A DNA stretch of 64,000 nt, taken from the NCBI GenBank assembly GCA_025054935.1, contig JANWZD010000002.1, positions 78,149-142,148 on the forward strand. The letters run 5' to 3'. The DNA comes from Dehalococcoidia bacterium (GTDB lineage Bacteria; Chloroflexota; Dehalococcoidia; SpSt-223). This document shows positions 1 to 64,000 of this stretch, piece by piece. A program made the position numbers and the translations under genes. The notes beneath the pieces were generated by a model that saw only the letters and a program-made list of their open reading frames with translations, had not been told where the DNA came from and made no database searches. Positions within the stretch are counted from its first letter, which is position 1, and each line of letters opens with the position of its first letter.

Positions 1-172
1 GCCGCGCGGGCTCCTTGGTCTCGCGCGCGATCAAGCGGCTTTTCTCGGGGTGCCTGACTTTCCGCTTGCCGGCATCGAGCGCTCGCTCTACGGCTGTTCC
101 CGCGAGGAGATTGTCGCCGCTGCTCTCGCCCTTGGACCGGTAATCCGGCGGGCGCTGAACGCCGAGGCATAG
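1..172 (+). CDS. C-terminal end of an unidentified protein (5' truncated)
   Basis: An open frame enters from the left edge (first full codon at position 2) and stops at TAG 170-172, giving about 56 residues. The visible part is Ala/Leu-rich with a probable terminal helix (IVAAALALGPVIRRALNAEA). Codon use with G or C in the third position resembles the other genes here, so I read it as the real end of a plus-strand gene, convergent with the AraC regulator downstream. No motif identifies the family. Confidence 0.5.
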   Translation, partial: PRGLLGLARDQAAFLGVPDFPLAGIERSLYGCSREEIVAAALALGPVIRRALNAEA

Positions 173-331
173 CGCTCCCGCAGCAGCGCCGAGGCGCTCC
201 CTCCGCTCAGGCTGGCATCCCCCCGCGCTGGCACGTCATGCTGCCCAAGCGGCGGGCTGTCGTCTCCGCTAAGGAGAAGCTGCCTGCGGTGAGTGCGGAG
301 GTTCTTGCCCGGCGATCGGATGATCTTTTGC

Positions 332-1222
332 TCAGCGGTGCGACCGCCGCCAACTGAGCGGGGTGACGCCGTGGATCCGGCGGAACTGCCGGATGAAGTA
401 CGTTGGGTCGGCGTAGCCGACACGCTCGCCGATCGTCGCGATGTCTTCGTCTGTTTCAACGAGCAAGCGGCGCGCTTCGATCATGCGGCGAGCGGTGATC
501 CATTCGAGCACCGTCCGCCCGGTTGCGTTTCGGATCGTGGTCGTCAGGTAGCCGGGCGTGCGGCCAACCGCGCGGGCAACGTCGACTAGCGAAATCGGCT
601 CGGCGAAATGATCGTTGATGTAATTGAGGACAGCCTCCACCACGGGGCGGCGCGGAGCGGCGTGGTTATCGAGAAGAGGAGAGACGAGCCGCGCTGCGTC
701 GATCAAGATGAGCTTGAGGAGCGCGTGGGCGGCCTCCCGGTAGCCTAGGCGCGGCAGCTCGAGTTCATGGGTGAGGCTTCGGAGGCGCGCTTCCCACCGC
801 GGACGGTCTTCCGGCGGGATGGAGAGGTAACTCAACTCAATGCCGGGCGGACGCGCGAAAGGCAGCAGAGCGGGGTTTTCGGGCCAGACGAGGGAATCAA
901 ACTCCAGCCGGCCGTCCCCAAGGGCGTCGGCAACAAAAAAGACAATCCAGCCCGCCGCCTGCTCTTCTTCGTAGCTATCGTGCACCTCGCCCGGAGCGAT
1001 GAGGAAGAGGTCGCCTGCTTGGGTCTCCCGCCGGACGGCGCCTGCCCGATGCCACCCGCCTCCCTGCTGGATGTAGACGAGCACAAAAAAGTCATGGACG
1101 TGGGGACCGAAATGGTCAAGCGGCCGCCCCTGCTCGAAGCGGGCGATGCCGAGTTGGGGCCGGTCCGGAGGCGGATAGACTGAGCGCGTGCGGTACGGCT
1201 TGGCAGGAACGTTGCGCAGCAT
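332..1222 (-). CDS. AraC-family transcriptional regulator
   Basis: A 296-residue AraC/XylS-type DNA-binding regulator. The N-terminal half is a cupin-like sensing domain, with HVHDFFVLVYI and GDLFLIAPGEVHDSY as the typical double-stranded beta-helix strands with conserved His. The C-terminal ~100 residues hold two helix-turn-helix motifs, ISLVDVARAVGRTPGYLT and IATIGERVGYADPTYFIRQF, and end in the family signature GVTPLSWRR. The ATG at 1222 is preferred because GAGG lies 4 nt upstream; the frame stays open to 1288 without a better site. It faces the divergent flavoprotein gene at 1341, which is a possible target, but no operator is evident. The effector is unknown; the cupin His pattern suggests a small organic ligand. 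Confidence 0.9.
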   Translation of the reverse strand: MLRNVPAKPYRTRSVYPPPDRPQLGIARFEQGRPLDHFGPHVHDFFVLVYIQQGGGWHRAGAVRRETQAGDLFLIAPGEVHDSYEEEQAAGWIVFFVADALGDGRLEFDSLVWPENPALLPFARPPGIELSYLSIPPEDRPRWEARLRSLTHELELPRLGYREAAHALLKLILIDAARLVSPLLDNHAAPRRPVVEAVLNYINDHFAEPISLVDVARAVGRTPGYLTTTIRNATGRTVLEWITARRMIEARRLLVETDEDIATIGERVGYADPTYFIRQFRRIHGVTPLSWRRSHR

Positions 1223-1340
1223 GCTGCCTCGCGCCGGTATCAGCCCTCCCCGCGCAATTCTACGCCAAATTTGCCCACCGCTTCGCAATTTCTGCGCCGA
1301 GCGCCGGCCGTGCTAGACTGCGCTCGCGGAGGAGACCCTC

Positions 1341-1898
1341 ATGGCAGACCGCCCCCCTTTGGACGCGGAGACGAAGGCGCGCGTCCGCGACGAGGCGATC
1401 GCGCTGATCGGCAGCCGCCGGATCGGCATTCTGGTCACGTATCCTCCGGGCGAGCCGTTCCCGCGGCTGAGAGCCATGGGTTTCGTTCACGACGGCTGGG
1501 TGTTCTACGTGTCAACGAGGCGCGGATGGCGGAAAGCAGCAGAGGTTGCCGCCAATCCTCATGTTAGTCTCCTCTTCTCTGACACGGCAAAACGCGCTGA
1601 CCATTTCATCCAGGTTGACTGCCGCGCCATCGAGGTGAGCGGCGGGGAGTTCGACCGCTGGCAGGAGAAGCGGTATCAGAAGGAGGGGGAGGCGCTCCGG
1701 CGTGCCACGGCGGGGATGACGCGTGACGACTGGGTCGGCTGGCGGCTCGAACCGCTCCGCGTGCGGATCAACGGACATATCAGCAGCGGACCATGGAGTG
1801 AAGCGCCCGTCGTCCTCTCCCGCCACGAACTCGGACTGCCGCCGCTCGGCAGGCCGCTCACGGGTCCAGCCGGCTCCGATGGAGAGCGGTCGGGATAA
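1341..1898 (+). CDS. Pyridoxamine 5'-phosphate oxidase-like flavoprotein
   Basis: A 185-residue protein of the split-barrel PNPOx-like superfamily, whose members bind FMN, F420 or heme. Family marks are [29 protein letters not shown] split over strands 1-2, then [28 protein letters not shown] (here in two blocks), the usual 'strand, K-x-x-x-l-x-x-NP-x-v-s-l-l' arrangement. It lacks the C-terminal region of true PdxH, so the substrate cannot be named. GGAGGAG stands just before the ATG, and TAGACT (1314-1319) could be the -10 box. The last 41 nt overlap the end of the convergent sugar-dehydrogenase-like gene, and the tail after about residue 150 is low in family similarity. Confidence 0.85.
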
Positions 1899-4800
1899 CG
1901 AGGAGCCGCTCGGCGAGCCGACCGGGCGGCTCCGGCAGCGCGAAGTTGACTGGCGGCTCAAGACCGACGTCGACGGCGGGGACAGCGCGCGGCGCTGGCT
2001 TCGAGTCGTTGAACTCAACCTCCTCGCTCTGCGCGGTTGTTCCTCCTCGGCCCACCGCTAGCTGCAGGGCGTAGGTCGTGTCGGTGAACGCCTCGACCTC
2101 AACCTGATAGGTCCCGGCGATGCTGGCGACGATCCGTCCCTCCTCGACGGCGGTGCCGTTGGCGTTGCGGACGAGGACGCGCCGGCCACGAGGATCCCAG
2201 AGGTACAGGTCGGCGTCGCCACTTGCGGGGGTGAGGCGGACTGAGAGCGTCTCGCCGACTTGGAGCGGTTGGCGGAACACCCGCACCTGGCCGCTGGCGA
2301 GTGTATCGGTCGGCGGGAGGTGGTTGAACTGCACGGCGGCGGGCCGGGTGGAAACATTGCCGACCGCATCGGCGAGGAAGACTTGAATCGTCCGCGCTCC
2401 TGCGGCCGGGGTGAGCGTGAATGTCAGAGTTGGGCGGTAAGAGAGCCACGGCGTCGTCTGCACCGGGACCCATGCTCCGTTGACGACACTGAGTGTCCGC
2501 TCGACGACCATCACCCAAGCGAGACCGCTTCCGCCGGCCGGGTCGTAGCCGGTCACGTCCAGCCGAGCAGTCCGGTCGGTCGTTGCGATGGCGCCACCGT
2601 TCACCGTGACGCTGCTGGCCACCGGCGGCCGCGTATCGCCGCCGGCACCGAGGACGGTGAAGGTGCGGGTGGCGTGGTTGTTGGCTGCGGAAAGGTCGGG
2701 AACGAGCCCGTCGGGATCAAGCTCGACTGTCACCGAGATCGGGCCGGTGCTCGGCCCGACGGCCCAGGTCGTCGAGACCGTAGCGCTCTTCGCCCGCGCC
2801 TCGAAAGTCGCGATCAGGTCGGCAATGACAGCGCCGCCGGCACCCGGCGCACCGCGGGTGAACCGCACCGGCAAAGCGACCGCGCCTCCCTCGTTCGGCC
2901 GCCGAACGGTGACGCCGAGCTCAACTTCGGTATTGGCGTAGATGCGGGCCGGCGAGGTCCACAGGTCGACGGTTTCAACGAAGAAGTCGTCTTGGACGGG
3001 CGCGACGGCGACGTAGGCATTCTCAACGGTGAGTAGCGGCGCTCCCGGGGTCGAGAGAACGAGGTCGTAAAAGCCGGGCGCAATGTTCGCCGGGACCGTC
3101 CCCAGCAGCCGCGTCGTGCCCGAAACGCGGAGCGCGCTCAACGCGACCGTCGCGCCGCTTTTGGCATGGAGGAGCACGGCGGCGGTCGAGGCGGAGAAGC
3201 CGGTCCCTTCGATCACGACCTCGACCGGTTCGGTCGTCACCCCTTGCGTTGGCCGAATGCGCGTGAATGTCGGCGCAACGGGCGTCCGGGTCGGCGTTGC
3301 TGTTCGGGTCGGCGTGCCGCCGCTCGGCGACGGCGTGCTGGTCGGCGTTGCGCTCGGCGTCGGGGTCCGTGTCGCTGTGGCGCTGGTCGGGGTTGAGGAC
3401 GGCGTCGCGGTGGCCGAGGGGACCGCGCTCGGTGTCGGCGTGCTGGTCGGGATGGCAGTTGGTGTTGGCGTGCTCGTCGAGGTGGCGGTTGGCGTCGGCG
3501 TTCTCGTCGGGGTGGCGGTTGGTGTCGGCGTGCTCGTCGGGGTGGCGGTCGGTGTCGGCGTTCTCGTCGGGGTAGCGGTCGGGGTCGGCGCGAGATACGT
3601 CGCCGTAATCGTGACCGGCGATGCGCCCACGAACACATCGTGGGTGGCGGCGTTGCCATTCGACCACGAACTGAAGGTGTAGGTCACTCCCCCGACGTTC
3701 GCGCTCGCCGGCGCAATGACCGAGGTGAGGGAGTTGACGATGACGGTTCGCGTAAACGGCGTCACGCTCGTCACGCCGGCGACCGACATCGCGATCCCCG
3801 GGGGCGACGACTCGATCGCCAGGGTGGTGGTGAGCGGAAAGAGCGTCACGAGTTCGGTGTGCTGCAAGCCGCCCGAGTCGGTCGCGGTCAGCCGAATGTC
3901 GAGCGAGGTTGGGTAGTCGTGGTTCGGCAACGCCACTTGGCCGCTCGCGCCGGTGAACGAGCCGAGCAGATGGGCGTGGCAGTCCTCGTGAACGGGACAA
4001 TGGTTCAGCACGATGGTCCACCGAAGAGCAGATGGCGGAAGCGTGCCGTCTTGGGCATCGGTTGCGGTGCCGCTGAAGGAGATCGTGTCGCCGACCCGCC
4101 AGCGAGTAGAAGAGCTGGGGGAGACGATGGCGGCAAGCGGCGGGGTATTGCCGGCGGCGATCGCAATCGGGGCGCTGATCGCCGAGAGGCCGCTCGGGTT
4201 GGTCACCCGAAGCCGCGCCGTGTAGTTCCCCACGGCCGTATAGGTGTAGGTCGTGGTGATGCCGACGCCGTCGTCATACTGTCCGTCGTTGTCAAGGTCC
4301 CACTCATAGGTCAGCTGATTGGAGGCGTAATAGGGGTCGGTCGAGCCCGCCCCACTGAAGGTGACCGTGAGCGGCGCAGGGCCGTTCGTGGGCGTAGCGA
4401 TCGCGACCGCCGAGGGTGCGCCCGGCACAAAGCGGACCCGGTGGATAGCGCCATACTGGCCGCAGCGGTCTTGGTTGCAGCCGATGTCGAGGTAGTAGAG
4501 GTAGCCGTCTGGCCCGATCTTCAGCGAGACGGGCGACGGGGCGCGGCCGACGAAGCGGGAGACCTTGGTGGGGTCGGGCAGCCCATTCGTCGCTTTCATC
4601 ACCCAAATGCACTGGCGCGCGTAATCGGCAAAGAAGAGGGCGTTGGCGAAGTCGGGCGGATAGGGCGTGGTCGCGCCGGCGAAGGCGAGGCCGGTGATTG
4701 CGGAGCCCGGGCCGGGAAGCGTTGGCGGGCAGTTGTCCCCATCGACGACGTGGGCGTGGTGGTTGTAGCTGAAATACGGCGGAACGGCGATGCCGGCCGC

Positions 4801-6003
4801 ATAGAGCGTGGAGCAGATCGTGAACCCGATCATCGACCAGCCATCGGTCGGCGCCGCGCCTTCGTAGCATGGCCAGCCGAAGTTCCAGCGCGGCGTGACG
4901 ACAGGCGAGGTGAGGGCAGGCGCAGTCGGGGTGATGATCCGGTTGATCTCTTCCCAGGTGCCCCAGCCGACATCGCCGACCCACAGCTCCGATGTGCCCG
5001 GCCGGAAGGTCATGCGGAGCGGCTGCCGAAAGCCGTAGGCGATGACCCGGCTGGTATTCGCGAACGGATTGGCTGGGTCGTAGAGCGGGTTGCCGGGCAC
5101 GCCGGCGCCGCTATTTGGATCGATCCGGATGACGGTCCCGCCCAACCCGAGGGGATCGCCGGGGGTCCAAGCATCTTGAGCGCGCAGCGCGCCGCCTTCG
5201 GCGGTCGGCGGGGTCATCTCGCCCCCTACGCCGCCGGGGGGGTCGCCGCAGGGATTGCGCGGCTGGCCGCTTGCGGGCGAGGCGCCGTACTGGCCGTAGT
5301 CGATGGTCAGGTAGCCTGCGCCATCGCCGCCGCTGACGTAGAGCATGCCGTCTGGACCGAAGAGCACGGTGCCGACGCTGTGCGTGCCGAACTGCGTGCA
5401 CCAGTCGGTGATCAGGTCCACTTTGTTCACCAACTGCGGATAGGTCGAGAGCTGAGTGGCAGTAAAACGGGCAAGCTTGCCGAGGACAGTGCATCCCGGC
5501 TCTTCGGGCACGCCAGGGGGCCAGGGGCACGTGAAATCGGGCCAGAGGGGCACCGTCGTCGTGAACGGCGCGGAGTTGTAGGTGTAGAGCAGGTAGACGT
5601 AGGGCGTGGTGGGGAAGTTCGGATGGAGCGCAAGAGAGAGGAGGCCGCGATCCTCCTGGTCGTGCACCTCGGCGCTGATGTCGAGAGCGTAGGCGAAGCT
5701 GGACGAATTGATGGACGGAAACGCCTTGACGATCCCCCACTTCTCGGAAACCCAGACGGAGCCGTCGTTGCCGAAGGCGAAATCGGTCGGGAAGTACAGG
5801 TTGTCGATCACGATCTCATCGACAAAGCCGGGGGGGACGAGCGGCGACGCGGGAGGGGGCGCGACAGCCTGCGTGCGCAGCGGCACGCTGGGGGCGGCGA
5901 CGGCGGCAGGGGGAGCGCCACGAGGAAAGAGACCAGCGACCAGCACGGCGCCGAGCGTCAGCAGCCGGAGTGCAGTATCGAGAGCGCGTCGTCGAAAACT
6001 CAT
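1858..6003 (-). CDS. Secreted multidomain glucose/sorbosone dehydrogenase-like protein
   Basis: A 1381-residue secreted protein. It starts at ATG 6003 with a clear signal peptide (basic MSFRRRALD, then a Leu/Ala/Val core). Residues ~60-525 form a PQQ-dependent sugar dehydrogenase-type beta-propeller (GSDH): [53 protein letters not shown] and NFGWPCYEG. Then follow a PKD domain (~529-620, [14 protein letters not shown]), further Ig-like and repeat domains (to ~795), a Thr/Pro decapeptide linker (~802-905), an IPT/TIG-like domain, a CARDB-like domain (~1005-1100), another Ig-like domain and a C-terminal PPC domain (~1235-1330, [17 protein letters not shown]). Such proteins oxidise or bind sugars outside the cell; quinone dependence is inferred. 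The frame is open to 6207, but the signal peptide fixes the start. The 3' end overlaps the PNPOx-like gene by 41 nt. Confidence 0.88.
3440..3589 (-). repeat. 30-bp tandem repeat coding a Thr/Pro decapeptide linker
   Basis: About five imperfect 30-bp units in the coding strand of the sugar-dehydrogenase-like gene encode the decapeptide TPTPTATPT(R/S). Less regular units continue to about 3290. The repeat is a flexible extracellular spacer between domains. On the opposite strand it reads as [10 protein letters not shown], which creates a long false ORF. Confidence 0.85.
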
Positions 6004-6394
6004 CAGGATCCAATCGGCAGATGTCGCTCTCGCCGCGACGGTGCCGCGGTTCGATCCTACCGAGGTATCGTGAGGAACACATCCTCCATTTTGCTGTTGA
6101 GCGATCGTCCCTTTGGCGTAGGGAACCAAACGGCTCGTGAACAACGCCCTCTCTTCGCGCAGCGATGCTCTCGCTCGCGCAAAAGAGCACCAAAGTAAAG
6201 ACAGCATCGCGTTTGCCCCGAAACCGCGAGACGGCGCAGCCGCCGCAACATCCGGCGGGACGTGAGGCGTGGCGCGTCCCGCAGCTGAGAGAAGATTGGA
6301 GCCGAAGCGGCAATGTCAGTATTGACATTTTTGGCCGAGTGTGCTTCACTATGGGGCAGGACTGGCCCGTATTCGATGTGCTGGAGGAGGAGCG
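6004..6394. other. Divergent intergenic region (391 nt)
   Basis: This lies between the divergent sugar-dehydrogenase-like gene (minus) and the ABM-Rieske operon (plus). It holds the ATGT-N8-ACAT operator and the promoter described next. The left two thirds show no convincing gene; short frames there lack ribosome binding sites and family similarity. Confidence 0.6.
6312..6350 (+). promoter_or_regulatory. Promoter of the ABM-Rieske operon with PadR-type operator
   Basis: AATGTCA-GTAT-TGACATT (6312-6329) is a perfect 7-4-7 inverted repeat. It contains ATGT (6313-6316), eight bases, then ACAT (6325-6328), the published PadR-family pattern ATGT-N8-ACAT. The right arm overlaps a consensus -35 box TTGACA (6322-6327). 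A weak -10 (TTCACT, 6345-6350) follows after 17 nt. A repressor bound here would block RNA polymerase. The only PadR gene in the window lies four genes downstream at 7789, so control of this operon by that PadR is the natural inference. Confidence 0.7.
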
Positions 6395-7081
6395 ATGTAC
6401 GCTGTCACCAACCATCTCTTCCCGAAAGAGGAGTTCTTCGACCGGCTGATCTCGGGGTTCGCCTCTGACCGCGGCCCGGCGATCACCGACAAGTGGAACG
6501 CGACCCGCTTTGAGCTGCGCGGCCCGCTTTCGGGCAACGAGTTCATCAGCACCTCGGTGTGGGAGAGCGCGGACGCGTTCGACGCATGGCGCAACAGCCA
6601 GGACATTCAGGTCTCGCACTCCAATGTCAATTACGAGATGTACTCCCGTCGGGCGATGCTCTCCTTCCACGACGTGCTGATGAATGCCGAGCCGGGTCGG
6701 GCGCCGGTGGCAGGCAAGCCGGCGCGCTATCGCCGGATTGGGGTCGGCGCGTTTGAGTCGCTGATCTACTTCTCGCCGAAGCCGGAGCATGCCGAGGACG
6801 TTATCAAGGCGCTTGAGGCGGAGGGCGCGCCGACGGCGCCGGGCCTGCTCTGGTGGGAAGTGTGGAAGGATGTCAAGGGCAACCGCTGGTGGAATATCAC
6901 CTACTGGGAGAGCCGCGAGGCCTACGAAGCGGCAAAGGCCGCGGGTGTGCCCCAGCTGTCGCTGCCGGGCGATCCCAACTGGTATGAGGGGCAGCCGGAG
7001 GAGGCGCTCTACATCATGGAACTGGAGCGGCTTCCGGGGTTCACCAAGACCGAGCGCCGTGAGGTGGTCGCGCGTGCCTAA
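6395..7081 (+). CDS. Tandem ABM-domain (antibiotic biosynthesis monooxygenase-like) protein
   Basis: A 228-residue protein made of two dimeric alpha/beta-barrel (ABM-like) halves. In the first, NEFISTSVWESADAFDAWRN is the typical 'strand, W-x-s-x-e-a-f-x-x-W' pattern. In the second, ESLIYFSPKPEHAEDVIKAL and WWNITYWESREAYEAA repeat it. Single ABM domains act as dimers in heme degradation, quinone monooxygenation or small-molecule binding; a fused pair could form one complete barrel dimer. The ATG is preceded by GGAGGAGGA. It is the first gene of an operon with a Rieske ferredoxin (8-nt overlap) and a small protein, so an oxygenase role supplied with electrons by the Rieske protein is plausible but unproven. 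Confidence 0.8.
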   Translation: MYAVTNHLFPKEEFFDRLISGFASDRGPAITDKWNATRFELRGPLSGNEFISTSVWESADAFDAWRNSQDIQVSHSNVNYEMYSRRAMLSFHDVLMNAEPGRAPVAGKPARYRRIGVGAFESLIYFSPKPEHAEDVIKALEAEGAPTAPGLLWWEVWKDVKGNRWWNITYWESREAYEAAKAAGVPQLSLPGDPNWYEGQPEEALYIMELERLPGFTKTERREVVARA

Positions 7082-7406
7082 CTTTATCCCGGTGGCGAAC
7101 GCTGCCGACCTGAAGGACGGTGACATCATCATCGCCACGGTCGGCAGCGCCTCGGTCGTGATCACGCGTGTCGAGGGCGAGCTCTACGCCCTCGACAACG
7201 TCTGCAGCCACGATCAGTCGCCGTTTGATGAAGCGACGGTCGAGGGGTATGAGCTATGCTGTCCGCGGCACGAAGGCCGGTTTGATGTCCGCTCCGGCAA
7301 GGCGACCCGCTTTCCTGCCGTCTGGCCGATCAGTCGCTGGCCGGTCAAGGAAGAGGCGGGGCGCATCTGGGTCGGTGACACGCCGCTGAACTCAGGAGCA
7401 GGCTGA
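7074..7406 (+). CDS. Rieske [2Fe-2S] ferredoxin
   Basis: A 110-residue Rieske protein of the oxygenase-ferredoxin type. It has both ligand boxes, CSHDQ and CPRHEG, 17-18 residues apart, giving the Cys/His pairs that hold the 2Fe-2S cluster. There is no signal peptide, membrane helix or oxygenase domain, so it is a soluble electron carrier, as in aromatic-ring dioxygenase or nitrite-reductase small-subunit families. The GTG at 7074 overlaps the end of the ABM gene by 8 nt, and GAGG lies 9 nt upstream. No ferredoxin reductase is encoded nearby. Confidence 0.9.
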   Translation: MPNFIPVANAADLKDGDIIIATVGSASVVITRVEGELYALDNVCSHDQSPFDEATVEGYELCCPRHEGRFDVRSGKATRFPAVWPISRWPVKEEAGRIWVGDTPLNSGAG

Positions 7407-7747
7407 TGGCATCTCGTCAGCAGGAAGCAGAAGAGACGTTTCGCACGCACCCGAACGTCGCCGTGCGCGAAGAGGTGCTGCGCTGGTTCACCGCACCGCC
7501 TGATCAAGCGCCAGATCGCGAGCGCATCCCAGTCGAGTTGCTCGCCGAGTCGGCGACGAACGAGTCGAACTGGACATTTCGTCCCAAGATCATCCGCGCT
7601 ATGGGCAGGGCGGCAATCGATAACCCGAACGACCGCGCTGCCCTTATTGCAGCGCTGGAGGGGCTCGTGAACGACCGCACCGTCCTCGAGCGTGACCGCG
7701 CGGTCGTCCTTGAGGTGCTGGACGAGGTGCGGCGGGCGGTGGGTTAA
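7406..7747 (+). CDS. Small conserved-looking protein of the ABM-Rieske operon
   Basis: A 113-residue, charged, mostly helical cytoplasmic protein with no motif I recognise. Its ATG shares one base with the stop of the Rieske gene (TGATG), a sign of translational coupling. Codon use matches its neighbours. The segment from about residue 60 (IIRAMGRAAIDNPNDRAALI) has a helical-repeat feel, but not enough to call HEAT repeats. The position suggests a partner or maturation factor for the ABM/Rieske pair. Confidence 0.75.
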   Translation: MASRQQEAEETFRTHPNVAVREEVLRWFTAPPDQAPDRERIPVELLAESATNESNWTFRPKIIRAMGRAAIDNPNDRAALIAALEGLVNDRTVLERDRAVVLEVLDEVRRAVG

Positions 7748-7775
7748 CCGCACCAAATGGTGGGGCGGCCTCGTG

Positions 7776-7781
7776 TACACT
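7776..7781 (+). promoter_or_regulatory. -10 box for a leaderless padR mRNA
   Basis: TACACT ends 7 nt before the ATG of the PadR gene, so transcription would start at or next to the start codon. There is no Shine-Dalgarno sequence. The box lies inside the palindrome GTGTACAC (7773-7780 region), a possible site for autoregulation. Confidence 0.55.
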
Positions 7782-7788
7782 TGGGACT

Positions 7789-8355
7789 ATGAACAGCGGG
7801 GCTCGCCATCGCCAATTGATGATCTTAGGCATGCTTCAGTACCGCCCGATGTACGGGCATCAGATCAAGGAGGCGATCGATCAGCACATGATGGTCGTCT
7901 CGGACCTGAAGCGCGCCAACCTGTACTACCTCCTTGAGCAGCTGACCAGCCGCGGCTATCTCGAAGTGCGGACCGAAACATTGGAGGGCGCGACTGGCCC
8001 GGTCGAGCGCGAGATTTACTATCTCACGCCCGCCGGGCGCGCCTATTTCGATGAATTGCTGCGCGAGGTGCTGTCGTCGTTTGAGTCGCTGCGCCAGCCG
8101 GTCGACGTTGCGATGTTCTTTCTGCCGCACCTTCCCCGCGATCAAGCGATTGCGCTCCTCGCCGACCGGCGGGCCAAGGTCGAGGCGAGTTTCGCCGAAG
8201 TGCGCGAGCAACTCGCTACGAGCCCCCACAAGGGCGAGTGGCACGAGCTCACCGCCGACCATCTGATTTCCCTCTACCAGCTCGAGCTCGACTGGCTCGA
8301 CCGCGCGATCGCGAAGCTCGAAGCGAGCAGCGAACTGCAGCCGACGACACCCTAG
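7789..8355 (+). CDS. PadR-family transcriptional regulator
   Basis: A 188-residue winged-helix repressor of the PadR family. The N-terminal domain has the family core: LMILGMLQYRPMYGHQIKEAI, LKRANLYYLLEQLTSRGYLE and REIYYLTPAGRAYFDELL (shown here as separate blocks). A long C-terminal helical region (~100-185) provides dimerisation, as in the longer PadR subfamily. Known members sense phenolic acids or drugs and release their operators on binding. The gene follows the ABM-Rieske operon by 41 nt on the same strand, and that operon carries a perfect ATGT-N8-ACAT site. The ATG has no Shine-Dalgarno but follows a -10 box by 7 nt. Confidence 0.92.
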   Translation: MNSGARHRQLMILGMLQYRPMYGHQIKEAIDQHMMVVSDLKRANLYYLLEQLTSRGYLEVRTETLEGATGPVEREIYYLTPAGRAYFDELLREVLSSFESLRQPVDVAMFFLPHLPRDQAIALLADRRAKVEASFAEVREQLATSPHKGEWHELTADHLISLYQLELDWLDRAIAKLEASSELQPTTP

Positions 8356-8773
8356 GGCGCAGCAATCGGGGAAGATACACGGCGGTGAGGGCGGCACATC
8401 GTCGCCGTACCGCGCGGGTCCCGTCGGCGGCTGACGGGTGATCCCGGCAGGAGGGAATGGGGCGGCCTCCTTCCGCTCGTCGGGCGTCACGGCGATACGT
8501 TCGTCGTCGGCCGGAGGAGGGTCTCTCCGAGCGTCGTTGCAGAAGGCGCTGTTCGCCTGTCCCACAGGTCCGCGAGGCGGCATTCCGTCGGCATCGAGGA
8601 GGGCGCGGAGCGGCAGGCCGTTGTCGTTGTTGTCCCCGCCCGAGGCGGCGATCGCGACCGCTCAGCACGGCGCGCCGCCGTCGAGCGCGCCGCGCCGGCT
8701 GTTTCGGCCGGGTGCTGCCGTCACTGCCGCGGACTGCTGCCGGCAACGTGGACAGGCGACGGCGCGTTGACGA
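8356..8773. other. 418-nt convergent intergenic stretch
   Basis: This lies between the ends of the PadR gene and the cupredoxin gene. Frames are open on both strands because of the high GC, but none has a ribosome binding site or any recognisable protein pattern. I see no repeat or strong terminator. Confidence 0.5.
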
Positions 8774-9736
8774 TTACCGTGAGCGATCCGCGGCGGCGCG
8801 GCGCGCGCGGGCGTAGAGGACGACCGCGAACAGCGCGACCGGAGCGAGCACAGCGGCCCAGAGCGGAACGCTGCCGCTCTCGCCGCGGTAGGTGCCATCG
8901 CCGGTCTTCGGCAGCCCGACGGTCGGCGTCGCCACGCCCGTCGCGACACCGGTCACCATCGGTGTCGGGGTACCGCCTGGCTCAGTTCGGAAATTGACCG
9001 TCGCCTGAATCGGCGGGGTGAACGGCGTGCCGTCGTTCTGCCGCAGCTCAACCCGCAAAGTATGGCTGCCGAACGGCACGTTGGTGAAGGTGTAGGTGCG
9101 GTCGCCGAGCCGCACCTCGGGCAGATTGTCGAGGAAAAGCGAGAAGGTGCCTTCTCCCGGTCGGTTTGGTGTGCCCGGCGGGCGGAGAATGATGTTGCTG
9201 ACATCAAGCTGCACGGGCACCGAAGTGCCGATAATGGTCTGCCCCTCGGTCGGCGAGAGGATGAAGAAGGCCGGTTGGCCTGTCGGCGTGCCGGGGCCGG
9301 GAGTGACGGTCGGCGTCGTCGCGGCAGGCAGCGGGGTGAAAGTCGCCGTTGGGCTGGGGGTTGTCGCCGCCGCTTGAACGATGATGGTGCCCGTCATCCC
9401 CTGCGCCTGATGGAAGCGGCAGTAGTACTGGTAGGTTCCCGGCTGGCTGAAGACCCGCTCAAACGTAAAGCCGGGCTGAACGGTGACGTCCCAGCAGCAC
9501 GGGTCGTTTGGGATCTGATTGACCGACGTCGTGGTATGGGTCACGGAGCCGACGTTCACCCAAGCGACGGCCTGGCCCACCGAGATCGTAACCGTCTGGG
9601 GCTGGAAGGCGAACTCCACCATCCGCACTTCGATCGCCCCCTGCCGGGGCGGCGCCGCGCCGGTGGGGCGCGGGGTCACCGCAAACGCGACGACGCTCAG
9701 CACGCCCAGCGCCGTCAACCAGCGAACGCCTGCCAC
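8774..9736 (-). CDS. Secreted cupredoxin-domain protein with C-terminal LPKTG sorting signal
   Basis: A 320-residue exported protein. The signal peptide covers ~1-28. A plastocyanin-type cupredoxin domain (~33-122) has all type-1 copper ligands: H67, then C106, H109 and M114 in YCRFHQAQGM. A Thr/Pro linker follows, then a beta-sandwich domain (~150-250) with FILSPTEGQTIIG and LFLDNLPEV. The tail has LPKTG (275-279), a hydrophobic stretch WAAVLAPVALFAVVLY and a basic end RARR, the order of a sortase substrate. GTG 9736 is chosen because AGGG lies 5 nt upstream and it gives a normal signal peptide; a TTG at 9811 inside hemW is less likely. It probably holds a surface-anchored copper electron carrier. 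Confidence 0.88.
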   Translation of the reverse strand: MAGVRWLTALGVLSVVAFAVTPRPTGAAPPRQGAIEVRMVEFAFQPQTVTISVGQAVAWVNVGSVTHTTTSVNQIPNDPCCWDVTVQPGFTFERVFSQPGTYQYYCRFHQAQGMTGTIIVQAAATTPSPTATFTPLPAATTPTVTPGPGTPTGQPAFFILSPTEGQTIIGTSVPVQLDVSNIILRPPGTPNRPGEGTFSLFLDNLPEVRLGDRTYTFTNVPFGSHTLRVELRQNDGTPFTPPIQATVNFRTEPGGTPTPMVTGVATGVATPTVGLPKTGDGTYRGESGSVPLWAAVLAPVALFAVVLYARARRAAADRSR

Positions 9737-9800
9737 TCTTGCCCTCTTCGCCGAACTCGTCGTTGCATCCTGCTTGCCGGTCAGTATGGCAGCAAGGAAG

Positions 9801-10982
9801 CTAGCGTTCAAGCAGGAAGCGGGTGAACACCTCGTCTGCGAGCAGCCGTCCGCGTGGGGTCAGCCGGAGGGCGCCGGCTGTCACCGTGGCCAACCCCGCC
9901 GCTTCCAGTTCGGCGAGCGTGGCTGCCCACCGCGTCTCGGCCCGTTCCCCGAACCGCGCTGCGAAGGCGTCCAAGTCTAGGCCGTCGGTCAGGCGCAGAC
10001 CGAGGATGACCGTCTCGGCCAATTGGGTCTCGCGGGGGAGCGTCTCGACCCAGGCGATCGGCCCGTGCGCTTCGGGAATGCAGGACGCCGCGAACTGCGG
10101 CGCCTCCCAGGTGCTCATGCCGGCGAGGTAGGCATTCAGCCGGCGGTGGTTGGCAAATCGAGCAACGACCGTCGAGCTGTGCGCGCCCATCCCCACGCCG
10201 AGAAACGGCTGGTTCCGCCAGTAGCGCAGGTTGTGCTGGCAGGCGAAGCCCGGACGAGCAAAGTTGGCGATCTCATAGCGCTGATACCCTGACGCGCCGA
10301 GGATCTCGTCGCTCAGTTCATACATTGCGGCGGCGAGGTCATCGTCAGGAGGGGGGAGAAGCCCGCGGCGGCGCTGGCGTCCCAGTTCGGTGGCTGGCTC
10401 GATGGTCAGGCCGTAGACCGACAGATGCTCCGGCGCGAGAGCTGCCGCCGCAGCGAGGGTGCGCTGCCAGCTGGCGAGCTCCTGCCCGGGCAGCCCATAG
10501 ATGAGGTCGAGGCTGAGGTTTGTGAAGCCGGCTGCGCGCGCTTCCTCGACGGCGCGGCGCCCATCGTCGGCGCAATGCTGGCGGCCGAGGAAGCGGAGCT
10601 CGGCATCGTCGAAGCTCTGGACGCCGAGACTGAGCCGCGTGACGCCGGCGTCTCGCAGGGCGCGAAAGGAGGCGCGGTCGGCTGTGCTCGGGTTCGCTTC
10701 GAGCGAGATCTCGGCATCTGCTGCAACAGCGAACGCCTCGCGGCAGACGTCGAGGATGGCAGCAATCTGCTCTGGCGCGAGGAGCGATGGCGTGCCGCCG
10801 CCGAAATAGATCGTGGGAACGGCGGGCCGACCGAGCGCATGTCCCCAGCCGCGCATCTCGCGGATGAGCGCCGCGACGTAATCGGCGCGTCGCCGATCGC
10901 GGCCGACGACGACCGCAAAGTCGCAGTAGGCGCATTTCGTGCGGCAGAAGGGAAGATGGATGTAGAGCCCGAACGCGCTCAC
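9801..10982 (-). CDS. hemW: HemW-like radical SAM protein (coproporphyrinogen III oxidase family)
   Basis: A 393-residue radical SAM enzyme. The cluster motif is C13-x3-C17-x2-C20 (CRTKCAYC), directly after GLYIHLPF. Next come IYFGGGTPSLL, RLSLGVQSF and DLIYGLPGQ, then the C-terminal domain with RYEIANFARPG. HemW proteins bind heme and are thought to insert it into client enzymes; they are often annotated as oxygen-independent coproporphyrinogen oxidase, but CRTKC rather than the HemN four-Cys pattern favours HemW. The frame is open to 11036, but GTG 10982 fits the family start and lies 6 nt after a TACAAT -10 box. Confidence 0.9.
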   Translation of the reverse strand: MSAFGLYIHLPFCRTKCAYCDFAVVVGRDRRRADYVAALIREMRGWGHALGRPAVPTIYFGGGTPSLLAPEQIAAILDVCREAFAVAADAEISLEANPSTADRASFRALRDAGVTRLSLGVQSFDDAELRFLGRQHCADDGRRAVEEARAAGFTNLSLDLIYGLPGQELASWQRTLAAAAALAPEHLSVYGLTIEPATELGRQRRRGLLPPPDDDLAAAMYELSDEILGASGYQRYEIANFARPGFACQHNLRYWRNQPFLGVGMGAHSSTVVARFANHRRLNAYLAGMSTWEAPQFAASCIPEAHGPIAWVETLPRETQLAETVILGLRLTDGLDLDAFAARFGERAETRWAATLAELEAAGLATVTAGALRLTPRGRLLADEVFTRFLLER

Positions 10983-10988
10983 GCTTCG

Positions 10989-10994
10989 ATTGTA
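10989..10994 (-). promoter_or_regulatory. -10 box for a leaderless hemW mRNA
   Basis: TACAAT on the minus strand is followed by six bases and then the GTG start of hemW at 10982. There is no Shine-Dalgarno. This is the same spacing as at 15468 and 59108. Confidence 0.6.
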
Positions 10995-11046
10995 CGCCTG
11001 CCCGAGCGCACTGCTCCGGGGAGAAGGGGCAGGCACGGGCTCGCGC

Positions 11047-11379
11047 TTATCCGGCCGCGCTCCGTTCGGGAAGGTCGTCGATGACGATTTCCAAGTATTC
11101 GCGCGGGTAGCTCTGATACGGCTTGAGGTGCTGCCCCATCTCGAGAATGCGCTCTTGGTAGCCGGGGAACTGGGTCAGTTCTTCGTAGGCGGCGATGGAG
11201 TCAAAATGGCGAATGTGGGTGAAATGCGTTCGGTCTTCGAGTGAGCGGAGGAGCTGGCGGCCGCGAAAACCAGGGTGCTGACGCATGAAATCAAGGAAGA
11301 GCCGCTGCAGCCGCAGATACTCGTCGGCATGAAAGCCGTCATCGAGCGTCCACGCCTGACTGACGACGAGCACTCCCAT
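11047..11379 (-). CDS. Single ABM-domain protein
   Basis: A 110-residue dimeric alpha/beta-barrel protein. Marks are MGVLVVSQAWTL at the start, FLDFMRQHPGFRGRQLLRS (the 'P-G-f-x-x-x-x-l' turn) and HFDSIAAYEELTQFPGYQ. ATG 11379 is chosen because GGAGG lies 5 nt upstream; the frame extends to 11403. This is one of three separate ABM genes in the window. Function could be monooxygenase-like or simply small-molecule binding; no heme or active-site residue can be assigned. Confidence 0.75.
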   Translation of the reverse strand: MGVLVVSQAWTLDDGFHADEYLRLQRLFLDFMRQHPGFRGRQLLRSLEDRTHFTHIRHFDSIAAYEELTQFPGYQERILEMGQHLKPYQSYPREYLEIVIDDLPERSAAG

Positions 11380-12073
11380 TGTGCCTCCTTGCCTCAAGAT
11401 CACACGCTTATACCACTGATTGGCGATAGCCTGCTGGGCATGGCGGCGCGATTACGCAGTTCGCGCCGCGCGTGCCGGTCGAACGGGTCGCCCTTGGCAG
11501 CATTGTGGGGGACTGGGCGACGGTGATCGTCTTTCCGCCGCCGGAGGTGACGGACCCGTCGGTTGTCGTCCGCCCCCTCACCGGGACCGAGACAGCGGTC
11601 GCCGGGCTGGGAGCGGCATTCTGCCGGGCGATATCCCAGGGACCCGTCAGCGACGCTCTTCTAGTCGAACCTGTCTGGCGGCGCGGCGGGCCGACGAGGC
11701 GGTCGCGAGCATCCCCGCACGCGGCAGGAGGAAGGGCGCGCGCTCGCGCTCGAAATCCCCTGGACGCGAGGGAACCATCGCCGCGGGCGATGTCGTGACC
11801 GTGACGGGTCCTAGCAGCTTGACCCTACGCCGCCTGGAGGTACTGTCCTCGTCCCTTCGCGATACCAGTCGCCTCCTCAGGCCAGTTCGGCGCGGGCGGG
11901 GCGCAGCGCCTGCCCTTTCATGCGGTCGGCCCTGAGCAGGCGACGGCCGCGCTCGCCCGCGGGAGGGGACCCGCCGCCGGCGCGGACAGCGCAGGTTCAG
12001 CTGACGGTCAAGTAACCGGCTGCCGTCCCAAGCTCCTTGCGCGGACGAGCTCTGGGCGCGGGCGCGCCGCCGC
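11380..12073. other. 694-nt stretch without an intact gene
   Basis: Several plus-strand frames show short protein-like pieces (for example GDWATVIVFPPPEV near 11510 and GDVVTVTGPSSLTLRRLEV near 11800), but they lie in different frames and none has a start with a ribosome binding site. This could be a decayed gene or chance. It adjoins the broken beta-helix gene, so the 11.4-12.9 kb segment may be a degenerating island. Confidence 0.4.
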
Positions 12074-12860
12074 CTAGGACGCGGTTCGCACTATGCTGAG
12101 CGGGAGATAGGTCGTCGTCGGAAAGGGGCTGTCAAGCCACGGGTTGAAGAGAACACCGTCGCCGACCGGAACACCGAGGCTGGTTGGATTGCGGGTTGGG
12201 TGATACGGCCCGCTCGGATGGTCCCAGTAGTTCTCGACGGCGCTGAACGGCGTCGCCGGCGTGGTGGTTAGAGACGCCGAAGCGGCCGATCGGAGCGCGG
12301 AACCAGTTCCCGCGCAGCACGGGCGTTGCTCCGCCTTGGACCTGCACCGCGTCGTTAGCGACCGAGCTGAATTGGCAGGAGTAGACAACCACGCCTGAAC
12401 TGCCGAGAACGACCGCGGCAGGGTTGCCTGCGCCGCCGGCGTACTGGATGACGCAGTGGCGCAGGCGGCCGGTGGCGCTGGCGTTGAAGGTGATGAAGGC
12501 CCAGTCGCCGGGAGCAGGCGAGGCAGCAGCGGAGGTGAAGGTGATAGGCTGGCTGGGCGTCCCCTCAGCACTCAGAGTTCCCCCCGACATTCCCGCAATG
12601 GCGATGCCGCTCGCAAAGCGGACGGTCACGCCCGGCTCAATCGTCAGCGTTCCACCACTCGGCACATACACCGTGCCGACAACGAGATACGGGCTTTGCG
12701 CGGCTGTCCATGTCCCAGTTTGGTTGCCGCTGACGGGCGTGTCGGCGTGAGCGGAGGGGGACATTTCCCGGCGCAAACAGGAAGAGCAGCGACACGACGA
12801 AGGCCGCTGCTCCTTTTTATTCTGCTCACTTGGTGGGGTGATGAGACAGCCGGCATCGTA
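12074..12860 (-). pseudogene. Frameshifted secreted beta-helix protein
   Basis: The remains of a secreted right-handed beta-helix protein. The main part reads in one frame: HADTPVSGNQTGTW, GTLTIEPGVTVRFASG, QPITFTSAAASPAPGDW and GNWFRAPIGRFGVSN. Around 12262-12275 the sense moves to the +1 frame, which continues with ENYWDHPSGPYHP and GDGVLFNPWLDSP and ends with TYLPLS close to the stop at 12074. At the N-terminus, the basic start (IKRSSGLRRVA), the hydrophobic signal core (FVVSLLFLFAPG) and the mature part (SAHADTPV) each lie in a different frame. At least two, probably three, indels are therefore needed to restore it. Sequencing error is the alternative explanation. Confidence 0.75.
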
Positions 12861-12948
12861 CAGTAGTGCTTGCGCTGCCCTCAACGGAGCCTCTGCCGGC
12901 GCGTGCTGCGAGGCTGTCCGTGGTCGCGGGGAAGCGGTCGCTCCGCAG

Positions 12949-14073
12949 CTACGGTGTCCAGAGCAGCGATGACGCGCGGGGCGCGCTCCCGCCGGCTGAG
13001 CGGTCGCTCGCAGCGAGCAGCAGTGCCCGGGTAACGAGGCGGGCGCTGAACGGCGTTTCGCTGCTGTCGGACGTGGTGAGCGCGAGCGCCGCCGCGACAG
13101 CGCGCTTGGCGGCAAGAAGGCGGTCTGTCTGCCAGAAAATGACGGCCGTCTCCTCAAGAAGGGAGCGCAGCGCCTGGCGGACCGGCGGCGTGAGGAGGGC
13201 GCGGTGGGCGCGCTGCGCCAGCGCGACGAGCTGGCGCTCGCGCGAGACCCCGGCGACGACCATCGGCGAGCGGGCGATCCGCCGCGCTTCAGCGAGGTAG
13301 GGCTCGCTGCCCTCCTCCGGAAGGCCGATGGGGGCCAGCTCCGGCTCCTCGAGGATCGCCTCAGAATGGGCGAGCAGCGTCGGGTCGAGCGTCACCTCGA
13401 TTGGGCGGACATGACGATAAATCAGCGGCTCGCGATAGGGGTCGTCGAAGGTCAGGTAGCGCTCGGCCTCGAGAAAGGCGGGCGGGATGCCGTGGCCCGT
13501 TGCGGTGTTGCGCTTCATCGCTTCTCGGAGGAGATGGGTTGCGTACTCCGGCGGGATCGTCGTCCACCGCCCGCTCACCGCAGGGTCGCCGCTCGTGACA
13601 AGTTCGGCGAGCCGCGTCTCGACCGGTTTGGCGAGCTCGCGCCAGCCGACTGCCTGAATGCCGGTTCGCGCATTGATGACAACGCTCAGCTCACGGCGCG
13701 CGCCGAGCGTACCGCGAACGTACAGCCGCACGAGGTGCGACCAGCTGCTGTCGAAGCTGCTCATGGCGCCGCCAAGCAGCAGCGAGCCCGCGGGCTGTGG
13801 GGGGGACGAAGCGGGGGTCGGCGCAATCCCCGCTGATTTCAGGCGGTGCAGAGCGGCACGGGCCGCCTTGCGGACCGCCTTCTCCGCGTCGTCGGCAAGG
13901 GGCAGCAGCCGGTCGGCGGCCTCGCGGGCGCCGGTTGCTCCGAGCGCCTCGATCGCCGCCAGCCGCCGCCCCGGGTCGTCCAGCAGTGCCGCGAGGGTCG
14001 GCACGGCGGCGGCGCCCGCCTCGCGGGCGTAGCCGACGAGATCGCCTTGGGCGAGACGCTCTTCGACGCTCAT
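12949..14073 (-). CDS. HEAT-repeat protein of unknown function
   Basis: A 374-residue soluble protein. Residues ~5-80 contain HEAT/PBS-lyase-type helical repeats (VPTLAALLDDPGRRLAAIEALG and EAADRLLPLADDAEKAVRKAAR, in blocks). The remaining ~270 residues are a domain I do not recognise, with a mixed strand/helix pattern (VVINARTGIQAVGWREL, RWTTIPPEYATHLLREA). It starts with ATG overlapping the stop of the DUF512 gene by 4 nt (ATGA), so the two are translationally coupled. HEAT repeats commonly serve as protein-binding scaffolds, and the upstream radical-SAM protein is the obvious partner to test. Confidence 0.8.
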   Translation of the reverse strand: MSVEERLAQGDLVGYAREAGAAAVPTLAALLDDPGRRLAAIEALGATGAREAADRLLPLADDAEKAVRKAARAALHRLKSAGIAPTPASSPPQPAGSLLLGGAMSSFDSSWSHLVRLYVRGTLGARRELSVVINARTGIQAVGWRELAKPVETRLAELVTSGDPAVSGRWTTIPPEYATHLLREAMKRNTATGHGIPPAFLEAERYLTFDDPYREPLIYRHVRPIEVTLDPTLLAHSEAILEEPELAPIGLPEEGSEPYLAEARRIARSPMVVAGVSRERQLVALAQRAHRALLTPPVRQALRSLLEETAVIFWQTDRLLAAKRAVAAALALTTSDSSETPFSARLVTRALLLAASDRSAGGSAPRASSLLWTP

Positions 14074-15461
14074 TGGAGCGTTGCCGCCCAGCGGAGCAGG
14101 TCGCGCGGCGTCGCCACCGGCTGCACCGGCACGCCGAGCGCCCGCTCAAGGTCGGCCGGCGTGGCGTCATCAAGAAAACGTACCCCCGCGCTGTCCAGCA
14201 TCGCGCGCGGAATGGCGACCCCCTCGCCAAGGTCGCGGCCGGCAAGCGCGGCGAGAATGTCGCTGCTGGTCAGCAGGCCGGAGGCGGTCACGGTCGCGCC
14301 GAAGAAGCGGTTGCGGACGGCCACAAGCTGAATCACGAGATTGGAGGCCGCCTCCGCGAGGTCGGCGAGCAGCGGCTGCAGCACCGGAGCGATCAGCTCC
14401 CCGCAGACGGCGGTAATCCGGACTGGGCGCGTGAAATACGGCAGCCGCCGGCGCGCCGCTTTCGCTTGGTCGAGGAGATCGCGCACCATTCCAATCCCGT
14501 TCTGATACTGGGGGTAGCCGTCATAGCGGGCGCGCGGCGGGATGGGGGCGTCCGCGCGCAGGTAGTATTCATCGGCGAGATAGACGAGGTCGCGCCCGAA
14601 CTGCCTGCGGAAGCGCTGCTGGTACGGCTGAACAAGGTCGATCACGGCGCGCGCGCCGGCGCGGTCCACGAGCGCGGGGCGGCCGCCGCGCTGCTGCAGG
14701 CGCGCTGCCAGCTCCGGCCGGATCTGCTGGCTGAACGCGCCCCGCTCCGACAGCCCCACCGGCACCACCCCGATCGACTGGACCGCCGGCGCAAGCGAGG
14801 CGAGGTCCTCGATCGAGCGGCGCAGCGCCTCGCCGTCGTTGACGCCCGGCACGATGACAAGCTGGGTGTGCGTCCGGATGCCGTGAGCCGCAAGCCACCG
14901 CAGCTGCTCCATCACGTCCGGCGCTGCCGGGTTGCCGAGCAGCTGGCGGCGGAGCGCAAGGTCGGTGGCGTGCACCGAAACGTACAGCGGGCTCAGGCGC
15001 TCCTCGACGATGCGCGCCCAATCGCGGTCGCTCAGATTGGTCAGGGTGACGAAGTTGCCGTAGAGAAAGCTGAGGCGGTAGTCGTCGTCTTTGAAATAGA
15101 GCGAGCGCCGCAGGCCGCTCGGCAGCCCCTTCAAGAAGCAGAAGGAACAGCGGTTGTTGCACTCGCGCACGCCGTCGAACAGGCCCTCGGCGAAGTGGAG
15201 GCCGAGGTCGTCATCCCGCTCTTTCGCGACGCTGAGCACCAGTTCGCGTCCCTCCCGTTCGAGCGTAAGCCGAAGGCGGCGGCGGTCCTGCCGGAAGCGA
15301 AGACCGATCTCATCGAGCAGCGGACGGCCGTCGATCGCGAGCAGCCGGTCGCCCGGCCGGACCCCCGCCCGAGCGGCAGGGCTCGCCGGCTCCACCGCTG
15401 CGATCACGCCGCCAGAGCGCTGCGCAGGGAGAGTGGGGGGAGGAACGTCCGCGTTGGTCAC
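14070..15461 (-). CDS. DUF512 radical-SAM protein with PDZ-like domain
   Basis: A 463-residue protein of the DUF512 family, conserved in cyanobacteria, Firmicutes and Chloroflexota and of unknown reaction. Residues ~15-95 are PDZ-like (VIAAVEPASPAARAGVRPGD, LLAIDGRPL). C101, C105 and C108 (CNNRCSFCF) are a CxxxCxxC radical-SAM cluster motif. Further conserved pieces are DDYRLSFLYGNFVTLTNL, LYVSVHATD and LVIVPGVNDG. The C-terminal half has ADEYYLRA and YPQYQNGIGMVR, and EYFL-type signatures of the family. The chosen GTG at 15461 follows a TATACT box by 6 nt; the longer frame to 15620 has no support. It is coupled to a HEAT-repeat gene. Confidence 0.88.
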   Translation of the reverse strand: MTNADVPPPTLPAQRSGGVIAAVEPASPAARAGVRPGDRLLAIDGRPLLDEIGLRFRQDRRRLRLTLEREGRELVLSVAKERDDDLGLHFAEGLFDGVRECNNRCSFCFLKGLPSGLRRSLYFKDDDYRLSFLYGNFVTLTNLSDRDWARIVEERLSPLYVSVHATDLALRRQLLGNPAAPDVMEQLRWLAAHGIRTHTQLVIVPGVNDGEALRRSIEDLASLAPAVQSIGVVPVGLSERGAFSQQIRPELAARLQQRGGRPALVDRAGARAVIDLVQPYQQRFRRQFGRDLVYLADEYYLRADAPIPPRARYDGYPQYQNGIGMVRDLLDQAKAARRRLPYFTRPVRITAVCGELIAPVLQPLLADLAEAASNLVIQLVAVRNRFFGATVTASGLLTSSDILAALAGRDLGEGVAIPRAMLDSAGVRFLDDATPADLERALGVPVQPVATPRDLLRWAATLQ

Positions 15462-15467
15462 GCCGGA

Positions 15468-15473
15468 AGTATA
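15468..15473 (-). promoter_or_regulatory. -10 box for a leaderless DUF512 mRNA
   Basis: TATACT, six bases (TCCGGC), then the GTG start at 15461. No Shine-Dalgarno is present, so the transcript probably begins at the start codon. Confidence 0.65.
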
Positions 15474-15562
15474 CGGCTCCTCAGGCGAAAGCAGGGCGCC
15501 AAGGCGCGCAGCGGGCCGCTGCAGCCTCGCGCTCAGGCGCGGACCAGCGGGAACGGCCGGCC

Positions 15563-16804
15563 CTAGCGGAACGCCAGCGGCAGGTAGACGAACACTCTCT
15601 CTACCGCTCCGATGTCGCATCGCGCGCCTTGCGGCCGCGCCACGCCGCGCTGGTCAGCCGATGGACAGCTGTCGTTGCTGCCTGCGTTTACCGCGGGTGA
15701 GTCGAGGAGCAGGTTGTGGGTCGGCGTAAAGCCGCCGTTCTCCTGCAGCGGGCCGAGCCTCGGGTCGACGCTGTTCAGGTCGCCGCTTGCGGTGAACCAA
15801 CTGGCGCACGTCGCGTCGTTGCTCAGGTTGGATCCCAGCGAGGTCACAGCCCCACTCACGAAGCAGTTGGTTAAGACGCCGCTTGTTGTGTTGAAGGCGA
15901 TGATGGTGTTCGTGGTGGTGAGCAACGCCTGCGCGCTCACTCCTGCTCTTCGGTTGTACGCGATGGTGCTGCTGCGGAGGGAAAGGGAGCCTGCGCTGTG
16001 CAAGATGCCGCCGGTGTTAATGGTCGCCGCGTTGCCGCTGACTGTGCTGTTCACGACGGTCAGGTCGCCGAAGTTGATGATCGCCCCTCCCGCCCGCGCG
16101 GTGTTGCTGATAATGCTGCTCGCAGTGATCGTCAGCGGCCGATTGCTGAAGATGCCGCCGCCTCGGTCCGCGGCGTTATTTCGGATGATGACGTTCTCGA
16201 GCACCCCGCTGCCTGTCCCGGGCCCGCAGCCGATGCACAACCCGCCGCCGACCGAATCGCTGGTCGATGATCCGTCGTCGCGATTGTTCTCGAGGATGAC
16301 AGAGCGCAGTTCGAGCCGGCCCCAGCTCAGGATCCCCCCGCCGGCGGCATTGGTCACCTTGCCGTTGCGGATCGTCAAGTCGCGCAGGATCAGCGTGCTG
16401 TCGGAGCGGATGAGGTGGAACACCCGGTCGAGCTCGTTGCCATCGAGGATCGTTGCGCCGGCGCCGGCACCTTGGATGGTCACGACGCCGCCGGCTGAAC
16501 TCTGCGGAAAGACATCGAGGTCGCCGCGCAGATTGTCGTTTTCGCTGCCGGAGATCGTCAGAGGGTACAGCCCTGCCGGAAGAACGATGGTGTCGTTGCC
16601 TGTCCCTGCCGCGCAGGAATCGACGGCCGCGCGCGTATTGACTGCTTGGATCGCTTCGCGGAGCGAGCAGTTGCCGTCGGTCTCCAGTTCATCGTTGGTC
16701 GTGGTGACGCTGATGAGTGCTGCCTGGGCTGGCCGCGGCCAGCCGAACGGTGCAAGAGCAAGCAGAGCGACAAGCACGGCGCGAAGGAATGCCTGCGCCC
16801 TCAT
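15563..16804 (-). CDS. Secreted CSLREAI/right-handed beta-helix protein
   Basis: A 413-residue exported protein. The signal peptide (MRAQAFLRAVLVALLALAPF) ends near AQA. The mature protein starts with the CSLREAI domain (SVTTTNDELETDGNCSLREA), which leads into a parallel beta-helix of short repeats: GGVVTIQGAGAG, ILRDLTIRNGK, VILENNRDDG, VIIRNNAADRGGGIFSN, SSTIAYNRRAG. The end is the 'P-x-x-x-a-x-D-x-G-A-x-E' closing motif (ARCDIGAVE), then VYLPLAFR. Such proteins are surface or secreted adhesin-like or polysaccharide-binding proteins. GAGG stands before the ATG at 16804; the frame extends to 16870 without support. Confidence 0.88.
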   Translation of the reverse strand: MRAQAFLRAVLVALLALAPFGWPRPAQAALISVTTTNDELETDGNCSLREAIQAVNTRAAVDSCAAGTGNDTIVLPAGLYPLTISGSENDNLRGDLDVFPQSSAGGVVTIQGAGAGATILDGNELDRVFHLIRSDSTLILRDLTIRNGKVTNAAGGGILSWGRLELRSVILENNRDDGSSTSDSVGGGLCIGCGPGTGSGVLENVIIRNNAADRGGGIFSNRPLTITASSIISNTARAGGAIINFGDLTVVNSTVSGNAATINTGGILHSAGSLSLRSSTIAYNRRAGVSAQALLTTTNTIIAFNTTSGVLTNCFVSGAVTSLGSNLSNDATCASWFTASGDLNSVDPRLGPLQENGGFTPTHNLLLDSPAVNAGSNDSCPSADQRGVARPQGARCDIGAVERVFVYLPLAFR

Positions 16805-17108
16805 CCGCCTCGTCCCCGCAGCCGGATCGCTTCGCCGGTCGGCACTCGCATCTTTGTCGTCCCCCCACAAGCTGGGTGATGCTCATCCCAGCTGCGCCTC
16901 CCCCGATTCGAACTGAACAGCTGCCGTCGGGGACGGAGAGTATCATAGCGAACTGGGCGGTGGCATCCAAGGGGGCGGTCTGCGCTGGACAGCCGTATCC
17001 TGACGATCGTTCCCTGCCGTCTCTCTGCTTCCGGGGAGCGCGCGCCGACGGCTCGACACCCGCTCCCCTGCGGCGGCACAATCGACAGAGCACGCCAAGG
17101 AGCCGCCG
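16805..17108. other. 304-nt divergent intergenic region with a leader hairpin
   Basis: This lies between the divergent beta-helix gene and the methyltransferase gene. It contains the minus-strand promoter listed next. Between that promoter and the gene is a hairpin with arms AGCTGGG (16870-16876) and CCCAGCT (16887-16893), so the beta-helix mRNA has a leader of about 130 nt. On the plus strand CACAAT near 17080 could be the -10 of the methyltransferase gene. Confidence 0.5.
16942..16970 (-). promoter_or_regulatory. Promoter of the CSLREAI beta-helix gene
   Basis: On the minus strand, TTGGAT (16965-16970), a 17-nt spacer and TATGAT (16942-16947) make a good sigma-70-type promoter reading toward the secreted beta-helix gene. 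Confidence 0.55.
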
Positions 17109-17945
17109 ATGCTGCCCAGTTCGTCCTCCCGTCCCTTCTCGGACGCCGCAAGCTACGACGCGCGAATGAGCGTGGTCACTCGGCTTGGGGCGGGCGTTCT
17201 GGATCTCCTTGCGCCACGGCCCGGCGAGCGGATCCTCGACCTCGGCTGCGGCACTGGCCATCACGCTGCCCAGCTCGCGGCGGCGGGCTGCCTTGTCGAA
17301 GGAGTAGATGCCGCTGAGCGCATGATCGCCCGCGCCCGCGAACTGTATCCTGCCATTCCCTTCCGCCTTGCGCGTGCGGAGGAGCTGGTGGTCGAGCAGC
17401 CGGTGGATGCGGTCTTCTCCAATGCTGCGCTGCACTGGATGCCGGCGGCGGAGACGGTCGCAGCGCGCGTTTTTGCGGCCCTTCGGCCGGGAGGGCGGTT
17501 TGTCGGCGAGTTCGGGGGGAAAGGCAACGTTGCCCGGGTGATGGCGGCGCTGCGCTCCGCTCTTGCCGAAGCGGGGGCGCCGGTGGCAGCAGCGCCAACG
17601 CCATGGTACTTCCCGACGCCGGCTGAGTATGCCGCCGTGCTCGAAGCGGCCGGCTTCGTGGTTGAGGTCCTTCACTTCTTTCCGCGGCCGACCCCGCTTG
17701 AAGGGGAGGCGGCGCTTGCCGACTGGTATCGCCTCTTTGCCGGCGAGTACCTCGCTCTCGTCGCGCCAGAACAGCGCGACGCGGTGATCGCCCGGGCCTT
17801 GGAGCATGCCGCCCCGACGCAGTGGGTCGCCGGACGCTGGGTCGTCGACTACCAGCGCTTGCGGTTTCGCGCCATTCGGCCGCAGGACGCGCATTCGTTA
17901 CCATACCCTGCGCCGGAGGAGGGCGATGCGCCGATTACCGCTTGA
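17109..17945 (+). CDS. Class I SAM-dependent methyltransferase
   Basis: A 278-residue methyltransferase resembling the trans-aconitate 2-methyltransferase/UbiE-like group. Motif I is ILDLGCGTGHHAAQLAAAG (residues ~42-60), motif II ends in VEGVDAAERMI, and motif III/IV contains VDAVFSNAALHWM. The C-terminal part (FPTPAEYAAVLEAAGF, LADWYRLF) matches small-acid methyltransferases, but the substrate cannot be fixed. AAGGAG precedes the ATG. The gene overlaps the CoA-transferase gene by 20 nt, which suggests joint expression. Confidence 0.88.
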   Translation: MLPSSSSRPFSDAASYDARMSVVTRLGAGVLDLLAPRPGERILDLGCGTGHHAAQLAAAGCLVEGVDAAERMIARARELYPAIPFRLARAEELVVEQPVDAVFSNAALHWMPAAETVAARVFAALRPGGRFVGEFGGKGNVARVMAALRSALAEAGAPVAAAPTPWYFPTPAEYAAVLEAAGFVVEVLHFFPRPTPLEGEAALADWYRLFAGEYLALVAPEQRDAVIARALEHAAPTQWVAGRWVVDYQRLRFRAIRPQDAHSLPYPAPEEGDAPITA

Positions 17946-19281
17946 AGGGATCCGCGTTCTTGACCTGACCCGGGTGGTGGCTGGGCCGTTCCTCACGAAG
18001 CAGCTCGCCGACTTGGGAGCGGAGGTGATCAAAGTCGAGTCGATCCAAGTGCCGGACGAGACCCGCTATCAGCGCGTCCTTCCGGCGTGGCCGGACAACC
18101 GTCCCGGCGACCGGCCCTGGAACTCAACGTGGTACTTCAACAATCACAACCGGAACAAGTACGGCATCACGGTCGACATCGCCTCGGAACTGGGCCAGAC
18201 CATCATCCGCCGGCTCGCTGCTATCTCCGATGTCGTCGCCGATAACTATCGCCCCGGCGTGCTCGAGAAGGTCGGGCTGGACTACGAGTCGCTCCGAAAG
18301 GTTGCGCCCGATATCATCGCGATTTCGCTCTCCGGCTTCGGCGACACCGGCCCCTGGCGGACGTTCCGCGCTTACGGGACGACGGTGGAGTTTATGTCCG
18401 GCCTTGCCTCGCTGACCGGCTATCCCGGAGGCGACGTCTCCCCCACCGGGCAGCCGTATGGGGATTGGTGCTCGGCGATGATCGGCACGACGGCCGTGCT
18501 GATGGCGCTGCACTACCGTCGGCGCACCGGCCGCGGCCAGCGGATCGACCTCTCGGAGTCGGAAGCCGTTTCGAGCTTGATCGGCGCGGAACTCCTCGGC
18601 TGCCAGCTGACGGGAGAAGTGCCGCCCCGGGTCGGAAACCGTCATCCGTCGATGGCGCCGCACGGCTACTTTCCCTGCGCCGGCCCCGACCGCTGGATCG
18701 GGATCGCGATCCGCAGCGATGAGGAGTGGCAGGCGTTCGCGCGGTTTTTCGGACATCCTGAACTGGGCGACGACCCGCGCTTCGCGACGCTGGCCGCGCG
18801 CAAAGCGAACGAGGAGGAGCTGGAGCGCCTCGTTTCCGCTTGGACGGCGGGCTGGGAAGCAGAGGCGCTCTTCCACGAACTGCAGCAGCGCGGCATCGCC
18901 GCCGCTCCCGTCAGCAGCGCCCGTCAAGTGCTGCTCGACCCCCACTTGCGAGCCCGAGACTATTTCCAGCGCGTTGAATTCCGCCCCGACCGCCAGATGC
19001 CGCCACTCTGGTTCGCCAAAAATCCAATCGTCTTCAACAACGAGCGGCCGGGCATCCGCTTTCCCGCTCCTGACCTTGGCGAGCATAATCACGTGATTTT
19101 GCGAGACCTGCTCGGGATCTCCGACGAGGAGATCGAGGTGCTGGCGCTTACCGACGTGATCGGCACCGCGCCGCTCGCGCCGTTCGACTTCTCGCCGACC
19201 GATATTGCGCTTCTCCAGCAGCAGGGAGCGGTGGCCGACGCCGACCCGGAGTACCGACGCACCCTCGGGCTCGACCCGTAG
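17926..19281 (+). CDS. CaiB/BaiF family (class III) CoA-transferase
   Basis: A 451-residue family III CoA-transferase. N-terminal LEGIRVLDLTRVVAGPF and LADLGAEVIKVE form the CoA-binding Rossmann part, with NHNRNKYGITVDI and VADNYRPGVLEKVGL next. The conserved GDWCSAMIG segment (residue ~183) carries the Asp expected to form the aspartyl-CoA thioester. IDLSESEAV and the C-terminal PDLGEHN complete the family. It moves CoA between carboxylic acids. GGAGGAGGG lies just before the ATG. It is coupled to the methyltransferase upstream. A second family member lies at 30194. Confidence 0.93.
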   Translation: MRRLPLEGIRVLDLTRVVAGPFLTKQLADLGAEVIKVESIQVPDETRYQRVLPAWPDNRPGDRPWNSTWYFNNHNRNKYGITVDIASELGQTIIRRLAAISDVVADNYRPGVLEKVGLDYESLRKVAPDIIAISLSGFGDTGPWRTFRAYGTTVEFMSGLASLTGYPGGDVSPTGQPYGDWCSAMIGTTAVLMALHYRRRTGRGQRIDLSESEAVSSLIGAELLGCQLTGEVPPRVGNRHPSMAPHGYFPCAGPDRWIGIAIRSDEEWQAFARFFGHPELGDDPRFATLAARKANEEELERLVSAWTAGWEAEALFHELQQRGIAAAPVSSARQVLLDPHLRARDYFQRVEFRPDRQMPPLWFAKNPIVFNNERPGIRFPAPDLGEHNHVILRDLLGISDEEIEVLALTDVIGTAPLAPFDFSPTDIALLQQQGAVADADPEYRRTLGLDP

Positions 19282-19298
19282 CAGCGCGATCTGGCGGC

Positions 19299-21413
19299 TT
19301 AGCCGCTTTTCGCCTCCTCCTTCGCCAGCGACCGGGAGAGATCGAGGGCCGGGCCGACCGCGGTCTCTTTCGTCGCCACGCGCACGACTGCCTGCAGCTG
19401 CTGGACGTGCTCCGCCGCCCGGCGCAAGTTGCGCAGCGCACCCTCGAGCAGAGGAAGGTAGCGGTCGAGGCGGTCGGGCGACTTCAGCAGCAGCTCAAGA
19501 CCGCCGATGGCGCCGGTGATGTCGTTGGTGATCAGATGCGCCATCTCGCGCGCCGCCAGCTCGATCCCTGTCAGCCGTTCTGTCTCGCGCCGCACTGCCT
19601 CGGCACGCTTCCGGTCCAGCGCGCTGACAACCAGCATCGCTGCCAGCCGCGCGAACGCGAGGTCGAGGCTTGTCCACGTCGTTTCTCGGCCGAGCGTGGC
19701 CACGCTGAGAAACCCGACCGCTCCCTCGCGGGTGATCAAGGGAACGCACAGCAGCGAGCCGACATTCTGCGCCGCCAGCCGCTCCCGTTCCGGCGCGGCG
19801 CCGATCTCATCGAGACAAGCCGCGGCAACGGGCTGGAGGTCGCGCAGCTGCGCTGTCAGCCACGGGAACTCCTCGAGGGAAAACGTCCGTTCGGTGGGCG
19901 GCGAGCTGTCGGCCCGCCAGCAGGAGACGACCTCGCCGCGCGTTCCGTCGTCCGCGAACAGCGCGATGAGCGCGCCGTCGACATCGAGAAACTGGGCGAC
20001 ACTGCGCAGCGCCTCCTCGATAGCGGCGTCGATCCGCTCGCTTGGCAGGGCAATGAACTGGGTAGAGAGCGCGGCGAGCAGCTGCTCGAATTGAAGCCGG
20101 GCGCGCAATGTCTCCTCTGCCTGACGGTCTGCGGTCTTATCGAGCAGGACAACGCCGACTTGTGCGACCCGCTCCCCGCGGCGGATAGGATAGAGCGAGA
20201 GGGCGTAACAGCGGGGCTCGTCTCGCCCCGGCGCCTCGACTTCTAGCCCGCTCACCGCTTGGCCCGTATGAAAGACGCGCAGCGCCTGCGCCTCGATGAT
20301 CGCGCCGAGTTCGCCCTGCAGCGGGCCAGCCCCCTGCCCAGCTGGCCATCCTTCTAGCGCCAGCATCTCCGCGGCGACGTCGTTCAGGTCCGCAACGGTG
20401 AGATCAGGATTGCAGCAGAGGAGCCCAACGGGGGCGGTGCGCAGGATCGCGTCAAGCTGGGCGAGGCGCTCATCGCGCGCGGCGAGGGCCTCGCGCAGCG
20501 ACGCAATCAGCCGCGCTGTCTCAAGGATCCCCGTCACGCGGGCGGCGAATGTCTGCGCTAATTGCACATCGGCATCGTCGAGCGGGCGCTCAAGCGTCGC
20601 AAGCGAAAGCGCTCCCCGCGGTACGCCGCGCAGAAGAAGGGGCACGATGATCGCCGAAACGGGGTGTCCGCCTGCGCTGCTCGGCCCCTGCTGGTCCCAA
20701 AGGGCGAGCAGCTGGTCGGGGACAGGGTGATACAGCCGCGCCTTGCCGGCCCACATCGTCTCGAACACGGCGGATGATGCCGCGAGGTCGGGCGACCGCT
20801 CCTGCTGCGCGACGAGGAGGTCGGTGCCGGCGACCCGCGCCGTCACACGCCGCCGCAGCTGGCCATCAGGCGCAGAGAAGTCGAGCGCGACCCAGTCGGC
20901 GAGCAGTCTCGTGGCTAGCGCGGCGACCGCGCGGACCGTCTCCTCGTACTCTCCCGCATCAGCGAGGAGCGCATCCGTCTCGTGAAGGAGCTGACGACGG
21001 CGGCTTGCTAGGAGCGAAGCGCGTTCTTGGAGGCTGACGAGCATCAGGTCGTCGCTGAGCAGGTGAACAGCGGGCGCGACCGGGATGAGGTGGCCAGAGG
21101 CATGCCGCAGCGCGGTGAGGCGTTCCTCTCCGGGGGGTACCTTGCGGCTGTCAGGCCGCGATGCTCGCGGGGGCGCCGGAGTGAACGCGTCCCACTCCGG
21201 CAGCAACGCCGTGATCGGGCGGCCTTCAAGCTGCGCTGGGGGATGCCCGAACGTCAGCAGAAAGGCAGCGTTCGCGAGGCGGACTGTTCCGCTGCGGTCG
21301 ACGATGAGCAGCGGCTGGGCGATCGCGTCGAGGATCGCGCGGGAGTGCGCTTCTCGAGCCGAAACGCGCCGTCGCGCGCGCTCGACGACGCGCCTCCACC
21401 AGCCGCTCGTCAT
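19299..21413 (-). CDS. PAS-GAF-PAS-GAF sensor with H-box module but no ATPase domain
   Basis: A 704-residue cytoplasmic signalling protein. Order: PAS (~22-130, AILDAIAQPLLIVDRSGTV), GAF (~145-300), PAS (~315-430, LDAILRTAPVGLLCCNPDL), GAF (~445-600, VGSLLCVPLITREGAVGFLS). The last 83 residues are a histidine-kinase-like dimerisation H-box, REMAHLITND with H626, then AEHVQQLQ, and the protein stops there. The N, G1 and G2 boxes of a kinase ATPase domain are absent. The same module ends the response regulator at 35696. It may be a phosphotransfer or dimerisation partner rather than a kinase. The start has only a weak ribosome binding site. Confidence 0.87.
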   Translation of the reverse strand: MTSGWWRRVVERARRRVSAREAHSRAILDAIAQPLLIVDRSGTVRLANAAFLLTFGHPPAQLEGRPITALLPEWDAFTPAPPRASRPDSRKVPPGEERLTALRHASGHLIPVAPAVHLLSDDLMLVSLQERASLLASRRRQLLHETDALLADAGEYEETVRAVAALATRLLADWVALDFSAPDGQLRRRVTARVAGTDLLVAQQERSPDLAASSAVFETMWAGKARLYHPVPDQLLALWDQQGPSSAGGHPVSAIIVPLLLRGVPRGALSLATLERPLDDADVQLAQTFAARVTGILETARLIASLREALAARDERLAQLDAILRTAPVGLLCCNPDLTVADLNDVAAEMLALEGWPAGQGAGPLQGELGAIIEAQALRVFHTGQAVSGLEVEAPGRDEPRCYALSLYPIRRGERVAQVGVVLLDKTADRQAEETLRARLQFEQLLAALSTQFIALPSERIDAAIEEALRSVAQFLDVDGALIALFADDGTRGEVVSCWRADSSPPTERTFSLEEFPWLTAQLRDLQPVAAACLDEIGAAPERERLAAQNVGSLLCVPLITREGAVGFLSVATLGRETTWTSLDLAFARLAAMLVVSALDRKRAEAVRRETERLTGIELAAREMAHLITNDITGAIGGLELLLKSPDRLDRYLPLLEGALRNLRRAAEHVQQLQAVVRVATKETAVGPALDLSRSLAKEEAKSG

Positions 21414-21533
21414 GAGAACGCCGCTGGCGCTGGGGCGCTTGCGTGCAGGAGGCGCCGACCACTCATGCCTCCAGTCTAGCGGCCGCCGGATGGACGAATG
21501 ATGCGGAGATCCCCTTAGTCCGCGGTCGTGCCG

Positions 21534-22010
21534 CTAGGACTTTTCACTAGGAGACTGGTCCCGGTCGTGAGCGCGGATGAGCAGCACTGGCACCTCGGCC
21601 TCGCGCAGCACCCGGTCGGCAACGCTTCCGAAGACGAGCCGCTGGAACCCGCCGCGACCGTGGGTCGCCATCACGATCAGCCCGGCCCCGCGCTCCTGGG
21701 CCGTGTCCAAGATCGCTGTTGCCGGCTCGCCGAGCGGGGTGACGGTCTCAACGGTCAGTCCCTCGGCCTCGATCGCTTTGACCACGTCGGCGAGATAGGC
21801 GTTCGCGCCCTCGACTTCTGCCTCGATCAGCTTTTCGTATCCGTAGGGGGTGCTCATGCCGTAGTCGACGTCGAGCGGCTGGACGACGGGCGGCACGACG
21901 CGGACAACGATCAGTCGCGCGCCGAACTGCTTTGCCATCGCCACCGCGTGCGGGATCGCCCGCTCGGCTAGCTCCGACCCGTCCAAGGTGAGCATGATCG
22001 GGTCGTACAT
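21534..22010 (-). CDS. Universal stress protein (UspA family)
   Basis: A 158-residue single USP domain. MYDPIMLTLDGSELAERA opens the fold, and GLIVMATHGRGGFQRLVFGS is the ATP-binding G-2x-G-9x-G(S/T) motif, so this is the ATP-binding type. VLREAEVPVLLIR is the closing strand. A GGAGG lies before the ATG, and TATTAT (22040-22045 on this strand) is a likely -10 box. Such proteins act in stress survival by binding nucleotides; no partner is evident. Confidence 0.93.
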   Translation of the reverse strand: MYDPIMLTLDGSELAERAIPHAVAMAKQFGARLIVVRVVPPVVQPLDVDYGMSTPYGYEKLIEAEVEGANAYLADVVKAIEAEGLTVETVTPLGEPATAILDTAQERGAGLIVMATHGRGGFQRLVFGSVADRVLREAEVPVLLIRAHDRDQSPSEKS

Positions 22011-22073
22011 TCGTCCTCCGGATGAAGATGATGGCGCCCATAATACGGGTTTGGGTCGCGGTGGCGCATCGGC

Positions 22074-24179
22074 TCAGAGATCGAGGTCGTCCCGTTGGGG
22101 CTGGGATAGGCTGCCGGTGAGGGGGGTGACCGTCGCCTCCTCGAGGGCGGCGAGGCGGAGCAGGTCGGCTTGGGCGTCGAAGCCCCCCGTCGGCGGGCGG
22201 TAATATCCCTCGGGCTCAAGGAAGTAGCTTCCCGCCTCATCCCGCAGATACCGCGCGAGAATGTCGTCTCGAATGAGGCGGCGCAGCTCGGGGTCCTCAA
22301 TCGGAACGAGCACCTCGACGCGATGGTCAAGGTTGCGCGGCATGAGGTCGGCGCTGCCGATCAGGATCTCCTCTTCGCCGCCATTGTGGAAGTAGTAGAT
22401 GCGCGAGTGCTCGAGAAAACGGCCGAGCACGCTCTGGACTCGGAGATGACGAGCAACTTCAGGACGATCGCGGCGCAGAACGTTAATGCCGCGGACGAGC
22501 AGATCGATCGCGACGCCCGCTTCGGCGGCGCGGGTAAGCGCGTCAACGCATGGCGGGTCGACGAGCTGGTTCATCTTCATGATGATCCGCCCGTTGCCGA
22601 AACGGCGGTGCGCCGCGATCTCCCGCTCGATCCGGTCGAGGATCCCGTGGCGGATGGTGTAGGGCGCGACAAGCAGCTTGCGATAGCGTGTCTGCCGTGA
22701 ATAGCCGGTGAGAAAGTTGAACAGCTCGGAGACATCGGCGGCAATCTCCGGACGGCAAGTCAGCAGCCCGAGGTCGGTGTAGAGCCGCGCGGTGGAGGGG
22801 TTGTAATTGCCGGTGCCGATGTGGACGTAGCGCCGCAATCCCTCGCGGTCGCGCCGCACGATCAGCAGCAGCTTGCAGTGGGTCTTCAGCCCGACCAAGC
22901 CGTAGGTGACATGCACCCCGGCGCGCTCTAAGGCGCGTGCCCACTCAATGTTGTTCTCCTCATCGAACCGCGCTTTCAGCTCAACGAGCACGGCCACCTG
23001 CTTGCCGTGGTCGGCCGCGCGCAGGAGCGCTTCGACAACCGGCGAGTGGGCACCGACGCGGTAGAGGGTTTGCTTCACCGCCAAAACGGCGGGGTCGACC
23101 GCCGCTTGGTTCAGCAGCTCGATCACCGGGTCGAACGAGTCGAAGGGGTGATGGAGCAGCACATCATGATCGCGGATGACCGAAAAGATATCGCTTTCGC
23201 GCAGAAGGGCGGGAACCCGGGGGTGAAATGGCGGGTCTTTCAGATCCGGCCGGTTGATGCGCGTCAGCTCCATCAATGCGCCGAGCCCAAGCGGGCCATC
23301 GACGACGTAGATATCCGCAGGGTCGACCGGCAGCTTTTCGATAAGGAGCGTGCGCAGGTAGTCCGGCAGCGAGGGATTGATCTGGAGCGCCACGACCGAC
23401 CCAAACCGGCGGCGCTCGAGCCCAGCCTGAACCGACTCGAGGAGGTCGCCCGCTTCAAGGTCCTGGATCTGGATATCGGCATCGCGGATGACGCGGAAGG
23501 TATGCACCTCACGGATCGTCATCCCTGGGAAGAGCTTGTTGAGATTGGCAATGATGAGGTCATCCAGCCAGATGAAGGTGGTTTCGCGTTCGCCCGGCGC
23601 CTGAATCAAGCGCGGCAGAACGGTCGGGATCTTGACGCGGGCGAAGCGGCGCGTGCCCTCGGGGTCTTCTAAGACCACGGCGAGGCTGACCGAGAGGTTG
23701 GAGATGAAAGGGAAAGGATGGCCGGGGTCAAACCCGAGCGGCGTGCAGACCGGAAAGACTTCCTGATCAAAGTAGCGGTCGAGGTCGGCGCGCGTGGCCG
23801 GGCTCAGCTGATCTAAAGTCGTCAGCCGGATCTGTTCTGCTTCGAGCGCGGGCAGCAGGATGTCGCGCAGGCAGGCGCGCTGCGCCTGCATCAGAGAGAG
23901 GATGGCCGGGCGGATAAGGGCGAGCTGCTCTTCCGGTGTCAGGCCGTCGGGCGAGCGCTCGGTAACGCCGGCGCGCACTTGCTCAAGAAGGCCCGAGACG
24001 CGCACCATCATGAACTCGTCGAGGTTGGTGTCGGAGATCGCGACGAACTTGACCCGCTCGAGCAGAGGATGGCGCTCGCGGACCGCTTCGTGGAGAACCC
24101 GCTCATCGAACTGGAGCCAGCTGAGTTCTCGATTAAAGTACCGCCCACGATCAGCGCGCGCTGAGGAGCCGTCGGACAT
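22074..24179 (-). CDS. ppk1: Polyphosphate kinase 1
   Basis: A 701-residue PPK1, the usual length. It polymerises ATP gamma-phosphate into polyphosphate and can run in reverse. N-terminal FNRELSWLQFDERVL is the family start. The middle has IFSVIRDHDVLLHHPFDSF and AVKQTLYRVG. The autophosphorylated His is in YVHIGTGNYN (near residue 452), and the second phospholipase-D-like half has LIGSADLMPRNLDHRVE. GAGG stands 5 nt before the ATG. It is monocistronic, between usp and the flavoprotein gene. Confidence 0.96.
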   Translation of the reverse strand: MSDGSSARADRGRYFNRELSWLQFDERVLHEAVRERHPLLERVKFVAISDTNLDEFMMVRVSGLLEQVRAGVTERSPDGLTPEEQLALIRPAILSLMQAQRACLRDILLPALEAEQIRLTTLDQLSPATRADLDRYFDQEVFPVCTPLGFDPGHPFPFISNLSVSLAVVLEDPEGTRRFARVKIPTVLPRLIQAPGERETTFIWLDDLIIANLNKLFPGMTIREVHTFRVIRDADIQIQDLEAGDLLESVQAGLERRRFGSVVALQINPSLPDYLRTLLIEKLPVDPADIYVVDGPLGLGALMELTRINRPDLKDPPFHPRVPALLRESDIFSVIRDHDVLLHHPFDSFDPVIELLNQAAVDPAVLAVKQTLYRVGAHSPVVEALLRAADHGKQVAVLVELKARFDEENNIEWARALERAGVHVTYGLVGLKTHCKLLLIVRRDREGLRRYVHIGTGNYNPSTARLYTDLGLLTCRPEIAADVSELFNFLTGYSRQTRYRKLLVAPYTIRHGILDRIEREIAAHRRFGNGRIIMKMNQLVDPPCVDALTRAAEAGVAIDLLVRGINVLRRDRPEVARHLRVQSVLGRFLEHSRIYYFHNGGEEEILIGSADLMPRNLDHRVEVLVPIEDPELRRLIRDDILARYLRDEAGSYFLEPEGYYRPPTGGFDAQADLLRLAALEEATVTPLTGSLSQPQRDDLDL

Positions 24180-24244
24180 AGCGACCTCGCAGCGGTGCTC
24201 TCGCTAAGAGTAGGCGTGGTCGCGCGCGAGAGGCAAGCTGCGCC

Positions 24245-25207
24245 TCAGGCGCCCGATGCCGCGAGGAGCGCGCTGAGGTGGTCGCCGGCGGCAAGTCCAG
24301 AGAGAGCGGCGCCCTCCACGCGGGGCCCGGCGAAGGCGTCGCCCGCGAAGAGGAGCGTGCCGACGGCGACAGCGCGCTCGGGGAGGACGGGCTCGGGCAG
24401 GGCGAAGGGCCAGCGGTCGAGAATGGCGTCGCGCGGTGTGCCGCGGAAGTAGGGCTGCGCCGCCGCGATCAGGCGGGCCAGCACTGCCTCGTCGTCGAGC
24501 GGCCAAAGCGCGTCGCTCCACTCAGGAGAGGCGTGGATTGTCAGCACCGGCGCCGACGCGAGCCCTTTCCGCTGGTTGTCGGCGACAAAGGCGAGCCGAT
24601 CGTTGGGCCGCTGCACGGCCCCCGGAGGAGGGAGAACACTCTCCTCAACGGTGACGACGGCTGAGAGCGTGCGGCGGTAGCGCACGGCGGCGAGCTGGCG
24701 GTACGTTCCCGCGGGGAGTGCGCCCGCGACGAGCGGCAGCGCTGCCGGCAGGGGAGGGGTGAGGACGACCCCGTCTGTGACGACTGTCTCGCCGCTGTCG
24801 CTCTGAACGCGCCACCGCCCGCCCTCAGCCGCGATCGCGCGCACGCGCTGCCCGAGGCGCACCTCAAGCGACTGCGCGAGGTAAGCGGCAAGGGCGCGCA
24901 TGCCGCCTCGCACGACGTAGCGGGGAAAGCCGTCTTCAGGAGGACGCGCGCCGTCGGAAAAGCCGCTCGACCATTGGCGGACAAGCCCGGCGCGCTCCCA
25001 CGCCTCAACGAGCTGCTGAAAGCGCTGGTCGCGGACGGTGAAGAACTGAGCGCCGATATCGGCCGCGCCAGCCGCTGTCTGGCGGGTTGCCAGCCGCCCG
25101 CCGGGGACGGGCCCGGCCTCGAAGAGGAGGACCGAGATGCCGGCATCGCGCAGCGTGTGCCCGGCAAGGAGCCCGGCAATGCCCGCCCCGACGACGACGG
25201 CGCGCAT
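24245..25207 (-). CDS. Renalase-like FAD-dependent oxidoreductase
   Basis: A 320-residue flavoprotein. MRAVVVGAGIAGLLAGHTL is the FAD-binding G-x-G-x-x-G, and VLLFEAGPVPGGRLATR is the arginine-rich loop of amine-oxidase/renalase proteins. ADIGAQFFTVR and a C-terminal LLFAGDAFAGPRVEGAALSG complete the fold. Bacterial renalases oxidise dihydro isomers of NAD(P)H; substrate assignment here is by family only. The ATG at 25207 is used because the Rossmann strand starts right there. It sits 10 nt after the thiolase gene and is probably cotranscribed. Confidence 0.87.
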   Translation of the reverse strand: MRAVVVGAGIAGLLAGHTLRDAGISVLLFEAGPVPGGRLATRQTAAGAADIGAQFFTVRDQRFQQLVEAWERAGLVRQWSSGFSDGARPPEDGFPRYVVRGGMRALAAYLAQSLEVRLGQRVRAIAAEGGRWRVQSDSGETVVTDGVVLTPPLPAALPLVAGALPAGTYRQLAAVRYRRTLSAVVTVEESVLPPPGAVQRPNDRLAFVADNQRKGLASAPVLTIHASPEWSDALWPLDDEAVLARLIAAAQPYFRGTPRDAILDRWPFALPEPVLPERAVAVGTLLFAGDAFAGPRVEGAALSGLAAGDHLSALLAASGA

Positions 25208-25217
25208 GGCAGCGACC

Positions 25218-26399
25218 CTAGCGGCCGAGCACCATGACGCAGGAGATGACGCCGGGACCGCCGAGGGTGTGGGCAAGTCCCGTCCGCGCATTTTTCACTT
25301 GGCGCTTCCCTTGGCGGCCGCGGATCTGGTTGGTGATCTCGGCGATCATGCGCACGCCGGTCGCGCCGACAGGATGCCCGGTCGCTTTCAGCCCGCCGGA
25401 GACATTGACCGGGAGGCCCCCCTCGAGCGTCGTCACCCCCTCGATGATCAGGCGTCCGCCCTCGCCACGCCCGCAGAAGCCGAGGTCTTCGTAGTTGATC
25501 AGCTCGGTGATGGTGAAACAGTCGTGGCATTCGGCGACGTCGATTTGCTCGCGCGGGTTGGTGATCCCCGCTTGGCGGTAGGCCTGAGCGGCGGCAGCGC
25601 GGGTGGCAGGGAAGCCGAGAAAATCGAAGTCAGGGCGAAACTGGACAGAAAAATAGCCTCCCCACGACGCGACCCCCACTCCCTTGATCAGGACATAGTC
25701 TTTTTTCAGCCGCTGGGCAATCTCTTTCCGCGTGAGGATCACCGCCGCGGCGCCGTCGGTCGTTGGACAGCAGTCGAACAAGCCGAGAGGATCGGCGACG
25801 AGCGGCGCTTTCAGCACCTGATCTTCGGTGATCGGCTTGCGGAAGTGCGCCCCCTCATTGAGGGAGCCGTTGTAATGGTTCTTGACAGCAACTTTGGCGA
25901 GCGTCGTGCGGTCGTAGCCGTACTCCTCGAAGTAGCGGTTGGCGAGAACGGCGAACATCCCCGGCGCTGTTCGTCCTTTGGTCAGCATGGGGTGGGTTTC
26001 CGTGATATGGCGGGCGACAAGGGAGCCGCGCGGGCTGACCTCGCGCATCTTCTCGACGCCGAGCGCCAGCACCATGTTGTACTCGCCGGCGGCGACTGCG
26101 AGCGCGGCAGCGCGAACGGCCTCCATCCCGGTGGCGCAGAGATTGGCGACGCGGGTGACGGGGATATTCGGCAGGTTGAGGGGGTCGGTGAGCGAACTGC
26201 CGTCGTCGCCGAGAAGAGCGTTCAGCTGCGGGAACGCCGTTCCCAGCCAAGCCGCTTCGATCTCGCCCGGGTCGATCCCTGCATCCGCGTACGCCGCGTA
26301 CGCGGCGTCGATGAGCAAGTCGGTATAGCTCTGATCGAACAGCTCGCCGAACTTGGTCACCCCAACGCCAATGATCGCCACAGTGTCTGCAATCGGCAC
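25218..26399 (-). CDS. Thiolase family protein (SCP2/lipid-transfer type)
   Basis: A 393-residue thiolase-fold protein of the SCP-x-like acetyl-CoA acetyltransferase group. The nucleophile region is NLCATGMEAVRAAA; the second catalytic segment is ECHDCFTITEL, and the third GGLKATGHPVGATG. In this group HDCF replaces the classic NEAF motif. The reaction would be thiolytic cleavage or condensation of acyl-CoA, perhaps linked to the CoA-transferases in the window. GTG 26399 is chosen: GGAGGAGG stands 8 nt upstream. TATACT (26440-26445 on this strand) is a plausible -10. Confidence 0.92.
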   Translation of the reverse strand: MPIADTVAIIGVGVTKFGELFDQSYTDLLIDAAYAAYADAGIDPGEIEAAWLGTAFPQLNALLGDDGSSLTDPLNLPNIPVTRVANLCATGMEAVRAAALAVAAGEYNMVLALGVEKMREVSPRGSLVARHITETHPMLTKGRTAPGMFAVLANRYFEEYGYDRTTLAKVAVKNHYNGSLNEGAHFRKPITEDQVLKAPLVADPLGLFDCCPTTDGAAAVILTRKEIAQRLKKDYVLIKGVGVASWGGYFSVQFRPDFDFLGFPATRAAAAQAYRQAGITNPREQIDVAECHDCFTITELINYEDLGFCGRGEGGRLIIEGVTTLEGGLPVNVSGGLKATGHPVGATGVRMIAEITNQIRGRQGKRQVKNARTGLAHTLGGPGVISCVMVLGR

Positions 26400-26734
26400 C
26401 GGAACATCCTCCTCCCTGCTAGTGCGGCAGCGCGGCAAGAGTATACAAAGAGGAAGCAGCCGACCGCACCTGCCGGACCCCTCCAGCGCGAAGAGGCGAG
26501 CTGAGAGCGCCCTCGCGCGGCATTTCTAGCGGGAAGACGCCCGCTCCCCGGAGCGGGGACACATCGTCTTGCCACTGAACGAGGCGCAGGGGGCAGCCCT
26601 TTTCAGCGCCAGAGCGCCACTCCCGCGCTTGTTCTTCGCCGTCCTTCCCGCTGTTATTGTGCAGTGGAAACATTGTTTGAAATAAGTAAGGAAACACGTA
26701 TAATACAGCAACAAAACTCCGCCCGAGGACTCTC
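26400..26734. other. 335-nt divergent intergenic region
   Basis: This lies between the thiolase gene (minus) and a secreted-protein gene (plus). It holds the thiolase -10 box near 26440 and the consensus plus-strand promoter listed separately. The last ~90 nt are clearly AT-richer than the surroundings. Confidence 0.6.
26677..26704 (+). promoter_or_regulatory. Consensus sigma-70 promoter of the secreted-protein gene
   Basis: TTGAAA (26677-26682), a 16-nt spacer and a perfect TATAAT (26699-26704). It lies in an AT-rich pocket 30 nt before the coding start. It is one of the strongest-looking promoters in the window. Confidence 0.8.
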
Positions 26735-27568
26735 ATGCGCTCTCTCGTCGCTCTCGTGCTCGCTGTCGGCTTCTTCTTCAACGGAACTGCGCTGGCGCTC
26801 GGCGATGGCCCGAGCAAGAACTATCTGCCGCTCGTCAGCCGCAATGCGCCACTCGACTACCTCGGCTACGCCCCGCCGTCGCCACGGCCGACCAACACGC
26901 CGATAGGCGGCGGGCCCGGCGTGCCGCCCCCGCCGGCAACTCCCACGTTCTCTCCAACGGCGACGCGCACTCCTACTCCGTCGCCAACGAGCACCCCCAC
27001 TCCCACGCCGACCAGTACGCCTTCTCCCACGCCGACAGCGTGCGCCCAGCGAGCCGACCTGCTGCTCAACGGCGGTTTTGAATATGAGGGCGCGTGGTCG
27101 ATCGTCTTGGGGAACCCCTATCGAAGCACGCTGTGGAAATGGGCGGGCAACTATTCCATGCACTTCGGCTGGACGGTCAGTTCGACGGACTCGATCGTGC
27201 AGACAGTCGTGGTGCCGCCCTGGGCAGACACAGCGGCAGTGTATTTCTACGCTTTGATGTTTAGCAACGACTCGACTGTCACAAAGCACGACTGGCTGCG
27301 GGTCATGGTGACGACCCCCGATCTCTCTGTCATCCTCGCCGCCGGCGATGTGCCGAACAATTCCATTCGCGGCAGTTGGGAGCGGTGGCGCCTTGCCGTG
27401 CCGGGGATCACCAGCTATCGCGGCCAATCCCTGCTCCTCGCAATCGGCGGGGTGAATGACGTCTCTTTGCCGACGCGATGGTATGTCGACAACGTCGAGA
27501 TGGTCTTTGGCTGCGGCATCTACGCCGCCAGCCTCGACGCCCGGGACGTGCTGCCGGCAGAGTCGTAG
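26735..27568 (+). CDS. Secreted protein with Thr/Pro linker and jelly-roll-like domain
   Basis: A 277-residue exported protein. The signal peptide (MRSLVALVLAVGFFFNGTAL) is followed at once by KNYLPLVSRN, a YLPL motif also found at the ends of two other secreted proteins here. A Pro-rich and then Thr/Pro/Ser linker covers ~50-105. The rest starts with LLLNGGFEYEGAW and looks like a carbohydrate-binding/galactose-binding jelly-roll: DWLRVMVTTP, WERWRLAVPGITSYRGQSL, RWYVDNVEM. It has no catalytic motif. It may bind surface glycans. A very strong promoter precedes it. Confidence 0.83.
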   Translation: MRSLVALVLAVGFFFNGTALALGDGPSKNYLPLVSRNAPLDYLGYAPPSPRPTNTPIGGGPGVPPPPATPTFSPTATRTPTPSPTSTPTPTPTSTPSPTPTACAQRADLLLNGGFEYEGAWSIVLGNPYRSTLWKWAGNYSMHFGWTVSSTDSIVQTVVVPPWADTAAVYFYALMFSNDSTVTKHDWLRVMVTTPDLSVILAAGDVPNNSIRGSWERWRLAVPGITSYRGQSLLLAIGGVNDVSLPTRWYVDNVEMVFGCGIYAASLDARDVLPAES

Positions 27569-27753
27569 CCGCGCAAGCAGCGGCGCGCTCAGGGCAAGCG
27601 GGCAGAGAGCGCCGGTGACGGCAGCCTGCACCGCCTCGTGGGGGCGAGAGATGATCGCGCCGCGCGGGGCATCCGGGGGGCGAACGGCTGCTGGCGAGTG
27701 GCCATGAGCGTGCGTAGAATCGAAAGCGTCATCTCGCGCAGCAGGGAAGAGCA

Positions 27754-29052
27754 ATGCCTCGCTACTACATCTGGACCGTCGGCTGCCAAATGAACGTCGC
27801 CGACTCCGAGCGGCTGGGCGCCGCCCTTGAGCAGCTCGGCTACGTTCCGTCAGCTCGTCCTGACGAGTCGGATGTCGTAGTGCTGAACACCTGCAGCGTT
27901 CGCCGCGCCGCTGAAGAGAAAGCGATTAATCAGCTGCATCTCCTCAAGCGCCTCAAGCAGCGTCGCCCTGAGCTGACGCTTGCGCTGGTCGGCTGCATGG
28001 TACCGAAAGACTCTTCGGCGCTGGCGAAGGAGTTCCCGTTCGTCGATGTCTTCTGTCGGCCGCAGCAGTTTGCTCCTCTCCTGAAGATCGCCGCCGACAA
28101 GATCGGCAGCGGCGACGGCTGCCTCGATCCGGGCCGCCTCCCTCTCCCCACGCCGAAGGGGCCGACCGCTTTTGTCCCGATCAGCCACGGCTGCAATAAG
28201 GTCTGTTCGTTCTGTGTCATCCCGTACCGCCGGGGGACCGAGGTGAGCCGCCCGCTCGCGGAGCTAGTGGATGAGGTGCGCGCTCTCGTTCGTCGCGGCG
28301 TCGTCGAAGTGACGCTGCTCGGCCAGAATGTCGACTCCTACGGCGGCGACCTGCCGGACCGTCCTGACCTCGCCGATCTCCTGACCGCCCTCAACGAGAT
28401 CGACGGATTGGAGCGCATTCGCTTCCTCACCTCGCACCCGCGCGACATGAGCGAGAAGCTGATCCGGGCGGTCGCTGAGCTGCCGAAGGTGTGCGAGCAT
28501 ATCAATCTGCCGGTGCAATCGGGGGACGACGAGATCCTGCGGTCGATGCGGCGGGGCTATACCGCAGCGGAATACCGCGAGCTTGTCGCGAAGATCCGCG
28601 AGCTTGTGCCCGGCGTCTCGATGGCGACCGACGTCATCGTCGGCTACCCCGGCGAGAGCGAGCGCGCCTTCCAGAATACCTACGATCTGCTCGCCGAACT
28701 GCAGATCGACGTCGTGCACGTTGCGGCGTATTCGCCGCGTCCTGGCACTCTCGCCGCGAAGCTGCCGGATGATGTGCCGCCCGCCGAGAAGAAAGCGCGT
28801 CTCCACGCCATCGAGCGGCTGCAGGAGCGCATCAGCGCGCAGTTCAACGCGCGCTATCTCGGTCAGACGGTTGAGGTGCTTGTCGAAGGGAAGAAAAACG
28901 GGCGCTGGTTCGGGCGGACGCGGACGAATAAGCTTGTCTTCTGGGAGCAGGAAGGCGACCTGACCGGGACAATCGTTCCCGTCACCATTGAGCGAACGGG
29001 CGCGTGGTCCCTCCAAGGGCCGCAGACGCTCCGCCTCGCCGTTCTCGCCTAG
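27754..29052 (+). CDS. miaB: tRNA methylthiotransferase MiaB
   Basis: A 432-residue methylthiotransferase that adds ms2 to i6A37 in tRNAs. The N-terminal UPF0004 domain carries C11, C47 and C81 for one 4Fe-4S cluster. The radical-SAM cluster is C147-x3-C151-x2-C154 (CNKVCSFC). LLGQNVDSYG, RFLTSHPRDM and HINLPVQSGDD are MiaB-type signatures, and the C-terminal TRAM domain (~370-430) binds tRNA. The start has AAGAG upstream. It ends 1 nt from the convergent terC gene. MiaB is favoured over MtaB or RimO by the CSVR and PVQSG context. Confidence 0.95.
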   Translation: MPRYYIWTVGCQMNVADSERLGAALEQLGYVPSARPDESDVVVLNTCSVRRAAEEKAINQLHLLKRLKQRRPELTLALVGCMVPKDSSALAKEFPFVDVFCRPQQFAPLLKIAADKIGSGDGCLDPGRLPLPTPKGPTAFVPISHGCNKVCSFCVIPYRRGTEVSRPLAELVDEVRALVRRGVVEVTLLGQNVDSYGGDLPDRPDLADLLTALNEIDGLERIRFLTSHPRDMSEKLIRAVAELPKVCEHINLPVQSGDDEILRSMRRGYTAAEYRELVAKIRELVPGVSMATDVIVGYPGESERAFQNTYDLLAELQIDVVHVAAYSPRPGTLAAKLPDDVPPAEKKARLHAIERLQERISAQFNARYLGQTVEVLVEGKKNGRWFGRTRTNKLVFWEQEGDLTGTIVPVTIERTGAWSLQGPQTLRLAVLA

Positions 29053-29053
29053 C

Positions 29054-30133
29054 TTACGGCCGCTCCCCTGAGTGCGCGGAGGGAACGCGGGCGGCAGCGC
29101 GCTCCGCCGCACCCGCAGCCCCATCTGACGACCCCGCATCGCCTAGGAGCGGCGCGTTCTCGGGCCCATGGTGAGCGGCACGGCGTTGGCGGGGCGGAAA
29201 GAGCAGCGAGCCAACGGTCGCAACGAGGAGCACTGTCGCCACCACCGTCAGCGAAACTGCCGTCGGGATATGCAGGTCGATCTCGCGTCCGGCGATCTCG
29301 AGGTGACCGATCACCGCGCCGACAAGCTTCAGCCCAATGAACCCCAGCACAATGGCCAGCCCGTAGCGCAGCAGGTGGAACCGATCTACTACTCCCGCCA
29401 GCAGGAAGTACAAAGCGCGCAAGCCGAGGATCGCGAAGACATTTGACGTGTAGACGATAAACGGATCGGTGGTGATCGCGAAGATTGCCGGGATCGAGTC
29501 AAGAGCAAACATCAAGTCGGTCGCTTCGACGACTGCGACGACGATCAGCAGCGGGGTGGCATACACCCGGCCATCAAGCATCACAAAGAACGACTGTCCA
29601 TAGTAGCGTGGAGTGACGGGAAATACCTTCCGAACAAGTCGGACAACAACGTTCTTCTCCACTTCGATCTCTTCCTCCTCCTTCGAGGTGAGCATTCGGA
29701 AGGCAGCGAAGAGGAGGAACAGTCCGAAGATGAACAGCACCCACTGGAACTGAGAGACAAGATAAGCGCCGATCCCGATCATGATGCCGCGCATGATGAG
29801 CGCGCTCAGGACGCCAATAAACAGCACGCGGTGCTGATACTCCTTCGGCACGGCGAACGCCGAAAAGAGCAGCACAAAGACGAAGATATTGTCGACGCTG
29901 AGCGACTTTTCGATCAGGTAGCCGGTGAGGAATTCGAGCCCTTTTTGGCCGCCGAGGACAGACCAGACACCGATGTTGAAAAGCAGGGCGAGCACAATCC
30001 AGAACGCGGACCACAGGCCGGCCTCGCGCAGGCTGACCGCATGCGGCTTGCGATGAAAAACGAGCAGATCGGCGAGGAGAAGAAGAACGACGAAGAAAGT
30101 GAAGATGAGGTAAAACCACGGGCTAATAGTCAA
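29054..30133 (-). CDS. TerC family integral membrane protein
   Basis: A 359-residue TerC/Alx-type protein with about eight or nine membrane helices. Signatures: LADLLVFHRKPHAVSLREA, IEKSLSVDNIFVF, VPKEYQHRVLFIGVLSALIM, EATDLMFALDSIPAIFAIT and YTSNVFAILGLRALYFLL (in blocks). The acidic residues within the helices are typical of this Mn2+-export-related family; tellurite resistance is the historic name. The last ~45 residues are a disordered Ala/Pro tail. The start codon is TTG at 30133 with GGGAG 5 nt upstream. I see no yybP-ykoY riboswitch before it: only 60 nt separate it from the upstream CoA-transferase gene. Confidence 0.92.
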   Translation of the reverse strand: MTISPWFYLIFTFFVVLLLLADLLVFHRKPHAVSLREAGLWSAFWIVLALLFNIGVWSVLGGQKGLEFLTGYLIEKSLSVDNIFVFVLLFSAFAVPKEYQHRVLFIGVLSALIMRGIMIGIGAYLVSQFQWVLFIFGLFLLFAAFRMLTSKEEEEIEVEKNVVVRLVRKVFPVTPRYYGQSFFVMLDGRVYATPLLIVVAVVEATDLMFALDSIPAIFAITTDPFIVYTSNVFAILGLRALYFLLAGVVDRFHLLRYGLAIVLGFIGLKLVGAVIGHLEIAGREIDLHIPTAVSLTVVATVLLVATVGSLLFPPRQRRAAHHGPENAPLLGDAGSSDGAAGAAERAAARVPSAHSGERP

Positions 30134-30193
30134 GCGCGCTCCCTGCCGGCCGGGAGAGTAGAGCGTGTGAGAGGGGTCGGCCAGCGCATCGGT

Positions 30194-31450
30194 TCAATTG
30201 TTCTCGCTTGCGGGGGAGGCCGTCAACGCGGCAGAAGCGGCGCCGCTCGCGATCAGCTGCGCGATCTCTCCCTCGCTATACCCTGCTTCGCGCAGGATCT
30301 CGATCGTATGCTCGCCAAGCCGTGGCGCCGGGCGGCGGTACTGGGCAGGCGTTGCGCTCATCTTGAAGGGAGGGCCAGCGTAGCGGGCGAGGCCGGCGAG
30401 CGGATGGTCGAGGTCGACGAAATACTCGCGCGCCCGATACTGCTCATCCTCGAACAGGTCGGCGAGCGTCATCACTTTTGCCACCGGCAGCCGGGCGCGC
30501 TCCTGCAGCAGGCGGAATGCCTCGGTGGCGGTGTGACGCTCCAGCCACGGAAGGAAAATGCGGTCGAACTCCTCGCGGTGCTGGTAGCGGAGCGCGTTCG
30601 TCGCGAAGCGGGGATCGTTCAGTTCGGGCAGGTTGAGCGCCACTGCCACCTCTGCGCCTGTCCGGCTGCCGAACATGAGGAACAGGTCGCCCTTGGCGGT
30701 GGCGCGCCGTCCGGCCGGGTGGAAACCGGCGACGGTCGCCCGCCGGCGCCGGTGCACCAAGCCGAGGCATTGATACAGCCCGAGCGAGAACTCAATCAGA
30801 TTGACAACCGCTTCGAGGATCGACACGTCGAGATATTGGGCTTCGCCGAGCAGATCGCGCTGCCAGAGCGCTGCCAGCGCGCCGATGCAGGCGTTGATGC
30901 CCGCGTGCAGGGAGGGCTGGGCGCCGGCCGTCTTGAGCGGCGGCCGGTCGCTCTGTCCGGTGATATAGGGGATCTCCCCATGGCCCCAAAGGGTCAGTTC
31001 CGTCGCCTCATACTGCGCGTAGGGACCGGTTTGGCCGTAATTCGAGATCGATACCGTGATCACGTCGGGATTGACGGTGCGCAGTGTTTCGTGGTCGAGG
31101 CCAAGGCGCGCCATCACGCCGGGGCGAAAATTCTCGAGCACAATATCGGCCGAGGCTGCCAGCCGAAGCGCCACCTCACGGCCTGCGGGATGGGCGAGGT
31201 CGAGCACAATGCTTCGCTTGTTCGTGTTGAGATAGAGGAAGGTGGCGGAGGTTTCGAGGGAGCGGTTGCCGGGGGGGAACGGGCCGAGGTCGCGCGCTGG
31301 ATCGCCGCGGCCGGGACGCTCGACTTTAATGACATCGGCGCCGAAATCAGCCAGCAGCTTCGTGGCAAACGGGCCGGCAATATGCCAGCCGAAATCGAGG
31401 ACGCGGATACCTTCGAGCGCTCGATCGGGCACGGGCAGACAGTCTATCAT
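30194..31450 (-). CDS. CaiB/BaiF family CoA-transferase lacking the usual Asp
   Basis: A 418-residue class III CoA-transferase-like protein. LEGIRVLDFGWHIAGPF, LADFGADVIKVERPGRGD, NTNKRSIVLDL and LENFRPGVMARLGL are the CoA-binding half, and PRLGEHTIEIL the end. In the segment aligned by eye with GDWCSAMIG of the paralogue at 17926, this protein reads PSLHAGINACIG, with Ser where the thioester-forming Asp should be. It may therefore bind CoA without classical transfer, or use another residue. It is probably cotranscribed with terC downstream. Confidence 0.9.
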   Translation of the reverse strand: MIDCLPVPDRALEGIRVLDFGWHIAGPFATKLLADFGADVIKVERPGRGDPARDLGPFPPGNRSLETSATFLYLNTNKRSIVLDLAHPAGREVALRLAASADIVLENFRPGVMARLGLDHETLRTVNPDVITVSISNYGQTGPYAQYEATELTLWGHGEIPYITGQSDRPPLKTAGAQPSLHAGINACIGALAALWQRDLLGEAQYLDVSILEAVVNLIEFSLGLYQCLGLVHRRRRATVAGFHPAGRRATAKGDLFLMFGSRTGAEVAVALNLPELNDPRFATNALRYQHREEFDRIFLPWLERHTATEAFRLLQERARLPVAKVMTLADLFEDEQYRAREYFVDLDHPLAGLARYAGPPFKMSATPAQYRRPAPRLGEHTIEILREAGYSEGEIAQLIASGAASAALTASPASENN

Positions 31451-31496
31451 TGAACGCTGACAACGTCAAAACTGCTGCGCCGCGCGCAGCACGCGC

Positions 31497-31502
31497 TATA
31501 CT
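31497..31502 (+). promoter_or_regulatory. -10 box of the tRNA-Arg gene
   Basis: TATACT lies 10 nt before the first tRNA base. No good -35 hexamer is visible at the expected distance. Confidence 0.55.
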
Positions 31503-31512
31503 AATAAAGGAT

Positions 31513-31587
31513 GCCCCGATAGCTCAGAGGATAGAGCACCGGCCTCCGGAGCCGGGAGCGGCGGTTCGAGTCCGTCTCGGGGTACCA
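31513..31587 (+). tRNA. tRNA-Arg (anticodon CCG)
   Basis: A complete 75-nt cloverleaf with encoded CCA. Acceptor arms GCCCCGA (31513-31519) and TCGGGGT (31577-31583) pair with one G-U at the end. D stem GCTC/GAGC, anticodon stem CCGGC/GCCGG, anticodon CCG at 31546-31548 (reads CGG, Arg), T stem GGCGG/CCGTC with loop TTCGAGT. Discriminator A, then CCA 31585-31587. Confidence 0.97.
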
Positions 31588-31592
31588 AGGTG

Positions 31593-31615
31593 GGCCGAGC
31601 GTTCGCTCGGCCTTT
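31593..31615 (+). terminator. Probable intrinsic terminator after the tRNA
   Basis: GGCCGAGC (31593-31600) and GCTCGGCC (31605-31612) form an 8-bp GC-rich hairpin with loop GTTC, followed by a short TTT run. It sits 6 nt after the tRNA and about 15 nt before the Shine-Dalgarno of the next gene. The T run is short, so read-through into the cyclophilin genes is possible. Confidence 0.6.
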
Positions 31616-31637
31616 GTGCGTACTTAAGGAGGGGTCG

Positions 31638-32531
31638 ATGACCCGTTCTCGTCGCGCCCGGCGGGAAGCCGCACGCCGACGGGCTCACGAGCAGCCCCAA
31701 CCTGCGCCAGCCGCTGCGGCGCGTCACGCGTCCGCGGCGCCTGCCGAACCGCGCCCGGTTCCGAAGAAGGTCGTCCGCTCCCGTCCCCGCCGGCCGTGGT
31801 ACCGCAACCCGGTCTTTCAGCAGGTCACATTTCTCCTCGTCAGCGCCGCAGTGGTCTCGGGGCTGGTCTATCTGTTCAACCAGCAGCAGATCATCTCGAC
31901 CTTGCCAACTCCAACGGTCACCCCGTGGCCGACCTCGACCCCGAACGCGACTGCCACCGCTGCCGCTATTGAGACGGCGACGGCGCGCGCCAACCCCACG
32001 CCGACGCCCGAGGCAACGGAAACGCCGGCGCTCTCTCCCACCCCCACTCCGGTGGTGCAGGCGCGTCCTACCTACACTGCTCCGCCGCCGATGACAATCG
32101 ACACCTCGAAGATCTACACAGCGACCATTGAGACCGTGCGCGGCACCTTCGTCATCGAGCTGTATCCCCAAGATGCTCCGATCACCGTCAACAACTTTGT
32201 CCGCCTTGCTCGCGACGGGTTCTACAACGGGCTCACCTTCCACCGCGTCGAGTCTTGGCTGATCCAAGGCGGCGACCCGGAAGGAACAGGGCGCGGCGGG
32301 CCCGGCTATCGCTTTGAAGACGAGCCGGTGCGGGGCGAGTATCTCCGGGGAGTGGTGGCAATGGCGAACGCCGGCCCGAACACGAACGGCAGCCAGTTCT
32401 TCATTCTGAAGCGCGATTCGCCGCTGCCCAAGCAGTACAACCTGTTTGGCAAGGTGGTCAGTGGAATGGACGTCGTCGACCAAATCCAAGTGGGCGACCG
32501 GATGACCAGCGTCACGATCACCGAAGGCTGA
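31638..32531 (+). CDS. Membrane-anchored cyclophilin-type peptidyl-prolyl isomerase
   Basis: A 297-residue protein. It has a basic, disordered N-terminus (MTRSRRARREAARRR), one membrane helix (~62-80), a Thr/Pro/Ala linker (~85-145) and a cyclophilin domain (~150-295). Conserved cyclophilin pieces are NNFVRLARDGFYNGLTFHRV, IQGGDPEG, AMANAGPNTNGSQFFI and LFGKVVSGMDVV. It catalyses cis-trans proline isomerisation during folding, on the outer face of the membrane. AAGGAGGGG precedes ATG 31638. It is followed after 16 nt by a soluble paralogue. Confidence 0.92.
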   Translation: MTRSRRARREAARRRAHEQPQPAPAAAARHASAAPAEPRPVPKKVVRSRPRRPWYRNPVFQQVTFLLVSAAVVSGLVYLFNQQQIISTLPTPTVTPWPTSTPNATATAAAIETATARANPTPTPEATETPALSPTPTPVVQARPTYTAPPPMTIDTSKIYTATIETVRGTFVIELYPQDAPITVNNFVRLARDGFYNGLTFHRVESWLIQGGDPEGTGRGGPGYRFEDEPVRGEYLRGVVAMANAGPNTNGSQFFILKRDSPLPKQYNLFGKVVSGMDVVDQIQVGDRMTSVTITEG

Positions 32532-32547
32532 TGGAAAGGAGCGCAGT

Positions 32548-33045
32548 ATGGCTAAGCAGTATCCGGCCCCGCCCCCGATGACGATCAATCCGGACCACAC
32601 CTACCACGCCATCATCGAGACGACGCGGGGCACGATCCGCGTGGAACTGCTTCCGAAGGACGCGCCGAAGTCGGTCAACAACTTTGTCTTCTTGGCGCGC
32701 GACGGCTTTTATGATGGCCTCACCTTTCATCGCGTTGAGGATTGGGTGGTGCAGGGCGGCGACCCATTCGGACGCGGCTACGGCGGCCCTGGCTACCAGT
32801 GGGAAGATGAGCCGGTGAAAGGGGAATATCGCGCGGGGATCATGGCGATGGCGAACGCCGGGCCGAACACCAACGGCAGCCAGTTTTTCTTCCTCAAGCG
32901 CGACACCCCGCTGCCGAAGCAGTACAACCTCTTCGGACGGATCGTCAGCGGGTTCGACGTGCTGACGCAGCTCCGCCGCGGCGACACGATGCTCACGGTC
33001 CGGATTGCCGAGACAGACGCCGACGGCAGGCCGGTCGAGCCGTAG
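32548..33045 (+). CDS. Cytoplasmic cyclophilin-type peptidyl-prolyl isomerase
   Basis: A 165-residue single cyclophilin domain without export signal. NNFVFLARDGFYDGLTFHRV, VQGGDPFGRG, MAMANAGPNTNGSQFFFL and LPKQYNLFGRIVSG (in blocks) are the family core. The domain is close to that of the upstream membrane-anchored gene, and both begin with APPPMTI before the first strand, so they are a recent tandem duplication, one copy with the membrane arm and one without. A GGAG lies 7 nt before the ATG. Confidence 0.93.
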   Translation: MAKQYPAPPPMTINPDHTYHAIIETTRGTIRVELLPKDAPKSVNNFVFLARDGFYDGLTFHRVEDWVVQGGDPFGRGYGGPGYQWEDEPVKGEYRAGIMAMANAGPNTNGSQFFFLKRDTPLPKQYNLFGRIVSGFDVLTQLRRGDTMLTVRIAETDADGRPVEP

Positions 33046-33461
33046 AGCGCCCGCGCTCTTGGCGCACGGTGTCGGGCAGGGAGGGTCAGGTCCTACGCCG
33101 AATGCGGGGCCGTCGTCGGCGCTAGCCTGCGGCGGTGTCTGCTCCGCTCGCATGATCCCGCGCCGGCGTTTTCCGCGGGGCTGAGCGCTCTCGCCGGCGG
33201 CTGCGGGTGTCTCCTCAGCGCTTCGGCGCCGTCCTGCGGGAGGGCTGCTCATGCGCTGATGCGCTGCGGGGCGCATCATCTCCGCGCGCGTTGGGCGCGG
33301 GCGGAGCGGTCACGTCGGCAAGCGCGAGTTCGGGCGGGAGCTGCGCGGCAGGTCGGCCGGTGGCATTGCGCGCTCCGCAAGGCATGAGGATGGCGGCTGC
33401 GGCGAGACGGCTCCGCGTGCTGTCCCCAGCGAGCGCTCGCCTCACTGCAATGACTGCCGCC
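33046..33461. other. 416-nt convergent intergenic region
   Basis: This lies between the ends of the cyclophilin and phosphodiesterase genes. Open frames on both strands lack ribosome binding sites and protein-like patterns. I see no repeat and no clear terminator. Confidence 0.45.
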
Positions 33462-33962
33462 TCAGCGTGGAGAGATCCTGTAGCGCGGAAGCCAAACGAT
33501 CTCTGCGTCGATGGCTGCTCCAACCGTCAGGAGGGCGACGGAAGGACGGGGCTGAAGGCGGGGCACCGTGGCCGAGCCAGGATTGACGAGCAGGACATCG
33601 CGGTGCCAGTCGACCCGAGGAGCGTGGCTGTGGCCGAAGACGACCACGTCGACACTGCCCGCTTCGAACGCGCCGAGCGCGCGTTCAACGGTTGTGCGTT
33701 CGGACCCGCGGTCTCCGTGAACAAGCCCAATGCGGGTTGAGCCTGCCAGCACAATCTTCCGCCACCCGAGCCGCTCGAGGAGGGCGGGGCTGTCGATATT
33801 GCCTGCGACCGCCTCCACGGGCGCAATCGCGGCGAGCTCGGTCAAGATCTGCTCGCTGCCGAGATCGCCCGCGTGCAGGATCAGGTCAACCCCGGCGAAC
33901 AGGCGCCGGACGCTCTCTGGCAGCGGATGGCCGTGGGTATCTGCAATCAGGCCGAGACGCAC
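33462..33962 (-). CDS. YfcE/MJ0936-type metallophosphoesterase
   Basis: A 166-residue calcineurin-like phosphoesterase. All metal-site motifs are present: LIADTHGH (D-x-H), LILHAGDLGS (GD), AVAGNIDS (GN-D), GLVHGDRGS (H) and VVFGHSHAPRV (GH-x-H). Members hydrolyse small phosphodiesters with two metal ions. GTG 33962 is used: it starts the first strand and GGAGG lies about 9 nt upstream. The frame reaches 34103 without support. Its promoter overlaps that of the divergent DinB gene: TATAGT on this strand lies within CACTATAATC near 33980. Confidence 0.92.
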   Translation of the reverse strand: MRLGLIADTHGHPLPESVRRLFAGVDLILHAGDLGSEQILTELAAIAPVEAVAGNIDSPALLERLGWRKIVLAGSTRIGLVHGDRGSERTTVERALGAFEAGSVDVVVFGHSHAPRVDWHRDVLLVNPGSATVPRLQPRPSVALLTVGAAIDAEIVWLPRYRISPR

Positions 33963-34007
33963 CGTATCGCTCCTCCCCACCACTATAATCGAGGCGAGGA
34001 GCGAAAG

Positions 34008-34517
34008 ATGGCGGCTGATCCCTATCGTCATGGCCTCATCGCTCGGTTGCGTGCCAGCGGAGAGGATGTCGTTTGGTGCGCCGAGCTGTTTCCGCGCCCC
34101 CACGTTGATTGGGCGCCTGAAGGGGAGTGGTCAGCGCGTCAAATTGTCACCCATCTGCGCGACGTGGAGCATGGCGTCCAGATCGCCCGCATTCAGGCAG
34201 CAGTGCTGGAAGACAATCCGACCTTTCCTCGTTTCGACGCTGCGGCGTGGCGCGCCGCCCACCGCCCGGCGTCGGAGACATACGACGAGGTGGTGGACGA
34301 TTTTGCTGCCGGCCGGCGCGCTCTTGCCGCCTTGCTCGATCGCCTTGACGCGGAGGACTGGAGCCGTCCGGTGCGGTCGGCCGCATTCGGGCTGAGCACT
34401 CTTGAGGCGGTCGCGGAGCGCGCTTACCTTCATACTCTCGACCATATCGGGCAGCTCCTTCGCTTGCGCCGGACGCTCCTTGCTGCCCTCGCGGGAGAGG
34501 GCGCCTCTGGACCCTGA
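34008..34517 (+). CDS. DinB-like superfamily protein
   Basis: A 169-residue four-helix-bundle protein of the DinB/YfiT group. The metal-binding His residues are in WSARQIVTHLRDVEHG and AYLHTLDHIGQLL; the Trp-centred start WAPEGEWSA is typical. Many relatives are thiol-dependent transferases, but the function here is open. GGAG lies 7 nt upstream of ATG 34008. It overlaps the start of queG and is likely cotranscribed. Confidence 0.85.
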   Translation: MAADPYRHGLIARLRASGEDVVWCAELFPRPHVDWAPEGEWSARQIVTHLRDVEHGVQIARIQAAVLEDNPTFPRFDAAAWRAAHRPASETYDEVVDDFAAGRRALAALLDRLDAEDWSRPVRSAAFGLSTLEAVAERAYLHTLDHIGQLLRLRRTLLAALAGEGASGP

Positions 34518-35778
34518 CGCGATCGCCCGGGCCCTTGAAGCAGACGCCGCGGCGCTCGGCTTCGATCTGTTCGGGATCGCTCCTGCCGACACTCTCGTCG
34601 AGGACCTTGCTGCCTACCGCCAGCGCCTCGCGGAGGGCCGGCTGCGGGGGATGGACTGGCTGAATGACGAGCGGGTGATTGCGTTCGCGCCGACCCAATT
34701 AGTGGAAGAGGCGTGCTCGGTCATTGTGCTGGGAATGAGCTACTACATCCCGGCTGCGCCGGAGCCTGCCGCAGACGACCACGGCCCCACGGGGCGGGTC
34801 GCCCGGTACGCGCGCGGGCGCGACTACCATCGCGTTATTCGCCCGAAGCTGCGGCGGCTGGCCGGCCGGCTGGCTGAGTTGGCGGGACGGCCCGTTCGCG
34901 CTCGCCTCTTCGTCGACAGCGGCCCGCTTGCAGAGCGAGCGTTTGCCCGCGCTGCCGGGATCGGCTGGATCGGGAAGAACACCTTGCTTCTCAACCGGCG
35001 GCTTGGGTCGTGGTCCTTCCTCGCCGCGATTGTGTCTGACGTGGCGCTGCCGACTGGAAAGCCCGTTCGGACGAATTGCGGCGCGTGCGACCGCTGTCTG
35101 CGCGCCTGCCCGACCGAGGCGTTCGTCGCTCCCTATGTCCTCGATGCGACGCGCTGTATCTCCTACCTGACGATTGAACATCGCGGTCCGATCCCGCCCG
35201 AGCTGCGACCCGCGATGGGAGACTGGATCTTCGGCTGCGATGTCTGTCAGGACGTCTGTCCTGTCAATCGAAAAGCGGCAGCCGCCCGGGAGCCCGACTT
35301 TGCGCCCCGCCCCGGGATTGGCGAGCGGACCGCACTGCTGCCGCTGCTGGCGCTTGACGACGCCGCTTTCGACGCCCGCTTCCGCGGAAGCGCGATCCGG
35401 CGCGCGAAGCGCGAGGGCTTTCTTCGCAATGTCGCGATTGCTCTCGGCAATAGCGGCGATCCCGCTGCTGTTCCGGCGCTTGCGGCCGCCCTCCGCAATG
35501 ACCCCAGCCCCGTCGTTCGGGGCGCTGCCGCCTGGGCGCTCGGCCGCATCGGCGGAGAGGCCGCACGCCGCGCGCTCGCCGCTGCCGACGACCCTGACCC
35601 GACAGTGCAGGAAGAGATTGCGGCCGCACTCGCGAGGATCGCTCCGGCGGCGCCGGGGTCAAAGAGCGCCGCCGCTGGCCGCAGCAGCCTGCCGGTCACT
35701 CGCCCGCAGAACGGTCAAGCGAGCGAGCGAGGTCAAGCGACAGACCAGCTGGCGTCGAGCGTGTCTCTACCCGGATAA
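34480..35778 (+). CDS. queG: Epoxyqueuosine reductase QueG
   Basis: This makes queuosine from epoxyqueuosine in tRNA, using cobalamin and two 4Fe-4S clusters. Cluster motifs are CGACDRCLRACP and CDVCQDVCP; upstream are the family marks DSGPLAERAFARAAGIGWIG and KNTLLLNR. The C-terminal part is a HEAT-like repeat (DPAAVPALAAALRNDP, SPVVRGAAAWALGRIGG). The start is unclear: no ATG or GTG fits. TTG 34480 lacks a ribosome binding site, while a CTG at 34507 has GGGAGAGGG 6 nt upstream and matches the family start, so translation probably begins there. The last 83 nt overlap the convergent response-regulator gene. Confidence 0.93.
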   Translation: MLPSRERAPLDPDAIARALEADAAALGFDLFGIAPADTLVEDLAAYRQRLAEGRLRGMDWLNDERVIAFAPTQLVEEACSVIVLGMSYYIPAAPEPAADDHGPTGRVARYARGRDYHRVIRPKLRRLAGRLAELAGRPVRARLFVDSGPLAERAFARAAGIGWIGKNTLLLNRRLGSWSFLAAIVSDVALPTGKPVRTNCGACDRCLRACPTEAFVAPYVLDATRCISYLTIEHRGPIPPELRPAMGDWIFGCDVCQDVCPVNRKAAAAREPDFAPRPGIGERTALLPLLALDDAAFDARFRGSAIRRAKREGFLRNVAIALGNSGDPAAVPALAAALRNDPSPVVRGAAAWALGRIGGEAARRALAAADDPDPTVQEEIAAALARIAPAAPGSKSAAAGRSSLPVTRPQNGQASERGQATDQLASSVSLPG

Positions 35779-36400
35779 CGTGCTGCAGCTGCTGGACATG
35801 CTCAGCGAGGCCGAGGACACGCTCGAGCGCCGTGCCGATCAGCGCGCGCAGCTCGGGAGGAACGGTCTCGCTCTCTTCGAGAATGGAGAGCGAACCGACA
35901 GCGAGCTGAACATCGTTGTTGATCCGGTGGGCCATCTCGCGGGCAGCGAGCAGCACTCCCTCGAGCCGCGATTGACGGAGCAGCAGCGCTTCCTGCGCGA
36001 GCTGGGCGCGCTTCCGCTCGATAGCGTAGCGGACAGCGCGGGTCAATGCGGCGCCGTTGATCCGCCCCTTCACCAGATAGTCTTGCGCGCCTGCTTGGAC
36101 GGCGGCGATGGCCAGTTCTTGGTCATCGAGGCCGGAGAGAATGAGGATAGGCAGCTGCGAGGCGGTTTGGGCGAGCGCATGAAAGGTGTCGAGCCCCGTG
36201 CTGTCGGGGAGGGTGAGATCGAGCAGCACGACGTCGACCCCGCCGCCGCTGATCCGTTCACGGCCGGCGCGAAGGGTCTGCTCGACCAGCAGATGCGGTT
36301 CAATCAGCGAGGGCCCGACGTCACGGAGAATCTCGGCGAGCAAGCGCGCGTCAGCGGGGTCGTCCTCGATCAGCAGCAGCGTGACCGGTTCTGGTTCCAT
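35696..36400 (-). CDS. Response regulator with H-box output module
   Basis: A 234-residue protein. Residues 1-125 are a receiver domain: acidic pair near 12-14 (IEDD), phosphoacceptor D61 (LLDLTLPDS), S89 and K111 (YLVKGR). Instead of a DNA-binding domain, a helical linker leads to REMAHRINND (H158), then AEHVQQLQ at the same spacing as in the PAS/GAF protein at 19299, ending in LDLARSL. The H-box resembles the HisKA_2 type (H-R-x-x-N-N), but no ATPase domain follows. It follows the histidine kinase gene by 40 nt and should be its partner. ATG 36400 fits the receiver start. Confidence 0.88.
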   Translation of the reverse strand: MEPEPVTLLLIEDDPADARLLAEILRDVGPSLIEPHLLVEQTLRAGRERISGGGVDVVLLDLTLPDSTGLDTFHALAQTASQLPILILSGLDDQELAIAAVQAGAQDYLVKGRINGAALTRAVRYAIERKRAQLAQEALLLRQSRLEGVLLAAREMAHRINNDVQLAVGSLSILEESETVPPELRALIGTALERVLGLAEHVQQLQHVIRVETRSTPAGLSLDLARSLDRSAGE

Positions 36401-36440
36401 CTCGTCATTCCTGCCTTCATCCCGTCCGAGTGAGCTCACT

Positions 36441-38249
36441 CTAGCAGGCGCGGTGCCGTTCGTCGCGATTATTCTCCTCCAGTTCGGCTGGCAGGCGGAA
36501 GGCGACCACTGTCCCGCCGCTTGGTGCCGGCTCGATCCAGATGTGCCCTCCATGGCGCTCGATCACCGTTTTGCAAATCGCGAGCCCGATGCCGGTGCCG
36601 TCATAGACATCGGGCGGATGGAGGCGCTGAAAAATGCGGAAGACCCGCTCAGCGTGCTCGGGGGCGATGCCGATCCCGTTGTCGGAGACGCGGAAGACCC
36701 ACGAACCATCCTCGCGTTCGGCGTCGATCGCGATCACGGGCGGCGCAGTGCTGCGATACTTGATGGAGTTGGCGATCAGGTTCTGGAACACCTGCGTCAG
36801 CTGGGAGAGATCGGCGCGGACGGTGGGCAGATTGCCGAGCCGGACTTGGGCGCCGCTCGCTTCGATCTGGCCGCGCAAGTTGGCGACGGCGTGCGCAACT
36901 GCGCGGCGCGTATCAGTTGCCTGCAGCGTGCGGGGCCCGATGGCAAGGCGGGAATAGGTCAGCAGGTCAACAATGAGGGCGTTGAGGCGGTCGACAGCGC
37001 CGATGATGTACTGCAGGAACTCATCGGCGTCAGGGTCGATCCTGCCCCGGTAGCGCCGCGCGAGCAGCTGGCTGAAGCCGGCGATCGAGCGAAGAGGAGC
37101 TTGGAGGTCGTGGGAGATCGCCGAGGCAAACTGCTCGAGGTCAGCGTTCGACCGCCGCAGCTCCGCCATTTGCGCTTGAAGCTGTCGGTCCCGCTGGGCA
37201 AGCTGGTCAGCGAGCCGGTCAAAGGCGCGCGCTAATTCGCCGACCTCGCTCGGCACGTTCTCTAAACCAGTTCGGACGGCGTAATCGCCGGCAGCGAGGC
37301 GGCGGGTCGTGCTGATCAGGCGGCGCAACGGGCGTTCGACAACGATGTTCACAGCAACCCACAGCCCGGCAAGCGTGGTAAGCAGCGCTCCGAGGAGGAC
37401 CAGCAGGTTGCGGCGAAAAGCGGTTGTCACTGGCTCGTAGATGATCTCCAGCGGCACGCCGAGAAGGAGCGTCCCCGCGGGATGCAGCGGCGCCAGCGCA
37501 TACATCCGGCGCACGCCGTCCAGTCCCGGCGCCACGAAGGTGCTCTCGGCGGAGGATTGAACCGCGCGCCCGAGCTCTGTCTCCCCAGTCGGACGGCCGA
37601 CATACTGCGCGGCATCCGGGAAGCGGTAGACCACCTGCCCCTTCTCATCGAGCACCGTCAGCGCGGTGTTCGGAGGCAGGTCCAACCCGGCGGTCAGCTG
37701 GGCGATCAGGGCGACATCGATGCGGGCGACGAGAACGCCGACGACCGTCCCCGCGTCGTCGCGCATGGGAACGGCAAGAGGAAGGAAGGGCGGAGCGCCG
37801 ACGGTAATGCCGCCGACCGTGAAGCGGCCGGTGGTCACGCTCTCGCGGAACCACGGCTGGTCGCCGACAGAGGCGGACCCGCTCTCCGGGCGGTCCCGAC
37901 AGACCACCTGCCCGTCTGGGGCTGCAATCTCGAGCGCAGTAAACCCGGGAACCTCGCGCAGAACCTGAGCGAGGATCGCGCTGCAGGCGGGTGACACGGG
38001 GGTGCGGATCTCCGGGAAGAGAGCGAGCGTCGCGAGCAGGTCGGCCAAGCTGGCGATCTGCTGCTCCCCGCGGCCGGCGAGCGCCCGCGCCAGCTGCAGG
38101 AAGCTGCGCTCCGCTGCCGCCTCGCTCTCCCGCCGTTCGGCAATGACGAAGAGGAGACTGAGAATCGTGCCGACAAGCGCGGCGAGCGCCCCGAGGACCA
38201 GAAGCTGGACGCTCAGGCGAGGGGTCCACTGCGTCAGCCGGCGCATCAT
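36441..38249 (-). CDS. Membrane sensor histidine kinase (Cache-HAMP-HisKA-HATPase)
   Basis: A 602-residue sensor kinase. TM1 (~13-37), an extracellular Cache-like sensing domain (~40-285, with GDQPWFRESVTTGRF and GVLVARIDVALIAQL), TM2 (~288-310), HAMP (~312-365), then a phytochrome-type HisKA with H380 in ISHDLQAPLR, N box NLIANSIK, G1 DNGIGIAPEHAERVF, and G2 DGTGIGLAICK. All kinase boxes are intact. It precedes the response regulator at 35696 in the same operon. The Cache domain suggests a small extracellular ligand. Confidence 0.94.
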   Translation of the reverse strand: MMRRLTQWTPRLSVQLLVLGALAALVGTILSLLFVIAERRESEAAAERSFLQLARALAGRGEQQIASLADLLATLALFPEIRTPVSPACSAILAQVLREVPGFTALEIAAPDGQVVCRDRPESGSASVGDQPWFRESVTTGRFTVGGITVGAPPFLPLAVPMRDDAGTVVGVLVARIDVALIAQLTAGLDLPPNTALTVLDEKGQVVYRFPDAAQYVGRPTGETELGRAVQSSAESTFVAPGLDGVRRMYALAPLHPAGTLLLGVPLEIIYEPVTTAFRRNLLVLLGALLTTLAGLWVAVNIVVERPLRRLISTTRRLAAGDYAVRTGLENVPSEVGELARAFDRLADQLAQRDRQLQAQMAELRRSNADLEQFASAISHDLQAPLRSIAGFSQLLARRYRGRIDPDADEFLQYIIGAVDRLNALIVDLLTYSRLAIGPRTLQATDTRRAVAHAVANLRGQIEASGAQVRLGNLPTVRADLSQLTQVFQNLIANSIKYRSTAPPVIAIDAEREDGSWVFRVSDNGIGIAPEHAERVFRIFQRLHPPDVYDGTGIGLAICKTVIERHGGHIWIEPAPSGGTVVAFRLPAELEENNRDERHRAC

Positions 38250-38398
38250 CGCGAGGTCGTGTCCCCCCGAGCGGGCGCTGGAGGGCAGCAGCAGAACTGT
38301 AGCATGCGCCGTGATGAAGCTCGACGAGGACGGCCGCTCGCGGCGATGGCGGGCCGCGGCCGGCGGAGGAGCGCCGTCGAAAGCACTGCCGCGCCTTG

Positions 38399-38617
38399 CT
38401 AGACGGTGGCGTTCAAATACTGGCTGGCGAGCGCCTCGCGCGGCAGATAGGCGTGGAGCAGGGAGCGCGGCCGCGGATCGGGGTCAGGGCTTGAGGGAAC
38501 CGCCATCGTCCACAGGGCGTAGGAGAGCGGCTCGCCTCCCTCGGCGCGAGGGGGGCCCGGCTCGATGGCGGCGAGAACACGCAGGAGCGTTCGGAACGAG
38601 ACCGTCTCTTCCTCCAT
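38399..38617 (-). CDS. Small hypothetical protein divergent from the MFS gene
   Basis: A 72-residue reading frame with GGAGG 5 nt before ATG 38617, better than chance. The sequence starts MEEETVSFRTLLRVLAAIEP, then is Pro-rich, and ends LPREALASQYLNATV. No known motif. It lies between the histidine-kinase gene and the MFS promoter region. It may be real, but length and composition leave doubt. Confidence 0.5.
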   Translation of the reverse strand: MEEETVSFRTLLRVLAAIEPGPPRAEGGEPLSYALWTMAVPSSPDPDPRPRSLLHAYLPREALASQYLNATV

Positions 38618-38690
38618 GACATCCTCCCATCGAGGGTATCGGCGCGTCCTGCCATCTCTTGAGAGGGAACCGATTCTTCGAATATCTATC

Positions 38691-38719
38691 TTGACTAGAG
38701 ATTTAGATTGCGCTACGAT
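38691..38719 (+). promoter_or_regulatory. Promoter of the MFS transporter gene
   Basis: TTGACT (38691-38696), a 17-nt AT-rich spacer and TACGAT (38714-38719), 22 nt before the ATG. The sequence around the -35 contains ATCTATCT and AGAGATTTAGAT in loose inverted arrangement, a possible repressor site. Confidence 0.7.
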
Positions 38720-38740
38720 GAGGGCGGTGTGGAGGAATCA

Positions 38741-39919
38741 ATGCGGCGCTCGCCCCTATTCATCGTCTACTTGACGGTCTTCGTCGACTTACTGGGGATC
38801 GGGATCATCCTGCCGGTGCTGCCGTTTTATGCCCAGAGCCTCGGCGCTTCCGGCTTCGCGGTTGGCGCGACCCTCGCTGTCTACTCGGCAATGCAGCTCG
38901 TCTCCTCTCCCCTGCTCGGCGCGCTCTCTGACCGGATTGGTCGCCGGCCGGTGCTGCTGGTCAGTCTTGCCGGCTCGGCGATTTCGCTCGCGGTGACTGG
39001 CCTCGCGAACTCTCTGCTCGTGCTGCTTCTCGCTCGGGCGCTGTCTGGCCTGTTCGGCGGGGCGATCGGCGCGGCTCAAGCGTATGTCGCGGATGTCACC
39101 GCTCCGAGCGAGCGCGCCAAAGCGATGGGGATGATCGGCGCGATGACCGGCCTAGGGTTTATCGTTGGGCCCGCGCTCGGCGCGAGCCTGAGCCATTTCG
39201 GCCTTGGCGCGGCCGCGTTTGCAGCGGCGGCGCTTGCTGCGGTCAACTTTGTCCTTGCGCTCTTCCTCCTGCCGGAGTCGCTCCAGCCTGGTCGTGCCCC
39301 GCGCCGCCCGGTCTTTGCGGTCCTGCGCCTTGGCGAAGCGCTCACCCACCCGACGGTCGGACGGCTGTTCGGCGCGATGTTTCTCGCGATGTTTGCCTTC
39401 GCCGGCGTGCAGGCGACAGTGCCGCTCCTTGGCGAACGCAACTTTGGCCTCACTCCCGCCTCGCTTGGCATCATTTTCGTCTCGGTCGGCGTGGTGTCGG
39501 TGCTGATGCAGGGGCTTGCAGTCGGCCGACTGGTCAGCCGGTACGGCGAGCGCGTGCTGGCGATTGCGGGCTTTGCGATCTTCGCGCTCACCCTGCTTGC
39601 GCTCCCGCTCGCGAACAGCCTCATCGTGGCGCTGGTCATCCTCGCGATCCAGACTGCGGGCAGCGCTGTTTACAATCCGTCGCTCACCAGCTTGATCTCG
39701 CAAGAGGCGCCTCCGGAGGAGAAGGGGGGGCTGCTTGGTCTCGGCCAGTCCTTTGGAGCGCTGTCGCGGGCAACGGGGCCGTTTGTTGCGGGGTTCCTCT
39801 TCGACTACGGCCCGGCGCTGCCGTTTGTCGTCGGCGCGCTCCTTGTGCTGATTGGACTGTCGTTCCTCATCCGCTTGCCTGCCCCTTCCGGAGCGCTGGC
39901 GCCCAAGCCGATCGAATAG
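38741..39919 (+). CDS. MFS drug exporter (DHA1, TetA-like)
   Basis: A 392-residue proton-coupled exporter with 12 predicted membrane helices. Motif A is GALSDRIGRRPVLL (between helices 2 and 3); the family's helix 4-5 region has ARALSGLFGGAIGAAQAYVAD and MGMIGAMTGLGFIVGPALG (in blocks). The second half has GQSFGALSRATGPFVAG. It is like class A/C tetracycline or multidrug exporters; the substrate is unknown. ATG 38741 has GGAGG 7 nt upstream. A long hairpin downstream probably ends its transcript. Confidence 0.92.
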   Translation: MRRSPLFIVYLTVFVDLLGIGIILPVLPFYAQSLGASGFAVGATLAVYSAMQLVSSPLLGALSDRIGRRPVLLVSLAGSAISLAVTGLANSLLVLLLARALSGLFGGAIGAAQAYVADVTAPSERAKAMGMIGAMTGLGFIVGPALGASLSHFGLGAAAFAAAALAAVNFVLALFLLPESLQPGRAPRRPVFAVLRLGEALTHPTVGRLFGAMFLAMFAFAGVQATVPLLGERNFGLTPASLGIIFVSVGVVSVLMQGLAVGRLVSRYGERVLAIAGFAIFALTLLALPLANSLIVALVILAIQTAGSAVYNPSLTSLISQEAPPEEKGGLLGLGQSFGALSRATGPFVAGFLFDYGPALPFVVGALLVLIGLSFLIRLPAPSGALAPKPIE

Positions 39920-39940
39920 CGTCTCTTCTTCCCTCCTTCC

Positions 39941-39988
39941 GCGGGCCTGGCTGTCCCGCACCTCCCCGGGACGGCCAGGCCCGCTGTT
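39941..39988 (+). terminator. Intrinsic terminator between the MFS gene and aspS
   Basis: GCGGGCCTGGC (39941-39951) pairs perfectly with GCCAGGCCCGC (39974-39984). Inside, after one mismatch, GTCCCG pairs with CGGGAC. A TGTTTG stretch follows. It is very stable, 22 nt after the MFS stop and about 60 nt before aspS. It is too short a region for a T-box. Confidence 0.75.
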
Positions 39989-40046
39989 TGCTCTCAAGGG
40001 CCTGCGGAGCCGATAATCCGGGCACCGTCTCCCTGAAGGAACTCCA

Positions 40047-41831
40047 ATGCTGAAGAGCCACTCGTGTGGGACGCTCACCGCTTCCCATGCTGGCCAGTCC
40101 GTCACACTGGCGGGCTGGGTTCACCGCCGGCGCGACCACGGCGGTCTCATCTTTGTCGACCTGCGCGACCGCTCCGGGCTCGTGCAGGTTGTCTTCAATC
40201 CGGCCGAGTCGCCCGAGGCGCACGCCGTCGCCGACCGCCTCCGCAACGAATACGTCGTCCAAATCGCCGGCGAGGTGCGCCGACGGCCAGCCGGAACCGA
40301 GAACCCGGCGCTCGCCACCGGCGAGGTCGAGGTCCATGCGCGCCAGGCGCGCGTGCTGAACGAGTCCAAGACCCCGCCGTTCTACCTCAACGAGGACGTC
40401 GATGTCGATGAGGCGCTGCGCTTGAAATACCGCTACCTCGACCTCCGCCGCCCAAAGATGATGGCGAACCTTCTCCTTCGGCATCGCATCGTCAAGCTGA
40501 TCCGCGACCTGATGGATGCGGAAGGATTTATCGAGGTCGAGACACCGATCCTCACCAAAAGTACGCCCGAGGGGGCGCGCGACTTTCTCGTCCCGAGCCG
40601 TCTCCATCCCGGGTCGTTCTATGCCCTGCCGCAGTCGCCCCAGCAGATGAAGCAGCTGCTTATGGTCGCCGGGGTGGAGAAGTACTTTCAGATTGCGCGC
40701 TGCTTTCGCGACGAGGACCTGCGCGCCGACCGCCAGCTCGAGTTCACGCAGCTCGATATCGAGATGAGCTTCGTCGAGCAGGAGGATGTGATCAGTCTCG
40801 TTGAGCGCGTGATTGTGGCGGTGGCGCGCGCCGTTCGGCCGGAGAAGACAATCCCGACCCCGTTTCCTCGGCTCTCCTATGCAGAGGCGATGCGGCGCTT
40901 TGGCACCGACCGGCCGGACCTCCGCTTCGGCCTCGAATTGGAAGACCTCGCCGACCTTGCGGTCGGCAGCGAGTTCGGCGTCTTCAATACGGTGCTCGAG
41001 CAGGGCGGCCAGATCAAGGGGCTGCGCATTCCCGGCGGGGCCGCCTACTCCCGGCGGCAAGTGGAAGAACTGGCCGAGATTGCCCGCCGCTATGGCGCGA
41101 AAGGCCTTGTTACTATCGCCCGCGCAGCCGATGGCCTCCGCTCCCCCAGCGCCCGCTATCTTGGCGAGGAGCGGATGGCGGCAATCGCGGACCGGCTCCG
41201 GCTTGTCGAGGGCGATCTCGGCGCGATCGTCGCCGATACGCCCGAGATCGTCGCGACAGCGCTGGCGCACCTGCGCGAGGAGATTGGCCGTCGGCTCGGC
41301 CTGGCCGACCGCAACACCCTCGCCTTCTGCTGGGTCGTCGATTTCCCGGCGTTTGAATGGAAACCGCAAGAGAACCGATGGGACGCGGTCCATCACCCCT
41401 TCACCCAGCCGAAGCGCGAAGACCTGCCGCTCCTTGATGGAGAAGATCTTTCGCGCGTCCGCGCCGACCAGTATGACCTCATCTGCAACGGGTACGAACT
41501 GGGAGGCGGCAGCATCCGGATCACCGACCCTGCGCTCCAGCAGCGGATATTTCAAATCATGGGCAACCCTGAGGAGACAGTGCGCCGCCAGTTCGGGCAC
41601 TTGCTCACCGCCTTTGAGTACGGAGCGCCGCCTCACGGCGGGATCGCGATCGGGATTGACCGGCTGACGATGCTGCTTGCCGACCAGCCGAACATTCGCG
41701 AGGTGATCGCCTTCCCGAAGACCCAGTCGGCGACCGATCTCCTCTTTGAAGCGCCGTCTCCGGTCGACCCTGCCCAGCTCGAAGAGCTGCACCTCCGCGT
41801 TGTCCTTCCCGAGGAAGCGGATGGTCGCTAA
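40047..41831 (+). CDS. aspS: Aspartyl-tRNA synthetase
   Basis: A 594-residue class II synthetase of the bacterial type. N-terminal OB fold ([19 protein letters not shown]), motif 2 area [22 protein letters not shown] (in blocks), [14 protein letters not shown], the bacterial GAD insertion (~290-420) and motif 3 [13 protein letters not shown]. The flipping-loop and Asp-binding signatures ([17 protein letters not shown]) are intact. Discriminating or non-discriminating type cannot be told by eye. GAAGGA precedes the ATG. Confidence 0.97.
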
Positions 41832-41869
41832 CGCAGGCCGACATCGTGAATCGTGAATAAGGAAGGGGA

Positions 41870-43219
41870 GTGGTGACCCTCCAGCCGCTCGCTGACTTCG
41901 TCGCGCAGTTGTCGCTCGCTGAGACGCCGGAAGAGGTCGTGCTCGAGGCGCGGCGCCAGCTGCTCGACTGCATTGGCGTCATCATCGGCGGCGCGATGGC
42001 GGCGGAAGTTCAAGCGTTGGCCGCCATCGAAGGGAAGGAGGGCGGCCGCTCCACATTCCTCGGCCAAGGCGGCTATGCCTCTGCCGAAGCGGCTGCCCTT
42101 GTCAACGGCGCGGCGGGGGTCTGGCTCGACTTTGACAGCGGACAGCGCGCCTCTGGGAGCCACCCTGCGATCCATGTCGTTGCGGCGGCGCTTGCCGTCG
42201 CCGAAGAGGTGGACGCAACTTGGGAGGAGCTGCTGACGGCAGTGATCGCGGGCTGCGAAGTCGGCGCCCGGATCGGCGTTGCTGCGGGACGGCTGCGCCC
42301 GGGCATGTCGCCTCATGGGGGGTGGGCCGTGCTCGGCGCGGCGGCGGCTGTTGCTCGCTTACTCGGCTATGACGCCGCCGGCATCGCGGCGACCATCAAC
42401 CTCGCCTCCTCGCTGACGGTGCTCTCCTCCGCTAGCGTGCATCAGGCGGGAGCGAATGGCCGTCATCTGCAGGCAGGTCTCGGCGCAAAGCGCGGCATTG
42501 TCGCGGCGCGGCTGCACGCCGACGGATTTACGGGCGACCCCGAGGGCGTCCAGCAGGTCTTCGGCCGCTTCGTCACGCCGTCGTTCAATCCCCGCCGCGC
42601 GACGATCGAACTTGGGCGACACTGGGAGATGCGCCGCGGCTACTTCAAGCCGTATGCGTGCGCCCGCTTCGGCCACGCGGCGATTGATGCGCTGCTCGCC
42701 ATTCGGCGCGAGCGGATGGCCGAGGGGAGCGCGGCGGAGGATATCGAGTCGATCGAGGTCGTCACCTTCAATGCTGCCGCAGCGCTGGCGGACCCGCATC
42801 CTACCACCGAGCTTGGGGCGAAGTTCTCGTTGCCCTTCACCCTCGCGGCAGCCTGGGTGCGCGGGGATGCCGGCCCCGCAAGTTTCGATGCCGCCGCGCG
42901 GCGCCATGCGGCAATCCGGCAGCTCGCTGAACGGGTGCGCCTGCGCGAAGACCCGGACTATACCGCGCTTGTGCCGGACTACCGGCCTGCCTTGGTGACG
43001 GTGCGCTTTCGTGATGGGTCGGTGATGTCGGTTGAGCGGCTGAACGCCACCGGAGAAGCCGACGACCCGACGCTCTCAGTCTGGCTCATCGACAAGTTCA
43101 ACTCGCTTGTTGAGCCGGTGATCGGCCCCGCGGCCGCTACCCTGCTTCGCGAGCGGCTTCTCTCGCCAGCCACCGCCTTTTCCGTGCGGGAGCTGACGGC
43201 CCTCGCGGTCCCGCCCTGA
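41870..43219 (+). CDS. MmgE/PrpD family protein
   Basis: A 449-residue protein of the 2-methylcitrate dehydratase/cis-aconitate decarboxylase-like family. Helical domain: LLDCIGVIIGGA, GVWLDFDSG, HPAIHVVAAALAVAE, AVIAGCEVGARIG, GWAVLGAAAAVARLLG. Second domain: KPYACARFGHAAIDALLAI. The usual order is kept, but the substrate cannot be named, and no methylcitrate-cycle genes lie near. The start is GTG 41870 or GTG 41873; GGAAG upstream fits 41873 slightly better. Confidence 0.9.
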   Translation: MVTLQPLADFVAQLSLAETPEEVVLEARRQLLDCIGVIIGGAMAAEVQALAAIEGKEGGRSTFLGQGGYASAEAAALVNGAAGVWLDFDSGQRASGSHPAIHVVAAALAVAEEVDATWEELLTAVIAGCEVGARIGVAAGRLRPGMSPHGGWAVLGAAAAVARLLGYDAAGIAATINLASSLTVLSSASVHQAGANGRHLQAGLGAKRGIVAARLHADGFTGDPEGVQQVFGRFVTPSFNPRRATIELGRHWEMRRGYFKPYACARFGHAAIDALLAIRRERMAEGSAAEDIESIEVVTFNAAAALADPHPTTELGAKFSLPFTLAAAWVRGDAGPASFDAAARRHAAIRQLAERVRLREDPDYTALVPDYRPALVTVRFRDGSVMSVERLNATGEADDPTLSVWLIDKFNSLVEPVIGPAAATLLRERLLSPATAFSVRELTALAVPP

Positions 43220-43434
43220 GGCCGCAGGCCGAAGCCGGAGCACGCCCTGCCCTGACCGGCTCTTAGGCGAGTCGACGCGGGAAACCCCTGCGGGCCGGCA
43301 TCAGTTCGGGACGCCGCCGCGACGGTGGTTCGCTCGCGACGACGCGAGCGCGCGAGGGATCCTCGTAACGAAGAGCGGGCGCACCGTCGGCCGCGCGGCC
43401 GGAACACCCGGGAGTTGAGGTCCGTGCGGTCGGC

Positions 43435-43464
43435 TTGACGCCGTTTTTCGGCAGTTTCTATCAT
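43435..43464 (+). promoter_or_regulatory. Promoter of the FHA-ABC transporter operon
   Basis: TTGACG (43435-43440), an 18-nt spacer and TATCAT (43459-43464). The TTG of this -35 box could be mistaken for a start codon of the downstream gene. The rest of the 290-nt gap from 43220 shows nothing else. Confidence 0.65.
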
Positions 43465-43509
43465 CGGCGAAGCGGCGCAGCACCGTCATCTCTCGCGAAT
43501 CGGAGCCCT

Positions 43510-46398
43510 GTGATTCCCGCCGACGGCCCGGCGCTTGGCCGCCTCACGGTGCAACGTCCCGAAGGCGAGCGGACAGAGCACGACTTAGCCGGCGACGTTG
43601 CTCCTCTCGGCCGCGCTGAGGACAACGCCGTCGTGCTGCCCGACCTCGCCGTCTCGCGCCATCATGCCCAGATCGCTCGCCGCGACGGCGCGGTGGTCAT
43701 CGTTGACCTCGGCAGCCTCAACGGCACCGTCGTGAATGGGGTCCGTCTTGCGGCGCGCCAGCCGTTTGCGCTCCGCGACGGCGATCGGATCGAGATCGGG
43801 CCGTTTTCCCTTCTCTACACCGCGGCGGGGGAAGCGGCAGCGCCCGAGGAAGAAGCGCCCTTCCGAACGACCCGCTTGCTGCCGGCCGCCTCGCCGACAC
43901 CGGACGAGACCGCGGCGCTGCCTCTCCCCTCGGGTACCATGGCGCTTCCGACGGCCGCCGCGCCGCAGCTGCTAGTCTGGAGCGGCGGCCGCTCGGCTGT
44001 TTTCCCGCTCGAGGGCAGCGTCATCACAATCGGGCGCGCCGAGGACAACACCATCGTCATCGCCGACCCAACCGTCAGCCGCCGCCACGCCGAAATTCGG
44101 CGCACGCCGGCAGGATGGATGCTGGTCGATCTCGGCAGCGGCAACGGCATCTACGTCCATGGCCAGCGCATCGCTGAGAAACTGCTGCGCAACAACGACT
44201 CCGTTCGGATTGGTGAGACCGTCCAGTTGGTCTTCCTCGCGCCGCAGGAAGAGCCGCCTCCAGCACGCCGTGACGAGCTTCCAGCGGTCGAGGTCGGCAG
44301 CCGCGGAGTCATCACGATCGGCCGCGACCGCGCGAACGACCTCATTCTCAGCCATCCCCAAGTGTCGCGGTTTCACGCCAAACTGGAGCGGCGGGGCGAG
44401 CAGCTTGTGCTCATCGACCTCGGCTCGACGAACGGGACGTTCCTCAACGGCGCACCGATCACCGAGAAGGCGCTCAAAGAAGGCGACACGATCCAGATCG
44501 GACCCTACACGCTTACGCTCGCCGACGGAACACTTGCGCCCGTCACGGCTGAGCGCGGGATCCGCATCGACGCCGTCGGCCTGACGCGAACTGTGGGGCG
44601 CGGCGTGACGATCCTGCAGCCCGTCACCCTGACGATCAAGCCGCGGGAGTTTGTCGCGATTGTCGGCGCAAGCGGCACGGGCAAATCGACGCTGCTGGAT
44701 GCCCTGTGCGGCTTTCGCCCCGCGACCGCAGGGAGAGTGTTCTACAACGGGATCGACCTCTACCAATCCTATGACGCCTTCCGAACGTCGATCGGGTACG
44801 TGCCGCAAGAGGACATCATCCATCGCGACTTACCGCTGCGGCGCGCCCTGCGCTATGCGGCTGAGCTCCGCCTGCCGCGGGATACGACGCCTGCGGAGCG
44901 CGAAGGGCGCATTGATGAAGTGCTCGACGACCTCGGGCTTACCGACCGGCAGACGACGCCGATCGCTCGCCTCTCCGGCGGGCAGCGTAAGCGCGTCAGC
45001 GTGGCGGTCGAGCTGCTGACGAAGCCGAGCCTTCTGTTCCTCGACGAGCCGACCTCCGGGCTCGACCCGGCGACGGAGACGCGGATGATGCGCCTCCTCC
45101 GCGAGCTCGCCGACCAAGGCCGCACGCTGGTCTTGGTCACGCACGCCACTCAGAACATCCTCTTGTGCGACAAAGTCATTTTTCTCGCCAAAGGCGGCTA
45201 TCTCGCCTTCTTGGGTACTCCGCAGGAGGCGCTGGACTTCTTTGGGGTGCAGGACTTTGTCGACATCTACGACGTCCTCGAGAAGGAACCGGCGCCGGGC
45301 CAGTATGCGGAGCGGTTCCGCGCCTCCCCTTACTTCCTGCGCCATCTCGCCGAGGTGGCCGCCCTCGACCCCGAGGGCGTTACCGGGACAGCGCGCCGCC
45401 GTCCGCCACCGTCTGACCACGGCATTTCGCGGTTCCGTCAGTTCAGCATCCTCCTGCGCCGTTCGCTCGATCTGCTCTGGATGAACAAGCGGGCGCTCGC
45501 CATTCTGCTGCTGCAGGCTCCGGTCATCGCGCTCCTGATTGGGATGGTCTACGGCCGGGCGGTGTTCAGCGAGCGGCCGTTGCTGCTTCCCCCAGAGCAG
45601 CTGGTTGCCGCTCGGCTCCCCCCGCCGCTCTCGCCCGTGGACTGGCCGCGCAACTGCGGCCTGAGCGATGACGAAATTGCGGCCCTGCCGGCCGCGCTCC
45701 GGAGCGACGACCTGAAGCAGCCGTGCGGCAACGCGCACAACGGCATGAATGTGCTCTTCCTCTTGACGGTCGTCTCGATTTGGCTGGGAGTGTCGAACGC
45801 CGCGAAAGAGATTGTCAAAGAGCTGCCGGTCTATCGCCGAGAGCGGATGGTGTCGCTCAAGATCGCGCCCTATCTCGCCGCGAAGCTCGCGCTGCTTGTT
45901 CTCATCACGGTCGTGCAGGCGGCGCTTTTAGTCGGGATCGTCGCCGCGCTGATTCCGCTTCCTCTCTCTTCGCTTGAAGCGCGCGCCGGCTTCTTCGCCG
46001 CGGTGCTCCTCACCTTTTTTGCCGCGACGTGCCTCGGGCTGGGCGTCTCTGCGCTTGTCAGCACTAACGATGAGGCCGGAAACCTTGTTCCCATCCTTCT
46101 TCTCCCGCAGATCATCTTTGCCGGCGCGATCTTCCCCGTTCGCGAGATGGGTGAGCTGGCCCGCCTCATCGCGGCCGCAACGCTGAGCAAATGGAGCTGG
46201 GAGGCGTTGGGCGCGATCGTCGATATCCCGCGCATCGCGCGCGCGCAAGGGGGGCAGAGCCTCGCGATCCTCGACGAGAATAAATGGGGGCGGACATTTG
46301 ACATCGCAGTGCCTCACAATCTCGCCGTCTTGGCGCTGTTTGCGCTCGTGCTCCTCCTAGCGGCGTATGTCGCTCTCAGGCGAAAGGACAGTCTCTAA
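43510..46398 (+). CDS. ABC-2 type transporter with three N-terminal FHA domains
   Basis: A 962-residue full-length half-transporter. Three phosphothreonine-binding FHA domains come first, recognisable by GRAEDNAVV/SRHHAQI (~34), GRAEDNTIV/SRRHAEI (~175) and GRDRANDLI/SRFHAKL (~271). Then an ABC ATPase: Walker A GASGTGKST (~386), signature LSGGQRKRVSVAVEL, Walker B LLFLDEPTSGLD. The C-terminal ABC-2 membrane domain has about six helices from ~663, like ABCG/White transporters. FHA domains tie it to Ser/Thr kinase signalling; no kinase is encoded here. GTG 43510 is chosen, with GGAG upstream and a promoter just before. Two genes follow at 3-nt gaps. Confidence 0.93.
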   Translation: MIPADGPALGRLTVQRPEGERTEHDLAGDVAPLGRAEDNAVVLPDLAVSRHHAQIARRDGAVVIVDLGSLNGTVVNGVRLAARQPFALRDGDRIEIGPFSLLYTAAGEAAAPEEEAPFRTTRLLPAASPTPDETAALPLPSGTMALPTAAAPQLLVWSGGRSAVFPLEGSVITIGRAEDNTIVIADPTVSRRHAEIRRTPAGWMLVDLGSGNGIYVHGQRIAEKLLRNNDSVRIGETVQLVFLAPQEEPPPARRDELPAVEVGSRGVITIGRDRANDLILSHPQVSRFHAKLERRGEQLVLIDLGSTNGTFLNGAPITEKALKEGDTIQIGPYTLTLADGTLAPVTAERGIRIDAVGLTRTVGRGVTILQPVTLTIKPREFVAIVGASGTGKSTLLDALCGFRPATAGRVFYNGIDLYQSYDAFRTSIGYVPQEDIIHRDLPLRRALRYAAELRLPRDTTPAEREGRIDEVLDDLGLTDRQTTPIARLSGGQRKRVSVAVELLTKPSLLFLDEPTSGLDPATETRMMRLLRELADQGRTLVLVTHATQNILLCDKVIFLAKGGYLAFLGTPQEALDFFGVQDFVDIYDVLEKEPAPGQYAERFRASPYFLRHLAEVAALDPEGVTGTARRRPPPSDHGISRFRQFSILLRRSLDLLWMNKRALAILLLQAPVIALLIGMVYGRAVFSERPLLLPPEQLVAARLPPPLSPVDWPRNCGLSDDEIAALPAALRSDDLKQPCGNAHNGMNVLFLLTVVSIWLGVSNAAKEIVKELPVYRRERMVSLKIAPYLAAKLALLVLITVVQAALLVGIVAALIPLPLSSLEARAGFFAAVLLTFFAATCLGLGVSALVSTNDEAGNLVPILLLPQIIFAGAIFPVREMGELARLIAAATLSKWSWEALGAIVDIPRIARAQGGQSLAILDENKWGRTFDIAVPHNLAVLALFALVLLLAAYVALRRKDSL

Positions 46399-46401
46399 TC
46401 C

Positions 46402-48291
46402 GTGACGCTGCGCACGCCCTCGGTCCCACCGCTGTCGCCGCGGCCGTTCCTCGCGGCGCGGGTTTTGGCCGCCGAGCGGCCCGCGGCGACGCCGCTCGTC
46501 TTGGCGGTCGCGTTCGCGCTCATCTTGGCCGTCGTACTCGCGCTGCTCTGGCCGATGCTTGGCCGGCGGTATGTCTACGACGAGGTGAGCTTCGCCCAGA
46601 TGGGGGAAGCGATCGCCCAAACCGGCATCCCCTACGCCAACGTCGGCTTCATGATCAATCACAAGGGGCGGATCGACCAGCAGTATGAATACGGGCTGTG
46701 GCATCCGCCGCTCTATCTCTATACGCTCGGGCTGACCTTCAAGCTGTTCGGCGTCAGCGAAACAACTGCGCGCCTGCTCGGCGTCGCGACGATGATGCTG
46801 ACTGCCCTCTTCCTCTTTCTCGCGGTGCGCGCTGCGCTCAGCGCGCATCCGAACCGCGACGGCTTTGCCCTTTGGGCCGTGCTGCTCTATGTCTTCAACC
46901 CGCTGACGCTGCAGAGCGCCCTGCTGCTCGATATCGACGGCACAGTCCTGACGGTCATGGTGATGCTCCTAGTCTGGCTTTACCTCGCTCTGCGCGACGC
47001 GGGCTGGTGGAGCCGGCTGGCTGTCGGCGTCGCGTTTGCGGGCGCGCTTTGGGCAAAGATGACGACGCCGTTCTTCTTTCTCGGGGCGGTCGTCGTCTAT
47101 CGGGCGCTGCAGGGCCGGCTTGACCGCGGAGTTGCCGAGGCACTCACGATCGGCAGCGTTGGGGTGGCGCTCTTTCTCCCGAGCTGGTGGCTTGTCTGCT
47201 TCATGACCGGGATGCCGTTCGAGATGCCGTTTGAGGTGCTCGCGCGTGAGTTTGAGGATGCCGCCGGCTACGGCATCCGCTCGCTGCGCACGTTCGACGC
47301 GATCGCCCAAGCCGCGCAGCCGGCGCTCCGCTGGATCGGGCCGTTCTTAGTGCTGGTGCTGGCCGGCGCGACGATCGTTCGGGGCATCGACCATCTCCGC
47401 TTCTTCATCGCGGCGCTCATCGGCCTCGCTGCGCGCGCCCGGCGGCATCTTCTCCCCGCCGCGGCGCCCCGCCGGCCGGCGCCCACCGCGCCGGTGGTGT
47501 CGGCGAGCCCGCCGGCTGATGGGGTGACGGGCGGGCAGGGCGTCGATCTCTTCATCGCCCTCGCCTGGGCCTGTCTCCTCATCTATCTCATCAAGACGGC
47601 GGGCGAATTTCCGAAATACCATATCGCCGCGATGCCGGCCCTAGCCGGCGCCGTCGCCTTGTTCTCAGCGCGGGTCTTCCGCCGGCTGCATCCGCTCGAG
47701 GTAGCGCTCCATCCCCTCACGATGGCCGCGCTTGTCGGATACTTCTTCTTCGAGGTACGCTCGGCGTACATCAACGTCTGGACTTTCGATTTCCTGCCGC
47801 CGCTTCTCTCGGTGCCGGCGCTGCTTGTCCTCCCGGCGCTCGCTGTCGGCGTGGTCGTTGCGCGCCGGATCGGCCCTCAGCTCGTGCTTCTCCCCGCAAT
47901 CGCCTCGATCGCTTGGAGCCTCCCGGTTGTCTATGACCAGTCGCTCTCGCCGACCTCGACGAACTATTTCTACGGCATCAGCGGCGGACCCGAGATTGGG
48001 GCGCTTGCAGCGTCGATCCTGCGGCCGGACGAGTTCTACCTCGCTTGGAAAGATGTCGCCTACTATCTTCCCAACAAGAACTATGTCGACCAGGACTCGC
48101 TGTGGCATCTGCTGAATGTCGACAAGGGACGGTTCACCGGCGACTGGTTCGGGCGTCCGATCCGCGTCATCATCATCTTCGGCCGCGACCCGTTTCTGCG
48201 TCAGCAGTTCTATGCTGAGTTTGAGCCTCTCTATGAAGTGCGCGAGGTGATCGGCGACTTCGCCCTGCTCACGCGCAAGCCGGGGCGCTAG
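46402..48291 (+). CDS. GT39/ArnT-like membrane glycosyltransferase
   Basis: A 629-residue integral membrane protein with 10 or more helices. The first loop has YDEVSFAQMGEAIA and GLWHPPLYLYTLGL, the D-E motif and His/Pro pattern of dolichyl-phosphate-sugar-type (PMT/ArnT, GT39/83) transferases, which move a sugar from a polyprenyl-phosphate to an acceptor outside the membrane. A soluble C-terminal part follows (YGISGGPEIGALAASI). GTG start 3 nt after the FHA-ABC gene; only AAGGA upstream, so translation may be coupled. Confidence 0.82.
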   Translation: MTLRTPSVPPLSPRPFLAARVLAAERPAATPLVLAVAFALILAVVLALLWPMLGRRYVYDEVSFAQMGEAIAQTGIPYANVGFMINHKGRIDQQYEYGLWHPPLYLYTLGLTFKLFGVSETTARLLGVATMMLTALFLFLAVRAALSAHPNRDGFALWAVLLYVFNPLTLQSALLLDIDGTVLTVMVMLLVWLYLALRDAGWWSRLAVGVAFAGALWAKMTTPFFFLGAVVVYRALQGRLDRGVAEALTIGSVGVALFLPSWWLVCFMTGMPFEMPFEVLAREFEDAAGYGIRSLRTFDAIAQAAQPALRWIGPFLVLVLAGATIVRGIDHLRFFIAALIGLAARARRHLLPAAAPRRPAPTAPVVSASPPADGVTGGQGVDLFIALAWACLLIYLIKTAGEFPKYHIAAMPALAGAVALFSARVFRRLHPLEVALHPLTMAALVGYFFFEVRSAYINVWTFDFLPPLLSVPALLVLPALAVGVVVARRIGPQLVLLPAIASIAWSLPVVYDQSLSPTSTNYFYGISGGPEIGALAASILRPDEFYLAWKDVAYYLPNKNYVDQDSLWHLLNVDKGRFTGDWFGRPIRVIIIFGRDPFLRQQFYAEFEPLYEVREVIGDFALLTRKPGR

Positions 48292-48293
48292 CG

Positions 48294-49196
48294 ATGCTTG
48301 ATGTCGCCTTGCTGGGCACGGGCGGCATGATGCCCTTACCTGGCCGTTGGCTTGCGAGCGCAATGGTGCGCGCTGAAGGGCGGGTCGTGTTGATCGACTG
48401 CGGCGAGGGCACGCAGATCGCGGCGCGGCAGCACGGCTTCAGCTTCCGAGATATCGAGGCGATCCTGATCACACACTACCACGCCGATCACACCGGCGGC
48501 ATCGCCGGCGTCCTGCTGTCGATGGAGCTGGCCGATCGCCGCGAACCGGTGCTGATTGCCGGCCCCCCCGGGCTGCGCCGCCTGCTTGAGGCGGTGACCG
48601 TCTTCAGCGGGCGGCTGCCGTTCGAGGTGCACTCGCTCGAGCTGCAGGAAGGCGCCTCCTTTGATGTCGGGCCGTTGCGCATCTCCTGCCAGCTCGGTGA
48701 CCATTGGGCGCCCTGTTTCGCCTATCGGCTCGACCTTCCCCGCGCGCCCCGCTTTCTCCCCGAGCGGGCGCGCGAACTGGGGATCCCAGTCGAGCAGTGG
48801 AAAGTGCTGCAGGGAGGCGAGGCGATTCAGCTCGGCAGCCGCGTCATCGCGCCCGAAGACGTGCTCGGCCCGCCTCGCCGCGGCCTGAGCGTGGCGTATG
48901 TCACCGACACCCGGCCGACCGAGCGGCTGCCGACGTTTCTGCGCGAGGTCGATCTGCTGATCTGCGAGGCGACGTTCGCAGACCCAGCGCAAGCCGACCG
49001 CGCGGTCGAACGGAAGCACATGCTCTTTCGCGAAGCAGGCGCGCTCGCCGCCGCCGCGGGCGCGCGTCGCCTCTGGCTGACCCACTTCAGCCCGGCGCTG
49101 ACCGACCCCGAGCGCTGGATCGACGAAGCGCGCCGCGAGTTCGAACACGTGACGGTCGGCTACGACGGGCTGCGCACGACGCTCGCCTTCGATTGA
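48294..49196 (+). CDS. rnz: Ribonuclease Z-like metallo-beta-lactamase protein
   Basis: A 300-residue MBL-fold nuclease. The zinc motif is H61-x-H63-x-D65-H66 (THYHADHTGG); further ligand candidates are in QLGDHWAPC and the downstream AYVTDTRPT (Asp) and LTHFSPA (His). DCGEGTQIAARQ is the RNase Z signature. It would cut tRNA precursors 3' of the discriminator; a related phosphodiesterase role is possible. It begins 2 nt after the glycosyltransferase gene. Confidence 0.87.
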   Translation: MLDVALLGTGGMMPLPGRWLASAMVRAEGRVVLIDCGEGTQIAARQHGFSFRDIEAILITHYHADHTGGIAGVLLSMELADRREPVLIAGPPGLRRLLEAVTVFSGRLPFEVHSLELQEGASFDVGPLRISCQLGDHWAPCFAYRLDLPRAPRFLPERARELGIPVEQWKVLQGGEAIQLGSRVIAPEDVLGPPRRGLSVAYVTDTRPTERLPTFLREVDLLICEATFADPAQADRAVERKHMLFREAGALAAAAGARRLWLTHFSPALTDPERWIDEARREFEHVTVGYDGLRTTLAFD

Positions 49197-49546
49197 GGCT
49201 AGGAGCGCCTCAGCGCAGAGCAGCGGGACGGCGAAGAGTGTCCCTGCTCGGCTCGTTGCTGGTCTGCCGCGCTATCTGCGGCGCTCGGCAAGCGCATCGC
49301 TGCGGAAGATCGCTCTCCCGCGAAGGGCAGTCATCGGTCCTGGGCCGGAGAGCCTCTCTGGGCGGAGAACGTCGTCGCCTCGGCCGGGCAGGACGAGGCC
49401 GCTCCTGTCGAGACGGGGGCCGCTCCCGCGCCACCCGACTGGCGCGCTCGACCCGCGCCGCAGGAGGGGGCTCTTTGCCGCACTGCCCGGCGGTCGGTGC
49501 CGCAGGAGCGGGCCCGCGCTGCTCTCCGGAGCAGCAAGCGAGGCGG
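49197..49546. other. 350-nt convergent intergenic region
   Basis: This lies between the ends of rnz and an ABM gene. It is very GC-rich; frames on both strands are open but lack start signals and protein-like patterns. Nothing further is seen. Confidence 0.45.
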
Positions 49547-49864
49547 TTAGCCGTCTGGCCGCTCGCCCCGCTCGTCGAACACTTCGCTGACCGGGGTGAG
49601 GATCCGCTCCTCGGCGGCGGTCAGGACGTTGGTCTCTTCCTGCGCCCGTTTGAACTCTGGGGTTTGGCTGAACGCGTGCATCTCCTCCGCGGAGCGCCAC
49701 CACGTCGTGTAGTAGAAGACACGGGGGTTCTCGAGGCTGCGGCACATCGAGCGCTTGATGAAGCCAGGGGCTTTACGCTGCAGTTCCCCCTCGCGCCGCT
49801 TCCATTCGAGAAAGTCTTCCTCTCTGCCGGGCTTGATGATGAATTGGACGTGCAGGCCGTGCAT
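49547..49864 (-). CDS. Single ABM-domain protein
   Basis: A 105-residue dimeric alpha/beta-barrel protein. It has MHGLHVQFIIKPGREEDFLE (start), RKAPGFIKRSMCRSLENPR and FYYTTWWRSAEEMHAF, the typical ABM strand and W-x-s-x-e pattern. ATG 49864 has GAGGAG upstream; the frame extends to 49960. It is the third ABM gene here, not close in sequence to the others. Function unknown. Confidence 0.8.
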   Translation of the reverse strand: MHGLHVQFIIKPGREEDFLEWKRREGELQRKAPGFIKRSMCRSLENPRVFYYTTWWRSAEEMHAFSQTPEFKRAQEETNVLTAAEERILTPVSEVFDERGERPDG

Positions 49865-49970
49865 CGGTCTCCTCAGCGCGTCATTCAGGGCGATTATAGG
49901 CAGTGAAAAATCTTCGAGGCGACAACGATGGCGCGTAAACTGATTGCGGTAGCATGCCAAGGAGGAGACG

Positions 49971-50963
49971 GTGCCGTCGTTGAACGAATATCAGCGCTAC
50001 CTCCTCGAGGAATTTGCCGAGGAGTATCTCCAGGGCCGACTCGACCGTCGGGAGCTTCTGCGCCGAGCGGTGCTCGTGACAGGGAGCGTGGCGAGCGCGG
50101 CGGCGGCGCTCTCCATGCTTGGCTGCTCGCCCGCGAACGCGCCAGCAGCAGGAGCGGGCCCCTCGCTCGCGGCGACCCCAAGCCCGGTGCCGGCGCAAGC
50201 GACCCGTCCCCCGGCAGCCACCGCCACGCCTGTCGTCGGTCCAGACGCGACGGTCACCCCCACCGACCCCGCGGTGCAAGCCCGCGAAGTGACCTATCCC
50301 GGTCCGGCCGGTCCCCTCATCGGCTATCTTGCTCGCCCCACTCAGCCGGGAACATATCCCGGCGTCATCGTCATTCATGAAAACCAAGGGCTGACGGCGC
50401 ATATCGAGGAGGTAACGCGCCGAATCGCAAAAGTCGGCTTCATCGCGCTCGCGCCGGACCTCGTTTCGCGAGCGGGGGGCACCAAGACGGTCGCCGACCC
50501 TGCCCGCATTGCCGCCGCCCTCAGCCAAACGCCGGCCGACGACCTGACGGCCGACTTGCTGGCGAGTCTTGCCTTTCTCAAGCAGCAGCCGGGCGTGCAG
50601 CCGGCCAAGTTTGGCGTCTTTGGGTTCTGTTTCGGCGGCGGCTATACCTACCGGCTCGCGCTCGCCTCGTCCGAGATCGCGGCAGCGACGCCATGGTACG
50701 GCCCTGCGCCGCCGCTGGATCAAGTGCCAAACCTCCGCGGCGCGATTTGGGCGGTCTACGCCGGCAACGACGCTCGGATCAACGCGAGCTTGCCCGATCT
50801 CGAAGCGGCGATGCGGGCGAGCAACAAGCGGTTCAGCTATGAGATCTACCCCAACACGGCCCATGCGTTCCATCGGACGACCGACAATCCTGTGCACATG
50901 GAGGCGGCGAAGGACGCGTGGCAGAAGATGGTTGACTTCCTGACCCGCGAACTGAAGTCGTAG
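49971..50963 (+). CDS. Exported dienelactone hydrolase family lipoprotein
   Basis: A 330-residue protein. The N-terminus has twin Arg (DRRELLRRAVLVTG) and a lipobox ending at C52 (LSMLGC), so it is probably Tat-exported and lipid-anchored. A Pro/Thr/Ala linker follows (~55-100). The DLH domain has the catalytic Cys in GFCFGGGY, Glu in HENQG, Asp in YAGNDARI and His in TAHAFHR. The class opens lactones of aromatic breakdown; here the substrate is outside the cell and unknown. GTG 49971 with AAGGAGGAG upstream. Confidence 0.9.
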   Translation: MPSLNEYQRYLLEEFAEEYLQGRLDRRELLRRAVLVTGSVASAAAALSMLGCSPANAPAAGAGPSLAATPSPVPAQATRPPAATATPVVGPDATVTPTDPAVQAREVTYPGPAGPLIGYLARPTQPGTYPGVIVIHENQGLTAHIEEVTRRIAKVGFIALAPDLVSRAGGTKTVADPARIAAALSQTPADDLTADLLASLAFLKQQPGVQPAKFGVFGFCFGGGYTYRLALASSEIAAATPWYGPAPPLDQVPNLRGAIWAVYAGNDARINASLPDLEAAMRASNKRFSYEIYPNTAHAFHRTTDNPVHMEAAKDAWQKMVDFLTRELKS

Positions 50964-51060
50964 CCGTTGTCTCCCCGCAAGGGCCGCTCGTTCTGCGCGC
51001 CTCGGCCGTGCGGCAGACAGGCGGACCGCCTCTGTCGTCGCGGGCGCGCGCTCGAGCGGC

Positions 51061-53472
51061 CTAGCGCAAGAGCGGCTGGACGTTGCGGCTGTAGCCCGTG
51101 GTATCGGGCGGACCGTCTTGCGGGAGCGAGCGGAAATACTCGATGTACGGCCGGTCGTCAGTGATGATCGGGCCGGGTCCGATCCGCGCGCGCACCTCGT
51201 CTGCCGAAGCGTTGAACCGGCTGAGGAAGTCGTTGGGACTGGCGATGCCTGCTTCGCGCAGCACAGCGGCAAGCTTCGGGTCGGCGAACCGCGCTTGGAG
51301 CCGCGCTCGCTCGATCGTGATCGGCGCGTTCGAGCCGATGATCAGGTCTCCGCTTTGCCAGAGCGTGGCGTACGGAAAAGCGGCGAGGAATGTCCGCAGG
51401 ATCATCCGATACTGATAGTCTGAGAAAGGCGGGATCCACTGGGCCATGACGCCGTTCTCAGTCAGTCGGCTGGCGACGAGGCGGTAATACTCGACAGAGT
51501 AGAGGGTGGCTGACCCGGCGTCGTTTGGGCGGATGGCGTCGCCCGAGACCACATCGTAGCGCTGGGTGGTGAGGAGCAGGTAGTTGCGGGCGTCGGCTTG
51601 GCGGATGGTGACATTCGGCAGCCGGAAGAACGCGTAGTTGACATGTTCGAAGAACCGGACGGCCTCGATAACGGCGTCGGACAGTTCGACGGCATCGACC
51701 TGAACACCGGGATACTGGGCGATCGCCCCTGCTGTCGCGCCGCCGCCGAGGCCGACGATCAGCGCGCGCTTGGGATCGGGGTGGACGAGCATCGGCATAT
51801 GGCCGAGCAGACGGTGAAATTCCACCAACGCCGGCTCATCACGCGCTTGGCCGCGGCTGTTCGTGTACAGCGTGACGTACTTATCGGCGGGATTGCGAAC
51901 GACAGTAACGGAGTTCTCGACCCCCTCGCGGTACCACAGGATCTCTTGGTGGGGGAATTTGGTTGCGAGCACGTTCTCGTACAGGTCCGGCGTTGTCTGC
52001 ACCGCCCCCCAGAAGATGAACCCGCCGAGCGCAGTCAGGCCGACCTTCCAGCCCCAGTGGGTGCTGCGGCGGGGCGCAAGCCAGAGGACGAGGGCTCCCG
52101 CGAGAAGCGACCCCGTCGAGAGGAGGAACAGACTGCGTTGGCTGGAGAGGATGGGGATGAGGACAAAGCCGGCGACCGCCGAGCCGAGGATCGAGCCGAC
52201 CAAGTTTGCGGCGTACAGCGTCCCGACGCGCCGTCCGGCGTCCTCGCGGTCTCCGACATAGAGCGTCGCCGCCACCGCGAAGGTCATTCCGGAGAAGAAC
52301 ATCGCCGGCGCGATCGCGGCGACTGCCGCGAAGATCGAGCGATAGTCTTCGTACTGAGTGATGAATTGCAGCCACTCCCACCCCTGTAGGGTCTGGATCG
52401 CGGCCTCGAGGTTGCCCAGCACGCGCACCGAGAGAAGAGCGCAGAGGCCGATTGCAAACTGGAGCAGCGCGAAGATGATCCACCAGTTGATGAAGCGCCC
52501 GAATGCGCCGAGCACCGGTCCCAGGACGTAGCTGCCGACCGCGATGCCGAAGAGGACCGCTGCCAGCATGATGGTGAACGAGTAGGTGATGTTCTCGAAG
52601 AAGATGCCGAGCAGCCGGAACCAGATCACCTCATAGCCGAGAGCGAAGAACCCCGAAAGCCCGAAGGCGAGAAAGACCGCCGACTGGCTCAGCCCGGTCG
52701 TTCGGGTTGAGGTGAGCATGTTGACGATCGCGGCAAGGAGGAGAGAAGCAAAGCCGATGGCGATGTTGATGACCGCGGCGGTCTGAATGCTCCCCTGCAC
52801 CCCCGAATTCGCAATCAGGACAAACCCCGCGGCGACTGCGCCGAAGATCGCGCCGGCGGTGTTGATCGCATAGAGGAGGCTGACGCTGCAGCCGAGCGAG
52901 CTGCCGTTCAGGATGGTCGACCGGAGGATGACGGGGAGCGTCGCGCCCATCAGGGTCGTGGGAATGAGCAGGATGCCGAAGGCGAGGAGCAGCCGGATGA
53001 AGTCGGGGAGCAGGGCTGCGGTCAGGCTGAGCGGGCCGAGGGTGCCGAGCGTTGCCGCGACGCCTTCGCTCCACCGGTAGATCGCGGGATAAGCATCGCG
53101 GAGGAGGCCGAATGCCCACGGCGTGGCGAGGCCGGTGATGCCGATGCCGAACTCGATGAACGCGTAGGCGACGAGGGGGTTCTTGATCCGGTCGGAGAAG
53201 CGGCCGGCGAGATAGCTCCCAACGGCGAGGCCGAGCATGAAGCCGGCGAGCACGGCGCTGACGGCTTGAACCGTCACCCCGAAGATGAGGCTGAGAATGC
53301 GCACCCAAGCAACTTGATAAATCAGCCCGCTCGCGCCTGAGGCGAAGAAGAACAGGGCGATAACAAGAATGAACAGCAGCGCTCCACCCTGGGTGAGCGC
53401 GACGCTGCCGAGGCGGGAGACGGAAGGCAGACGAAGCGCCCGTACCGCAGCGCGTTCGGCATGTAGCGCCAC
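51061..53472 (-). CDS. Membrane-fused spermidine-synthase-like protein
   Basis: An 803-residue protein. Residues ~10-510 hold about 13-14 membrane helices of MFS-like type (FASGASGLIYQVAWVRIL is the start typical of this fusion family). The C-terminal ~280 residues are a spermidine-synthase-like Rossmann domain: VGLGGGATAGAIAQYPG, VDAVELSDAVIEA, DARNYLLLTTQRYDVVSGD. True aminopropyl transfer is uncertain. GTG 53472 is preferred: GGAGGGGAG lies upstream; the frame is open to 53760, which would overlap the divergent MaoC gene. Confidence 0.88.
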   Translation of the reverse strand: MALHAERAAVRALRLPSVSRLGSVALTQGGALLFILVIALFFFASGASGLIYQVAWVRILSLIFGVTVQAVSAVLAGFMLGLAVGSYLAGRFSDRIKNPLVAYAFIEFGIGITGLATPWAFGLLRDAYPAIYRWSEGVAATLGTLGPLSLTAALLPDFIRLLLAFGILLIPTTLMGATLPVILRSTILNGSSLGCSVSLLYAINTAGAIFGAVAAGFVLIANSGVQGSIQTAAVINIAIGFASLLLAAIVNMLTSTRTTGLSQSAVFLAFGLSGFFALGYEVIWFRLLGIFFENITYSFTIMLAAVLFGIAVGSYVLGPVLGAFGRFINWWIIFALLQFAIGLCALLSVRVLGNLEAAIQTLQGWEWLQFITQYEDYRSIFAAVAAIAPAMFFSGMTFAVAATLYVGDREDAGRRVGTLYAANLVGSILGSAVAGFVLIPILSSQRSLFLLSTGSLLAGALVLWLAPRRSTHWGWKVGLTALGGFIFWGAVQTTPDLYENVLATKFPHQEILWYREGVENSVTVVRNPADKYVTLYTNSRGQARDEPALVEFHRLLGHMPMLVHPDPKRALIVGLGGGATAGAIAQYPGVQVDAVELSDAVIEAVRFFEHVNYAFFRLPNVTIRQADARNYLLLTTQRYDVVSGDAIRPNDAGSATLYSVEYYRLVASRLTENGVMAQWIPPFSDYQYRMILRTFLAAFPYATLWQSGDLIIGSNAPITIERARLQARFADPKLAAVLREAGIASPNDFLSRFNASADEVRARIGPGPIITDDRPYIEYFRSLPQDGPPDTTGYSRNVQPLLR

Positions 53473-53605
53473 TCTGTCTCCCCTCCGTGAGGTCGGCCGG
53501 TCCGACGATCCGCGGGGCATCATAGCAACGCGAACGCCAAAGATCATCCATGGGCGCTCCCGCAGATCGGCTACGATGGCACTATTCCATGTCCGAGGAG
53601 GGGAT

Positions 53606-54064
53606 GTGGCAGGAGCGCCACCAATCCTGTATTGGGAAGATCTGACGATCGGCGACGAATTCTGGTCGCCGGCGCGCACGCTGACCGAGGCCGATCTCGT
53701 CTGGTTCTGCAGTTGGACGGGCGATTGGCTGCCGATCCACTCAGATGAAGAGTTCGCCAAGCAGTCTGAATTTGGGCGGCGGATCTTTCATGGGCAGGCC
53801 GGCTACGCTGTCGCGACGGGGCTCGTCTCCCGCTCGGGCCTTCACAATGGCGCGATTGTGGTCCTCGAGGTGACGCTTCGCTATAAGAAGCCGCTCTTTG
53901 TCGGCGACACGATCCGGGTGCGGAGCATCGTTCAGAACAAGCGCGAGACGAAGAAGCCCGACCGTGGCATCGTCTGGTATGACGTGGCGATCATCAACCA
54001 GCATAACGACGTCGTGACCGAAGGACCGTGGACTTTCCTCGTTCGCCGACGGCCAGCCTCGTGA
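53606..54064 (+). CDS. MaoC-like hot-dog dehydratase
   Basis: A 152-residue single hot-dog domain. Marks are WEDLTIGDEFWSPARTLTEAD, the catalytic region IFHGQAGYAVATGLVSRSG (R-x-F-H-G; the usual D-x4-H is DWLPIHSDEEFAK, in blocks) and RYKKPLFVGDTI. It would hydrate enoyl-CoA-type substrates. GTG 53606 has GGAGGGG upstream; TACGAT at 53572 may be the -10. It is 10 nt from the LLM gene and in the same operon. Confidence 0.88.
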   Translation: MAGAPPILYWEDLTIGDEFWSPARTLTEADLVWFCSWTGDWLPIHSDEEFAKQSEFGRRIFHGQAGYAVATGLVSRSGLHNGAIVVLEVTLRYKKPLFVGDTIRVRSIVQNKRETKKPDRGIVWYDVAIINQHNDVVTEGPWTFLVRRRPAS

Positions 54065-54074
54065 GGGGAGGGCG

Positions 54075-54998
54075 ATGCTCGACCATGTCGGCATGAATCC
54101 GGGGTTTTCGCACTACACCCTCGCGCCTGAAATCCAGTCGCTTGGGTTCGACTCGATTTGGGTGAGCGAACACATCGTCTTTCATGGTCCGGTGCTGGAA
54201 GCGATGACCGTGCTGAGCTACTACGCTGCGGCGGCGCCGCGCCTCCAGCTCGGCACGGCGGTCTATCTGATGCCGCTGCGCCACGCCACCATCACTGCGA
54301 AAACGGCCGCAACCCTCGACTATATCTCTGGCGGCCGGCTCATCCTCGGGATTGGGGTAGGCGGGGAATACCCGAAAGAGTTCGAGGCGTGCGGGGTGCC
54401 GGTCAAGCAGCGCGGCGGCCGCACTGATGAGGCGATCGTTGTTGCCAAGAAGCTCTGGTCGGGCGAGCGGGTCACCTTCGAGGGAAAATACTTCCAGCTG
54501 AACGATGTCCGGCTGCAGCCGCTGCCGGTCCAGCCTGGGGGGCCGCCGATTTGGGTAGCGGGGCGCTCCGACGCCGCCATCCGGCGCGCGGCGCTGCTCG
54601 GCGATGGCTATCTGCCCTATCTCTTTACTCCCGAGCGCTATCGGACGAGCCTGCAGAAGGTGCGGGAGACTGCAGCCCAGGCCGGGCGGGAGCCGGAGGC
54701 GATTGCGGCGGCGCACTATCTGCAGTACTACATCGCCAATAGCAAAGAAGAAGCGCGCCGTGCCGCCGCCGACTTCATGACGGACAACTACAAGCAGGAC
54801 TTTCATCCGCTGGTCGACCGCTTTCTCGCTCTCGGCACGCCGGCCGATTGCGCTGAGTTCATCCAGCGGTTTGTCGATGCGGGGGCGCGCAAGCTGATCC
54901 TAATCCCGGCGAGCTACCCGCAGGGGGTGCCGGACCAAGTGCGGCGCGCCGGCGAGGAACTGCTGCCCCTTCTGCGGCCGGGTGCGCGCCGCGGCTGA
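54075..54998 (+). CDS. LLM-class (F420-type) flavin-dependent oxidoreductase
   Basis: A 307-residue luciferase-like TIM-barrel protein. SLGFDSIWVSEHIVF, APRLQLGTAVYLMPLRHA and YISGGRLILGIGVGGEYPKEFEACG (in blocks) are the F420-dependent subgroup's signatures; RLQPLPVQPGGPPIWVAG follows. The N-terminus is slightly short for the family. It is likely to use F420 or FMN on an unknown substrate, together with the MaoC-like protein. GGGAGG precedes the ATG. The last 85 nt overlap the convergent ATL gene. Confidence 0.9.
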   Translation: MLDHVGMNPGFSHYTLAPEIQSLGFDSIWVSEHIVFHGPVLEAMTVLSYYAAAAPRLQLGTAVYLMPLRHATITAKTAATLDYISGGRLILGIGVGGEYPKEFEACGVPVKQRGGRTDEAIVVAKKLWSGERVTFEGKYFQLNDVRLQPLPVQPGGPPIWVAGRSDAAIRRAALLGDGYLPYLFTPERYRTSLQKVRETAAQAGREPEAIAAAHYLQYYIANSKEEARRAAADFMTDNYKQDFHPLVDRFLALGTPADCAEFIQRFVDAGARKLILIPASYPQGVPDQVRRAGEELLPLLRPGARRG

Positions 54999-55362
54999 AG
55001 CGCCTCGCCCAGCCGGTCGAGGTGGACCGCTGTGACGCGGCAGGCGGCTTCCTCCTCGGGCGAGGGCCACCAGCGGTAGCGCGCAAGGGAGATTACGCCG
55101 TCTGCGTCGGGCACAACCCCTTCTTCGAGCAGGAGGTGCCGCTGATACTCCGGCGGATGGTCGAAGCAGCGCGTGCTGATCCGCCCTTCGCGGTTGATGA
55201 CGCGCCACCACGGCACGGCGGTCGGGTCGGGCAGATAGTGCAGCGCCGTGCCGACGGCGCGCGCTGCCCGCGGCAGCCCGAGCGACGCGGCGACTTGCCC
55301 ATACGTCATGACCCGGCCCGGCGGAATGCGCGAGACGAGGGCGTAGACCGCATCGCGGAAGT

Positions 55363-55366
<4 letters not shown>
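54914..55366 (-). CDS. Alkyltransferase-like protein (ATL)
   Basis: A 150-residue relative of O6-alkylguanine-DNA alkyltransferase. GRVMTYGQVAASLGLPRAARAVG is the DNA-binding helix-turn-helix with the arginine finger (in blocks), and the active site reads PWWRVINREGRIS, with Trp in place of the acceptor Cys of PCHRV. ATL proteins bind alkylated guanine without repairing it and hand it to nucleotide excision repair. It overlaps thrB by 4 nt. The residues after ~125 lie in the overlap with the LLM gene and look non-conserved. Confidence 0.9.
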
Positions 55367-56249
<883 letters not shown>

Positions 56250-56253
<4 letters not shown>

Positions 56254-57257
56254 TTCCCCCGCGCCTTGGCGATCCGCGCCCGGACGTCGCGGATCTGCTG
56301 CTGAAGCTCCGTGACGAGGCGGACGCGATGCTGCTCCTCGAGCGACTCGTAGTCTGCGAGCAGTTCGGCGAGCTCCTCCCGCACGCGCTGGATCGCCGCC
56401 GCCTGCTCAGTGACCCGCTCGGCGAGAGCGGCTCGGCGGTCGTCCACCTGCTTGGCGAGCCGATAGGTTTCATCGATCTGATTTTTCTGCTCTGTCGTTC
56501 GAACGTCGAGGTCGTGCGTCAGCTTTTCGACCCGCGCGAGCGCCACCCGGACAAGACTGACTTGCTGTTCGAGGGCGCGGCGAGCGTCCTCCTCGGCGAG
56601 AAATGCCGCGAGGCGATCTTCAGCGTGGTGCAGGCGGTCAGAAAGGATCCGAAGCTGGTCAGCCAGCGCTTCGTGGTGACGGGAGAGGGCGTCGATCTGA
56701 AGCTGCAGGTCGCTGAAGCGGTCGTCAACCCGTTTCTCACGCTCCGCGCTGATCTGGATCTTCTGGGCAAGCTGCGCCAGTTCTGCGCGGAGGGCGTCGT
56801 TGGCGCTGTGGGCGGATTGGATCGACTCGATGATGCGCTGCTGCGACTCGCTCAGGTTTTGGATCTTGCCGGTGAGGGGGTCGACGTCGCTCCGAAGCGC
56901 CTCAATCCGGCGCCACGCTTCGGAGAGAATGCCGCGCAGCCGCTCGACCTCCCCTTGGTCGGCCTTACGGGCGCGGTCGGTGGACGCAGTGAGGTCGGCA
57001 AGGGAGTCGCGGCAGTGGGCGAGCGCGCCTTGGACGCTTTTCAACGTTTCGTCGAGGGTGGCGATGTGCCCGGTCTGAGAGCGCAGAGCGGCGAGGGAGT
57101 CCTGCATCACGCGCAGTTGGTCGGCGAAGTCGCGCATCAGGCCGATGAGCTGGTCGTATTGGCCGCTCAGCCGGTTGAGCCCTGCTTTTGCTTGCCGCGC
57201 TTCATCTTCCAGCCAGGCGATCGTTCCATTCAAGCGACTCCACTCGAGCGGCTGCAC
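56250..57257 (-). CDS. Coiled-coil protein in the threonine operon
   Basis: A 335-residue, almost wholly helical, heptad-rich protein (rich in Gln, Arg, Glu, Leu), with no membrane helix or signal peptide. Examples: LRVMQDSLAALRSQTGHI, LSRHHEALADQLRILSDRL. It starts at GTG 57257, 1 nt after the hom stop, with GGAGGAG inside the end of hom, and ends 4 nt inside thrB. It resembles SMC- or tropomyosin-like coiled coils by composition only. A role in the threonine pathway is not known; it could be a scaffold. Confidence 0.8.
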
Positions 57258-57258
57258 C

Positions 57259-58557
57259 TCACTCCTCCACGCGCAGAAAGCTGGCGACCGTTGCGACGAC
57301 GGGAAGGCGGGCGATGGCAGCGACCGTCTGCTGCATTGCCGATTCGCTGGCGCGATGGGTCATCACGACAAGTTCGGCGGTACCTGCATCGGCGTCGGCG
57401 GCGACTTGGATGACAGAGGCGATGCTGATAGCGTGGTCGCCGAACTCGCGCGCGATCTGGGCGAGAACACCCGCCCGGTCGGCGACGATGAGCCGCAGGT
57501 AGAACCGGGAGCTGACATGGTCCATCGGGATGACGACAACGGGGCGGCGCGGCGGCTCTGTTGAGGCGGGCGAGACGCCGCGCACGAGATTTTGGACGAG
57601 ATCGACCACATCCGCGACCACCGCGCTCGTCGTCGGCTCCGCGCCTGCGCCGCGCCCGTACAACATCAGCCGTCCGACGAGGTCTCCTTCGACCTCGATG
57701 CCGTTGAACACGCCGTCGACTTTGGCGAGCAGCTGGTCGCGCGGGATGAGGGTCGGGTGTACCCGCACCTCGATGCCGCGCGCGGTGTTCCGCCCAATCG
57801 CCAGCAGCTTAATCGCGTACCCGAGGTCGGCGGCATATTTGAAATCTCGCGCCGAGAGGCGGCGGATCCCTTCGCGAAAGACCTGATGGGGCCGAATGTC
57901 GGCATGGAAGCCGAGCGAGCTGAGAATGGCGAGCTTATAGGCCGCGTCATGGCCGTCGATATCGGCGGCGGGGTCAGGTTCGGCGTAGCCGAGCGCCTGC
58001 GCCTCAGCGAGCGCCGTCTCGAAGTCGCTTCCGTCGACTGCCATCTTGGTCAGGATGTAGTTGGTCGTCCCGTTGATAATGGCCCGGATCTCGCGGATCT
58101 CGTTCGCGCTCAGGTCGTGCTGGAAGACCGCGATGATCGGAATGCCGCCGCCGACGCTCGCCTCGTATTTCACTGCAACTCCCTGGGCGGCGGCGGCGCG
58201 CAGCAGTTCTGGGCCGTGCTTGGCGATCACCTCTTTGTTCGCGGTGACGACATGCTTGCCGTTGGCGATTGCGCGTTCGAGGAAGCGGAGGGCCGGGTCT
58301 TCGCCGCCGATCACCTCGACCACAATGTCGACTTCGGGATCGTCGAGGACGTCGGCAGGGTTCGTGGTGAGGAGTGCGGGATCGAGGCGCACCGGCCGCG
58401 GCTTTGCGGGGTCGCGCACGAGCACGCGACGGATGATCAGCGAAGCGCCGAGGTGGCTGAACAGCGCTTCGCCTTTTGTCGGCAAGATACGCGCGACGCC
58501 GCTGCCAACGGTGCCGAGCCCGAGCAGCCCAATCCCAAGTTGCTTCCGCACGCCCAC
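57259..58557 (-). CDS. hom: Homoserine dehydrogenase
   Basis: A 432-residue monofunctional enzyme that reduces aspartate semialdehyde to homoserine. GIGLLGLGTVGSGVARIL is the NAD(P) loop; VVEVIGGEDPAL, VVTANKEVIAKHG, INGTTNYILTKM and DPAADIDGHDAAYKLAIL are catalytic-domain signatures. The C-terminal ACT domain (~355-425, LRLIVADRAGVLAQIAREF) gives feedback control, probably by threonine. GTG 58557 with GGAGGA upstream. It follows the GNAT gene by 19 nt. Confidence 0.95.
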   Translation of the reverse strand: MGVRKQLGIGLLGLGTVGSGVARILPTKGEALFSHLGASLIIRRVLVRDPAKPRPVRLDPALLTTNPADVLDDPEVDIVVEVIGGEDPALRFLERAIANGKHVVTANKEVIAKHGPELLRAAAAQGVAVKYEASVGGGIPIIAVFQHDLSANEIREIRAIINGTTNYILTKMAVDGSDFETALAEAQALGYAEPDPAADIDGHDAAYKLAILSSLGFHADIRPHQVFREGIRRLSARDFKYAADLGYAIKLLAIGRNTARGIEVRVHPTLIPRDQLLAKVDGVFNGIEVEGDLVGRLMLYGRGAGAEPTTSAVVADVVDLVQNLVRGVSPASTEPPRRPVVVIPMDHVSSRFYLRLIVADRAGVLAQIAREFGDHAISIASVIQVAADADAGTAELVVMTHRASESAMQQTVAAIARLPVVATVASFLRVEE

Positions 58558-58576
58558 GGATCCTCCTGCGGGGCGC

Positions 58577-59101
58577 TTACGTGAGCGGAGCGGCGAGGAG
58601 GAGCGTTACCTCGTCCTCGCGGTCCACGACGTCGCGCACGCCCCGAATCGTAAATCCCTGCTTCTGAAGAAAGCGGATTGCCGGCGCATTCCGCGCGTCA
58701 ACGCTCGCCTCAAGAAAGCGGAGACCGCATCGTCGCGCCCATGCGCGGACTTCGCCGACCAGCTGCCCGCCCAGCCCTTGACGTCGCCACGGCGCCCCCA
58801 CCACAACGAGGTCGAGGATCGCGCGGCCGCCGACCCGCTTGGCGAGGATGTAGGCCGCGACCGCGAGGTCCTCCAGGAGGAGCGCGAAGTCGGCGTCCTC
58901 CAGCCGTTCCTCCAGGGGCGGGATGATCGGATACCCGTCGACTGTCCGAGGACGGGGCAGCTTGACCGGCCGAAGAGAAAAGCTAGTCTCCTCACCCCAT
59001 TCCCGCCGTTCGAGCTGCCATGCCCAGTCGGTGGTGTAGCCGGGGTCAAGATCAAGGCAGGCGAGGATGTCGTCATCGCGCATCCGGCGGGGGCGCAGCA
59101 C
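58577..59101 (-). CDS. GNAT-family N-acetyltransferase
   Basis: A 174-residue GNAT enzyme. The acetyl-CoA loop is VVGAPWRRQGLGGQLVGEV (R/Q-x-x-G-x-G/A), and RFLEASVDARNAPAIRFLQ is the C-terminal motif B region. It transfers acetyl to an amine that cannot be named. First gene of a run GNAT-hom-coiled coil-thrB-ATL. The GTG at 59101 lies 6 nt after a TATACT box, so the mRNA is probably leaderless. Confidence 0.87.
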   Translation of the reverse strand: MLRPRRMRDDDILACLDLDPGYTTDWAWQLERREWGEETSFSLRPVKLPRPRTVDGYPIIPPLEERLEDADFALLLEDLAVAAYILAKRVGGRAILDLVVVGAPWRRQGLGGQLVGEVRAWARRCGLRFLEASVDARNAPAIRFLQKQGFTIRGVRDVVDREDEVTLLLAAPLT

Positions 59102-59425
59102 ACTCCTAGTATAGGCAGCCCGATTGCGCGAAGCAGCCGGTTGGGTTCGCCGTCGCTACGGGCCAGACGCAACGGCGCCGTCTCCCCCAGCTTCGCTGCC
59201 TGCCGGTTGCCGAAGGGCGCTGGGGACGGATCCTCGTGCCCTCTCGGCTGCTCGCGGGCGGAGAGACCTCCTGTCCGCAACCGGTCGCTAGGGGGAGGGC
59301 GTGCGCTCGGGCATGAGAAGCCCCGCTTAGGAACGAGATGCCGGCGGCATCGTGCGATACTCTGGTTCGCTTCGCTGGGTTCTGCCGCTCTTCCCACTTC
59401 ATGCCCCGGCTCCCGTCACAGAATC
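59102..59425. other. 324-nt intergenic region
   Basis: This lies between the GNAT start and the CMD stop, both on the minus strand. Its left edge holds the GNAT -10 box. No other feature is convincing. Confidence 0.5.
59108..59113 (-). promoter_or_regulatory. -10 box for a leaderless GNAT-threonine operon mRNA
   Basis: TATACT on the minus strand, then six bases (AGGAGT), then GTG 59101. The AGGAG is too close to the start codon to act as a Shine-Dalgarno. Confidence 0.65.
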
Positions 59426-59839
59426 CTAAGAGGCGTTCGAGCGCGCCTGGTCGGGATGGCGGGCGTCCCACTCGGTGAAAGCCGCCTTGGCGACGCGAAA
59501 AGCGCCAATCGCACGGGGGTGACCGCCGTACGGCGCGACCGCCATGATGGTCTCGATGATCTCCTGCTTGGTGAGCCCATTGACGAGCGCCGCCCGGATG
59601 TGGTGCCCGAGGGTGAAGTCCAGCCCGAGGACAGTAAGCGCGCCGATGACAATCTGGATGCGCGTCTTGAGGTCGATCCCCTCGCGGCACCAGAGCCCGC
59701 CGAAGACATACTCATCGGCATATTCGAAAAAGTCCGGCGCAATATCCTCAAAGCCGGCGCGAATCTCGGGAGCGAACTCGCCGAATATCTCTTGAATGCG
59801 CTTCCGTCCTCGTTCCAGCTGCTCGGGGCGTGATGCCAT
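59426..59839 (-). CDS. Carboxymuconolactone decarboxylase family protein
   Basis: A 137-residue all-helical CMD-domain protein. RTRIQIVIGALTVLG-like strand (here LKTRIQIVIGALTVL), LGHHIRAALVNGLTKQEII and MAVAPYGGHPRAIGAF match the family's core. Only one Cys (GLWCREG) is present in the place of the AhpD CxxC, so peroxidase activity of the AhpD type is unlikely. GAGGGA stands before ATG 59839. It is divergent from the hydroxyacid dehydrogenase gene. Confidence 0.88.
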   Translation of the reverse strand: MASRPEQLERGRKRIQEIFGEFAPEIRAGFEDIAPDFFEYADEYVFGGLWCREGIDLKTRIQIVIGALTVLGLDFTLGHHIRAALVNGLTKQEIIETIMAVAPYGGHPRAIGAFRVAKAAFTEWDARHPDQARSNAS

Positions 59840-59951
59840 GGTGTCTTCCCTCATCGTTTGTGCGAGTTGTTCGGAGCTGCCGATGATAGGCACGCGCAAG
59901 AGTGCCGGTCAACCAGCCTACAATCTGCTCGACCTCATCCCGGAGCCGGCT

Positions 59952-60953
59952 ATGACCGTCAAAGCAGCGATTGCGGGAACCTTCAGTGCGGAAGAGTGGG
60001 AGCTCCTCCGGGCAGTGCCGGATGTCGAATTGGTCGACCTCTCAGTCTGGGGAAGTTGGCACCCTCCTGCCCCGCCGGAGAGCGAGCAGTACCGCGCCCT
60101 CGTGGCCGCTCTTCCCTCTCAGCTCGCTGGGGTAGAAGCGCTCCTCCTGATGGGACCGGCGCGTCCGCTCGTCGACTGTGCGCCCGACCTGAAATGGATC
60201 CAAATCCCGTGGGCCGGACTGGACCAAGTCGCTGCCGCCGGTGTCTTTGAGCGCGGCATTGTGGTGACGAATGCCAAAGGGCTGAATGCCCGCTATGTTG
60301 CCGAATGGGCGCTCGCCGCCATCCTTGCGTTCGCCAAGAACCTGCCGCGCTACATCCGGCAGCAGCCCGCAAAGTGCTGGGATCGCCATCCCGCGCTCAG
60401 CCTCGAGGAGATCACCGTCGGCATCGTCGGATTAGGGACAATCGGAAGCGAACTCGCGCGTCGCGCTCAGGCGTTGGGCATGCGCGTCATCGCCATTCGC
60501 CGGTCCGGGCCGGCCGCCCCGCCGCCTGGCGTCGCCTGGCTGGGCGGCCCTGCAGACTTGGACCGGCTGCTTGCGGAGGCGGATGTCGTCGTCCTCACCG
60601 CGCCCCACACTGCTGAGACGCGCGGCCTGATCGGCGCGCGCCAGCTGCAGACGATGAAGCGGAGCGCCTATCTTGTCAATGTGGCTCGAGGCGCATTGGT
60701 AGACGAAGAGGCGCTAGCGGCTGCGCTCCGCGAGGGGGTGATTGCGGGCGCCGCGCTCGACGTCTTTCAGACCGAACCCCTCCCGCCAAGCAGTCCGCTC
60801 TGGGACCTCGACAACGTCATTCTCACTCCGCACGTCTCCGGCTCGTATGAGGGGCATTTCCACCGCGTCCTGCGCCTGTTCATCGCGAACCTCGAGCGTT
60901 ATATCGCCGGCCAGCCGCTCCTCAATGTCTGCGACCCAGAGAAAGGCTACTAG
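59952..60953 (+). CDS. D-2-hydroxyacid dehydrogenase
   Basis: A 333-residue NAD(P)-dependent enzyme. GIVGLGTIGSELARRAQALG is the Rossmann loop (~160); NVARGALVDEEAL with its Arg, DVFQTEPLPPSSPLW with Glu, and LTPHVSGSYEGH with His are the catalytic signatures. It reduces 2-keto acids such as hydroxypyruvate or glyoxylate; the exact substrate is open. ATG 59952 has GGAG 6 nt upstream, and TACAAT near 59918 may be the -10. Confidence 0.93.
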   Translation: MTVKAAIAGTFSAEEWELLRAVPDVELVDLSVWGSWHPPAPPESEQYRALVAALPSQLAGVEALLLMGPARPLVDCAPDLKWIQIPWAGLDQVAAAGVFERGIVVTNAKGLNARYVAEWALAAILAFAKNLPRYIRQQPAKCWDRHPALSLEEITVGIVGLGTIGSELARRAQALGMRVIAIRRSGPAAPPPGVAWLGGPADLDRLLAEADVVVLTAPHTAETRGLIGARQLQTMKRSAYLVNVARGALVDEEALAAALREGVIAGAALDVFQTEPLPPSSPLWDLDNVILTPHVSGSYEGHFHRVLRLFIANLERYIAGQPLLNVCDPEKGY

Positions 60954-61597
60954 CGGCGCTCTCGCCGCGCGGGTGACAGGCGCGCTCATGCGTTTCCTCA
61001 TCTCAGAACAGCGCGCAAGCGAAGCTGGTGCCTAGGCAAAGCGAACATCCTGCCGGTCGCCCGCGCGCGAGCCGCGGCAGCGCTGGGCGGCGCGCCGCGT
61101 TCTGCCGGTGTCCTTAGGCGGGCGAGAAATCGGCGTAATCCGGGCCGCGGAGCGAGGTCAGCGTCCGATCGCCCGTGCGCAGGAGGGAGGCCGCGGCAGC
61201 GTCGTGCGGCGCACGGCGCGGTCCTCCTCGTCATTGCGAGTGGTCGAGGCAGTCGAGGAACAGCGGTTGCGTGGTCCTCCTCGTCATTGCGAGGCCGCCG
61301 GAGGCGGCCGAGGCAATCCCGAACTGGGAAGGCGAGAGCTGCCTCGCGACGGTGCGCCCCGGCTGCGCCCGAGGCTGCGCATCGGTCTGCGGCAGGTCGC
61401 AACGACACCGACTTCGCTGCTGGTGGCGAGGATACGGTAGCGGCAGTGCTTGTCTGGCCATCGCCTCACCGGCCGGGTGAATGAACGGGCGGGTTGGGAA
61501 CGCTTCCCGCAGCGGTGCCGCGCGGTCACTACGCCGGAAGCAGAGAGAGGTCGATGCCCTGCATCGGCCGGCGAGGGGGTCGGCAAACCTGCTGGCG
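60954..61597. other. 644-nt intergenic region carrying a repeat pair
   Basis: No gene is seen between the dehydrogenase and mutL ends (convergent). The middle contains two copies of the repeat described next. The remaining sequence is GC-rich with frames open by chance. Confidence 0.55.
61221..61320. repeat. Interspersed palindromic repeat, two copies
   Basis: GTCCTCCTCGTCATTGCGAG occurs at 61221-61240 and again exactly 53 nt later at 61274-61293. The second copy goes on to a strong hairpin: ATTGC, then GGCCGCC-GGA-GGCGGCC, then GCAAT (61286-61317). TCATTGCGAGG...GGCAATC is a known style of interspersed element in several bacterial phyla. The first copy is degraded on its right side. Confidence 0.7.
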
Positions 61598-63037
<1,440 letters not shown>

Positions 63038-63099
63038 GGCAGCCTCCTGTTCCGTTCGATCGTAGCGTCTTCTCCAGCGCGAGCGACGCGGCAACAATT

Positions 63100-63129
63100 T
63101 TGACGAAGCGAATCAACGCACTTTACACT
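63100..63129 (+). promoter_or_regulatory. Promoter of the solute-binding protein gene
   Basis: TTGACG (63100-63105), 18 nt, TACACT (63124-63129), about 30 nt before the ATG. It lies in the divergent gap with mutL. Confidence 0.7.
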
Positions 63130-63159
63130 GTGTGCTGTGGTCACTGGAGGAGGGAGCCA

Positions 63160-64000
63160 ATGAGCGACATCACTTCATCCCTCTCGCGACGAGACCTGCT
63201 CCGACTGATGGCGCTTGCAGGGAGCGTCCCTGTCGCAGGGGGGCTGCTCGCTGCCTGTGCCCCCCAACCCTCGCCCGGCGCGCCCGCGCAGCCGGGGGCT
63301 GGCACCGCCCCGCAGCCGGCCCGCATCGCCGAACGAATCACGGTGGCGACCCAGCTGTTCCCGCCGACCTTCGATCCGGGCTTGCTCATCGTCGGCGACT
63401 CCGGCGAGGTGATCGACGCCGTCTTCGACAACCTCGTCCGGATGGAGAACGATAGGATCGCGCCCGGGCTGGCGACAGCGTGGCGGTCGGAGGATGGCGG
63501 CAAGACATGGACGTTCACCCTGCGGCCGAATGTCCGCTTCCAGAACGGCGACCCCCTGCAGGCGAGCGACGTCGTCTTCTCCTACAAGCGCGGGATCTCA
63601 TCTGGGCCGAACGGCGCGCCGATGACCGGCTTCAGCCGCATCGCGACCACGATCGAGGACATCGTCGCGGTCGACCCCCTGACGGTGCGGGTCGTGGCGC
63701 GGACGCCGGACGCGCTCGTCCCCGGCCGGCTGGTCGATATGCGGATCATCCCGCAGCGGTATTACGAGCAGGTGGGCGAGGCGGCCTTTGCGCAGCGCCC
63801 TATCGGCAGCGGCCCGTACCGCATCACCAACTTCGTGCCGAACACGTCGGTGACAATCGAGGCGTGGCCGGAGTCGTGGCGCGGTGCCTCGAAGACGAAG
63901 GAGTGGGTGTGGCTCTTAGTCCCGGAGCCGAGCGCGCGGCTGAACGCGCTCCGCACCGGCCAAGCGGATATCGCCACCGCCCTGTCGATCGACGCCGCGA
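63160..64000 (+). CDS. ABC transporter solute-binding lipoprotein, family 5 (3' truncated)
   Basis: At least 280 residues, cut by the window end. Twin Arg and lipobox: SRRDLLRLMALAG, then LLAACAP with C33, so Tat export and lipid anchoring are likely. The family 5 (peptide/nickel/opine) signature follows: EVIDAVFDNLVRME, PGLATAWRSEDGGKTWTFTL and VRFQNGDPLQASDVVFSY. GPYRITNF-type region comes later. It would bind peptides or other small solutes for an importer. GGAGGAGGGA precedes ATG 63160, with a good promoter. It was found by direct reading, since the frame has no stop in the window. Confidence 0.93.
   Translation, partial: MSDITSSLSRRDLLRLMALAGSVPVAGGLLAACAPQPSPGAPAQPGAGTAPQPARIAERITVATQLFPPTFDPGLLIVGDSGEVIDAVFDNLVRMENDRIAPGLATAWRSEDGGKTWTFTLRPNVRFQNGDPLQASDVVFSYKRGISSGPNGAPMTGFSRIATTIEDIVAVDPLTVRVVARTPDALVPGRLVDMRIIPQRYYEQVGEAAFAQRPIGSGPYRITNFVPNTSVTIEAWPESWRGASKTKEWVWLLVPEPSARLNALRTGQADIATALSIDAA

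Follow-up and report, generated by a model that had tools for sequence, protein, structure and literature searches.

What does a palindrome in front of a small ABM-Rieske operon control, and which protein is likely to read it? The locus lies in the 64,000-nucleotide stretch of a Dehalococcoidia bacterium genome that was analysed here and is called the window. A tandem ABM-domain protein, a Rieske ferredoxin and a small protein are encoded next to a padR gene, and a sequence-only reading had taken the palindrome for a PadR-type operator of an oxygenase-type module.

A palindrome overlaps the promoter of the ABM-Rieske operon

The perfect inverted repeat AATGTCA-GTAT-TGACATT (O1) occupies positions 6312-6329, without strand assignment, and its core, TGTCA-N4-TGACA, spans 6314-6327. 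The canonical PadR target pattern is ATGT-N8-ACAT (PMC3506622, PMC5428041). An exact copy of this pattern is present at 6313-6328, the sole match within the window, where 0.10 would be expected by shuffling. The -35 box TTGACA (6322-6327, plus strand) is located inside the right arm of O1. It is followed after 17 bp by a -10-like hexamer, TTCACT (6345-6350, plus strand), which is assigned by consensus match only; the 17-bp spacing recurs at related promoters. The sequence-only reading had thus correctly recognised a perfect repeat holding the PadR pattern over a consensus -35 box, and the palindrome proved to be longer than the pattern.

Expected counts were calculated with a first-order Markov model of this genome. 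The 18-mer comprising the full palindrome (AATGTCA-N4-TGACATT) is expected 0.001 times per genome, and the 16-mer ATGTCA-N4-TGACAT was observed 3 times against 0.03 expected. The core occurs 6 times in the genome, compared with 0.73 expected. ATGT-N8-ACAT alone is found at 20 places in the 3.57-Mb genome, where about 7 are expected, and a bare match to it is weak evidence taken alone.

A degenerate second operator (O2), GGGCAGGACTGGCC, is positioned at 6354-6367 (no strand assigned), exactly 40 bp after O1. O2 is worn in this genome (G000), and its counterparts in the two other genus members, G001 and G002, are near-perfect, GGTCAGGACTGACA and TGTCAGGACTGACA, at the identical 40-bp offset. The upstream copy over the -35 box of the G001 ABM operon is itself worn, TGTCAGGATTGACT, with the box reading TTGACT, and the O2 copy there is intact. 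By its pattern, its promoter position and its recurrence at related promoters, O1 is a putative PadR-type operator.

Gene content of the operon and the adjoining padR

The first gene (6395-7081, plus strand) encodes the tandem ABM protein of 228 aa, which matches PF03992 in two stretches (4e-17). It overlaps by 8 nt with the gene of the Rieske [2Fe-2S] ferredoxin (7074-7406, plus strand; 110 aa, GTG start; PF00355, 6e-16). The cluster ligands C44, H46, C63, and H66 of the ferredoxin are present (C-x-H-x16-C-x2-H), and its best NCBIfam matches are dioxygenase ferredoxins, every one below cut-off. A further overlap of 1 nt leads to orf3 (7406-7747, plus strand), which encodes a small all-helical HEAT-like protein of 113 aa with six helices (AlphaFold pLDDT 76). 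The two overlaps support the operon structure well and imply co-translation. No ferredoxin reductase gene is found inside the operon.

The padR gene (7789-8355, plus strand; 188 aa) starts 41 bp after orf3, behind its own -10-like box TACACT (7776-7781, plus strand), and TGTACACT is conserved there in three genomes. Its product belongs to the large PadR subfamily and matches PF03551 (1e-10) and PF10400 (Vir_act_alpha_C, 3e-8), both over cut-off. The padR promoter contains no copy of the palindrome. Profile matches and overlaps agree with the operon order proposed earlier, from the tandem ABM gene to padR. The range given for it, 6312-7788, marks a real feature but stops too early, as padR ends at 8355.

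The four-gene order ABM-Rieske-orf3-padR is identical in both other sequenced genus members, which are MAGs labelled Dehalococcoidia bacterium KatS3mg060 and Chloroflexi bacterium HOT.Cluster.3. The MAG names suggest hot-spring organisms.

Matching operators recur at four promoters in the genus

The earlier reading treated the palindrome as a single site. The site is real, but it belongs to a group of operators that extends to other parts of the genome, which had been missed. The core is conserved at four promoters, those of the window operon, a second tandem-ABM gene (on contig C14; 42% identical to the window ABM), a ChuX/HutX-like gene, and a CydDC-like ABC pair. The first three promoters bear the core in all three genomes (G000, G001, and G002). 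The CydDC-like pair has the site in both genomes that contain the pair (this genome and G001); the pair was not found in G002, the assembly of which is 80% complete. At the promoters of the ABM and ChuX-type genes, the -35 box is supplied by the right arm of the site, and at the cydDC promoter the site is located just 3' of a TATACT -10 box. Such positions are the layout of a promoter-covering repressor.

The 16-mer occurs 7 times in the 3 genus genomes, compared with a mean of 0.15 per genome and a maximum of 2 in 237 class genomes outside the genus. When relatives were searched for the same gene order and site, as the sequence-only reading had proposed, both were kept in the genus, and homologous operons do not lack the site. 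Conservation is shallow, because every target belongs to the same genus, represented by 3 genomes. Of the six core sites in this genome, two are probably due to chance or not conserved. The one at C6:56687 falls within the coding frame of a CaiB-type CoA-transferase; it was judged chance and rejected as an operator. The core match at C12:102141 (L048 4142-4155) follows a -10-like box and precedes the gene of a 151-aa His-containing membrane protein; this site is not kept in G002.

The N-terminal ABM domain carries an IsdG-type triad

Alignment of the N-terminal ABM domain assigns N6, W65, and H75 to the Asn-Trp-His triad of the IsdG/MhuD heme oxygenases. The tryptophan and histidine are invariant in all six ABM copies, and the asparagine in all five copies with an N-terminus in the alignment; the N-terminus of the G002 ABM gene is missing because of a frame break near codon 22. 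This break (L017, around 7160-7290) reflects either a sequencing error or a damaged gene. The spacing of the triad matches N6/W66/H76 of IsdI and N7/W66/H75 of MhuD, in which W66 is the triad tryptophan. The triad of IsdI and the residues Asn7 and His75 of MhuD have been reported (PMC4835899 and PMC6018153, respectively). Read off the sequence, the corresponding positions of the C-terminal ABM half are not W and H. The N-terminal domain is thus a putative catalytic IsdG-type heme monooxygenase.

Among solved structures, the ABM sequence matches mainly MhuD, HmoB, IsdG, and IsdI, with weak scores (E about 1e-3). Against the HmuQ model NF053649 it reaches 22.5 bits, compared with a cut-off of 130, and the NCBIfam equivalog cut-offs are not reached, so we filed the protein as IsdG-like rather than as an ortholog of IsdG. 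Its AlphaFold model is of low quality (pLDDT 43), and the Foldseek matches obtained with it reflect only the ABM fold in general and do not indicate specificity for heme.

IsdG, IsdI, and MhuD, ABM proteins of PF03992 with a near-identically spaced triad, are homodimers, whereas the window protein, a putative heme-degrading enzyme, is a fusion of two domains co-transcribed with a Rieske ferredoxin. HmoB and Listeria Isd-LmHde are likewise fusions of two ferredoxin-like domains in tandem, of which one half is active and the other degenerate. The C-terminal half is the active one in those proteins (PMC4835899, PMC6018153), whereas the triad is in the N-terminal half here. A search of genome contigs found the tandem ABM protein, outside its own genome, only in the two other genus members, and a 400-genome phylum sample contained no match at 1e-10 outside its own genome. 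A separate single-domain ABM protein (PF03992, 7e-6), unrelated to the operator, is encoded at 11050-11403 on the minus strand of the window.

ChuX-like and CydDC-like genes share the operator

The ChuX/HutX-like gene (137 aa; site at C2:76311) is located 1.8 kb to the left of the window. Its product matches PF06228 (2e-6) with about 28 bits, narrowly over the gathering score of 25, and the match holds in all three orthologs. It also matches PDB 3fm2, described as HemS-related (5e-9). These features resemble the cytosolic heme carriers ChuX and HutX, from which the protein differs by its distance and by the 329-aa gene behind it. No such gene was found outside its own genome in the 400-genome phylum sample. 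The 329-aa protein follows in all three genomes (L014 6802-7788; L050 and L051) and matches no Pfam or NCBIfam family. In G000 and G002, the gene immediately ahead of the ChuX-like one encodes a 307-aa protein (L014 5290-6210; L051 2687-3610). It has a weak CbiX-like match (PF01903), below cut-off, and is possibly tetrapyrrole-related.

The CydDC-like ABC pair on contig C10 is divergent from a CtaG-like gene. The second gene of the pair scores 369 bits with the CydC model, over the cut-off of 329, and the best match of the first is CydD, with 412 bits against a cut-off of 435. Cytochrome bd is the usual client of CydDC. A search for cytochrome bd subunit I showed it to be absent from all three genus genomes, so the pair would need another role; it could export thiols or another substrate. 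The pair resembles the CydDC heme transporter in its two fused ABC half-transporters and its CydC-type membrane domain, for which the PDB matches are CydC only, and differs from it in lacking cytochrome bd in the same genomes and in having a palindromic operator at the promoter. The histidine in TM2 of the membrane domain aligns with a histidine of PDB 8ipq, which we take to be H85 of E. coli CydC. In E. coli CydC, H85 is a heme ligand (PMC10374445).

The adjoining PadR is the best candidate regulator

Two PadR-family genes are present in the genome. The window padR adjoins the ABM operon in all three genomes, and the second PadR gene has no such site nearby. Because it is one of only two and has the same neighbour throughout, the window PadR is the leading candidate for the repressor, on good circumstantial evidence. 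The connection between this PadR and this site, already suggested by the sequence-only reading, is strengthened by these findings and stays a proposed one. The protein combines the winged-helix PF03551 with a large helical C-terminal domain, the architecture of PadR subfamily 1, and its best solved relative is B. subtilis PadR (PDB 5x11, 5.8e-6), with which it shares a length of about 180 aa and, as a candidate target, ATGT-N8-ACAT. It would differ from members of this subfamily in that its candidate targets look heme-related and are not phenolic-acid or drug genes, and in that its own promoter is without the site. LmrR, unlike the window PadR, has its operator at the promoter of its own gene. 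In five other genera, more distant relatives of PadR (E 1e-13 to 1e-24) have neither TGTCA-N4-TGACA nor ATGT-N8-ACAT in the stretches examined, so these relatives neither support nor refute the link. In a literature search covering mostly papers outside subscription access, we found no report of a PadR heme sensor or of a PadR-IsdG link.

The palindrome itself might be a coincidence or a terminator/attenuator-like element, as the 20 genome places with ATGT-N8-ACAT would allow, but the longer 16- and 18-mers greatly exceed their chance expectation, and relatives have the core at the same promoters. A chance palindrome was rejected on genus conservation and the expected counts, and we regard this explanation as highly improbable. 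It is rather unlikely that a real, heme-related regulon is repressed by another protein, with PadR merely adjoining the operon and controlling something else. Genus-wide co-occurrence cannot tell conserved regulators apart, the site is missing from the padR promoter, and G000 and G002 both have a LysR gene two genes upstream of the chuX site. However, the LysR gene is not adjacent to this site in G001, and LysR was rejected as the regulator. The LysR box is the odd T-N11-A, and the palindrome, even-length with a 4-bp spacer, does not fit it; the spacing suits the PadR pattern, and it is PadR that adjoins the operon in every genome.

Other functions were also considered for the regulated genes. 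The sequence-only reading favoured an oxygenase-type module responding to aromatic or phenolic ligands, and the ABM and Rieske proteins could act together as an oxygenase on aromatic, quinone or polyketide-like compounds, with such ligands as inducers through PadR. Anthrone and quinol oxygenases are among the ABM-domain proteins, the Foldseek matches of the weak model also include antibiotic-biosynthesis types, the dioxygenase ferredoxins lead the below-cut-off matches of the Rieske protein, and the founding PadR proteins sense phenolic acids. Yet the operon holds no oxygenase, reductase or aromatic-pathway gene, the operator is common to the ChuX/HutX-like gene and the CydDC-like pair, and the full N-W-H heme triad is invariant wherever the N-terminus is present. 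The co-regulated genes and the triad point to heme instead, and we consider the aromatic function quite unlikely. A redox or thiol-stress regulon, in which CydDC exports a cysteine/glutathione-type reductant and the ABM and Rieske proteins serve to detoxify reactive electrophiles, would agree with the thiol export assigned to CydDC (PMC4785604) and with a glyoxal-response study that reportedly involves an ABM-domain protein (PMC12274486). In more recent structural studies, however, CydDC is assigned to heme (PMC10374445, PMC10691846), and the ChuX/HutX-like gene and the catalytic triad would be left unexplained; we give this reading only a slim chance.

A putative heme-homeostasis regulon

With somewhat better than even confidence, we propose that the palindrome is the operator of a putative heme-homeostasis regulon for degradation and efflux, repressed by PadR and with the Rieske protein as the likely electron donor. 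The ChuX and CydDC targets together with the conserved IsdG-type triad lead to the heme reading. Each of these lines is of moderate strength, and combined they point to heme. Since matching sites precede genes of heme-degrading, heme-carrier, and heme-transporter type, the palindrome has the appearance of a control switch for a heme-handling system not described before.

A repressor acting as a dimer, in all likelihood the adjoining PadR, would bind TGTCA-N4-TGACA over the -35 box, or after the -10 box at cydDC, and block RNA polymerase. Its release would be triggered by a signal, for which heme in excess or a molecule derived from heme is the simplest candidate. The operon would then supply a fused two-domain IsdG-type heme monooxygenase with a catalytic N-terminal domain, a Rieske ferredoxin passing electrons to it, and the small helical orf3 protein as a helper. 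Elsewhere in the genome, the same switch would control a second oxygenase, the ChuX/HutX-like heme carrier for buffering, and the CydDC-like heme pump for export, so that surplus heme would be degraded, buffered, and exported. That a PadR-family heme sensor represses such a complete heme-disposal regulon, with an N-terminal-active fused monooxygenase, a dedicated Rieske donor, and CydDC reassigned to heme export, is a tentative proposal that we hold with less than even confidence.

In HatRT of C. difficile and FhtR of E. faecalis, a transcriptional regulator is likewise reported to govern heme transport and detoxification (PMC6303022, PMC7858072). The candidate sensor here is instead of the PadR family, and the output would include degradation, a ChuX-like carrier, and CydDC. 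IsdG-type enzymes and heme-responsive repressor regulons are the closest kinds of system, from which the proposed one differs in the candidate regulator family, the fused enzyme with its putative active half first, the coupled Rieske protein, and the CydDC output. According to a review (PMC6018153), most bacterial heme-degrading enzymes have no known natural electron donor, and the likely IsdG-type enzyme with its translationally linked Rieske ferredoxin offers a direct candidate pair. If PadR is the regulator, its family would join the known types of heme-responsive repressor. The CydDC pair without cytochrome bd would provide a test case for CydDC as a heme exporter per se.

Neighbouring genes

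Upstream of the operon in the window, a gene for an AraC-type regulator (335-1288, minus strand) is divergent from a PNPOx-like split-barrel flavoprotein-type gene (1341-1895, plus strand). The minus strand at 1861-6003 encodes a large secreted-type protein with a GSDH domain, a PKD domain, and a long Thr-Pro repeat linker. A methyltransferase-like family recurs at L017 5916-7097, L046 1064-2242, and L076 4468-5598, all on the minus strand. The methyltransferase-like copy of G002 is divergent from the ABM operon, and its longest reading frame begins within the operator.
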